A stretch of 34,397 bases of DNA, from the NCBI GenBank assembly GCA_902805975.1, contig CADCUT010000113.1, positions 1 to 34,397 on the forward strand, written 5' to 3'. The translations under genes and the position numbers were made by a program. The notes under the pieces are model-generated. The model was not told where the DNA came from, ran no database searches, and worked only from the letters and a program-made list of their open reading frames with translations. Below, piece by piece: positions 1 through 34,397 of this stretch (within the stretch, counting starts at the first letter, position 1; every line of letters begins with the position of its first letter). The stretch is from an uncultured Rubrobacteraceae bacterium (GTDB lineage Bacteria; Actinomycetota; Rubrobacteria; Rubrobacterales; Rubrobacteraceae).

Positions 1-251
1 CGCTCCGTCGCCCCTCGCACGGAACCTTCTTCGAGCCGGGCCCTCTCTATGGCGGCCTCGCACTCCTCGATAGCGTCCATCGCTATGGCCCGGATCAGGG
101 CCTCCCGGTTCCGAAAGTGGCGGTGCAGGGTGGTCCTGCCCACGCCGGCCGCCTCGGCGATCCTCTCCATGGATGCCCCCCGGTCCACCACCAGCAACCG
201 GGCCGCCGCCTCCAGGATCTCACGCCCCGCCCTTCTTCCTCCCACAGACAC
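1..251 (-). CDS. TetR family regulator, N-terminal part (cut by window edge)
   Basis: About 83 residues of a TetR-type repressor are visible; the ligand-binding C-terminal half lies beyond base 1. The helix-turn-helix is clear: a first helix (AGREILEAAARLLV), then IAEAAGVGRTTLHRHFRNRE with the family-typical G-V-x-R-x-T-[LI]-Y/H-x-H-F pattern, then the start of helix 4. Start taken as GTG at 251; a second GTG lies two codons downstream and there is no clear ribosome site, so the exact start is unsure. Directly upstream lie two inverted repeats (269-303), as expected for an autoregulated TetR gene. Its target beyond itself is unknown; the nearest other gene, the SDR at 469-1368, points toward it and is not divergently transcribed, so the operator most likely controls the tetR operon itself. 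Confidence 0.85.
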   Translation of the reverse strand, partial: MSVGGRRAGREILEAAARLLVVDRGASMERIAEAAGVGRTTLHRHFRNREALIRAIAMDAIEECEAAIERARLEEGSVRGATE

Positions 252-268
252 CCCACTACACGATTTTA

Positions 269-303
269 GAACATCATTGTCCGTATTGGAACATAATTGT
301 TCC
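269..303. promoter_or_regulatory. Double TetR-type operator
   Basis: Two inverted repeats sit just upstream of the TetR gene. The one at 288-303 is GGAACA-N4-TGTTCC with perfect 6-bp arms; the one at 269-282 is GAACA-N4-TGTCC, one mismatch. Their centres are 20 bp apart, two helical turns, so two dimers could bind the same DNA face. Both are A/T-rich in a GC-rich setting. The binding protein is inferred from position. Confidence 0.7.
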
Positions 304-468
304 GCTTGTCAAGGTGGGTGGGATCGGTACGGGCACCCGGTACGGGCGCGGGCCCGAAAGTAAGCGGGGGTGCATCGGGAGAAGCGTAGAGCCAGGGACG
401 ACGCGGTGTGCGCCGTTCCTGGCTCCTGTACGTTCTGGTTGGCCGGCGTTCGAGAGCCGGCGGGGTGG

Positions 469-1368
469 TTACGGCAGGGGCTGGCCTCCGGTCACGCCGA
501 GGGTCTCGCCGTTGACGTAGCCGGCCTCCTGGGAGGCGAGGAAGACGAAGGCGGGGGCGAGTTCGGCGGGCTGGGCCGGGCGTCCCATCGGGCTCGTGCC
601 GCCGAACTGGCTCACCGTGTCGGCCGGCATGGAGGCGGGAATTATCGGGGTCCAGACCGGACCCGGGGCGACGGTGTTGGCGCGCAGGCCGTACTGGACG
701 ACCTCCTGGGCGAGGCCCTTGGTGAAGGTGGTGATGGCGCCCTTGGTCGAGGAGTACGGGAGGAGCGGGGGGGAGGGCTGGTAGGCCTGGATGGAGCCGA
801 CGTTGATGATCGAGCCCCCCTCCGGCATGTGCGGGAGCGCCGCCTTGACGAGCCAGAACATCGCGTAGATGTTCGTCTTGAAGGTCCGGTCGAGCAGCTC
901 GGTGGAGACGTCGGCTATGCCGTTCACCGTCATCTGGTGGGCGGCGTTGTTGACCAGGACGTCTATCCGGCCGAACTCGTCGACGGCCTTCTGGATCACG
1001 GCCTGGCACTGGGCCTCGTCAACGATGTCTCCCGGCACCTTGACGCACTGCCTGCCCGCCTCCTCGACGACGCCGGCGGTCTCTGTGGCGTCCGCCTCCT
1101 CCTCTTCGAGGTACGAGATAAGGACGTCGGCGCCCTCGCGGGCGAAGGCGAGCGCGACGGCCCGCCCGATGCCCGAATCGCCACCGGTGATGACGGCCTT
1201 CTTTCCTTCAAGCCGCCCGGAGCCGCGGTAGGTCTCGTACCCGTAGTCGGGTTTCGGGCCCATCTCCTGCTCGTGGCCGGGGTGCTGGTCCATCTGGGTC
1301 TGCTCATCGTAAGGCGGCTGCTGGTACTGGGTCGTCGGGTCTTGCTGGGTGTGCTGGTCCTCTGTCAC
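469..1368 (-). CDS. SDR family oxidoreductase, general-stress (YghA/GS39) type
   Basis: 299-residue classical short-chain dehydrogenase. Residues 61-68 form the dinucleotide-binding TGGDSGIG, 140-143 the NNAA motif, S192 plus Y205-x3-K209 (YSSTK) the catalytic set, and PGPVWTPI follows as in the family. A Gln/Asp/Pro-rich, probably disordered 45-residue N-terminal tail precedes the Rossmann fold, a hallmark of the subgroup with Escherichia coli YghA and Bacillus general stress protein 39. Start is GTG at 1368 with AAAGGAA a few bases upstream. The substrate cannot be read from sequence; relatives reduce aldehydes or ketones with NAD(P)H and are induced by general stress. Single gene, convergent with nothing, reading toward the TetR gene. 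Confidence 0.9.
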   Translation of the reverse strand: MTEDQHTQQDPTTQYQQPPYDEQTQMDQHPGHEQEMGPKPDYGYETYRGSGRLEGKKAVITGGDSGIGRAVALAFAREGADVLISYLEEEEADATETAGVVEEAGRQCVKVPGDIVDEAQCQAVIQKAVDEFGRIDVLVNNAAHQMTVNGIADVSTELLDRTFKTNIYAMFWLVKAALPHMPEGGSIINVGSIQAYQPSPPLLPYSSTKGAITTFTKGLAQEVVQYGLRANTVAPGPVWTPIIPASMPADTVSQFGGTSPMGRPAQPAELAPAFVFLASQEAGYVNGETLGVTGGQPLP

Positions 1369-1676
1369 GGGCGTTCCTTTCCTTTTTGACGTATCCTCGC
1401 TTATACCCGGACGCTCCTCCCGCTACCCTTCTCTCAGGCCTTATGCACCCGCCAGGAGTACACATTTCGGACCATATTCGCGTCAGAACATCCCGCGACG
1501 GGCTTCGGCGATGGAACGCCTCCTCTTCAGGTTGTACGCCTCTAGGAGGGAAGATCCGTGCCTCCGAGGCCCTATTCGTGGTGCCCAGGGCTGCCCGGGG
1601 GGAGGTTTAGGCCCGGTCGCGCGTCGGGGATACCCCGGACAGAACGTATCCGGCGCGTCGAACACGAGGGGCAATC
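1369..1676. other. Divergent intergenic region
   Basis: About 300 bases between the SDR start and the DUF1360 start, so it should hold both promoters. I see GGGTAT on the minus strand (1403-1408) and a short GGGGATACCCC near-palindrome around 1627-1638, but no convincing paired -35 element, terminator or RNA gene. Confidence 0.4.
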
Positions 1677-2177
1677 ATGGGCGAAGGTAACAACGACGGC
1701 ATCTTCGAGGGCTACAAGAAGAACGCAGACATGTCGCTCTCGTCCTATAGCGTGCTGGCGGGGGTCTTCAACGCGCTCTTCGCCGTCTTTCTGTTGTTGG
1801 TCAAGGGCACGGGAAGAAGCCTGCCGGAGAGGGTGGACGCGAGGGACATCGCGCTGCTGGGGATGGCGACCCACAAGCTGAGCCTGGTCGGGGCCGAGGA
1901 CGCGGTCGCGAGCCCCCTGCGCGCCCCGTTCACCGAGCTTCGGGAGAAGGAGAGCCCCAAAAAGCTCGACGAGAAGCCCCGCGGCGGGGGCCTGCGCAGG
2001 TCCGTCGGGGAGCTCCTGACGTGCAAGTTCTGCCTCGGCGTGTGGCTCGCCTCCTTCTTTACCTACGGCCTCGTGCTCGTGCCGCGCGTCACCCGTCTTG
2101 TGGCCACGATCCTCGCCGTCGTCACCGTCTCGGACCACCTCCACCAGGCCTACAAGGCCCTCATGAACCGGGCCTAG
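1677..2177 (+). CDS. DUF1360 family membrane protein
   Basis: 166 residues with a hydrophobic helix near 24-43 and another near 122-140. Between them is the family signature GELLTCKFCLGVW (111-123), with C116 and C119 in a CxxC arrangement. A charged, Lys/Arg-rich loop (85-108) separates the helices. The signature and the HKLS motif (66-69) match DUF1360 proteins known from Bacillus and actinobacteria; no biochemical role is established. Start ATG 1677 has GAGGGG about 5 bases upstream. Only nine bases separate its end from the convergent MFS gene, with no obvious terminator between. CxxC could bind metal or be redox active; that is a guess. Confidence 0.8.
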   Translation: MGEGNNDGIFEGYKKNADMSLSSYSVLAGVFNALFAVFLLLVKGTGRSLPERVDARDIALLGMATHKLSLVGAEDAVASPLRAPFTELREKESPKKLDEKPRGGGLRRSVGELLTCKFCLGVWLASFFTYGLVLVPRVTRLVATILAVVTVSDHLHQAYKALMNRA

Positions 2178-2186
2178 GGCTCCGGC

Positions 2187-3542
2187 CTATCCGACGCGGG
2201 CCTTGTGGCCGGAGATCTCGCCCAGAGGCCGGCCGCGCGTCTCCTCTCCGAGCAGCCACACGTTGGCGGCGATGAGTAGAAGAACCCCGGCGAACATGGA
2301 GAAGACGGCCGGCGTGCCCAGGCCCGGAGCCCCGAGCATGACCCCGACGAGGTAAGGCCCCACGATGCCGCCGATGCGGCCGACACCCGTGGCCCAGCCC
2401 GTCCCGGAGCCGCGCGCCTCCGTCGGGTAGAGCTCCGGGGTGTAGCCGTAGAGCACACCCCAGGCCCCGAGGTTGAAGAACGAGACGAGGGAGCCCCACA
2501 GGACGAGCTCCATACCCGGCGCATCGGCCGCCAGGCCCCGCAGCCCGAAGACGAGGGCCGCGACCGCCGACCCGACCAGGTACACGACGAGCGTGCCCTT
2601 GCGGCCCCACCGCTCTACGAGGTAGGCGGCGGAGAAGTAGCCGGGCACCTGCGCGAGGGTTATGAGGAGCACGAACCCGAAGGAGCTCACGAGGTCCCGG
2701 CCGGAGCCCGCGAGTATCTGCGGCAACCACGTGAAGATCCCGTAGTACGAGAACACCATCCCGAACCACAAGACCCACAGCATCAAAGTCCGCCGCGCAT
2801 AAGCCCCGCCCCACAGCGCCCGCAACCCCGCGCCCGCGACGGGCTCCCCCTGCTTCTCTTCCTCGTCGAGACCTTCTGTCTCAACGCCGAGCCGGGCGGC
2901 GGCCTCCCGGGCCTCTGCGTGACGGCCCCTGCGGAGCAGGTACCGGGGGGACTCGGTCAGGCCGCGGCGCAGGACGAGCACGTAGAGGGCCGGGAGGGAG
3001 CCGATGAGGAAAGCGACCCTCCAGCCGTACTCGGGGATGACGAGAAAGCCGATGAGGGCGGCCAGGATCCAACCATAAGCCCAGAAGCTCTCGAGCAGCA
3101 CGACCATCCTGCCCCGACTCTTGGCCGGCGCCACCTCGGAGACGAGCGTGCTCGCCACCGGCAACTCCCCCCCGAGACCAAGCCCCGTGACGAACCGCAG
3201 CACGAGCAATGCCCCGTACCCCCAAGCGAGCGCCGTGAGCCCCGTCGCGACCGAGTACACGAGCAAGGTCGCCATCATCACCGCCCGACGCCCGTACCTG
3301 TCCGCCAGCGTCCCCGAGACCGCAGCCCCAACGAACATCCCGAAGAGGCCGGCGCTGATCGCAACCCCCACCTGCCCCTGGGATAACCCCCACTCCCGCG
3401 CCAACGCCACCATCACGAAGGACAACAACCCGACGTCCATCGCGTCGAACATCCACCCGAACCCCGAGAGCAACGTCACCCGCCAGTGACCCCGCCCAAC
3501 CTCCCCGGCGTCTATCCGGCCCTCCAACCCCCGCACCGCCAC
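2187..3542 (-). CDS. MFS transporter, NiaP-like (possible niacin or aromatic acid carrier)
   Basis: Twelve-helix major facilitator of about 451 residues. The opening HWRVTLLSGFGWMFDAMDVG, the loop motif ADRYGRR after helix 2, the G-x-G-x-G-G-E-L-P run in helix 4 and ESPRYLLRRG before the central loop fit the NiaP/SV2-like branch, whose known members carry nicotinate, nicotinamide or aromatic acids; the substrate here is inference. An open frame continues 39 codons upstream of my start, but GTG at 3542 is preceded by a strong GAGGAGG (3552-3558) nine bases away, and homologous sequence begins just after it. A palindromic operator at 3606-3626 lies in the leader, so expression is probably repressor controlled. 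No biosynthetic neighbour identifies the substrate. Confidence 0.82.
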   Translation of the reverse strand: MAVRGLEGRIDAGEVGRGHWRVTLLSGFGWMFDAMDVGLLSFVMVALAREWGLSQGQVGVAISAGLFGMFVGAAVSGTLADRYGRRAVMMATLLVYSVATGLTALAWGYGALLVLRFVTGLGLGGELPVASTLVSEVAPAKSRGRMVVLLESFWAYGWILAALIGFLVIPEYGWRVAFLIGSLPALYVLVLRRGLTESPRYLLRRGRHAEAREAAARLGVETEGLDEEEKQGEPVAGAGLRALWGGAYARRTLMLWVLWFGMVFSYYGIFTWLPQILAGSGRDLVSSFGFVLLITLAQVPGYFSAAYLVERWGRKGTLVVYLVGSAVAALVFGLRGLAADAPGMELVLWGSLVSFFNLGAWGVLYGYTPELYPTEARGSGTGWATGVGRIGGIVGPYLVGVMLGAPGLGTPAVFSMFAGVLLLIAANVWLLGEETRGRPLGEISGHKARVG

Positions 3543-3605
3543 CGCGAACCGCCTCCTCGTAACAGCTAGAGCCGTGCTTGCTACCCGGATACGTTGCAAG
3601 GTAGC

Positions 3606-3626
3606 GTATTTGTAACAAACAGATAC
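3606..3626. promoter_or_regulatory. Palindromic operator upstream of the MFS gene
   Basis: Inverted repeat GTATNTGT-N5-ACANATAC, seven of eight arm positions paired, about 65 bases upstream of the transporter start. It is an A/T-rich island in GC-rich DNA. Symmetry and position suggest a dimeric repressor site; which regulator binds is not visible here. Confidence 0.6.
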
Positions 3627-3671
3627 ATTGAGTATCACACGGGGAACAAGGGCGCGCAACCCCGGGTATCT

Positions 3672-4634
3672 CTAGCCGGGCTTTCGGGGGCTTTCTGCGA
3701 GGGGGAGGTGGAGGGCGAGTTTGCCGGTGCGGCGGCGGACGCGGAGGGCTATGAGCCCGACGCCCGCGGCCATGGCGGCGGGGGCGAGGAGGCCTGCCTC
3801 GGGGCCGAAGGGGCCGCCGGTCAGGAGGTCGGGGCCGGACGGTCGGGTGGAGAGGAAGGTGGCGCCGACGAGGTCGAGGCCGCTGACGGGGAAGCCGAAG
3901 ACGTTGCCCTGGAAGAAGTTCCAGGTCGTGTGCAGGCCGATGGGGATGGCGAGCTGGCCGGTCAGGACGTAGCCAAAACCGAGCATCAGGCCGGCCAGAA
4001 AGATGTTGAAGGTGCTCAGGGCGCTCGCGTTCGGGTTGGAGAGGTGGAGGGCGGCGAAGACGGAGGAGGAGAGGGCCCAGGCCAGCACGATGGCGCCCTT
4101 CGGACCGAGCCTGGTGCCGTTCAGTCCCTCCGCGAGGTTCGTCAGCTGGTAACCGCGGCTGACGAGCTCCTCGTAGAAGCCCACGCAGACGAAGAGGACC
4201 ACGGGCGCGAGGATGGCCGGGAAGAAGGCGTACCCGTCCACGGCCACGAGCGAGCCCGTCACGGTAGCCCAACCGGCCGAGATCTGGAAGACGAAGATCC
4301 CCGTCATGAGCAGCGCCCCGAGGAGCAGCCCGAAGCCGAGGTCGGACCACCAGGCGCGGTCCAGGCGCAGGCCGAACCCCGGGAAGGGCCGTCGGTCCAG
4401 AAAACGCCCGGAGGCCCAGACGCTCGCCACGGCCACGACGGCGGCGCCCGCGTAGAACAGGACCGTCAGGTAAGGCGTCCGGGCCTGGCCCGCGGCGCCG
4501 GAGGAGAGGCCGGCCATCGCCGCGAGCACCAGGAACCCGAGAAGCGAGGCCCCGACGTAGTTGAGCAGGAACTGGCAGAGCACGCGCCAGCCCGCGCGCA
4601 GCCTCACCTCCTCGTTTACGAACAGTCCTCTCAA
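3672..4634 (-). CDS. CPBP family intramembrane metalloprotease
   Basis: 320-residue, largely hydrophobic protein of the CPBP (CAAX protease and bacteriocin-processing, formerly Abi) family. The three signature motifs are intact: EExxxR at E155-E156-R160, FxxxH at F193-H197, and the third motif with H235 and N239 (HTTWN). These place glutamate and histidine metal ligands inside the membrane. Family members process prenylated proteins or peptides, or provide bacteriocin immunity; the substrate is unknown. Start TTG at 4634 has GGAGG five bases upstream. A short Arg-rich cytoplasmic tail ends the protein. It is a single gene between the MFS operator and the DUF4174 gene. Confidence 0.88.
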   Translation of the reverse strand: MRGLFVNEEVRLRAGWRVLCQFLLNYVGASLLGFLVLAAMAGLSSGAAGQARTPYLTVLFYAGAAVVAVASVWASGRFLDRRPFPGFGLRLDRAWWSDLGFGLLLGALLMTGIFVFQISAGWATVTGSLVAVDGYAFFPAILAPVVLFVCVGFYEELVSRGYQLTNLAEGLNGTRLGPKGAIVLAWALSSSVFAALHLSNPNASALSTFNIFLAGLMLGFGYVLTGQLAIPIGLHTTWNFFQGNVFGFPVSGLDLVGATFLSTRPSGPDLLTGGPFGPEAGLLAPAAMAAGVGLIALRVRRRTGKLALHLPLAESPRKPG

Positions 4635-4830
4635 ACACGCCTCCGCCCGGGGACAGCAAAAAGGATTCTAGCCCGGCGGACGGTGTGCGGGGAGAGACCT
4701 CTACCAGCGGCCCGCTCTACGCCCCCGCCCACCCGGCGCGGGCGGGCTTCAACCCCGCCACCAGGGAGGGTGGGGAACCGTTGGTGGGGTGAAGGAGCGT
4801 CCGGACGGGGCGCGTTGCGGGCCGCCGGCG

Positions 4831-5172
4831 TTAGCGGGCGTCTCTGGACCGGACCTCCCGCCGGCGCATGGGCATGGCGTCTATGAGGTCGAACAGTCTC
4901 TCGGCGGGGATGGGCTCCGGTGAGCGGAACTTCTCGCCGCCGTCCCTGCCGACCAGCACTATCGCGAAGGCGCCTTCTCCGACGCCGAACCGGCGTCTCG
5001 CGGCGGCGGACCTCCCGGAGCCGTCTTCGAAGAGAGGCTCCTTCGCGAGGTCGCGGTCCTCGAAGGCGGCCCTGTGGCCTTCCAGCAGGTCCATTTGGCG
5101 GGTGTAGGTCCCGTGGTCCGGGGAGGGGGCGAAGACCAGGAGGCGGCGGTTCCTGGACGGGGGTCTATTCAG
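4831..5172 (-). CDS. DUF4174 domain protein, probable CTG start
   Basis: The first ATG (5094) would give 87 residues, but the frame stays open upstream and there encodes NRRLLVFAPSPDHGTYTRQ, the first strand and loop typical of DUF4174. No ATG, GTG or TTG occurs in frame back to a stop inside the preceding gene. The only plausible initiator is CTG at 5172-5170, which overlaps the peroxiredoxin TGA as CTGA, the geometry of ATGA/GTGA coupling, giving 113 residues. The C-terminal half has the family hallmarks VLVGRDGGEKFRS and IDAMPMRRREV. DUF4174 proteins have a thioredoxin-like look and no known function; coupling to a peroxiredoxin hints at peroxide or redox stress. Start choice is inference. 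Confidence 0.75.
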   Translation of the reverse strand: MNRPPSRNRRLLVFAPSPDHGTYTRQMDLLEGHRAAFEDRDLAKEPLFEDGSGRSAAARRRFGVGEGAFAIVLVGRDGGEKFRSPEPIPAERLFDLIDAMPMRRREVRSRDAR

Positions 5173-5921
5173 GACTCTCGCCTGGCGAGGTCCGCGGTCT
5201 GTTGGGCGGCCTTGGCGTAGTCGCGGATGAGTTGCCTGAGGCGTGAGATCTCACGCGAGGCCCGCTGGAGGAGGAAGCCGGTGACGCGGCCTTCGAGGGT
5301 CGTGGTGGTGGCGAAGGCCCCGCGGAAGTAGGAGTGGAGCTCTTCGAGGGTCATGGCCTCGCGGGATGGTCGGACGCTCCCGTTGCGGGCCTCCACCGCG
5401 GTCATCCGGAGCTCGGGCCCGCCGGTGCGGCGCTCTATGCGAGTGCCGGGCACGCCGGGTTCGCGCAAGTCCTTCAGGGCGGCGAAGACCTCCCCGTCCG
5501 TCGGGCGGTCGGCGAAATCCGAGCCCGCGTGGAGGTAGGTGACCTCGCCGGAGCGGTTGACGATCACGACGGCCGGCACCGCCACGTTCTCCTTCTCGTT
5601 CCAGAGGCCGTAGGCGCGGGCCACCTCTCCCTTCGGGTCGCTGAGGAGTGGGAAGGGAATTTTAAGCTTCCCGACCATCCTGGCGTTGTGGGCCGGGGGG
5701 TCCACGCTTATGGCGGCGGGCTGCGTGCCGCGCCGCTCGAACTCGTTGTACTTACGGGCGTAGGCGGCGAGCTGGCCGTTGCAGTAGGGGCACCAGTCGC
5801 CCCGGTAGAAGATGAGGACCACCGGGCTCACCTCCAGCTGCCCCGAGAGGCTCCAGGGGTGATCCTGCTGGTCCGGCAGTTCGAATGACGGGGCTACGCT
5901 CCCCACGCTCAGGTCAGCCAT
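5169..5921 (-). CDS. Peroxiredoxin-like (AhpC/TSA, PRX_like2) protein with C-terminal extension
   Basis: 250 residues. The thioredoxin-fold core (1-150) carries FYRGDWCPYC, with the likely peroxidatic C44 and a second C47, the CxxC form seen in the PRX_like2 subgroup rather than the P-x3-T-x2-C of classical peroxiredoxins. Later strands (PAAISVDPP, FPLLSDPKGEVARAYG, VPAVVIVNRSGEVTY) are typical. Residues 150-250 add an amphipathic, Arg-rich helical tail found in few relatives; its role is unknown. The frame opens eight codons earlier at 5945, but ATG 5921 has GGGAGGAG six bases upstream. The gene ends in CTGA shared with DUF4174, so the two are probably translated together and act in peroxide or thiol stress. 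Confidence 0.85.
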   Translation of the reverse strand: MADLSVGSVAPSFELPDQQDHPWSLSGQLEVSPVVLIFYRGDWCPYCNGQLAAYARKYNEFERRGTQPAAISVDPPAHNARMVGKLKIPFPLLSDPKGEVARAYGLWNEKENVAVPAVVIVNRSGEVTYLHAGSDFADRPTDGEVFAALKDLREPGVPGTRIERRTGGPELRMTAVEARNGSVRPSREAMTLEELHSYFRGAFATTTTLEGRVTGFLLQRASREISRLRQLIRDYAKAAQQTADLARRES

Positions 5922-5991
5922 CCGGCGCTCCTCCCTCTCTTCCACTGGCGTCCGACTCTAGCACCTTGCGGCGACCCGGGCCCGCCGAACC

Positions 5992-7338
5992 CTAGCCGCC
6001 GTCGTACTGGTCCTCGCTTGGGGAGGGTTCGTCCGGCGGTACCGAGGACGGGGGAGAGGCCGGGGGCGAGACCGCGGGTGGTGATACGGCCGGCGGCGAG
6101 GCCGGGAGCTCCGCGGGGGGCGGCTCGGCGGTGCCGGAACCCCCGCCCGCGTCGACCGGGCCCCCGAGGTCCGCGGTGGGGGCGTCGAGGCGCTCGCCGG
6201 CCACGCCCTGCACCCGTCCAAGCGGCGTCCCGTCCTGCGGCCCCCGGGGGAGGCCGAGGGTCACGGCACCCAGCAGCGCCAGCGCGATCACCGTACAGAG
6301 GATCACGATCGCCGCCCTCCGGCGCCGGACCCTGCGCCCGGTGAACCGTCCGCGCTTCCCGTCCGCCGTTTCGTTCGCGGCCGTCGTGGCCGTACCCGTC
6401 GTGGCCGTACCCGTCGTCGCCGCAACCGTTGTCGCGACGGCGGGCGCGGCCTCTTTGCGGACGCCGATCCTGGGCGTCCCGGTCCTCGGGGTGGGGGCCG
6501 GCGGGAGGGCGCCCTTGCGGACGACCTCTATGTCGTCGAGGAGCTCGGCCGCGCTCGCGGGGCGGTCGGCGGGGTCCTTGGCGAGCATCTTGACGACGAG
6601 GGCGTCCACGGGCTCCGGGATGGTTGGGTCGAGGCGGCGGGGCGGGGTGAGGGGCTCCGTGACGTGCTTCATGCAGACGGCCACCGGGTTGTCCGCCCTG
6701 TAGGGGACGACGCCGGTGAGCATCTCGTAGAGGACGATGCCCAAAGAGTAGAGGTCGCTGCGGGGGGTGGCCGGCTCCCCCAGCGCCTGCTCCGGGGAGA
6801 GGTAGCCCGCCGTCCCGAAGACCGCGTTGGTGGCGGAGATCGTGGCCGCAGAGGCCGCGCGGGCGATGCCGAAGTCCGTCACCTTCAGGTGGCCCATGTC
6901 GGTGACGAGGATGTTCTGGGGCTTGATGTCGCGGTGGATCACACCCCGCTCGTGCGCCGCCCAGAGCGCTTCGGCCACCTGGCCCGCGACGGCGAGCGCC
7001 CGCTGGGGCTCCATAGGACCCCTCTCGTCCAGCCGCTCCTTGAGGGTGCCGCCCGAGACGTACTCCATCGCGATGTAGCAGGTGCCCTCGGGCGTCTCGC
7101 CCCTATCGAAGACCGAGACTATGTTCGGGTGGGAGAGGCTCGCGGCATTCCGGGCCTCTCGCCCGAAACGCTCGTAGAACTCCTCGTCGCCCCTGTACTG
7201 GCTTCTCAAGACCTTGAGCGCCACGTCCCGCTCGAGCACCCCGTCGTGCGCCAGAAAGACCTCCGCCATGCCACCGCTCCCAAGGGGGCGTTCGATGGTG
7301 TAGCGGCCGTCTATAGTAGTCTGGTTCACGATACGCAT
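5992..7338 (-). CDS. Membrane Ser/Thr protein kinase (PknB-like, no PASTA domains)
   Basis: 448 residues. Kinase domain 13-275: glycine loop GSGGMAEV (20-27), K42 in VALKVL, E61, HRD at 135-137 with K139 and N142, DFG at 155-157, SPEQ at 181-184. Then a Thr/Ala/Gly-rich linker (295-325, with a duplicated TTGTAT unit), a basic stretch, one membrane helix (342-363) and an outside tail rich in proline (PPAVSPP repeats) instead of PASTA repeats. All catalytic residues are present, so it should be active. ATG 7338 has GGAAGGG four bases upstream; the open frame beyond it is antisense noise. It follows the D-Ala-D-Ala carboxypeptidase by 58 bases on the same strand, suggesting a cell-wall-linked signalling role. 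Confidence 0.92.
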   Translation of the reverse strand: MRIVNQTTIDGRYTIERPLGSGGMAEVFLAHDGVLERDVALKVLRSQYRGDEEFYERFGREARNAASLSHPNIVSVFDRGETPEGTCYIAMEYVSGGTLKERLDERGPMEPQRALAVAGQVAEALWAAHERGVIHRDIKPQNILVTDMGHLKVTDFGIARAASAATISATNAVFGTAGYLSPEQALGEPATPRSDLYSLGIVLYEMLTGVVPYRADNPVAVCMKHVTEPLTPPRRLDPTIPEPVDALVVKMLAKDPADRPASAAELLDDIEVVRKGALPPAPTPRTGTPRIGVRKEAAPAVATTVAATTGTATTGTATTAANETADGKRGRFTGRRVRRRRAAIVILCTVIALALLGAVTLGLPRGPQDGTPLGRVQGVAGERLDAPTADLGGPVDAGGGSGTAEPPPAELPASPPAVSPPAVSPPASPPSSVPPDEPSPSEDQYDGG

Positions 7339-7396
7339 TCTACCCTTCCGCGCCGCCGCAGGGGGTGTTTTTTCAGGGCGTCGCCGGTCTCTAAGT

Positions 7397-8629
7397 TCAG
7401 CCCTCCGCCGTCTCCGAGATCCAGTTCGAGACCCCGCCCACGGCGCCTGAGGTCCAGTACCGGATCCTCTGCCACACGCCCGCCTCCTCGTAGCCTTCCG
7501 CAGCGACGAGCGGTGAGGTCCCGGCGCTCCGGCCGTCCACGAAGACCTCGACCGTCCCGAGCTCGCGCCCGGCCTCCGCCGAAGGCGGCGCCTCCTTCTC
7601 CGTCTCCACGCGCCGCTCGACCTCGAGGCCTGGTCCCCCGAGGCCCGAGATATCCTTCTCTGCCACGAGCTGGACGGACTCGTCGCGGCGGTAGGGGAGC
7701 TGGAGCTTCTTGAACGGGTCGTCCCTTGCGACAAAAGACTTCTCGCCAAAGTCTCCGAAGCCGTACTCGAGCGCCGTCTCGGAGGCCTCGAAGCGGTAGA
7801 GGTCCTCGGCGGCGCCGAGGACGACGGCGACGTAGGACTCATCGCCGTTCTGGGCGGAGGAGATCAGGGACGGACCGGCCTCGGGGGAGGTGCCGGTCTT
7901 GACGCCGTCGGCCGCCTCGTAACCGTAGCCGGAGTTCGGGGCGATCAGGAGGTTCGTGGTATCGAGCGGTATCTCCCGATCCTGGGTGGTGACGGTGATG
8001 CTGGTCTTGCCGACGATCTCGCGGAACTCCGGGTACTCCATCGCCTCGCGCGTGATCCTGGCGAGGTCCCCGGCGCTCGAGTAGTGCCCGCTGTCGTCCA
8101 GGCCCGCCGGGTTCTCGAAGTGGGTGTTCTTGAGGTTCATCTCCTTCGCCTTCTGGTTCATCGAGCCCACGAACTCTTCGACGCTGCCGCCCCCGAGGTG
8201 CTCGGCGAGCGCGTAGACGGCGTCGGTGCCGGAGGGGACGAGCGTCGCTTCGAGCAGCTCGCGGACGCTGACGGAGTCGTAGGGGTAGAGGCCCGCGGCG
8301 CTGTAGACGCCCCCGGCGTAGGAGGCGGCGTTCTCTGAGACGGTCACCTCCTCGTCGAGCCTGGCGCCCTCCTCGAGCGCGACGAGGGCGACCATCACCT
8401 TGGTCGTCGAGGCGATGGGGAGGCGCTTGTTGGGTTCCTTGCCGGCCAGGTAGAGGCCGGTCTCGCGGTCGACGATCGCCCACGAGGCGGCGTCGAGCTT
8501 GGGCGCGCCGGGAGGGTTGGGCTCGTTCTGCTGGGCGTCGGCCCGGTCTGGGGCGGGGAAGACCAGTAGGGCCAGAGACAGTAGGATCAGGGTCACGGTC
8601 CCATGCGCGCGGCACGTCCTCTGTCTCAA
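7397..8629 (-). CDS. D-alanyl-D-alanine carboxypeptidase (peptidase S11, DacA-like)
   Basis: About 410 residues: signal peptide (hydrophobic 11-24, cleavage near 32), penicillin-binding catalytic domain, and a C-terminal beta-rich region with a Trp-containing amphipathic tail that may touch the membrane. Catalytic motifs: SxxK as S74-T-T-K77 and KTG at 244-246. The SxN motif reads S133-G-T135, with Thr where Asn is usual; the surrounding context (VPSGTDAVYALAEH) is otherwise canonical. It trims the terminal D-Ala of peptidoglycan stem peptides. I chose TTG 8629 because AAGGGGAGG lies five bases upstream and the signal peptide then starts normally; an upstream ATG at 8704 would add 25 residues before the signal. 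The kinase gene follows, probably in the same transcript. Confidence 0.88.
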   Translation of the reverse strand: MRQRTCRAHGTVTLILLSLALLVFPAPDRADAQQNEPNPPGAPKLDAASWAIVDRETGLYLAGKEPNKRLPIASTTKVMVALVALEEGARLDEEVTVSENAASYAGGVYSAAGLYPYDSVSVRELLEATLVPSGTDAVYALAEHLGGGSVEEFVGSMNQKAKEMNLKNTHFENPAGLDDSGHYSSAGDLARITREAMEYPEFREIVGKTSITVTTQDREIPLDTTNLLIAPNSGYGYEAADGVKTGTSPEAGPSLISSAQNGDESYVAVVLGAAEDLYRFEASETALEYGFGDFGEKSFVARDDPFKKLQLPYRRDESVQLVAEKDISGLGGPGLEVERRVETEKEAPPSAEAGRELGTVEVFVDGRSAGTSPLVAAEGYEEAGVWQRIRYWTSGAVGGVSNWISETAEG

Positions 8630-8745
8630 ACGCCACCTCCCCTTCTGTGTTCTTGCGCTACCAACCGCCTCCCGCGCGGGACCGCCCACGACGGCCAGGG
8701 TCATTTTGCACCAGCGAACCGGGACGGTCCACCCTGGTAGGCATC

Positions 8746-8894
8746 AGGTTCTAGGTTTTGAAGTGTTGTAGAGAGGATGGCGCGGGCGTGCCGCTGTCCC
8801 TCGCGGGCCAACCGTGGTGACGATGTCCGGCCCCACGACGCGCACCCCTAATACCTCAAAACCTCCGAAGGAGGCGGCCTAGAGCCTAGAACCT
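8746..8894. repeat. Imperfect inverted repeat
   Basis: AGGTTCTAGG at 8746-8755 returns as CCTAGAACCT at 8885-8894, with further partial matches inside (AGGTTTTGAAG against the complement of CCTCAAAACCT near 8854-8864). A related run, TAGGTTTCAGGCATTAGG, occurs at 13865-13882. This looks like a degenerate intergenic repeat built on (T)AGGTT and AGGCATYAGG units; I cannot assign it to a known family. Confidence 0.45.
8854..8874 (-). terminator. Intrinsic terminator
   Basis: On the minus strand CCTCC-TTC-GGAGG (8862-8874) is followed by TTTTG, some 20 bases after the stop of the Met/Ser-rich gene. The stem is short (5 bp) but followed by T residues, rare in this GC-rich window. Confidence 0.6.
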
Positions 8895-8895
8895 A

Positions 8896-9441
8896 CTACT
8901 CGAACATCTCCCGGCCCATCTGGTCCACCTTGCCCTCGGCGTGCTCGGTCATGTCCCCGTCGGCGCCGGTCTCCTCGGTCATCGCCTTCGCCATCTCGTC
9001 GGCCTTCTGCTCGTTGTGGGCGTGCGGGTCGCCGTGGCCGCCGGTGTCCTCGGTGATGCGCCCGGCGAGGTCCTCCTCCATCTCGGCGGCGTTGAACGGG
9101 ACGTGGTCGTCGAGGGGCATGTCCTTGCCCATCTCCCTGGCCTCCGCGTCCACGTTCACCTCCATGACGGGATCCGCGGAAGGCATAGACTTCATCGACT
9201 CCGAAGACTCCATCGACTTCATGGACTCCATCGACTCCAGCGAGTCCTCCCTCATGCCGGGCAGGGGCCGGGGGTCCGCGTCGCCCTTCTCGATCCTGCG
9301 CACGATCTCTTTCGCCCGGAGGTCCGCCTGCCGGCTCCGCTCCTCCATAGCCCCCCGGATCTCACGGTCCGACCGCCGCATCCTATCGTCGATCCTCTTC
9401 TCGGACTGCCTCTGCCGCCGCTCCTGCTCCCTGATGCTCAA
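8896..9441 (-). CDS. Hydrophilic Met/Ser-rich hypothetical protein
   Basis: 181 residues, not recognised. The N-terminal third is highly charged and probably a long helix (RRQRQSEKRIDDRMRRSDRE). Residues about 67-88 form a low-complexity run of SM, SME and SMK units (ESMESMKSMESSESMKSM), written in the DNA as repeated GACTCCATCGACTTCATG blocks at 9186-9240. The C-terminal half is acidic with His and Met (HGDPHAHNEQKADEMAK). No signal peptide or membrane helix. Composition resembles hydrophilin-type stress proteins, or the Met/His runs could bind metal; both are guesses. TTG 9441 has GAGGAGG (9448-9454) upstream, supporting real translation. It stands next to CsbD and DUF2795 genes. Confidence 0.7.
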   Translation of the reverse strand: MSIREQERRQRQSEKRIDDRMRRSDREIRGAMEERSRQADLRAKEIVRRIEKGDADPRPLPGMREDSLESMESMKSMESSESMKSMPSADPVMEVNVDAEAREMGKDMPLDDHVPFNAAEMEEDLAGRITEDTGGHGDPHAHNEQKADEMAKAMTEETGADGDMTEHAEGKVDQMGREMFE

Positions 9442-9621
9442 AACCGCCTCCTCACGCCCCTCGCCCCGCCTACCACGACCCTTTCCCGCTCTTTCCCCAT
9501 TCGACCGCCGGACGAAAACCGGTCTCCCGGACGGACGCGGGAGTTCTAACAGTAGATTGTGGACCGGCCCTCGCGGGTAGGGTTAGGTGGCGAGAGAACA
9601 AAACGACCGGAAGGAGCATCC

Positions 9622-9954
9622 ATGGGCGAGGGAAGAGAGAGGCGCGGCGACGGGGGAGGCAGGGACCGCGGCCAGGGCGGCGGTGGCGGTCGAGATCGCG
9701 ACCGCGGTCGTGACCAAGGACGCGACCAGGGACGCGACCAGGGACGCGACCGCGGCGGCGAAGGCGACCGGGATCGCGGGCAGGGCAGCGCCTACCAGAA
9801 ACACGAGGAGGAACGCGAGGCGCGTCAGGCTGAGCGTCAGGCGGACCGCCGCGAGGAACGAGACCAGAGGCGCGAGGAGCGCCACGAGGAGAGGATGCAA
9901 GAGCGCAAGGAGGGACGCCAGGACCGCGGGGGAGACGGCCCCGGAAAGGGCTAG
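9622..9954 (+). CDS. Arg/Gly/Asp-rich low-complexity hypothetical protein
   Basis: About 110 residues made almost only of R, D, G, E and Q, predicted disordered. Residues 28-45 carry GRDQ units repeated three times from a tandem 12-bp DNA unit (GGACGCGACCAG, about 9707-9752); the rest is an Arg/Glu-rich helix-like stretch (REERDQRREERHEERMQERK). ATG 9622 has GGAAGGAG seven bases upstream, the main evidence that it is a real gene; the open frame upstream of it is not needed. No family recognised. RGG/RGD-like composition could suit nucleic-acid binding or a hydrophilin-like role. The opposite strand is also open here because of the skewed composition. Confidence 0.65.
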   Translation: MGEGRERRGDGGGRDRGQGGGGGRDRDRGRDQGRDQGRDQGRDRGGEGDRDRGQGSAYQKHEEEREARQAERQADRREERDQRREERHEERMQERKEGRQDRGGDGPGKG

Positions 9955-10041
9955 ACCCAGACGGGAAGCCCACCCAACATCCCGCCCGTAGTGCCGGGCC
10001 GGCACGGCTTCTCGCCGGGACCATCCCGTCCCCGCAACCGA

Positions 10042-10083
10042 CAGGCCCGGCCGTACCCTGCTGTCGGGGTACGGCCGGGCCTG
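10042..10083. terminator. Strong hairpin, probable (bidirectional) terminator
   Basis: Perfect 17-bp inverted repeat (10042-10058 with 10067-10083) and an 8-base loop, between the convergent Arg-rich and DUF2795 genes. There is no T-tract on either side, so termination efficiency is uncertain. Confidence 0.65.
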
Positions 10084-10154
10084 AAAGCCGCGTAGGAACG
10101 CGCGAGGGGAAGGGACCCACGAAGGATCCCGGCCCCGGCGCGGTCCCGTCTCTA

Positions 10155-10358
10155 CTAGCCCTTGACGGCCTGCAGCACCTCATCCTGGCTGTTGAACTTG
10201 TCCTGGGCGGCGTTCCGGATGCCGTCCACGATGTTCTGCGGCGCGCCGTTGCTCTCGGCGTTGGAGGCGACCTCCTCCTTCTGGGCCGGGAAGTTCACCC
10301 CCTGCAAGTACTGCTGTAGCTGTCCGATGTCTAGGTTGCCCAGGTTCGGCAGGTCCAT
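10155..10358 (-). CDS. DUF2795 domain protein
   Basis: 67-residue soluble protein matching DUF2795: an opening helix IGQLQQYLQGVNFPAQKEEV (the family's yLkGv-x-[FY]PA-x-K), then a second helical half with NGAPQNIVDGIRN and FNSQDEVLQAV. No signal peptide. I used ATG 10358: the GGAAGG ribosome site then sits six bases upstream, whereas for the ATG two codons earlier it would abut the start. Family function is unknown; members are common in actinobacteria as small stand-alone proteins. Neighbouring CsbD gene on the same strand (79 bases upstream) suggests shared stress control. Confidence 0.8.
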   Translation of the reverse strand: MDLPNLGNLDIGQLQQYLQGVNFPAQKEEVASNAESNGAPQNIVDGIRNAAQDKFNSQDEVLQAVKG

Positions 10359-10436
10359 GGTCATCCTTCCAGGGTAGGGTGTGCTTGTTCCCGGACCTGC
10401 CCGATTCGGCGGGCCCGGAAACATCTGGAGGCGACG

Positions 10437-10619
10437 TTACTTGAGCAGGTCCTTGGCCGCGGCCTTCTTGTCCTTTGCCTTGGCCTTCCTCTGGTCGGAG
10501 CGGCCCTCGGACTTCTTGTCCTTGTCGCCGGTGATGGCGCCGCCGGCCTCCTTCATGCGGCCCGTGGCCCTATCCATCGCGCCCTCGTTCCGATCTTCCC
10601 TGCTGCTCTTGCCGGGCAT
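10437..10619 (-). CDS. CsbD family stress protein
   Basis: 60 residues, very hydrophilic. It has the CsbD pattern: a short N-terminal segment with a G-A-x-D/x-x-x-G-R-x-K-E-x-x-G-x-x-T-G-D core (MDRATGRMKEAGGAITGDKDKKSEG) followed by a Lys/Ala-rich helix. CsbD is a general-stress protein (sigma-B dependent in Bacillus) of unknown molecular role. ATG 10619 has GAGGGAG seven bases upstream. The gene probably precedes DUF2795 in one transcript. I do not see a clear alternative sigma promoter upstream. Confidence 0.82.
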   Translation of the reverse strand: MPGKSSREDRNEGAMDRATGRMKEAGGAITGDKDKKSEGRSDQRKAKAKDKKAAAKDLLK

Positions 10620-11002
10620 GTCGGCTCCCTCTGTAGCTCTCCTGTCTTGCCCCCTTGGACAGAGCCGGGACCAGATCCGATACACTCCGGCCGAGAGGCC
10701 ACGCGCCTTCAGGACCGCTTTGGCCTACGAGGGGGCCCATCGTCGAAGCCGCCGTCGATCCGGCCCCGGTCGATGGTGAGGCCCCGATGGTGAGGCCTCG
10801 GCGGAGCTGCCGTCCGTTTGCGGTACGCGACCGGGCTCTACCCCATGCTACGACCCGCCCGTCGCCGAGCCTGGCGTCCTCCCGATTCCTCCCGGGAGCG
10901 GCGCCCTGGTGGCTTCGCGATAAGCGGCGTCCTGCTCACTTCAGAAAACTGATGGCGGCCCGACCTGTCCCCGGACGGTGTGAGTGCCATGTGAAGGACC
11001 AC

Positions 11003-11033
11003 GCCACCCACGGTCGCGGAGATCGTGGGTGGC
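11003..11033. terminator. Hairpin, possible terminator
   Basis: GCCACCCACG and CGTGGGTGGC form a perfect 10-bp stem around an 11-base loop. No T-tract. It lies second downstream of the RTX gene, after the hairpin at 11052-11081. Confidence 0.45.
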
Positions 11034-11051
11034 ATGGCCGAGGACACCAAG

Positions 11052-11081
11052 AAGCCGGGGCCCCCGAAGGGGCTCCGGCTT
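11052..11081 (-). terminator. Terminator hairpin of the RTX gene
   Basis: A 13-bp stem (AAGCCGG-G-GCCCC paired with GGGGC-T-CCGGCTT, one non-Watson-Crick position) with a 4-base loop, starting 13 bases after the RTX stop on the minus strand. Tail is CTTCTTGG, only moderately T-rich. Confidence 0.55.
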
Positions 11082-11093
11082 GGGGTTGAAGCT

Positions 11094-11567
11094 TTAAAGC
11101 TCGGGGAGCCCCTTGAAGCTCTCGATGTTCTCGCACTTCTCCCTCTGTATCGATCCGGCCTGGTGGTCGGGGCCGCTGGCGTAGACGGTGTCGATGCCAG
11201 CGCCGCACTGCACCTCGTCGGCCAGCTTGTCGTCGCCGGCGTAGATCGTGTCGTTGCCGCGCGAGCCGACCAGCTCGTCCTCGCCCTCGCCGCCGATAAT
11301 CGTATCGTTCCCGTCGCCGCCGTTGAGCGTGTCGGAACCGTCGCCGCCCTTGAGGACATCGATGCCGTCGTTGCCGAACACGAAGTCGGCCTTGGCGAGG
11401 GCGTCGACGACGTCGTTCCCGCCCTTGGCCCTCATATTGTCGCCACTGGGGGTACCCAGCATCTGATCGTCGCCAGCGGTGCCGACCATTACAGCGGCTT
11501 GTACCACGCCGGCAACCAACACCAGAAGTAGGGCCATCGTTGTCGTCAGCATGCCAATACGCGTCAT
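11094..11567 (-). CDS. Secreted RTX-type (hemolysin-type calcium-binding repeat) protein
   Basis: 157 residues. Signal peptide: TRIGM, hydrophobic core 8-22, AxA-like cleavage near VQAA. Residues 28-112 hold nonapeptide-like repeats of the GGxGxDxUx type (GNDGIDVLKGGDGSDTLNG, GGDGNDTIIGGEGEDELVG, GNDTIYAGDD), which bind calcium and fold as a parallel beta roll. The C-terminal part has two Cys (VQCGAGIDTVYA, KCENIESF) that could pair. It is short: no enzymatic domain is attached, so it may be structural or calcium-buffering. Start ATG 11567 is preceded by AGAGAGG; the frame open to 11663 lacks a signal peptide at its N-terminus. An A/T-rich stretch (11580-11610, CATTAT) likely holds the promoter. 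Confidence 0.85.
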   Translation of the reverse strand: MTRIGMLTTTMALLLVLVAGVVQAAVMVGTAGDDQMLGTPSGDNMRAKGGNDVVDALAKADFVFGNDGIDVLKGGDGSDTLNGGDGNDTIIGGEGEDELVGSRGNDTIYAGDDKLADEVQCGAGIDTVYASGPDHQAGSIQREKCENIESFKGLPEL

Positions 11568-12021
11568 TTCTCTGCCTCTCTGTTGCGATTTTCTTTTCGT
11601 GATAATGGTTGCACCCGCCGGAGAGAGATGCGTCGCGCAGATGGGGTATCTTTTTCTGGCCAATTCCGGCTAGAGCTCGCCGGCCGCAGGCACAACAAGA
11701 CCACCCGCCTGAGCCTCCGGGCTTCCTCAAGTACGGCCCTCGCCGCCCGGGGTGCGGTCTTCCTCTCCTCCATCCCTGAACCAGAGCGCCGGCGGGAAAC
11801 TAATGGCCCTTGCCATCGGAGTTGTCGAGCGCCCGCCGGTCCGAACATCCGGGCAGCGTGACGTTCAGGTAGTGGCCGGAGAGGGTGCCGCGGTTGCGGT
11901 ATGGACGGCCGCCGGCCCCGTAGTCTGTACGGGATAAGTATAGTGGGAAGAATAGTGGGAAGGCGGTTACGGACTAGCGCGGGTAATAGACTTGACGGGG
12001 TAGGCCAACGAAGGAGCTTGT
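11568..12021. other. Divergent intergenic region with tandem repeat
   Basis: About 450 bases between divergent RTX and NAD(P)-binding genes. ATAGTGGGAAG occurs twice (11940-11950, 11952-11962; 12-bp period) next to TAAGTATA, a possible -10. No protein or RNA gene is supported in the rest. Confidence 0.45.
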
Positions 12022-12672
12022 ATGAAGGTACTGGTAGCTGGGGCGCACGGCAAGACGGCGCGGAGGCTGGTCAGGAAGCTCGCCGGGGACGGCCACGAGG
12101 TCCGGGGATTGGTCCGCAAGGAGGACCAGTTGGCGGAGGTGCAGGCCGACGGTGCCGAGCCGGTGCTCGTGGACCTCGAGAACGACGAGGTCCACGGGCG
12201 CCTCGGCGAGGCGGTCGCCGGGTGTGATGCGGTCGTCTTTGCCGCTGGCGCGGGTCCCGGGAGCGGCGAGGCCCGCAAGGAGACGATGGACTACGGCGGC
12301 GCCGCCAAGCTCGTCGAGGCCGCCGAGAAGAACGGCGCGGGGCGCTACCTCATGCTCTCCTCGGTGGGCGCCGGAGACCCCGAGGCCGGGCCCGAGGCGA
12401 TGCGGCCCTACCTGCGGGCCAAGGCCAAGGCGGACGAACGGCTGCGGGAGAGCGGGTTGGAGTGGACCATCATCCGACCCGGAAGCCTCACCGAGGAGGA
12501 GGGGACGGGGCTGGTGGAGGCGGCGGAGGATCTGGGAAGGCGGGGTGAGATCCCGCGCGAGGACGTGGCCGTCGCCTTCGCCGTCGCCCTCGAATCCCCG
12601 AACACCGTGGGCAAGACATTCGAGCTCCTGTCCGGGGAGACGCCGATCCGGGAGGCGCTGGAGGGGCTGTAG
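12022..12672 (+). CDS. NAD(P)H-binding SDR-a type protein (YwnB/NmrA-like)
   Basis: 216-residue atypical short-chain dehydrogenase. The N-terminal strand-turn MKVLVAGAHGKTARRLV replaces the usual GATGxxG with GAHGKTA; VRGLVRKEDQ, VVFAAGAG and a central GAGRYLMLSSVGA follow the Rossmann pattern of the NAD(P)H-binding (NmrA-like, DUF4243-free) group. The classical YxxxK is represented by Y138-x3-K142 (YLRAKAKAD region). WTIIRPGSLTEEEGTG near 150 is typical of this group. Substrate unknown; relatives act as redox sensors or reductases. ATG 12022 has GAAGGAG upstream. The metallophosphoesterase gene begins three bases after its stop, so the two are one operon. Confidence 0.85.
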   Translation: MKVLVAGAHGKTARRLVRKLAGDGHEVRGLVRKEDQLAEVQADGAEPVLVDLENDEVHGRLGEAVAGCDAVVFAAGAGPGSGEARKETMDYGGAAKLVEAAEKNGAGRYLMLSSVGAGDPEAGPEAMRPYLRAKAKADERLRESGLEWTIIRPGSLTEEEGTGLVEAAEDLGRRGEIPREDVAVAFAVALESPNTVGKTFELLSGETPIREALEGL

Positions 12673-12675
12673 GGG

Positions 12676-13518
12676 TTGGCGTCCCGGAGGCGCCTCGGGC
12701 GGATCGTCGCCGGCGCGGGGATGATCGGCGCGGGAGGGCTGCTGTACGCGAGGGAGGTTGAGCCTAGATGGCTGGAGGTCGTGCGGCTGGAGTTGACCCT
12801 GCCCCGGCTCGCGGCGGCCTTCGACGGGTACCGGGTGTTACAGATCGGGGACCTCCACCTCGACGACTGGTCGAGACCCGCGCGCCTGGAGAAGATCTCG
12901 ACCCTGGTCAACGCCGAGCGGCCGGACCTTGTCGCCGTAACGGGTGACTTCGCCAGCTACTCCGCAGAGCGGCTCGACACGGAGAGACTCGTCGGGGCGC
13001 TGCGGCGCCTCCGGGCGCCCGACGGCGTCCTCGCCATCTTAGGCAACCACGACTACCTGACGGACGTGAAGCTGATCCGGCGCTGCATCCGCGAGGCCGG
13101 CCTCACGGAGCTTCTCAACGAGGTCGTCACCTACACGCGGGACGGCTCCGATCTGCACGTCGCCGGCGTCGATGACGTGATGGAGGGGAGGAGCCGCCTG
13201 GATCTCGTCCTGAAGAACCTGCCGGCGTCGGGGGCGGCCATCCTGCTCGCCCACGAGCCTGACTTTGCCGACGTCGCCGCCGCCACCCGGCGCTTCGACC
13301 TGCAGCTCTCCGGTCATTCGCACGGCGGGCAGGTGCGGATACCCTTGCTCGGGCGGGCCGTGCTGCCGCCCTTCTCCCAGCGCTACACCCGCGGCCTCCG
13401 TAGGGTCGGGGGGATGCTCGTGTACACCAACAGGGGTCTCGGGACCGTCCACGCGCGGCTGCGGTTCGGGTGCCGGCCGGAGATCACCGCGCTCACCCTC
13501 CGTTCCCCGGGGGCTTGA
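12676..13518 (+). CDS. Metallophosphoesterase, YaeI-like
   Basis: 280 residues with an N-terminal membrane anchor (about 8-24). Calcineurin-type motifs are complete: GDLH (D59, H61), GD (D91), GNHD (N124, H125), H193 in AHEPD and GHSHGGQ (H214, H216), binding two metals. Sequence order matches the YaeI/YkuE group, some of which hydrolyse phospholipids or lipid-like phosphoesters at the membrane; the substrate here is unknown. Start TTG 12676 has AGGGG just upstream, overlapping the previous gene's end (stop 12670-12672), consistent with coupled translation with the NAD(P)-binding protein. Confidence 0.87.
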   Translation: MASRRRLGRIVAGAGMIGAGGLLYAREVEPRWLEVVRLELTLPRLAAAFDGYRVLQIGDLHLDDWSRPARLEKISTLVNAERPDLVAVTGDFASYSAERLDTERLVGALRRLRAPDGVLAILGNHDYLTDVKLIRRCIREAGLTELLNEVVTYTRDGSDLHVAGVDDVMEGRSRLDLVLKNLPASGAAILLAHEPDFADVAAATRRFDLQLSGHSHGGQVRIPLLGRAVLPPFSQRYTRGLRRVGGMLVYTNRGLGTVHARLRFGCRPEITALTLRSPGA

Positions 13519-13577
13519 GAGATGCCCCGGCGGGTAGAATCCCGAAGACCAGTGAGATCAGGACGCGGCCGGTGTAG

Positions 13578-13856
13578 ATGACGTTTGGAAAGAACAGACC
13601 GCCCCTCGTGCCGGACCCGGGCCAGCAGGTGGACCTGCTCGCGGAGAACGGCGAGACCCTGCAAGGCTTCCGGGCCGTCTCCGGGCCGCTCTCCTACGAG
13701 CGGGGCGGCGTCGTGGTCTGGGTGGCGACGGAGGCCGAGTACAGGGACGCCAAGAGGGAGGGACGTCCCGCCGTCTCCATGCCCTGGCCCGCAGGAAAGG
13801 TCACGGTCCACGTACCCTGGTGGAGGTGGCAGAGGTGGTTCACGAGCCGCCATTGA
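13578..13856 (+). CDS. Hypothetical small protein with Trp-rich C-terminus
   Basis: 92 residues, not recognised. The middle looks like a small beta fold (VDLLAENGETLQGFRAVSG, GVVVWVATEAEYRDAKREG), and the C-terminus has VPWWRWQRWF, basic and aromatic, which might contact a membrane or nucleic acid. No signal peptide. Start ATG 13578; no strong ribosome site (GGTGTAG upstream), so the start and the gene are supported mainly by codon pattern and by the hairpin just after it. It follows the metallophosphoesterase by 59 bases. Confidence 0.6.
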   Translation: MTFGKNRPPLVPDPGQQVDLLAENGETLQGFRAVSGPLSYERGGVVVWVATEAEYRDAKREGRPAVSMPWPAGKVTVHVPWWRWQRWFTSRH

Positions 13857-13912
13857 GGAGGCTTTAGGTTTCAGGCATTAGGAAGAGCTCCTCGGGCGGA
13901 CGGGAGTCGCTG

Positions 13913-13946
13913 AAGGTCGGAGGCTTCTGCAAGGGGTCCCGACCTT
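13913..13946 (+). terminator. Hairpin, probable terminator
   Basis: AAGGTCGG and CCGACCTT pair perfectly (8 bp) around an 18-base loop, 57 bases after the hypothetical gene, followed by TCGGCAG without a T run. Confidence 0.5.
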
Positions 13947-14041
13947 TCGGCAGACCGCTTTGATCTTCCGGACCGTCGCAACGACTGGAGCCGCTCAATC
14001 GTCGCCGCCATTTGCAGGGGAATCCGATGCCGCCGACGCTC

Positions 14042-14953
14042 CTAGACGAGGGTTCGCAGGGCGTTCGTCAGTTCGGCGACCGTGGGGCGTGCGGCGGGGT
14101 CGGGGTCGAGGCAGCGGGCTATGGTCTCGCCGAAGGCCGCCGGCACCCGGCGGTGGACCCTGACCGGGTCGGCCCGGCGCGTGAGCTGCTCGTAGTCTTC
14201 TAGGTCACCTTCCGTGCCGGTCCCGCTCGTGGAGGTCCATCCGTCCGTGCCGGTCCCGTCCGTGGGGTCCTCTTCGTAGCCCGTCTCCCCGTACCCCGCG
14301 TTGAACGGCGGCTCGGCGGTGGCCGTCTCGAAGAGGACGGCCCCGATGCCCCAAACGTCGGTCGCGGCGTCCACATGGTCTCCCCTGACCTGCTCGGGGG
14401 CCATGTACTGGGTGGTGCCGGCGCCCGCCCTCGTAGGGCCTGGCGGGTGGGCGATGCTCAGGTCCAGGATCTTCGCCATCCCCCTCTCGGAGACGATGTT
14501 CGACGGTTTGAGGTCGAGGTGGAGGATGCCCCGGCCGTGGAGGTAGTGGGCCGCGGAGCAGAGGTGAAGCCCGAGGTGGGCGACCTCCTTGATGGGCAGC
14601 CGCCTGTAGTTCGCGTCTATAAGGTGCGCCAGGGTCTCGCCGGTGAGGGTCTCCAGGATCAAGGCCGGGGGCGGACCCTCGATCACCTCGTAGAGGCGCG
14701 CGACGTGCGGGTGCGTGAGGTCTCCCAAAAGACCCCCCTCGCGCAGCAGCCGCGAGGCCACGTTGTCGCTTTTCAGAAGATCCTGCCTGGGCGTCTTGGC
14801 GATGCAGCGGCAGGCCCGCTCCTCGCTGAAGACGTCGTAGACGTCGTAGTTGTTGCTCTGGTGAAGGTGCCCGAGGATGACGTAGCCGGGCGCTAGCGCC
14901 CCGCCCACCGGGAGCGGCGGGTGGTCCACGTCCCCCTCGAAGAAGTGGCTCAC
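14042..14953 (-). CDS. Divergent protein kinase, coupled to the ABC exporter
   Basis: 303 residues with a protein-kinase fold but several unusual positions. The glycine loop is degenerate (GHLHQSNNYDVYDV), K53 (CIAKTP) and E72 are present, the HRD motif reads H145-L-D147, K149 and N152 are kept (LKPSN), and DFG reads D164-L-S166. APE-like APEQ follows. So the metal and catalytic aspartates survive and weak activity is possible. Between the APE helix and the last helices sits a Gly/Thr/Asp-rich insert (TDGTGTDGWTSTSGTGTEGD). No membrane helix. Its GTG start overlaps the exporter's TGA (GTGA), so both are made together. Role inferred: regulating or sensing for the exporter; a pseudokinase scaffold is the alternative. 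Confidence 0.85.
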   Translation of the reverse strand: MSHFFEGDVDHPPLPVGGALAPGYVILGHLHQSNNYDVYDVFSEERACRCIAKTPRQDLLKSDNVASRLLREGGLLGDLTHPHVARLYEVIEGPPPALILETLTGETLAHLIDANYRRLPIKEVAHLGLHLCSAAHYLHGRGILHLDLKPSNIVSERGMAKILDLSIAHPPGPTRAGAGTTQYMAPEQVRGDHVDAATDVWGIGAVLFETATAEPPFNAGYGETGYEEDPTDGTGTDGWTSTSGTGTEGDLEDYEQLTRRADPVRVHRRVPAAFGETIARCLDPDPAARPTVAELTNALRTLV

Positions 14954-16791
14954 AGGCCGGTCCTTTGGGCTGCCGGGTGATGGAGGTCGTAGAGGCGAGC
15001 GTAGGCGCCGTCGCCCTTCAGCAGCTCATCGTGGGTGCCGCGTTCCGTCACGCGGCCGTCTTCGAGGACCACTATCTCCGTCGCCTCGCGCAGCGTCATG
15101 AGGTTGTGGGAGATCACCACGGTAGCCTTTCCCTTCATGAGCCTCTGCAACGGCCGCAGCACCTTCTCGCTGGACCCGGCGTCCAGGCCCGTCGTCGGCT
15201 CGTCGAGAACGAGGACGCCGGCGTCCCGGATCATGGCCCGCGCTATGGCTACGCGCTGGCGCTGCCCGCCCGAGAGCAGCCGCCCCTTCTGGCCGATGGG
15301 GGTATCGTACCCCTCGGGGAGCGCCAGGATAAAGTCGTGGGCGTCGGCGGCCCTGGCCGCGGCCTCTATCTCCCCGTCCGTGGCCCCCCGCCTGCCGTAG
15401 GCGATGTTCTCCCTGACCGTCCCGTCGAAGACGAGCGTCTCCTGCAGGAGCACGGCGACGTTCTCGCGCAGGGACCCGAGCGTCAGATCTCGCAGGTCGT
15501 GGCCGTCGAGGCGGATGGATCCCGCGTCAGGGTCGTAGAACCGGAGCATGAGCTTCGCCACCGTGGACTTGCCGGCCCCGCTCGGCCCGACGAGCGCCAG
15601 CGTCTCGCCCGGCCCCACGGAGAACGAGACGCCTTCGAGGGCGGGTCTCTCCTTGCCGGGATAGCCTAAGGAGACCCCGTCGAACTCGACGCGGCCCTCG
15701 CCCGCCCGTAGCCCGACCGCGTCCTCGCGCTCCCCAACGGAAGGTTCCTCGTCTAAAAACTCGATGATCCTCTCGGCCCCGGCGGAGGCCGAGTAGAAGG
15801 AGTTGAGGAGGCCGCTGATGCCCCGGATGGGCCTGTAGAGCTGGCCCAGAAAGACGAGGAAGACCAGCAGGCCGCCGACGGTGAGGTTCCCGCGCGAGAG
15901 CTGGTACGCGCCGAAGGCGACCACCACGACCACGCCGGCGAGCTCGATCATGTTGATGAGCGGCGCGAACAGCGAGCCGAGGCGCGTCGCCGCCATCTGC
16001 GCCCTGAAACTGCCCTCGTTCTCCCTGTGGAAGCGGGCGACCTCCTCGTCCTTGCGGTTGTACGCCTGGACCAGGGCCGCGTTGGAGAGGCTCTCCTCGG
16101 CCACCGCGCCGATCGAGCCGCTGCGGCGGCGCTCCTCGCGGGCGGCGGTCTTGATCTTGCGCGAGAAATGCCTCGCCGCCAGCCAGAAAAGCGGTACGAC
16201 AAAGAGCGAGACTATGGCGAGCTGCCAGTTCAGATAGAAGAGTGCCGCGGTAAAGAAGATGAGTTGGAAGAAGTAGCTCACGGCCGAGGCGAGGCCGCTG
16301 AGCATAAGGTCCTCGATCTCCTCGACGTCGTCGGTGACCCGGCTCATAACGTCCCCGAGCCGCTCGCGGTCGAAGAAGGCCAGCGAAAGGTCGTGCAGGT
16401 GGGCGAAGAACTCCGTGCGTAGGGAGACGATAAAGCGCCCGCCCACCCAGTCCGAGAGGTACTCGTCGCCGAACGTCGCGACGCCCTCCGCGAGTTGCAG
16501 GCCGATGTAGGCCAGGATCACCCACACGAGGAGGTCGAACTGGCGCGGGACGAGGACCTCGTCGACGAGTACCTTGTACATCCAGATCGTGGCGGCCTCT
16601 ATCGCCGGGACAAGGGCGACGAAGAGCAGGACCAGGGGCAGCAGGCGCCGGTACGGCCGCGCGTGGGGCCAGAACCTCCGGAAGACCTCGCCGATTGGCA
16701 CCACGGGCGCCGCCGCCACGACGTCCTCGCCCTCCGCAGCTCCCGCCGCCAGCCGGCGGATGCCCTCCCGCAATCTCTTCCCGAGCTTCAT
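14950..16791 (-). CDS. ABC exporter, fused membrane and ATPase domains
   Basis: 613 residues. An N-terminal cytoplasmic segment leads into a six-helix type I exporter domain (about 45-330), then the ATPase: Walker A GPSGAGKST with K408, signature LSGGQRQR, Walker B VLVLDEPT, H-loop near ISHNL. The arrangement is that of MsbA/BmrA-like lipid, drug or peptide exporters, working as a homodimer. Start ATG 16791 (a GTG one codon upstream is possible) with GGGGA ahead; the open frame upstream is interrupted by the hairpin and is not coding. Two tiny Arg-rich proteins are encoded just upstream on the same strand and the divergent kinase overlaps its end. The cargo is unknown; the small basic proteins are worth considering. 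Confidence 0.9.
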   Translation of the reverse strand: MKLGKRLREGIRRLAAGAAEGEDVVAAAPVVPIGEVFRRFWPHARPYRRLLPLVLLFVALVPAIEAATIWMYKVLVDEVLVPRQFDLLVWVILAYIGLQLAEGVATFGDEYLSDWVGGRFIVSLRTEFFAHLHDLSLAFFDRERLGDVMSRVTDDVEEIEDLMLSGLASAVSYFFQLIFFTAALFYLNWQLAIVSLFVVPLFWLAARHFSRKIKTAAREERRRSGSIGAVAEESLSNAALVQAYNRKDEEVARFHRENEGSFRAQMAATRLGSLFAPLINMIELAGVVVVVAFGAYQLSRGNLTVGGLLVFLVFLGQLYRPIRGISGLLNSFYSASAGAERIIEFLDEEPSVGEREDAVGLRAGEGRVEFDGVSLGYPGKERPALEGVSFSVGPGETLALVGPSGAGKSTVAKLMLRFYDPDAGSIRLDGHDLRDLTLGSLRENVAVLLQETLVFDGTVRENIAYGRRGATDGEIEAAARAADAHDFILALPEGYDTPIGQKGRLLSGGQRQRVAIARAMIRDAGVLVLDEPTTGLDAGSSEKVLRPLQRLMKGKATVVISHNLMTLREATEIVVLEDGRVTERGTHDELLKGDGAYARLYDLHHPAAQRTGL

Positions 16792-16817
16792 CACAGTCCC
16801 CGATCTACCACCCAAAT

Positions 16818-16844
16818 GCGGCCCCGCCGTAGAAGCGGGGCCGC
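16818..16844 (-). terminator. Hairpin between the Arg-rich genes and the exporter
   Basis: Perfect 10-bp GC stem (16818-16827 with 16835-16844), 7-base loop, 26 bases after the second Arg-rich gene and 26 bases before the exporter start. The tail ATTTGGG has few Ts. It could terminate, or only partly attenuate, transcription into the exporter. Confidence 0.6.
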
Positions 16845-16870
16845 GCCATCTAGTTGGAGTTCGCTGGTCG

Positions 16871-16978
16871 CTAGGTGCGACGACGACGGCGCCTGCGCCT
16901 CCGGCGGCGCTTCCTGCCGCTTCTGCTTCTGTCCGTGCTGCCCGAGAGGGCGGGAGACATCTCCGAGAACTTCGCCAT
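16871..16978 (-). CDS. Tiny Arg-rich basic protein, copy 2
   Basis: 35 residues: a conserved N-terminus MAKFSEMSPALSGS, an SR-like middle TDRSRSGRK, then eleven consecutive arginines and a final Thr. Codons for Arg vary (CGC, CGG, AGG, CGT), so the run is kept at protein level rather than by a simple DNA repeat. ATG 16978 has GAGGAGG (16987-16993) eight bases upstream. The paralogue lies 46 bases upstream with the same first ten residues. Not a recognised family; composition is protamine-like and suggests nucleic-acid binding. No signal peptide. Confidence 0.8.
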   Translation of the reverse strand: MAKFSEMSPALSGSTDRSRSGRKRRRRRRRRRRRT

Positions 16979-17024
16979 TGGTTGGACCTCCTCAAGATCG
17001 TTGCTTCACCACACGACTTGCCGC

Positions 17025-17135
17025 TTAGTTGGTGCGGCTGCGACGCTGACGCCTGCGACGCCTCCTCCTTCTGCCGCTCCTGCTCCGGTCCCTGCTTCCC
17101 GCGCTGGCCGGGGACATCTCCGAGAACTTGGCCAT
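17025..17135 (-). CDS. Tiny Arg-rich basic protein, copy 1
   Basis: 36 residues beginning MAKFSEMSPASAGS, then RDRSRSG, eight arginines, Q, and RRSRTN. It aligns with the downstream copy over its whole length, identical at residues 1-10 and through the DRSRSGR core, and differing at third codon positions, which argues for selection on the protein. ATG 17135 has GGAGGTGA five bases upstream, an ideal Shine-Dalgarno, so strong translation is expected. Its promoter region carries the cluster's shared direct-repeat box (17199-17253). Net charge is about +13 to +15. Protamine-like DNA compaction, RNA binding or an exported cationic peptide are possible; none is shown. Confidence 0.82.
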   Translation of the reverse strand: MAKFSEMSPASAGSRDRSRSGRRRRRRRRQRRSRTN

Positions 17136-17179
17136 CCGTCTCACCTCCTCTGGTCTCTGTCTTTATCTGACCTTGTGGG

Positions 17180-17253
17180 AGTATTGTGCGCTCGCCAAAT
17201 TAGGGTGTCATTAGGAACGGATGAGACGGGTCTAATGTGAGAGGGATCTAATG
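17180..17253 (-). promoter_or_regulatory. Promoter with two CRTTAGA-N4-TCTMAY boxes (Arg-rich genes)
   Basis: Read on the minus strand: CATTAGA-N4-TCTCAC (17253-17238, terminal base shared) and CATTAGA-N4-TCTCAT (17237-17221), then CCTAAT at 17215-17210 and again at 17204-17199. TCTCAT, CCTAAT and CCTAAT recur every 11 bp. A possible -10, AATACT, lies at 17185-17180. The tiny Arg-rich gene follows. 11-bp direct repeats are typical of OmpR/PhoB-class regulators. Confidence 0.75.
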
Positions 17254-17292
17254 TGGACCCCCGAAAAAGCCCATTTCGGCGGCCAGAAGCGG

Positions 17293-18768
17293 CTAGCTCT
17301 CGGCCTTCTGTGGCTGCCGGCGGTCCGACCTCGATGGGCTTGCTTCGGGATGGTGCGGCGTAACGGGCAGGTGGATGGACATGCGGGTGCCGCGGCCGGA
17401 GCGGCTCTCGGCGGTGATGTGGCCTCCGTGGGCCTCGACGATGGTCTTCGCGATGGGAAGGCCGAGGCCCGTGCCGCCCATCCGGCGGGAGCGGGCCTTG
17501 TCCACCCGGTAGAAGCGCTCGAAGACCCGGGGCAGGTCCTCCTTGGGGATGCCGGGGCCCTCGTCCTCCACCGTGATCCCGATCTCCCCCGGGCGCGTCG
17601 CGCCCGAGCGGAGCGTCACGGTCCCGCCGGGGGGGCCGTACTTTATGGCGTTGTCGACCAGGATCAGGACGGCCTGCTCCAGGCGGGTCGGGTCCGCCCG
17701 CAGCGTGCCGTTGGCCCGCATGTCCGTCTCCAGCGTGGCGCTGCGCTCCCGGGCGAGCACCGTGGCCCGGCCCGCCAGCTCGCTCATTAGGGGGGGCACG
17801 GAGACGGTCTCCGGCGCCAGGGAGGGCGGCGAGGAGTCCGAGCGGGCCAGGAAGAGAAGCTCCTCGACCATGCGCGACATGCGCTTGGACTCATCGACAA
17901 CGTCTTCCAGAAGCTGCTTCTGCTCGCCCTCGGCGCCGAGGGCGAGGCCCACCTGGGCGTTGCCGCGCAGCACGGTGAGCGGGGTACGAAGCTCGTGTGA
18001 GACGTCCGCCAGAAAGTCGGTCTTCTGGCGGGAGACCTCGGCCAGCTTCTCGGCCGTCTCCTGCTGACCCGCGTAGAGGCGCTTGAGCTCGTTCACCACC
18101 CGCACCGCCGCGTAGGCCAGCGCGGCGCCGGCCAGCAGCAGGCCGAGGATGGCCCCGAGCAGCACGAACTCGGAGGTCTTCGCGGCCCTATCCACCCGCT
18201 GCAGCGAGTCATCCGTCAGGGTCTCGCCTAGGCTATCGAGCTTCTCCGCCTCAAGCTCCATCTGCTCGATCTGTTCGAGACCCCGTTCGCTGGCCTTATC
18301 AAAAGCTTCCCTATCCTCCACCGTCGGCTGCACGAGGGGCCTGAAGCCCGAGAAGTACTCGTCCGCCCAGCGCCTGAAATCTTCCGGCTGCGGGGCGCCG
18401 GGGTCGTAAGGACCGACGCCGTTGAGCTCGTCTATCTCCTCGTAGAGCCTCGTCCGGGCTGCCTCGTACTCGTCGATGCCCTCCCGCGTGACGCGGCCGG
18501 TGTTCAGGCTGTTGAAGTACACGTTCCGGTGGTAGTGGCGGACGTCCAGGATCGCCGCGCGGATGTCGTCGCCCTCGTCCTCGAGCTCCACGTACCCCAG
18601 AGCCTCGGCGGAGACCTGCTCGATGCTGCGCGTCTGCCAGAAGCCTATGAGGCCGGCGATGATGATCGCGACCAGCAGGCCGCCCACGGCCACCATGGTC
18701 ACCCGCCACGGCTCTGCGCGAACGCCCCTGATCCAACCCAAAACAACCCCAACCTTCTGAGATATCAC
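17293..18768 (-). CDS. Sensor histidine kinase
   Basis: About 491 residues. One membrane helix near the N-terminus (AVGGLLVAIIIAGLIGFW), a roughly 150-residue outside helical sensor region (contains HYHRNVYFN and many acidic residues), a second helix (LLGAILGLLLAGAALAYAAV), then the HisKA helix with phospho-acceptor H258 in SHELRTPL, and the ATPase domain with N box DNAIKY, DEGPGIP and GGTGLGL. It autophosphorylates and should signal to the divergently encoded response regulator. Start unsure: GTG 18768 is chosen after GGGGTGGG; GTG 18801 would add 11 residues and leave only 29 bases to the regulator gene. The sensor domain resembles four-helix CHASE3-like sensors; ligand unknown. Confidence 0.9.
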   Translation of the reverse strand: MISQKVGVVLGWIRGVRAEPWRVTMVAVGGLLVAIIIAGLIGFWQTRSIEQVSAEALGYVELEDEGDDIRAAILDVRHYHRNVYFNSLNTGRVTREGIDEYEAARTRLYEEIDELNGVGPYDPGAPQPEDFRRWADEYFSGFRPLVQPTVEDREAFDKASERGLEQIEQMELEAEKLDSLGETLTDDSLQRVDRAAKTSEFVLLGAILGLLLAGAALAYAAVRVVNELKRLYAGQQETAEKLAEVSRQKTDFLADVSHELRTPLTVLRGNAQVGLALGAEGEQKQLLEDVVDESKRMSRMVEELLFLARSDSSPPSLAPETVSVPPLMSELAGRATVLARERSATLETDMRANGTLRADPTRLEQAVLILVDNAIKYGPPGGTVTLRSGATRPGEIGITVEDEGPGIPKEDLPRVFERFYRVDKARSRRMGGTGLGLPIAKTIVEAHGGHITAESRSGRGTRMSIHLPVTPHHPEASPSRSDRRQPQKAES

Positions 18769-18814
18769 CGGCGCCCACCCCGGCGTCTGCCCGCGGCCCA
18801 CGGCGCCCCTGCAT

Positions 18815-18820
18815 TATACT
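18815..18820 (+). promoter_or_regulatory. -10 element of the response regulator gene
   Basis: TATACT lies ten bases before the ATG at 18831, with no Shine-Dalgarno between. Transcription from it would begin within a few bases of the start codon, giving a leaderless or nearly leaderless mRNA. No convincing -35 is visible. Confidence 0.5.
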
Positions 18821-18830
18821 TGCGGCCGAT

Positions 18831-19520
18831 ATGTTGATACTTATCGTGGAAGACGACCCCGCCATCGTGCGCTTTCTGGAGCGCGGCCTGGGCGCCCACG
18901 GCCACAGCACCATGACGGCCGGGGACGGCGAGGAGGGCGTGCGCCTGGCCGCCGAGGAGTCCGTCGAGATGGTCCTGCTCGACGTCATGCTGCCCCGCCT
19001 CGACGGCCAGCAGGCCCTCCAGCGCATCCGCCTGCGCCGTCCCAACCTGCCCGTGCTGATGCTCACCGCCCGCGACGAGGTTCACCACAAGGTGAACGCC
19101 CTGGATTCCGGGGCCGACGACTACCTCACGAAGCCCTTCGACCTCGAAGAGCTCCTGGCCCGGATGCGCGCGCTCACCCGCCGCTCGGACCAGCCCTGGT
19201 CCTCCAAGATGGCCTTCGGCGACCTGAGCGTGGACCTCCGCTCCCGCCGGGTCAGGAGGGGGGAGAAGCAGGTCGACCTCTCCAGCCGCGAGTTCGCCCT
19301 GCTGGAGTACTTCATGCGCCACCCTGGGCAGGTCGTGAGCCGGCAGCAGATCCTCTCGGCCGTCTGGGACTACGCCTTCGACCCCGGCTCGAACGTGGTC
19401 GACGTCTACGTCCGGTACCTGCGCAGCAAGCTCGACCGGCGCGGCGATCCGTCCGTGATCGAGACCGTCCGCGGCGCCGGCTACCGCTTCGAACCGCCCG
19501 CCGATGCCCACGACTCCTGA
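18831..19520 (+). CDS. OmpR/PhoB-family response regulator
   Basis: 229 residues: receiver domain 1-115 with the acidic pair D8-D9, phospho-acceptor D51 (LLDVMLP), TARD and TKPF, followed by a winged-helix DNA-binding domain (130-225) with SSREFALLEYFMRHPGQVVSR, NVVDVYVRYLRSKLD and VRGAGYRF. The divergent histidine kinase is its obvious partner. Members of this family bind tandem direct repeats spaced 11 bp, exactly the pattern found in intergenic regions on both sides of this gene, so I infer it is the regulator of the cluster. Its 3' end overlaps the convergent lipoprotein gene by 40 bp. Confidence 0.93.
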   Translation: MLILIVEDDPAIVRFLERGLGAHGHSTMTAGDGEEGVRLAAEESVEMVLLDVMLPRLDGQQALQRIRLRRPNLPVLMLTARDEVHHKVNALDSGADDYLTKPFDLEELLARMRALTRRSDQPWSSKMAFGDLSVDLRSRRVRRGEKQVDLSSREFALLEYFMRHPGQVVSRQQILSAVWDYAFDPGSNVVDVYVRYLRSKLDRRGDPSVIETVRGAGYRFEPPADAHDS

Positions 19521-20050
19521 GGGCCGCCGGCCGGACCGGTGAGCTCGACCTTCGCCCCCGAACCGCCGTCGCGCGACAGGACATCAACCTCCGCCTCAAA
19601 ATTCCCGCGTAGGATCAGGTAGTGCCAGCCGTCGCCCGAGTACTCGACGTTCGCGACCTGCCATCCCTCCGCGCCGAACACGCCGCGGTAGAACTCTCTC
19701 ACCGCGTCCGCCCCCTCCGTGGTCAGGTACGACGTCCGGACGAGCACCAGCCCGTTCGCCTCCCTCTCCGAGTAGCCGGTCCGCACCGAGCCGGGGGGGC
19801 GCGGAAGCCCCGGAACGGGCTCGCCCCGCGCGTCCCGTGCCGGGATGGAGGCCGAGAGGGTCTTGCCCCCAGAACCTTCCCCCGTGGCCTCCTCTTTCGG
19901 GACCGTTCCCGCGAGCCGCTGGCCTTCAAGGCCTGGGGGCGTCTCATCTTGCGTCGACGGGTCCGGTGGGACGCAGCCAAGAGAAAGAGAGAGGGATGCG
20001 AGGACGAACACGAGCGCCGGGACGCCTGGCCTCGCGCGGAACGGACGCAA
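19481..20050 (-). CDS. Secreted lipoprotein, unknown function
   Basis: 189 residues. A basic N-terminus, hydrophobic 11-24 and the lipobox LSLGC with C26 as the lipidated residue show a lipoprotein. Residues 27-95 are Pro/Gly/Glu-rich linker; 95-175 look like a small folded domain (YLTTEGADAVREFYRGVFGAEGWQVANVEYSGDGWHYLILRG), in which the AxxFYxxxL-like helix followed by GW and a beta hairpin resembles sequences in other actinobacterial lipoproteins of unknown role. TTG 20050 has GAGAGGAG a few bases upstream. The upstream region holds the cluster's direct-repeat box in the right orientation (20138-20176). The 3' end overlaps the response regulator gene by 40 bp on the opposite strand, giving overlapping transcripts. 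Confidence 0.82.
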   Translation of the reverse strand: MRPFRARPGVPALVFVLASLSLSLGCVPPDPSTQDETPPGLEGQRLAGTVPKEEATGEGSGGKTLSASIPARDARGEPVPGLPRPPGSVRTGYSEREANGLVLVRTSYLTTEGADAVREFYRGVFGAEGWQVANVEYSGDGWHYLILRGNFEAEVDVLSRDGGSGAKVELTGPAGGPQESWASAGGSKR

Positions 20051-20137
20051 TGCTCTCCTCTCTTGTGGTCTGGTCCTTCCGTCGGGGGCTCGGGTCGGAC
20101 GGGCTGTCTTCTCTGATCCGGATGGTAAGCCCGATGC

Positions 20138-20176
20138 GTTAGAGGCCCGTTAGGCCATCGTTAGAAGCCTCTAATG
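20138..20176. promoter_or_regulatory. CRTTAGA-N4-TCTMAY box with three 11-bp direct repeats
   Basis: GTTAG occurs at 20138, 20149 and 20160, exactly 11 bp apart, and the last runs into CTAATG. On the minus strand this reads CATTAGA-N4-TCTAAC followed by CCTAAC and TCTAAC, the same orientation toward the lipoprotein gene as the other boxes have toward their genes. It lies between the lipoprotein and the divergent sigma factor, so it may control one or both. Confidence 0.75.
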
Positions 20177-20218
20177 TGGTCTTCTCTGGCAAGCCGCGCC
20201 GTCGGGCCGTTCGTGCAC

Positions 20219-20224
20219 TATTAT
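20219..20224 (+). promoter_or_regulatory. Possible -10 element of the sigma factor gene
   Basis: TATTAT in GCACTATTATGG. If used, transcription would start near 20231, at the GTG codon 20232, making the sigma factor mRNA leaderless and the ATG at 20223 untranslated. A similar GCACTACTAG precedes the subtilase gene. Confidence 0.4.
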
Positions 20225-20774
20225 GGCTGGCGTGAGGGGGGATGACGCAGAGCTTATCCGGGGCTGCAAGAAGGGCCAGGCGGGGGCGTGGGACCGGCTG
20301 GTCAAAAAGTACGAGCGGCTCGTGTTCTCCATCCCGCGCTCTTATGGGCTCTCGCCCGCCGACGCCGCTGACGTCTCCCAGCTCACGTTCACCATCCTGA
20401 TCCAATCCTTAGATTCCCTCACGGAAGAGAGCAACGTGAAGGCCTGGCTCGCCACCGTCGCCCGCCGCCACACCTGGCGTCTGATGGAGAAGGGCCGCCG
20501 CGAGGGCCCGGGCCGCGAGGACGACCTGGCCGACACCCCCTGGCTGCTCGGCAACGAGAAACCATCGGAGCTGTGGGAGACCATCGACTGGCTCGACGGG
20601 GGCCTCTCGGCTCTGGGCGAGCCCTGCCGCGGGCTGCTGACGGCCCTCTACCTCGACGCATCAGAGCCGTCTTACGCCGAGATCTCCGGCCGCCTCGGCA
20701 TGCCCGTCGGGAGCATCGGTCCCACCCGCGCCCGCTGCCTGCGGCGCCTCAGGACGATCCTGGGGGACCGTTGA
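20223..20774 (+). CDS. ECF (extracytoplasmic function) sigma factor
   Basis: 183 residues. Sigma region 2 spans about 10-85 (LIRGCKKGQAGAWDRLVKKYERLVF, then DAADVSQLTFTILIQSLDSL and VKAWLATVARRHTWRLMEK), region 4 about 125-180 (ALGEPCRGLLTALYLDASEPSYAEISGRLGMPVGSIGPTRARCLRRLRTIL) with the helix-turn-helix. The GSIGPTRARCL recognition helix is typical of actinobacterial ECF factors found beside CHAT or subtilase genes. No anti-sigma membrane protein is adjacent; the next gene may take that part. Start: ATG 20223 is the longest option, without ribosome site; GTG 20232 is equally likely if the -10 at 20219 is real. The terminator-like stem overlaps its stop codon. Confidence 0.88.
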   Translation: MAGVRGDDAELIRGCKKGQAGAWDRLVKKYERLVFSIPRSYGLSPADAADVSQLTFTILIQSLDSLTEESNVKAWLATVARRHTWRLMEKGRREGPGREDDLADTPWLLGNEKPSELWETIDWLDGGLSALGEPCRGLLTALYLDASEPSYAEISGRLGMPVGSIGPTRARCLRRLRTILGDR

Positions 20775-20813
20775 GGCAACCCCGGACGATCTCTGTCCCC
20801 CGTGTATTTTTTC
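20762..20813 (+). terminator. Terminator-like hairpin after the sigma factor
   Basis: GGGGGAC (20762-20768) pairs with GTCCCCC (20795-20801) around a 26-base loop; ATTTTTT follows at 20806-20812, one of the few T6 runs in the window. The stem includes the sigma stop-codon area, so it could attenuate read-through into the next two genes. Confidence 0.5.
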
Positions 20814-20892
20814 GCTTCTCCCGTTGCATTCCCTTGGCGACGAGTACGGCGATTCGGAGGCGTCGGGGATCTTGCACGGGAGGTACGCAGCG

Positions 20893-21510
20893 GTGAGCCG
20901 GGAGCGAATAGACTTCGAGACCCTCGCGGACTGGGCCGAGGGACGCCTCCCCGATGAGGAGGCCCGCGCCGTCGAGGAACGTCTGGCCGGGGCCGACGAG
21001 GAGACCCGTGCCGGGGCCGAATGGCTCAGGGAGTTCTACCGTCTGGGCGAGGGTGTAGTCCTCGAGGGCCCGCCCGAAGGTCAGCGGGCCGAGCTGGCGA
21101 AGGCCTTCGAGGATTACGCCGAAGGTCGGCGGCTGCCGGGACCGTTGAAGCGCCTGACGGCGACGCTCTCCTTTGGCGGTGGGTTGCAGCCCCTGTCGGG
21201 CGTCCGGTCGGCCGGCGGGTCGGAGGGGCAGCTCGTCTACACCACCGAGGCCGCCGACGTGGCGCTAAACTTCAGGCGGCGCCCCGGAAACGGGAAGCTC
21301 GACCTCGACGGGCAGATCTTCCCCAACGACGAAGCGGAGGCCGGGGTGTTCGGCGTCCAGATCCTCAGCGGCGCGGAGGAGGTGGGCACGACCGCCACGG
21401 ACGAGCTCGGCGAGTTCGCCTTCGAGGGCGTGGCGCCGGGACGGTACCAGATCCTGTTGAGCAGCGACGCGGTCGAGATCCTCATATCCCCGGTGGAACT
21501 GAACGCGTAG
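20893..21510 (+). CDS. Anti-sigma-like (zinc-finger-less) protein with C-terminal beta-sandwich
   Basis: 205 residues, no membrane helix. Residues 1-50 (FETLADWAEGRLPDEEARAVEERLAGADEETRAGAEWLREFYRL) copy the helical layout of zinc-binding anti-sigma (ZAS/zf-HC2) domains, including the LADWAEGRL-like opening, but the Cys and His zinc ligands are absent. A linker follows, then about 130-205 resembles a carboxypeptidase-regulatory or Cna-B-like beta-sandwich (LDLDGQIFP, VQILSGAEEVGTTATDELGEFAFEGVAPGRYQILL). GTG 20893 has GGGAGG nine bases upstream; the open frame 23 codons earlier is not preferred. Position between an ECF sigma factor and a CHAT protease suggests a cytosolic adaptor, or a CHAT substrate that holds the sigma factor. 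That is inference; no partner contact can be read. Confidence 0.72.
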   Translation: MSRERIDFETLADWAEGRLPDEEARAVEERLAGADEETRAGAEWLREFYRLGEGVVLEGPPEGQRAELAKAFEDYAEGRRLPGPLKRLTATLSFGGGLQPLSGVRSAGGSEGQLVYTTEAADVALNFRRRPGNGKLDLDGQIFPNDEAEAGVFGVQILSGAEEVGTTATDELGEFAFEGVAPGRYQILLSSDAVEILISPVELNA

Positions 21511-21519
21511 AATGGGGTA

Positions 21520-24417
21520 ATGCCGGGCAAAGCCGGGATCGAACCGGGCCTTCTGGACGAGCTGCTCGACCTCCCGACGCGGGAGCGACAGGCTCGATCT
21601 CTGCGCGACAAGGGGCTCCTAGACGCCGGCGGGCTCGGCCGGCTGCTGGACGCGGCCGAGGGGCTCTTGAACAGCGATCCCGGCAAGTCGCGACGGCTTG
21701 CTGGCCTCTGCGTCGATGTGGCGGACGAAGCCAGCGCGCCAGCCGCCCTTCCGAGGGCGAGCTATCTCATCGCGGGCACGCACAGCATGGGCGGGGATTT
21801 TGCCGAGGACTTGCGGTTCACCGAAGCCGCCTACAGGGGGTACCTCGACCTCGGCATGACCATGGAAGCCCTGCGCACCAGAGTAGGGAAGATGGTCGCG
21901 TTGTTCGAACTGGGGCGCTACGGGGAGGCGCTCGATACGGGCAACGCCGTCTTGAATGCTCTGGAGGGACGGGGGGAGATCGAGGCGTCACCCACGCAGC
22001 GGGAGGCCGATCTACTGACCGCGCTCGTGTACCAGAACCGGGGCACCTGCTACGCACACATGGGTCGTTACGACGAAGCGCTAGACGCTTTCGCGGTCGC
22101 CGAAGACCGCTACCGGGCCGTTCAAGCGATAGGACGTCTCGGTGAGATCACCGACAACCGCGGCATCGTCCTGCGCTACCTCGGTCGGGGCAACGAGGCC
22201 TTAGAAGCCCACGAGGCCGCCGCCGCGATCTTTGAGGACGCGAACCTCACCTTGTCCTACGCCCTGGCCCTGGGCAACATTGGGGAGACCTACTCGCAGC
22301 TTGGTAGCTACACCAGCAGCCTCGACGCGTTCGAGCGCGCCCGCCGCCTGTTGAGTTCGCTCGATGCCCCCGTAGACGAACACGACACGTTGCTCGGCAT
22401 AGCAAGCACGTACCTGGCGCTAAACCTGTACCCCGAAGCGTTGGCGGCCTACCGAGAAGCCAAAGGGCTGGTCGAGAACGACGATCTGCGATTCGAACGC
22501 GCCAGCGGTCTGTGGGCGATGGGGGCGACGCTGATCGCTTGCTCGCGGCTCGACGAGGCCGAAGAGGTGTTGGGCAAAGCCGCGGCCTCCTTTGCCGCGC
22601 TCAACAACACGCCGATGCTCTCTAGTGTGATGCTGGAGCAAGCTTCCCTGTTGGCGGAGCGCGGGAACCGGATGGAGGCCCTCGAGAAGGCGGGCCACGC
22701 GCTGGAGATCGTCTCCAGCGGCGATTGGCCCGTGCAGCAGATCTACGCCCGGCTTCGCCTCGCTGACCTATCGCTAGAGGTGGAAGATTCCGAGCCGCAT
22801 CTGCTCGCGGCCCAGCAGCTGGCCGACCGCCTGGCGTTGCCGCAACTGCGCTATCGCCTGAACGAACGTCTGGGCCACCTCCGAAGGCTGCAAGGTCGCA
22901 GCGATGAGGCGCGCGAGTTCCTCGAGAAGGCGGTGGACGAGATAGAGCGCCAGCGGGGCGCGGTCCTCCAGGACGCCATGCGCGTCTCTTTTCTGCGAGA
23001 CAAGACGGCCGCGTTCGCGGACCTCCTGCTCCTGCATCTCGACCGCCAGGACGACGGGGGCGCGATGGACGCCTTCGTCATTGCGGAACGGGCCAAGTCC
23101 CGCGCGCTGGTGGACCTGCTCACGGGCGTCGTTGCCGAGAACACGCCGGCGGCTTCCTCGGATTCGGGGCTGAGGGCACGTATTCAGACCCTGCGGGCGG
23201 ACCTCAACGGGGTCTACGGGGGGTTGCTCGGTGGCCTCGAAAACGACGAGCACCACGTGCCCGTCCGGGACCTGCACGAGCGGGCCGTCGAGTTGGAGCA
23301 GGAGATCGGCCGTCTGCGGCTGCAGGTCTCGGCCGTCGGCCGCAAGCCCGACCCGTTCGGAGAGCCCATGCTCCAGGACGAGATCCAGAACCAGCTCCCC
23401 CCGGACGTGCCGTTGCTCGCATACCACGTCGCCGAAGGCGAGGTTATGGCTTTTGTCTACGCGGGAGAACGTGTCCGGTTCGTGCGGCGCCTCAGTACGG
23501 CGGACAGGGTGCGGCGGCTCCTGCACAGGCTCGACATCCAGTGGGACCGTTTTCGTGCCGGTCGGGGGTTTACCCGGCGACACACGGCGACCCTCGAGCG
23601 GTCGGCCCGGCACGTGCTGGCCGCCCTCTACGCCGAGCTGGTGGCGCCACTCGAGACGCTTTTAGAGCAGGCCGCCACCGTCACCGGAGGAACGGGTGCC
23701 GTCCCGGAGCTCGCCATCTTGCCCCACGGCCCGCTGCACCGCGTGCCCTTCCATGCCCTGTTCGACGGTGACGGGTATATGGTCGAGCGGTTCGCAATCT
23801 CTTACGCTCCCAGCGCGACGGTGTACGCGCTGTGCCAGCAGCGGTCCCCTCTTAACTCGGGTCTGGCCCTGGTGTTTGGTGTGGAAGACCCCTCGATACC
23901 CGCCGCTACCATCGAGGCACGCGCCGTCTCGGAGCGAATCATCGGCGCCGAGGTGCGTCTGGGCGAAGAGGCTACCGTGGCAACTCTGCAAGAAGATGCG
24001 CCGCGCTGCGAAGTGCTGCACCTCGCCTGCCACGGCCTGTTCCGTGCGGACAACCCCATGTTCTCGTCGCTCAAGCTGGGCGACGGCTGGCTTACCGCCG
24101 CCGACGCGTTGAGCCTGGACCTCCCGGGCATGCTGGTGACCCTCAGCGCCTGCGAGTCGGGACGCGGGGAGGTGATCGGCGGCGATGAAGTCCTCGGGCT
24201 CACCCGGGCTTTTCTCGGTGCCGGCGCGGCGACGCTGGTGGTCAGCCTGTGGGTGGTGCAGGACGAGACGACGGCGGCGTTGATGGAGACCTGGTACGGT
24301 CTCATGGACGATGGGACGGGGCGAGCCGCCGCCCTGCGTTCCGCGCAGCTGGCGGTCAAAGAGAGGAACCCGCATCCATACTACTGGGCGCCCTTCGTCT
24401 TGATCGGGAAGCGTTAG
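21520..24417 (+). CDS. TPR-CHAT protease-like protein
   Basis: 965 residues, cytosolic. The first two thirds is an array of TPR-like helical repeats (clear units near 165-205, 210-250, 255-290: NRGTCYAHMGRYDEALDAFAVAEDRY, NRGIVLRYLGRGNEALEAHEAAAAIF, NIGETYSQLGSYTSSLDAFERARRLL). A coiled linker and a CHAT domain (about 615-965) follow. The caspase-like dyad is intact: H838 in HLACHGLF and C878 in TLSACESG, with the C-terminal HPYYWAPFVLIG characteristic of CHAT. CHAT proteins are caspase/separase-like peptidases, some used in gasdermin or CRISPR-linked defence. Nine bases separate it from the preceding gene, so they share a transcript. TPRs would bind a partner or substrate; the neighbouring adaptor is the first candidate. 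Confidence 0.92.
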   Translation: MPGKAGIEPGLLDELLDLPTRERQARSLRDKGLLDAGGLGRLLDAAEGLLNSDPGKSRRLAGLCVDVADEASAPAALPRASYLIAGTHSMGGDFAEDLRFTEAAYRGYLDLGMTMEALRTRVGKMVALFELGRYGEALDTGNAVLNALEGRGEIEASPTQREADLLTALVYQNRGTCYAHMGRYDEALDAFAVAEDRYRAVQAIGRLGEITDNRGIVLRYLGRGNEALEAHEAAAAIFEDANLTLSYALALGNIGETYSQLGSYTSSLDAFERARRLLSSLDAPVDEHDTLLGIASTYLALNLYPEALAAYREAKGLVENDDLRFERASGLWAMGATLIACSRLDEAEEVLGKAAASFAALNNTPMLSSVMLEQASLLAERGNRMEALEKAGHALEIVSSGDWPVQQIYARLRLADLSLEVEDSEPHLLAAQQLADRLALPQLRYRLNERLGHLRRLQGRSDEAREFLEKAVDEIERQRGAVLQDAMRVSFLRDKTAAFADLLLLHLDRQDDGGAMDAFVIAERAKSRALVDLLTGVVAENTPAASSDSGLRARIQTLRADLNGVYGGLLGGLENDEHHVPVRDLHERAVELEQEIGRLRLQVSAVGRKPDPFGEPMLQDEIQNQLPPDVPLLAYHVAEGEVMAFVYAGERVRFVRRLSTADRVRRLLHRLDIQWDRFRAGRGFTRRHTATLERSARHVLAALYAELVAPLETLLEQAATVTGGTGAVPELAILPHGPLHRVPFHALFDGDGYMVERFAISYAPSATVYALCQQRSPLNSGLALVFGVEDPSIPAATIEARAVSERIIGAEVRLGEEATVATLQEDAPRCEVLHLACHGLFRADNPMFSSLKLGDGWLTAADALSLDLPGMLVTLSACESGRGEVIGGDEVLGLTRAFLGAGAATLVVSLWVVQDETTAALMETWYGLMDDGTGRAAALRSAQLAVKERNPHPYYWAPFVLIGKR

Positions 24418-24495
24418 CCCATTGCCGGGCTTCCGGCAGACGGGGCCTTTCGCGCCGTTCTCCCCCGTACGGTGCAAGAGGCGATAGACGGCCTA

Positions 24496-24547
24496 CGTTA
24501 GAACTCTCTAATCTTTCTATCATCGGGCTCTAACGGCGCACTACTAG
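24496..24547 (+). promoter_or_regulatory. CRTTAGA-N4-TCTMAY promoter of the subtilase gene
   Basis: CGTTAGA-N4-TCTAAT at 24496-24512, then TATCAT at 24518 and TCTAAC at 24529: TCTAAT, TATCAT and TCTAAC start at 24507, 24518 and 24529, an 11-bp period. A possible -10, TACTAG (24542-24547), follows seven bases after the last repeat, leaving a leader of about 45 bases before the GTG start. Confidence 0.72.
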
Positions 24548-24598
24548 TGTGAGGCGTGGAACACACGCTGGTCTTGCAGCGCTCCTTGGGAGGAACAA

Positions 24599-25984
24599 GT
24601 GGAGAATCTCATCCGACAGTCGAGAGGCCCGGCCGACGACGCGAGGCCAGCGCAGGGCCCGGTCCTGGTCGCGCTGGTGGCGGCGGCAGTGGCCGCGTTG
24701 CTGTGCCTCCCGCCCGCCGGTCCCGCAGCGGCGGCCGACGGCGACGACGACGATGGTGGCGAGGTCATCTCGCGGCAGGTCGTGGTCAAGCTCAAGCCCG
24801 GGACCAGCGTGGCCCGGTTCAACAAGAAGTTCGATACGCGGACTATCCAGAGGCTACCCGGCGGCGAGGAGATCTTCCTGCTAAAGACGCGCCGGGGGGT
24901 CGACCCGGCTAGGCTGGCGGCACGGATGCGCAAAGACTCGCGCGTGATCTACGCCGAGCCGAACTTCAAGGCGGGGTCTCCGGAGGGGAGCAAGTTCCAC
25001 AGGGCGCGTCCCGGCGGCACGCCTGATGTCACCACCTCCGACCTCGCGCTGTACGAGAGCCAGTACGCCGTCGACAACCTGAACCTGACGGAGGCGCACG
25101 CCACCAGCAGGGGCGCGGGCGTGGTGGTCGCGGTGATCGACACGGGCGTGCAGTCCGACCACGAAGTCTTAGACGGTAAGACGGCCGCAGGCTACGACTT
25201 TGTGGAGATGGACCGAAACCCCGACGATGTGGGCGACGACGAGGACAACGACCTCGACGGCGAAAAGGACGAGATGGTCGGCCACGGCACGCACGTGGCG
25301 GGCATCGTCGCGCTCGCGGCGCCGGATGCCAGAATCATGCCGATCCGGGCGCTGGATACGGAGGGTCGGGGCACCACCTTCGGGATCGCAAAGGCGATCC
25401 GGTACGCCACCCGCAACGGCGCCGACGTGGTGAACCTGAGCCTCGGCTCGTCCGGGGAGACTGAGCTTCTTGGGGACCTGATCGGGGACGACGATGACGA
25501 CGCGGGCGACACGGTCTTCGTGGCGGCCGCCGGCAACGACGGCACGGACGGCATCCAGTGCCCGCAGAACGGCTCGTGCAGCCCGCAGTTCCCGGCCGCC
25601 GAGGAGGGCGCGATAGCCGTGGCCTCCGTGGACGGCCAGAAGCGGAGGTCTGACTTCTCCAACTTTGGCGGATGGCTCACGGTCGCCGCCCCGGGCTCGG
25701 AGATCCACTCCCCGTTCCCGCCCGACGACTACGCCACGTGGAGCGGCACCTCGATGGCCACGCCGTTCGTGGCCGGGCAGGCCGCCCTCGTCAGCGCCGC
25801 AGCGCCAGGGGCGGACGCCTCCTGCGTCGCCGGGATCATCGAGACGACCGCCGATAGGACGGCGCTGGAGACCGCCAACCCGACCCTCATCGGCAAGCTC
25901 GGCAGCGGGCACGCCGACGCGGCGGCCAGCACGGACTACGCGGCAAACCAGCGGAACCCGTGCGCCGGCACGGGGGACGACTAG
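24599..25984 (+). CDS. Secreted subtilisin-like serine protease (S8)
   Basis: 461 residues. Signal peptide (hydrophobic 22-38, AAAA cleavage near 46), an Asp-rich segment, then an I9/fervidolysin-like propeptide (55-125, VVVKLKPGTSVARFNKKF to VIYAEPNF) and the S8 catalytic domain with D181 (VIDTG), H229 (GHGTHVAG), the oxyanion AAAGND and S385 (GTSMATP). Acidic loops (DDVGDDEDNDLDGEKDE; GDDDDDAGD) probably bind calcium. Four Cys in the mature part could form disulphides. No C-terminal anchor, so it should be released. GTG 24599 has GGGAGGAA upstream. It follows the CHAT gene but has its own boxed promoter (24496-24547); co-regulation of intracellular and extracellular proteases is inferred. 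Confidence 0.93.
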   Translation: MENLIRQSRGPADDARPAQGPVLVALVAAAVAALLCLPPAGPAAAADGDDDDGGEVISRQVVVKLKPGTSVARFNKKFDTRTIQRLPGGEEIFLLKTRRGVDPARLAARMRKDSRVIYAEPNFKAGSPEGSKFHRARPGGTPDVTTSDLALYESQYAVDNLNLTEAHATSRGAGVVVAVIDTGVQSDHEVLDGKTAAGYDFVEMDRNPDDVGDDEDNDLDGEKDEMVGHGTHVAGIVALAAPDARIMPIRALDTEGRGTTFGIAKAIRYATRNGADVVNLSLGSSGETELLGDLIGDDDDDAGDTVFVAAAGNDGTDGIQCPQNGSCSPQFPAAEEGAIAVASVDGQKRRSDFSNFGGWLTVAAPGSEIHSPFPPDDYATWSGTSMATPFVAGQAALVSAAAPGADASCVAGIIETTADRTALETANPTLIGKLGSGHADAAASTDYAANQRNPCAGTGDD

Positions 25985-25997
25985 AGATGACCCGCCG

Positions 25998-26014
25998 CAT
26001 TAGAAAGCTCTCAT
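25998..26014 (+). promoter_or_regulatory. CRTTAGA-N4-TCTMAY box upstream of the beta-repeat protein
   Basis: CATTAGA-N4-TCTCAT, same orientation to its gene as the other boxes, 112 bases before the start codon and 14 bases after the subtilase stop. Extra 11-bp half-sites seen elsewhere are not evident here. GAATAT at 26027-26032 is a possible -10. Confidence 0.6.
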
Positions 26015-26125
26015 AGGGCCGCGTTTGAATATCTTTCGGGGCGGGCTCGCGCACTTGTGGGGTGCAAGACAGGGAACTACCGGGGGCCGTCGGGGCCTTC
26101 GGGACTCGGAGAGAGGAGTGAGGGT

Positions 26126-26713
26126 ATGTCGAGCAGGGTCGTGTCGGTTTCGCTAACGGGGATGATGGCGCTGATGATGGGCCTCGCGGCGCTGCTTGTG
26201 GCGGCGCAGGCGGCGCAGGCCGAGGAGCGGGTGTGCCGGGGCACCATCGGCTCCACGACGGTGGATAACCTGCGGGTGCCGCAGGGCGCCTCGTGTCTGC
26301 TCAACGGGACGAAGGTCGAGGGGACGGTCAAGGTCGAGCGGAGCGCGACGCTCGTCGCAAACACCATCAGGGTCAAGGGCAACGTCCAGAGCGAAGGCTT
26401 CAAGAATATTACCCTCAGGAAGAACTCCGTGGTCGTCGGCAGCGTGCAGCTCGAGAACGGTCTCGAAGACGGCACGGGAAGGGTGCTGGGCTCCAGGATC
26501 AACGGTGACCTGCAGTACTTCTCCAACGAGGCGCGCATGGTCGCGCGGGGCAACACCCTCCTCGCCAACCTCCAGGCCAACCAGAACACCGGCGGGCTCG
26601 TCATAGAGGACAACAGGATCGCCGAGAACCTCCAGTGCCAGGCGAACAACCCGCCCCCGACCGGCGGCGGCAACACGGCGGGCGACAAGGAAGACCAGTG
26701 CGCCGCGCTCTAG
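26126..26713 (+). CDS. Secreted repetitive beta protein, unknown function
   Basis: 195 residues. Signal peptide 1-32 (hydrophobic LTGMMALMMGLAALLVAAQAAQA). The mature part has about seven short beta repeats with alternating charged/hydrophobic pattern (VEGTVKVERSATLVANTIRVKGNVQSEGF, KNITLRKNSVVVGSVQLENGL, NRIAENLQCQ), as in right-handed beta-helices and bactofilin-like polymer proteins; the turn residues N and G recur. Four Cys, and a Pro/Gly/Thr-rich end. No catalytic motif. ATG 26126 has GAGAGGAG and GAGGG upstream. It lies after the subtilase, has its own copy of the cluster box, and could be a cell-surface or matrix protein that the protease processes; that is inference. Confidence 0.82.
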   Translation: MSSRVVSVSLTGMMALMMGLAALLVAAQAAQAEERVCRGTIGSTTVDNLRVPQGASCLLNGTKVEGTVKVERSATLVANTIRVKGNVQSEGFKNITLRKNSVVVGSVQLENGLEDGTGRVLGSRINGDLQYFSNEARMVARGNTLLANLQANQNTGGLVIEDNRIAENLQCQANNPPPTGGGNTAGDKEDQCAAL

Positions 26714-26873
26714 GCCAGCCTCGGACCACGAACGCCGCCCCGGCGTCTTCGATGTCTTGCAGAGGGTGACCGGCCCTGGAACCGCGCGCCTCCCCGTCGC
26801 CCGCGTCCAGGAGCGGCGGGAGACGTTCCTGCGCCAGACGGCGGTCCGGGTAGAGCGGAACTACCTGCGATAA
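26714..26873 (+). other. Open stretch resembling a gene remnant
   Basis: One plus-strand frame is open through the end of the previous gene and ends in TAA at 26871-26873, coding in its last part for TARLPVARVQERRETFLRQ. It looks protein-like (helical, Arg-rich) but has no start codon with a ribosome site and no recognised family. It could be a decayed C-terminus or a small unrecognised ORF; I make no functional claim. Confidence 0.3.
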
Positions 26874-26894
26874 GCGCCGCTGAGCCTGGCGTCC

Positions 26895-27170
26895 CTACGC
26901 CTCCGCGGTGGTCGGGTCTATGACCGAGCGGACCTCGGAGACCTTGTTGGCCGGGAAGCCTCCCTGCTCGGCGTGCTGGCGGACCATATCCTCGTTCGGG
27001 GCGATGTAGGTACAGTAGATCTTGTCGTCCGTCACCTGGCTCTGGACCCACTGTATCTGCGGCCCCATGTCGTTGAGCACGTTGCAGGAGTTCTGCGAGA
27101 GGTCCCGCAGGTCCTCCGCCGACATGCTCCCCGCACCCGGAACCTCGCGTTCGATCACGTACTTGGGCAT
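26895..27170 (-). CDS. DUF4242 (SCO4226-type nickel-binding) protein
   Basis: 91-residue single ferredoxin-like domain: MPKYVIEREVPGAG at the start, helix LRDLSQNSCNVLNDMG, strand WVQSQVTDDKIYCTYIAPNEDMVRQHAEQGGFPANKVSEV. This matches DUF4242, whose structurally studied member SCO4226 of Streptomyces coelicolor binds nickel and dimerises. Cys29 and Cys53 (approx.) and His are the likely metal-side residues. ATG 27170 has GAGGAGG six bases upstream. It lies downstream of a nickel/cobalt transporter gene but past a strong hairpin (27225-27252), so expression may be separate. The link to nickel is inferred from family and neighbour. Confidence 0.82.
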   Translation of the reverse strand: MPKYVIEREVPGAGSMSAEDLRDLSQNSCNVLNDMGPQIQWVQSQVTDDKIYCTYIAPNEDMVRQHAEQGGFPANKVSEVRSVIDPTTAEA

Positions 27171-27224
27171 TGCGTCCTCCTCTTCCCGGACCTTGCGGTC
27201 CTATCGTTTGCCAACGACACAACG

Positions 27225-27252
27225 GTAGGGGCGCTTCGCGAAGCGCCCCTAC
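27225..27252 (-). terminator. Terminator hairpin of the transporter gene
   Basis: A perfect 28-bp palindrome (GGGGCGCTTCG with its complement at the centre) touching the stop codon of the transporter. No T-tract follows on the minus strand. It separates the long operon from the DUF4242 gene. Confidence 0.65.
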
Positions 27253-28007
27253 TAGAACGGGTACGCCACTATCCCCAGAGCCCCGAGCGCGTACCACGCC
27301 CCGAACGCCACGCCGAGCACGCCGAGCACCGGCGCGACCCTCTCGAAGTTCCTGCCGAGCGGCCCGCCGGCTATGGCGAGGCCGAAAGCGGTGGAGAGCA
27401 GCGCCATCGAGACGGCTGTGCCGGCGGCGAAGAGCAGCAGCGCGCCCGCGGCCTGGGCCTTGTCCGAGATGGTTGAGAGCAGCAGCAGCGTGAGCCCGCC
27501 AGAGCCCCCGACGCCGTGCACGAGCCCTACCCCGTAGGCGCCGAGGGGGGTGCGCCTCTTGTGGGCGTGGGCGTGGGCCTCTTCGGCTTCACCCGCGTGG
27601 GAGTGGACGTGGCGGTGCGGCTCGCCGCCGTGGGAGTGGGCGTGGACGTGAAAGAGGCCGCGCCGCCAGCGCATGAGCAGCCTCACGGCCAAAAGGATTA
27701 TTATCGCCCCGATCAGGGTCTCCGCGGCCTGCTGGACGGCCTCCGGCAGGTAGCGGTTAAAGAGGACCAGCGGGAGCCCGATCAGCACGAGCGTCGTCCC
27801 GTGCCCGGCGCCCCACAAGAGGCCCATGAAGCCAGCTTTCCTGACCTTAGCGAGGTCCTCTTCCGAGGCTATGAGCGTCGTCACCGCCGCCAGGTGGTCG
27901 GGGTCCGAGGCGTGGCGCAGCCCGAGCAGGACGCTTATCAGCAGGATCACGCCCAGGCTCGCCGGGCCGTGCATGAAGCCTTCGAGCCAGCCATCCAGAG
28001 CCGCCAC
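27252..28007 (-). CDS. Nickel/cobalt transporter (NiCoT/HoxN-like)
   Basis: 251-residue membrane protein with six to eight helices. The signature RHASDPDHLAAV (31-42) fits the HxxxDH motif of the NiCoT superfamily. A His-rich cytoplasmic or periplasmic loop lies at 120-149 (HVHAHSHGG, HRHVHSHAGE, AHAHAHK), suited to metal capture. A second conserved segment GLVHGVGGSGGL follows. Expected to import or export Ni2+ or Co2+; direction cannot be told from sequence. GTG 28007 has AGGAG seven bases upstream and starts nine bases after the Nudix stop, so it is the last gene of the alcohol dehydrogenase operon before the terminator. Confidence 0.87.
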   Translation of the reverse strand: MAALDGWLEGFMHGPASLGVILLISVLLGLRHASDPDHLAAVTTLIASEEDLAKVRKAGFMGLLWGAGHGTTLVLIGLPLVLFNRYLPEAVQQAAETLIGAIIILLAVRLLMRWRRGLFHVHAHSHGGEPHRHVHSHAGEAEEAHAHAHKRRTPLGAYGVGLVHGVGGSGGLTLLLLSTISDKAQAAGALLLFAAGTAVSMALLSTAFGLAIAGGPLGRNFERVAPVLGVLGVAFGAWYALGALGIVAYPF

Positions 28008-28016
28008 CCGCTTCTC

Positions 28017-28559
28017 CTAATCTCTCTGTGTCAGGGCCGCCCGCACGAACCCGCGGTCGTGTTCCCAGGCGAAGTCTACGCCGTCCACCTCTCCCGCGCC
28101 GATCCAGAGCGCCTCGGCCACGTCGTCGGCAGGGTCCGGCGTGCCCTCGAGAATGCGCGCCCTGAACCCGATCGCCAGCGCCCACACGCCCTCGGGGCCG
28201 TAGGTGTGGGGGGCGAGGAGCACCGGCGTCGGGTCTACCTCGATCTCCATCCCGAGCTCCTCCCTGACCTCCCGCTTGAGGCCCTCCACCGGATGCTCCC
28301 CGACCTCCAGGAAACCGCCGGGCACGTCTACCTTGCCCCTGTATGGCTCGCGCGCCCGCACGGTGACGAGCGCCCTATCGCCGCTCAGGATCGCGGCCCC
28401 CACGGCCGGCGCCGGGTTCCGGTACCACGACCGGCGGCACAGCGGACACGTAACACCCCCGCTCGGGCGCGGGATTTCGAGCCGCGTCCCGTCCGCGGGA
28501 CAGAAGCGGAAGGGCTCGGTCGGGGTGAAGGAGACGTTCCCCGTTTTCTCCGCGCTCAC
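28017..28559 (-). CDS. Nudix hydrolase with partial zinc ribbon (NudC-like)
   Basis: 180 residues. N-terminal zinc-ribbon-like part FCPADGT and TCPLCRRSW has three Cys (C20, C38, C41); the usual second Cys of the first knuckle is missing, so metal binding is doubtful. The Nudix box is intact at 82-104 (GFLEVGE-x7-REVREELGM), with the EE pair for Mg2+. The layout is that of NADH or ADP-ribose pyrophosphatases. The start is GTG 28559, overlapping the TGA of the VWA gene (GTGA), so the two are translated together. In Bacillus methanolicus a Nudix protein (ACT) activates the NAD-dependent methanol dehydrogenase; the presence here beside an iron alcohol dehydrogenase makes a similar role possible, not shown. 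Confidence 0.85.
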   Translation of the reverse strand: MSAEKTGNVSFTPTEPFRFCPADGTRLEIPRPSGGVTCPLCRRSWYRNPAPAVGAAILSGDRALVTVRAREPYRGKVDVPGGFLEVGEHPVEGLKREVREELGMEIEVDPTPVLLAPHTYGPEGVWALAIGFRARILEGTPDPADDVAEALWIGAGEVDGVDFAWEHDRGFVRAALTQRD

Positions 28560-30085
28560 GCGCGGGCCTTGACGAGGCCCTCTGCGACGCCGCCGAGTTG
28601 CTCGACCGTACGGACGACCTCGACGCGGTCGCAGATCGGCTCGTAGAGGGGCATGTCGCAGGAACCTAAAGACCAGCCCCAGCGGGGCTCCGGCGTGATC
28701 CAGACGACCTGCCGGGCGTGCTGGGAGATCTCTTCTAAGGCCTGCGGGTTGGCCCACTTGCCGTTGTTGCGGCCGTCGCCGAGGATCACGACGGTCGTGC
28801 GGTGGTTTATGGTCGGCAGGAACCCGTCGCGGAACTGGCCGGCGGCCTTGCCGAAGTCGCTGTTCACGTCGGCGTCGATGATGCGGCCCGAGAAGATCTC
28901 GTCAACCGCCCGGTTCATGTCGTGCTCCTCGAGAACCTGCGTAACCTCCGCCACGTCCGCGACGAACACGAACGTCCTCACCTTCGAGAACAGGGACTGC
29001 ATCTGGTAGATCATGTGCAGCCAGAACCGCGCCAGGTTCCGGGTACTCAAGCTAATGTCGCACAACAGCGCCACCCGCGGCTTGCCCTCGCGCCGCTTCC
29101 GGAGCACCGGGTCGAAGGGGACGCCCTCGTAGCGGACGTTGTGGCGCAGGGTGTGGGGGACGCTGATCCGCCCGATGCGGTCCTCCTTCAGGCGCCGCGT
29201 CCTGGCGCCCTGGATGCGGCGCGCGATACGGCGCACCGCCGCCTCCATCTCCCGCCCTTCCGAAGCCGAGAACCGCAGCATCTTCCGCAGGGCCCGCCGC
29301 CGCACCTCCGAGTCGTCCCCGGCGTCCTTCTTCAGCAGCTTGTCCCGCTCCTGCATCTGCTTTATGAGGTCCGGCAGGCCTTTCAGGATGTTCTCGGCCT
29401 GGGCCTCCAGTTGCTCGACTATCGCCTCGTCCACCTCGAGCTCGTGCAGGTGACCGATGAGGTCTTCGAGGTCTACCGCCGAGACGTCGAGCGGTATCTC
29501 CTCGCCGCCGGGGTTCGGCACCAGACCACCCGGATTGAACATGTTGCGCGAGCGGCGGAGGCGCATGTGGTACGTCAGCCGTTGCAGCGCGCTCTCCATC
29601 GCGCCCGGCTTGCGGTTCAGGATCAACTCCTGCGAGAACATAGAGAGCCGCATCCGCTCGGCGTCCCCGTGCACGTCGTTGGAGGGTCGCATCCGCTCCT
29701 CTTCGAAGAACCGGCGCATCTCCGTGGACTCGTCCTTGTCGTGCGTGTGTTCGGTATCCTCCGGTTTCTGGCCGCCGGCCTCCTCCCCGAGCTCCAGCCG
29801 CGCTGGGGGCGGGCCGTGGTCGTGATCTTGGTCGTGGCCCCTCACCCGCGCCCCCGGCTTCTCCGCCACCGGCCGCATCGAGAAGAACAGGTCGAAGAGC
29901 CGGTCGAACGTAGCGGCGTCCTCCCCGCTCTTCACGAGCGTCGCCCGCAGCGTGTCCTTCACCGTCTCGCGCTCCCCGATGCCGGTGTTCCGCAGGGCGT
30001 TCAGGGCGTCGATGCTCTCCGCCGGGGAGACCCGGAGGCGGTGGTCTCTTAGGACCTGCACAAAGTCGTTTACTACGGTGTCCAT
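28556..30085 (-). CDS. CoxE-like VWA domain protein
   Basis: 509 residues. The N-terminal helical region contains the CoxE-type opening (DFVQVLRDHRLRVSPAESIDALNAL), then a charged, His/Asp-rich disordered linker (100-125), and a C-terminal von Willebrand A domain with a MIDAS motif D343-I-S345-L-S347 (ALLCDISLST) and a later conserved GDGRNNG. CoxE-type proteins work with MoxR ATPases to mature metalloenzymes, as CoxDE do for CO dehydrogenase. It follows the MoxR gene by 12 bases and overlaps the Nudix gene, supporting one operon. ATG 30085 has only a weak ribosome site (GGGACGG). Target here is presumably the alcohol dehydrogenase or another enzyme encoded elsewhere. Confidence 0.87.
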   Translation of the reverse strand: MDTVVNDFVQVLRDHRLRVSPAESIDALNALRNTGIGERETVKDTLRATLVKSGEDAATFDRLFDLFFSMRPVAEKPGARVRGHDQDHDHGPPPARLELGEEAGGQKPEDTEHTHDKDESTEMRRFFEEERMRPSNDVHGDAERMRLSMFSQELILNRKPGAMESALQRLTYHMRLRRSRNMFNPGGLVPNPGGEEIPLDVSAVDLEDLIGHLHELEVDEAIVEQLEAQAENILKGLPDLIKQMQERDKLLKKDAGDDSEVRRRALRKMLRFSASEGREMEAAVRRIARRIQGARTRRLKEDRIGRISVPHTLRHNVRYEGVPFDPVLRKRREGKPRVALLCDISLSTRNLARFWLHMIYQMQSLFSKVRTFVFVADVAEVTQVLEEHDMNRAVDEIFSGRIIDADVNSDFGKAAGQFRDGFLPTINHRTTVVILGDGRNNGKWANPQALEEISQHARQVVWITPEPRWGWSLGSCDMPLYEPICDRVEVVRTVEQLGGVAEGLVKARA

Positions 30086-30097
30086 CCGACCGTCCCG

Positions 30098-31096
30098 CTA
30101 GTGGGCGTGCTTGTGGGCGGAGCGGTGCATCTCGTACATCGCTTCTGACGGGTTCTCGCCGGTCGGCTGGGTCTGGCCGAGGTGCTTGGTGTCGGCGGCG
30201 TTCACGCCGAGGTGGTCGAGCATCTTCTCGGCGTCGCGGTCGTGCTTGGCTATGACGCTGATGGTGCTCTCGATCAGGTCTTTGGAGAGGTCCTTGGCGT
30301 TCAGGACGACGAGGCTCTGCGCCCAGTCGAGCGTCTCGCCGATGCTCGGCGCCTTGCGGAGATCCAACTCCCGTATGCCCTGGATGGTCCTGACGAGTTC
30401 CTCGGACAGGGCTTTACCAATGCCGGGTGCTTTGAGGCGCACTATCTCGAGCTCCACGTCGCCGCTCGGGTAGCCGAGCTGGAGGTGCAAGCACCGGCGC
30501 TTGAGGGCTTCGGAGAGCTCGCGGGTGCGGTTGGAGGTGAGGATGACGACGGGTGGGGCCTTCGCCTTTACGGTGCCTATCTCCGGTATGGAGACCTGAA
30601 AGTCCGAGAGGAACTCGAGCAGGAACGCCTCGAACTCCTCGTCGGCGCGGTCTATCTCGTCTATGAGGAGCACGGAGGACTCTTCGGAGCGTAAAGCCTG
30701 GAGGATCGGGCGCTCGACCAGGAAGTTCTCGCTGAAGAACGTGTCCTCCTGGCCGCGCAGGATCTCGGCGGCCTCGCTCAGGTCTTTGGCCGGCTTGAGG
30801 ACCTCGCCGATCTTCTCCCGCAGAACCTGCGTGTAGAGGAGCTGCTTTGAGTACTCCCATTCGTAGAGGGCCTTTGCCTCATCGAGGCCTTCGTAGCACT
30901 GGAGCCGGATCAGGTCCCGGCCGGCGGCCCCCGCGAGCGACTTCGCGAGCTCGGTCTTCCCGACGCCGGCCGGCCCCTCGACGAGGACGGGCTTACCCAG
31001 GCGCGTCGCCAGAAAGACGACGGTCGCCAGCCGCGCGTCTGAGACGTAGTCCTGTTCCGCGAGCCTCTCCCTGACCTCTTGGATGCTCTCGAACAA
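30098..31096 (-). CDS. MoxR family AAA+ ATPase (CoxD-like)
   Basis: 332 residues. Walker A GPAGVGKTE (about 41-49), Walker B LLIDEIDRADEEFEAFLLE, sensor 1 TSNRTRELSEAL and a C-terminal lid typical of MoxR/CoxD. These ATPases insert metals or remodel metalloenzymes with a VWA partner, which is encoded next. TTG 31096 has AGAAGGAG four bases upstream and starts the family-typical LFESIQEVRERL; ATG 31123 would add nine residues without a ribosome site. The C-terminus ends in a His-containing tail (MHRSAHKHAH). Fifty-odd bases separate it from the alcohol dehydrogenase, probably co-transcribed. Confidence 0.88.
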   Translation of the reverse strand: MFESIQEVRERLAEQDYVSDARLATVVFLATRLGKPVLVEGPAGVGKTELAKSLAGAAGRDLIRLQCYEGLDEAKALYEWEYSKQLLYTQVLREKIGEVLKPAKDLSEAAEILRGQEDTFFSENFLVERPILQALRSEESSVLLIDEIDRADEEFEAFLLEFLSDFQVSIPEIGTVKAKAPPVVILTSNRTRELSEALKRRCLHLQLGYPSGDVELEIVRLKAPGIGKALSEELVRTIQGIRELDLRKAPSIGETLDWAQSLVVLNAKDLSKDLIESTISVIAKHDRDAEKMLDHLGVNAADTKHLGQTQPTGENPSEAMYEMHRSAHKHAH

Positions 31097-31180
31097 AGCG
31101 CTCCTTCTTGAATAGGTACTCATGGCCGAAGCGGGGACGGACGAACCGCCCGCCCCCGCCTTCCCCTTCCGAATACTACG

Positions 31181-32572
31181 CTACGGCGTCGAGGCGGGCT
31201 CGCGGCCGACGCTGGCCGACTCCCCGCGACCCTCGTAGCCATGGAGACGGCGGCCCATCGCGGGTGCCGCGCCCCAGATGTTCTGGCGGTAGCCGTTGGA
31301 GGTCTTGCGCTCCATCCCGTCGTACATGCAGTCGCGCAGGATCTCCTTGGCGCCATCAACGGTAAGGTCGCGCGGGTTACCCGGCGTGCAGAGGTCGTTC
31401 ATCATGTGCTCGGCCATCTTCTGCAGCTCTTCATCGTCGCTCTGAATCGGGCCGCTGCTCTTGTTCTCGTACCAGCCCTTGCCCATGCGCGTCTTCGGGT
31501 ACTCGCTTACCTGGCCCCAGTTCTCGGGGATGCCGCAGTCCTTGGCGAGCCGGATCACGGCGTCTATGGCCTGGTCGGCGGCCTGCACCGGGTTCATGCC
31601 CCTGGTGTCCTCGCCCATCGCCGTCGCGATGTCCGCGTACTTCTCCACGGCCGCCGGCTGGTTGTACGTCCAAACCCTGGCAATACCGATGCCGTTGTTG
31701 AGGCCGTGGTGGATGTCGTAGTAGGCGCACACGGCGTGCGAGAGGGAGTGGAGAATTCCTAGCAAGGCGGAGCTGAACGCCTGCGCCGCCATGTACTGCG
31801 CCCAGACCATTGCCTCCATGGCCTTGAAGTTCTTGGGATTGTACGTGGCCTCGCGCAGGTTCTCCGTCACCATCCTGACGGCCTCCAGCGCCACCGGCGT
31901 GCACGAGAGGTGCTGCACCCGCCCGACGTACGCCTCGGAGCCGTGGGCTATCGTGTCGAAGCCCGTGTAGGCGACGTACTCTGGCGGCTGGGTCATGCAC
32001 AACACGGGGTCGTTGATGGCGAGCGTCGTCGTCATCGCCCGATCAAACGCCACCCACTTGTGCGGCGCGTTCTCCGATGAGAGGTCCGTAATGACCGCGG
32101 CCGGCGTCGTCTCGGAGCCGGTGCCGACGGTCGTGTTGATCGCGATGTGCGGCGGGTTCTCGAGCTTCTCCGAGGCGTTAACGCCCTGGAACTCGTTTAT
32201 GTTCCTGCCGTCGTGGGCCGCCACGACCCTGGCACCCTTGGTCGTGTCGTGCGGGCTCCCGCCGCCTATCGAGACGAAGCCGTCGCACTCGGACTCGCTG
32301 AACGCCTTGTATGCGTCCATAACGTTGTAGTCCTTGGGGTTGGTCTCGACCTTGTCGTAGACGGAGACGGAGACGCCCGCGTTCTCGAAGTTGGTCTTGC
32401 ACTCGTCGATGATGCCGGTTCCCCGCAAGCCCGTCGTCACGAACAATACGTGCTTGAGCCCCATCGCCGCCGCCTCGGGACCGGCGTTCTCGTAGGCGCC
32501 CGCCCCGAGCAACGACCTGGGCTGCTTGAAGAACTCCTTTACCGGAAACTCGAGAACCCTCGAAAGATCCAT
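31181..32572 (-). CDS. Iron-dependent (type III) alcohol dehydrogenase, NDMA-methanol-dehydrogenase-like
   Basis: 463 residues. NAD site GGGSPHD (103-109), and metal ligands by alignment with FucO: D206, H210, H275 and H289 (FDTIAHGSEAY; HSLSHAV; HHGLNN). Long form with a C-terminal charged tail (GRGESASVGREP). The overall sequence fits the actinobacterial NDMA-dependent methanol or alcohol dehydrogenases, which hold a tightly bound nicotinamide cofactor and often work with mycofactocin. Substrate (methanol or another small alcohol) is inference. ATG 32572; GGAG lies 12 bases upstream, a bit far. Downstream genes moxR, VWA and Nudix are likely maturation or activation partners. The promoter lies in the divergent region with GntR-type sites. 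Confidence 0.9.
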   Translation of the reverse strand: MDLSRVLEFPVKEFFKQPRSLLGAGAYENAGPEAAAMGLKHVLFVTTGLRGTGIIDECKTNFENAGVSVSVYDKVETNPKDYNVMDAYKAFSESECDGFVSIGGGSPHDTTKGARVVAAHDGRNINEFQGVNASEKLENPPHIAINTTVGTGSETTPAAVITDLSSENAPHKWVAFDRAMTTTLAINDPVLCMTQPPEYVAYTGFDTIAHGSEAYVGRVQHLSCTPVALEAVRMVTENLREATYNPKNFKAMEAMVWAQYMAAQAFSSALLGILHSLSHAVCAYYDIHHGLNNGIGIARVWTYNQPAAVEKYADIATAMGEDTRGMNPVQAADQAIDAVIRLAKDCGIPENWGQVSEYPKTRMGKGWYENKSSGPIQSDDEELQKMAEHMMNDLCTPGNPRDLTVDGAKEILRDCMYDGMERKTSNGYRQNIWGAAPAMGRRLHGYEGRGESASVGREPASTP

Positions 32573-32729
32573 AAAGCCTGCTCGCTCCTTTCCCCTTGCC
32601 CTGGCAAGACTCGCGCGACGCCGAAAGGCGTCCCCCTGAACCCTCTCTTGGCTACTCACCCCCTTCGCGGCCCTTTCCCTACGGCCGCCTCGTTCCCGTG
32701 GTGGGCCCCCCGGTTCCCTATTCCGGAAG

Positions 32730-32760
32730 CTGTTACTACAATATAACAGTCTTGTTGTAC
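32730..32760. promoter_or_regulatory. Palindromic sites between the alcohol dehydrogenase and GntR genes
   Basis: CTGTTA-N8-TAACAG (32730-32749) has perfect 6-bp arms; overlapping it, TACTACAA-N10-TTGTTGTA (32735-32760) pairs seven of eight positions. TGTTAC recurs at 32868. The A/T-rich palindromes stand in GC-rich DNA between divergent genes, as expected of a GntR operator. Confidence 0.6.
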
Positions 32761-32846
32761 CGAGTCTAGCGACCGGTTTGCACGGGGCGTGCTTTATAGC
32801 ATCGGCGCCCGCGCCGCGCCACCGCCGGCGTGGAGTTGGGGGAGGA

Positions 32847-32875
32847 TTGACACAACAATACTTTGATGTTACAGA
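32847..32875 (+). promoter_or_regulatory. Promoter of the GntR gene
   Basis: TTGACA at 32847-32852 and, 17 bases on, TACAGA (32870-32875). Transcription would begin about 32882, next to the ATG 32883, so the mRNA may be leaderless; no Shine-Dalgarno precedes that ATG. Confidence 0.45.
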
Positions 32876-32882
32876 TGGTTAT

Positions 32883-33635
32883 ATGAGGCCGTTGTCACGA
32901 ACGAGCGCGGGGACTTTGTACCACCAGATCCTGCTCGGCTTGACGGAGCGCATCGAGTCCGGCGAGGTAGGGGTGGGGGACCGGTTGCCGAGCGAGGCCG
33001 ACCTGGTCGCGGAGTTCGGGGTGAGCCGGACGACGGCGCGGCGAGCGTTAGACGAGCTCAGGCGGCAGGGGCTCGTGCGGCGGGAGCCGGGGCGGGGGAC
33101 CTTCCTGGCGAGCCCGCGGTTGCGGTCCAACCTGGCGTACCTGCACAGCTTCTCCGAGGAGATCGTGCGCTGGGGATACGTGCCGGGGGCGAGGCTCGTC
33201 TCGCAGGAGGAGCGGGCCGCCGGCGAGGAGGTGGCGGCGTGGCTCGGGGTCGGAGTTGGGGAGGAGGTGCTGTACGTGCGCCGGCTCAGGCTGGCGGACG
33301 AGCGCCCGATCTTCGTGTGCGACTCGCACCTGCCGGTCGGCCGCTTTCCCGCCCTCAAGGACGCTGACTACGGGACCGTCTCCCTCACCAAGCTCATGGA
33401 GGAGAGGACCGGGCGCAGGATCGAGCACGCGCGGCAGTGGATCGGGGCGGCTACCGCCGAGCCGGACGTGGCCGGCCTGCTGGAGATACCGGCCGGCGTT
33501 CCGGTGCTCAAGATCCGTCGCATCACCTGCGTCGCCGGCGGGGACCCGGCCGAGGTCGTCGAGGCGTTCTTCCACCCCGAGCGCTACCAGCACTACAACG
33601 AGCTCTCCACCCAGCCCGCGCAGGTTACCGGCTGA
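32883..33635 (+). CDS. GntR family regulator (HutC subfamily, UTRA domain)
   Basis: 250 residues. Winged helix 10-78: YHQILLGLTERIESGEVGVGDRLPSEADLVAEFGVSRTTARRALDELRRQGLVRREPGRGTFL, the textbook GntR N-terminus. The rest (85-245) is a UTRA effector domain, with SRSFSEE-like LHSFSEEIVRWG, VLYVRRLRLADERPIFVCDSHLP, and FHPERYQHYNEL. The frame is open 35 codons upstream, but ATG 32883 starts the conserved region and follows a promoter at the right distance. Divergent to the alcohol dehydrogenase operon, with palindromic sites between, so it most likely represses or activates that operon in response to a small molecule. Confidence 0.9.
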   Translation: MRPLSRTSAGTLYHQILLGLTERIESGEVGVGDRLPSEADLVAEFGVSRTTARRALDELRRQGLVRREPGRGTFLASPRLRSNLAYLHSFSEEIVRWGYVPGARLVSQEERAAGEEVAAWLGVGVGEEVLYVRRLRLADERPIFVCDSHLPVGRFPALKDADYGTVSLTKLMEERTGRRIEHARQWIGAATAEPDVAGLLEIPAGVPVLKIRRITCVAGGDPAEVVEAFFHPERYQHYNELSTQPAQVTG

Positions 33636-34248
33636 GGTCGAACCCGGCGATGGTCGTTTGCAAGCACATCGTCCCCACCCCTTCGTTCGCCGCCCGCGCC
33701 CGGCGGTCTTACGCGGGCGGACGAAAACCCACCAGGAAGCCTGGGGAAGCATAAACCTACCAAGTCCACCGGCACCAACACGCCCCTTCGCAAAGCCCGA
33801 CGGTCTGCCGCCTGAGCCGCGGGTGCTACGCAGGGATCTGTATTTCCAATCATCGTCACTACATCTGGTGGTTGCCCCGGCGCCGCTGGGCGTTGCGAGC
33901 ACAGTGCCATCTGGCGCCGGAGGCGATCTCGTGCACAAACGTGGATGCGGGCTTCGGAGAATCTTCCTTCCACGCAGTCCGGTGAATGAGAGCGAGAAGG
34001 GGGCCGGGACCCCGGAGGACCCCGGCCCTCGTCGTGCGTCGTTAGCTGAGGACCCGGTCGTTTCGGTTCCGCTATCCCTGCCCTGTACCGCTTCACCAAG
34101 AACGCGGCAGAGCCGGCATTTTCTGGCTAGGTCTGTCCCGGAGACCCCGAAATCAACATAACAATCCAATCGGACGCATAACGCATCCTGCGAATTTGGG
34201 AGAACGAATGTTCCAGGAGCTTTGGCGAGTAGACCCCCAACGGTGCCA
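33636..34248. other. Gene-poor region with one hairpin
   Basis: About 610 bases. GGGCCGGG (34001-34008) and CCCGGCCC (34021-34028) form an 8-bp stem with a 12-base loop; no T-tract. A 34-codon plus-strand frame at 33650-33754 lacks a ribosome site. Composition falls toward A/T near 34140-34190. No gene supported. Confidence 0.5.
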
Positions 34249-34397
34249 TTAGCCGCGCCGCCTTGTTGCAAAGTAAACCGCGCCACCAAAGACGACCACG
34301 CCCCCACCGACCAACGCAATGTTGAGCCAGGGGGTGCCCGCCCGTTCTTCTCCCCCATGGGCCAGGGCAATCGAGACGAACACTAAGGTCAAAACGA
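34249..34397 (-). CDS. C-terminal part of a small membrane protein (cut by window edge)
   Basis: 48 codons up to TAA at 34249-34251. The residues TLVFVSIALAHGGEE then WLNIALVGGGVVVFGGAVYFATRRRG show a hydrophobic signal-like start with an Ala-His cleavage area, a short polar loop, and one membrane helix ending in a positive-inside Arg cluster. TTG 34392 could even be the start, making the protein almost complete, but no ribosome site is in the window. Not recognised as a family; codon choice and topology support it as real. The large opposite-phase open frame here is noise. Confidence 0.55.
   Translation of the reverse strand, partial: VLTLVFVSIALAHGGEERAGTPWLNIALVGGGVVVFGGAVYFATRRRG

Follow-up and report, generated by a model that had tools for sequence, protein, structure and literature searches.

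A predicted envelope regulon of an OmpR/PhoB-family response regulator in Rubrobacteraceae, read from a conserved promoter element

Results

A conserved promoter element was found upstream of genes for tiny Arg-rich proteins, a protein with a signal/lipobox-like start (LIPO), a secreted subtilase and a secreted beta-repeat protein (BETA) in a 34,397-nucleotide stretch of DNA from an uncultured Rubrobacteraceae bacterium (contig CADCUT010000113.1, hereafter the window). With a probability that we put at roughly 0.8, these boxes are the predicted binding sites of the response regulator encoded at 18831-19520, which would activate an envelope regulon through the steps given in the Discussion. The element, the geometry of its promoters, its conservation, the families of its target genes and its linkage to the regulator were all obtained directly by computation. 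The regulon is real and apparently undescribed, of a known kind. The genes of the cluster are the following:

16871..16978, minus strand: another tiny Arg-rich protein of 35 aa, tandem to the first on its downstream side, without a box of its own
17025..17135, minus strand: tiny Arg-rich protein of 36 aa (MAKFSEMSPASAGS...RRRRRRRR...) with a perfect AGGAGG; gene start and box start 101 nt apart
17293..18801, minus strand: membrane histidine kinase (HisKA and HATPase_c), divergent from the regulator gene
18831..19520, plus strand: OmpR/PhoB-family response regulator (Response_reg and Trans_reg_C), proposed binder of the boxes
19481..20050, minus strand: LIPO (189 aa), a small membrane-anchored protein, found repeatedly as a target (9 sites, 9 genomes)
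20223..21510, plus strand: ECF sigma factor (20223-20774) and anti-sigma-like protein (20824-21510)
21520..24417, plus strand: TPR-CHAT protease-like protein, in the conserved cluster, without a box of its own
24599..25984, plus strand: secreted subtilase (Peptidase_S8, mycosin-like), target
26126..26713, plus strand: BETA, secreted 195-aa repeat protein, target (variant box here, canonical box in genome G010)

By its neighbourhood, the kinase is proposed as the cognate sensor of the regulator; the target genes offer no direct clue to the signal. A Pfam search gave no family for LIPO; scanning the window against Rfam yielded no RNA element, and no tRNA was found.

Occurrence of the element

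Exact matches to CRTTAGANNNNTCTMAY were located in the window at 17221-17237 (-), 17237-17253 (-), 20159/20160-20176 (both strands), 24496-24512 (+) and 25998-26014 (+), with no further copy in the rest of the window. An earlier note on this DNA, made from the sequence by eye, had counted the same five copies of CRTTAGA-N4-TCTMAY and none elsewhere; the second copy near 17 kb is present as described there, with its coordinates corrected from 17238-17253 to 17237-17253. When up to two mismatches were allowed, 14 motif matches were retrieved in the window versus 1.2 expected from shuffles (shuffle maximum 5), and a pattern search of G000 gave 4+5 exact matches versus 0 for the reversed control pattern.

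The genome-wide motif search that had been proposed did not reveal random scatter. Throughout the genome (3,528,030 bases, 3.53 Mb, in 238 contigs), exact RTTAGANNNNTCTMAY matched the five window sites, and the one additional copy was at C105:21831, where the dyad lies 154 nt before the gene of a small secreted Asp-rich protein. A sequence-only covariance model, run over the whole genome at E<=10, returned five sites, namely three in the window, the C105 site and C131:6044-6098, the last preceding another tiny Arg-rich gene. A+T-rich words stand out easily against this G+C-rich genome.

Architecture of the promoters

Alignment of the boxes of relatives gave a full unit of the form RTTAGA-N4-TCTMAY-N5-YCTMAY-N5-YTTAAC-N10-(nAnnAT). 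The CRTTAGA-N4-TCTMAY dyad makes up no more than the distal end of this unit, which consists of three 11-bp direct repeats, usually with one inverted half-site upstream, and closes with a -10 hexamer, the last repeat standing 10 nt before the -10. The boxes of the window are:

17182..17236, minus strand: canonical box and promoter of the Arg-rich gene, ATTAGA-cccg-TCTCAT-ccgtt-CCTAAT-gacac-CCTAAT-N10-CACAAT; -10 at 17183-17188; E 1.5e-5 in its own genome; footprint alignment
17237..17253, minus strand: second ATTAGA-N4-TCTCAC dyad, upstream of the first at a distance of 16 bp and also kept in G004 and G006
20121..20175, minus strand: canonical box and promoter of the LIPO gene, ATTAGA-ggct-TCTAAC-gatgg-CCTAAC-gggcc-TCTAAC-N10-TACCAT; -10 at 20122-20127; E 1.1e-7; footprint alignment, 4 genomes
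24497..24550, plus strand: canonical box and promoter of the subtilase gene, GTTAGA-actc-TCTAAT-ctttc-TATCAT-cgggc-TCTAAC-N10-TAGTGT; -10 at 24545-24550; E 1.6e-6; footprint alignment
25999..26040, plus strand: variant box of the beta-repeat gene, ATTAGA-N4-TCTCAT followed by N9-TTTGAA-N5-TTCGGG, repeats shifted by 4 bp

The 11-bp continuation of the half-sites at 17199/17210/17221, 20138/20149/20160 and 24507/24518/24529, already noticed by eye, was confirmed by alignment, and the canonical sites carry tandem half-sites at about 11-bp steps, the arrangement expected of an OmpR/PhoB-type regulon. A common orientation of all boxes relative to one adjacent gene had also been claimed; this was found at the Arg-rich, LIPO and subtilase promoters, whereas the box at 25998 lacks the 11-bp continuation. 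The latter escaped the canonical profile in the genome search, its proximal repeats being displaced by 4 bp, and the same shifted arrangement appears in the footprint alignment in G001 and G006 (with TTTAAC there). The beta-repeat gene, placed by the earlier note in the regulon, has a box that is canonical in G010 and a non-canonical variant here.

The -10 hexamer was evaluated on 22 sites picked by the dyad and two repeats alone, ignoring the -10. Among them the A in second place (-11) was found in 21/22 and the T in last place (-7) in 20/22 (binomial p about 1e-15 and 7e-14, respectively). An ungapped profile retrieved 43 sites above 35 bits, the maximum on reversed sequence being 31.6. In a scan that left out the inverted half-site, the upstream unit was inverted at 55 sites, a count biased by most loci having been fetched using the dyad, and was a fourth direct repeat at 9.

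By geometry alone, the box lies beside the -10 in the -35 position, as in class II promoters, and spans about -60 to -23. A sigma70 scan of the region gave one weak match, at the Arg-rich promoter, where the -10 was also flagged. The same regulator might act on these boxes mainly as a repressor, by blocking polymerase at the promoters that they overlap; indeed, PMC8893699 presents CovR, whose DNA-binding domain is among those nearest to that of the regulator in solved structures, chiefly as a repressor, and coverage from -60 to -23 would suit such a role. We consider this unlikely, since the promoters have no recognisable -35 and the spacing between the last repeat and the -10 is constant at 10 nt, like in activation from pho boxes. 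Regulation by the window regulator is most likely positive.

Conservation and target genes

As the earlier note had anticipated for relatives, the boxes are kept before orthologous genes: in footprint alignments upstream of the LIPO, Arg-rich, subtilase and BETA genes, the half-sites form islands of identity, and the -10 is also well kept upstream of the LIPO and Arg-rich genes. The genes downstream of sites above 34 bits were sorted by simple rules into the following classes:

Arg-rich proteins: 12 sites, 8 genomes, 4 genera
LIPO: 9 sites, 9 genomes, 5 genera
GT28-like glycosyltransferase: 6 sites, 6 genomes, 4 genera
Asp-rich secreted proteins or lipoproteins: 6 sites, 6 genomes, 3 genera
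Subtilase: 5 sites, 5 genomes, 4 genera
BETA: 2 canonical and 3 variant sites, one canonical site (G004) belonging to an ORF that fuses subtilase and BETA
LPDTG-bearing small proteins: 2 sites
ECF sigma gene: G017, two boxes
Outside these classes: 19 sites

Association with the response regulator

Of the 40 family genomes, 18 were found to have an orthologue of the regulator (at least 60% identity), that of G023 being a partial copy. Box sites (E<1e-3) occurred in 16/18 genomes with an orthologue versus 6/22 without (Fisher p 1e-4, the genomes not being independent). Two genomes, G005 and G008, carry the regulator at 66-67% identity, yet are without a strong box. Conversely, boxes without an orthologue were observed in G016, G026, G032, G003, G010 and G038. 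In the complete genome of G016, the kinase gene and most of the regulator gene are deleted (34 residues left), with synteny to G027 intact on both sides and the LIPO box kept. In G026, a kinase of 77% identity lies at the end of a contig, the G032 assembly is 64% complete, and the assemblies of G003, G010 and G038 hold no regulator orthologue at 60% identity or above. OmpR-type regulators are common in these genomes, and a paralogue could share or take over sites.

A search of 397 genomes of the phylum yielded 15 outside the family with a box site at E<1e-3, and 12/15 of these sites lie within about 2-3 kb of genes for OmpR-type regulators and/or kinases; the site in L240 precedes a BETA homologue (46% identity). 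Regulator matches at E<=1e-40 number about 2-11 per 2-4.4 Mb genome, and chance adjacency of random sites to such regulators amounts to a few percent, as an estimate rather than a computed control. Weaker exact-core matches without repeats (L052, L053, L060, L083 and others) were set aside as probable chance. That related regulators across the phylum have the same box next to them suggests a regulator-site code for this subfamily that may be readable from sequence.

The regulator itself falls in the OmpR/PhoB family by its domains (Pfam PF00072, 3e-29; PF00486, 1.2e-29), and its DNA-binding domain is closest, among solved structures, to those of PcoR and CovR. Co-occurrence, out-of-family adjacency, the CovR-like domain and the spacing to the -10 together support the proposal of the earlier note that the boxes mark a predicted regulon of the OmpR/PhoB-class regulator inside the cluster.

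A palindrome binder of TetR, MarR or GntR type, encoded elsewhere, could instead use the RTTAGA-N4-TCTAAY dyad, leaving the regulator a bystander. The distal 16 bp do form a near-perfect dyad, and boxes occur in some genomes without a regulator orthologue. However, the dyad leaves two further direct half-sites at exact 11-bp steps unexplained, the upstream unit is direct and not inverted at nine sites, and the neighbours of the out-of-family boxes are OmpR-type regulators or kinases in 12 of 15 cases; we therefore hold this explanation to be very improbable.

Binding by the response regulator was also weighed against a role of the ECF sigma factor of the cluster, for which the repeats would be part of its promoter and not an activator site. 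The sigma gene lies inside the cluster, and in G017 there are boxes at the ECF gene. However, with A at -11 and T at -7 the -10 is a housekeeping one, and the aligned sites do not show an ECF-type -35/-10 pair, having nAnnAT as -10 and no separate conserved -35. An array of four half-sites, spaced by 11 bp and about 50 bp long in all, is not known as a sigma-factor site. Since no ECF orthologue was detected in many of the genomes that carry boxes (G010, G016, G022, G023, G026, G027, G032, G037 and G038), ECF control was rejected, and it is given very little weight. The opposite suggestion, that the ECF-CHAT genes might belong to the regulon, finds no evident support in this genome either: direct control of the ECF-anti-sigma-CHAT operon is not supported here because the box at 20121-20175 points to LIPO, and the operon is linked to the regulon by neighbourhood. 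A search of open papers on CHAT, ECF and subtilase genes together turned up no description of this cluster.

That the boxes are a functionless product of chance or mutation, as the conspicuousness of A+T-rich words in a G+C-rich genome might invite, is practically discounted by the shuffle and reversed-pattern controls and by the recurrence of the same gene families downstream in several genera, and is already refuted by the orthologous conservation.

Discussion

In the proposed mechanism, the membrane kinase would phosphorylate the regulator encoded at 18831-19520, which in its phosphorylated form would bind head-to-tail to the three TCTAAY-like half-sites at 11-bp spacing, and also to the further upstream half-site, usually inverted. 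Since the promoter-nearest half-site ends 10 nt before the -10, the regulator would stand in for the -35 element and may recruit the housekeeping RNA polymerase in the manner of PhoB on pho boxes. This would switch on the genes for the tiny Arg-rich proteins, LIPO, the secreted subtilase, the beta-repeat protein and the Asp-rich secreted proteins, joined in other genera by that of the GT28-like glycosyltransferase. From these targets we infer a role in envelope stress or remodelling.

A search of open papers turned up no response-regulator regulon for this family of actinobacteria, and nothing relevant on such regulons in Rubrobacter. The present one is laid out in full, from the signal pair and the half-site to the promoter geometry and the targets, in a testable form, and gives a first regulatory context to unnamed families, namely the tiny Arg-rich proteins, LIPO, BETA and the Asp-rich secreted proteins. 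A more far-reaching reading, which we offer tentatively and think rather doubtful, is that one switch pairs Arg-rich micropeptides with a subtilase, with sortase-signal-like proteins and with secreted proteins of strongly acidic character for envelope remodelling, from a distinct four-half-site architecture. If true, Rubrobacteraceae would possess a dedicated envelope-remodelling programme built on charged proteins, the Arg-rich proteins would be a new family of regulator-controlled micropeptides, and the promoter with one inverted and three direct half-sites would represent a distinct architecture within the OmpR/PhoB family.

Comparison with known systems

PhoB reportedly binds pho-box direct repeats at 11-bp steps (Makino 1986 and Blanco 2002, cited in PMC4971064). 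The boxes described here resemble the pho box in offering such repeats to a winged-helix regulator and in adjoining a -10 without a -35; in E. coli, a pho box adjoining the sigma70 -10 replaces the -35 (PMC4971064). They differ in the half-site (TCTAAY/YTTAAC here, TGTCA-like in PhoB), in that the three direct repeats are preceded by one more half-site, for the most part inverted, and in targets that are envelope and Arg-rich proteins and not phosphate genes. The regulator scored 205.1 bits with the NCBIfam PhoB equivalog TIGR02154, below the cut-off of 296.2.

Over its full length, the best solved relatives of the regulator are actinobacterial OmpR-type regulators of Mycobacterium tuberculosis, PrrA (1ys6, E 9e-50), PhoP (3r0j/9ji3) and MtrA (2gwr). 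Half-site and target set are other here, and the score with the NCBIfam MtrA equivalog NF040689 (195.5 bits) is below the cut-off of 300.

The half-sites of CovR (CsrR) of streptococci resemble ATTARA and are arranged in tandem as 6-bp motifs with a 5-bp spacer (PMC8893699); RTTAGA fits ATTARA, which reads as the complement of the present box, with the same motif length, spacer and head-to-tail order. The DNA-binding domain of the regulator matches that of CovR (3rjp) with E 1.4e-20 and has a near-identical recognition-helix stretch (NVVDVYIRYLRgKiD in CovR, NVVDVYVRYLRsKlD in the window regulator), which supports a predicted CovR-like specificity, in the sense of similar recognition and not of orthology. 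Unlike CovR, the present regulator belongs to another phylum, its genome is rich in G+C, its sites are few in each genome and its targets are other ones, and, whereas CovR is mainly a repressor, the fixed geometry relative to the -10 suggests activation here.

Natural deletion and tiny Arg-rich proteins

Comparison of locus L064, from the complete genome G016, with L059 of G027 (both Rubrobacteraceae) showed that the ABC, Arg-rich and histidine kinase genes are absent from G016 at the same place, that only 34 residues are left of the OmpR/PhoB-family regulator gene, and that the flanks of the deletion are 87-89% identical. Despite this loss, the box (RTTAGA-N4-TCTMAY with 11-bp direct repeats, a putative regulator site) before the gene for LIPO, a lipoprotein-like protein, is retained. 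G016 is a natural deletion strain for the kinase and most of the regulator.

Members of the Arg-rich family were found as follows:

16871-16978 (-), window copy
17025-17135 (-), window copy
L048, L049, L054, L056, L059, L062, L090, L182, L183, L187, L188, L191, copies at other loci

These proteins, of 34-47 aa, start with MA-x-F followed by PA and end in a poly-Arg tail with mixed Arg codons, and their genes carry a strong Shine-Dalgarno sequence. An NCBIfam search with the window copy retrieved no match.

Variant boxes and other linked genes

Variant boxes, in which the two proximal repeats are displaced by 4 bp and GCAnnT is conserved at the expected -10 position, were detected at four sites:

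25999-26040 (+), window, before the gene for BETA, a secreted repeat protein
1113, L050
8917, L054
4460, L092

A box precedes a BETA homologue also in another family of the same phylum (L240 of G105, 1892); the regulator was not found near it on this short contig. Boxes lie, moreover, upstream of genes for small secreted proteins at L058 (6580) and L091 (7450), whose C-terminus, LPDTGG followed by a hydrophobic stretch and a basic tail, resembles a sortase sorting signal. At L190 (4122; G004, C214), a single ORF fuses the subtilase N-terminus in frame with the BETA C-terminus, which is a deletion or an assembly error.

The ECF/CHAT/subtilase cluster

The following cluster is kept in many Rubrobacteraceae:

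20223-25984, ECF sigma factor, anti-sigma-like, TPR-CHAT and subtilase genes

Directly upstream of the ECF start, within 20177-20222, a TTCGTGCACTATT-like stretch kept in four genomes is probably a separate ECF promoter. The cluster is possibly a protease signalling module, and its CHAT protein bears a weak resemblance to Csx29.
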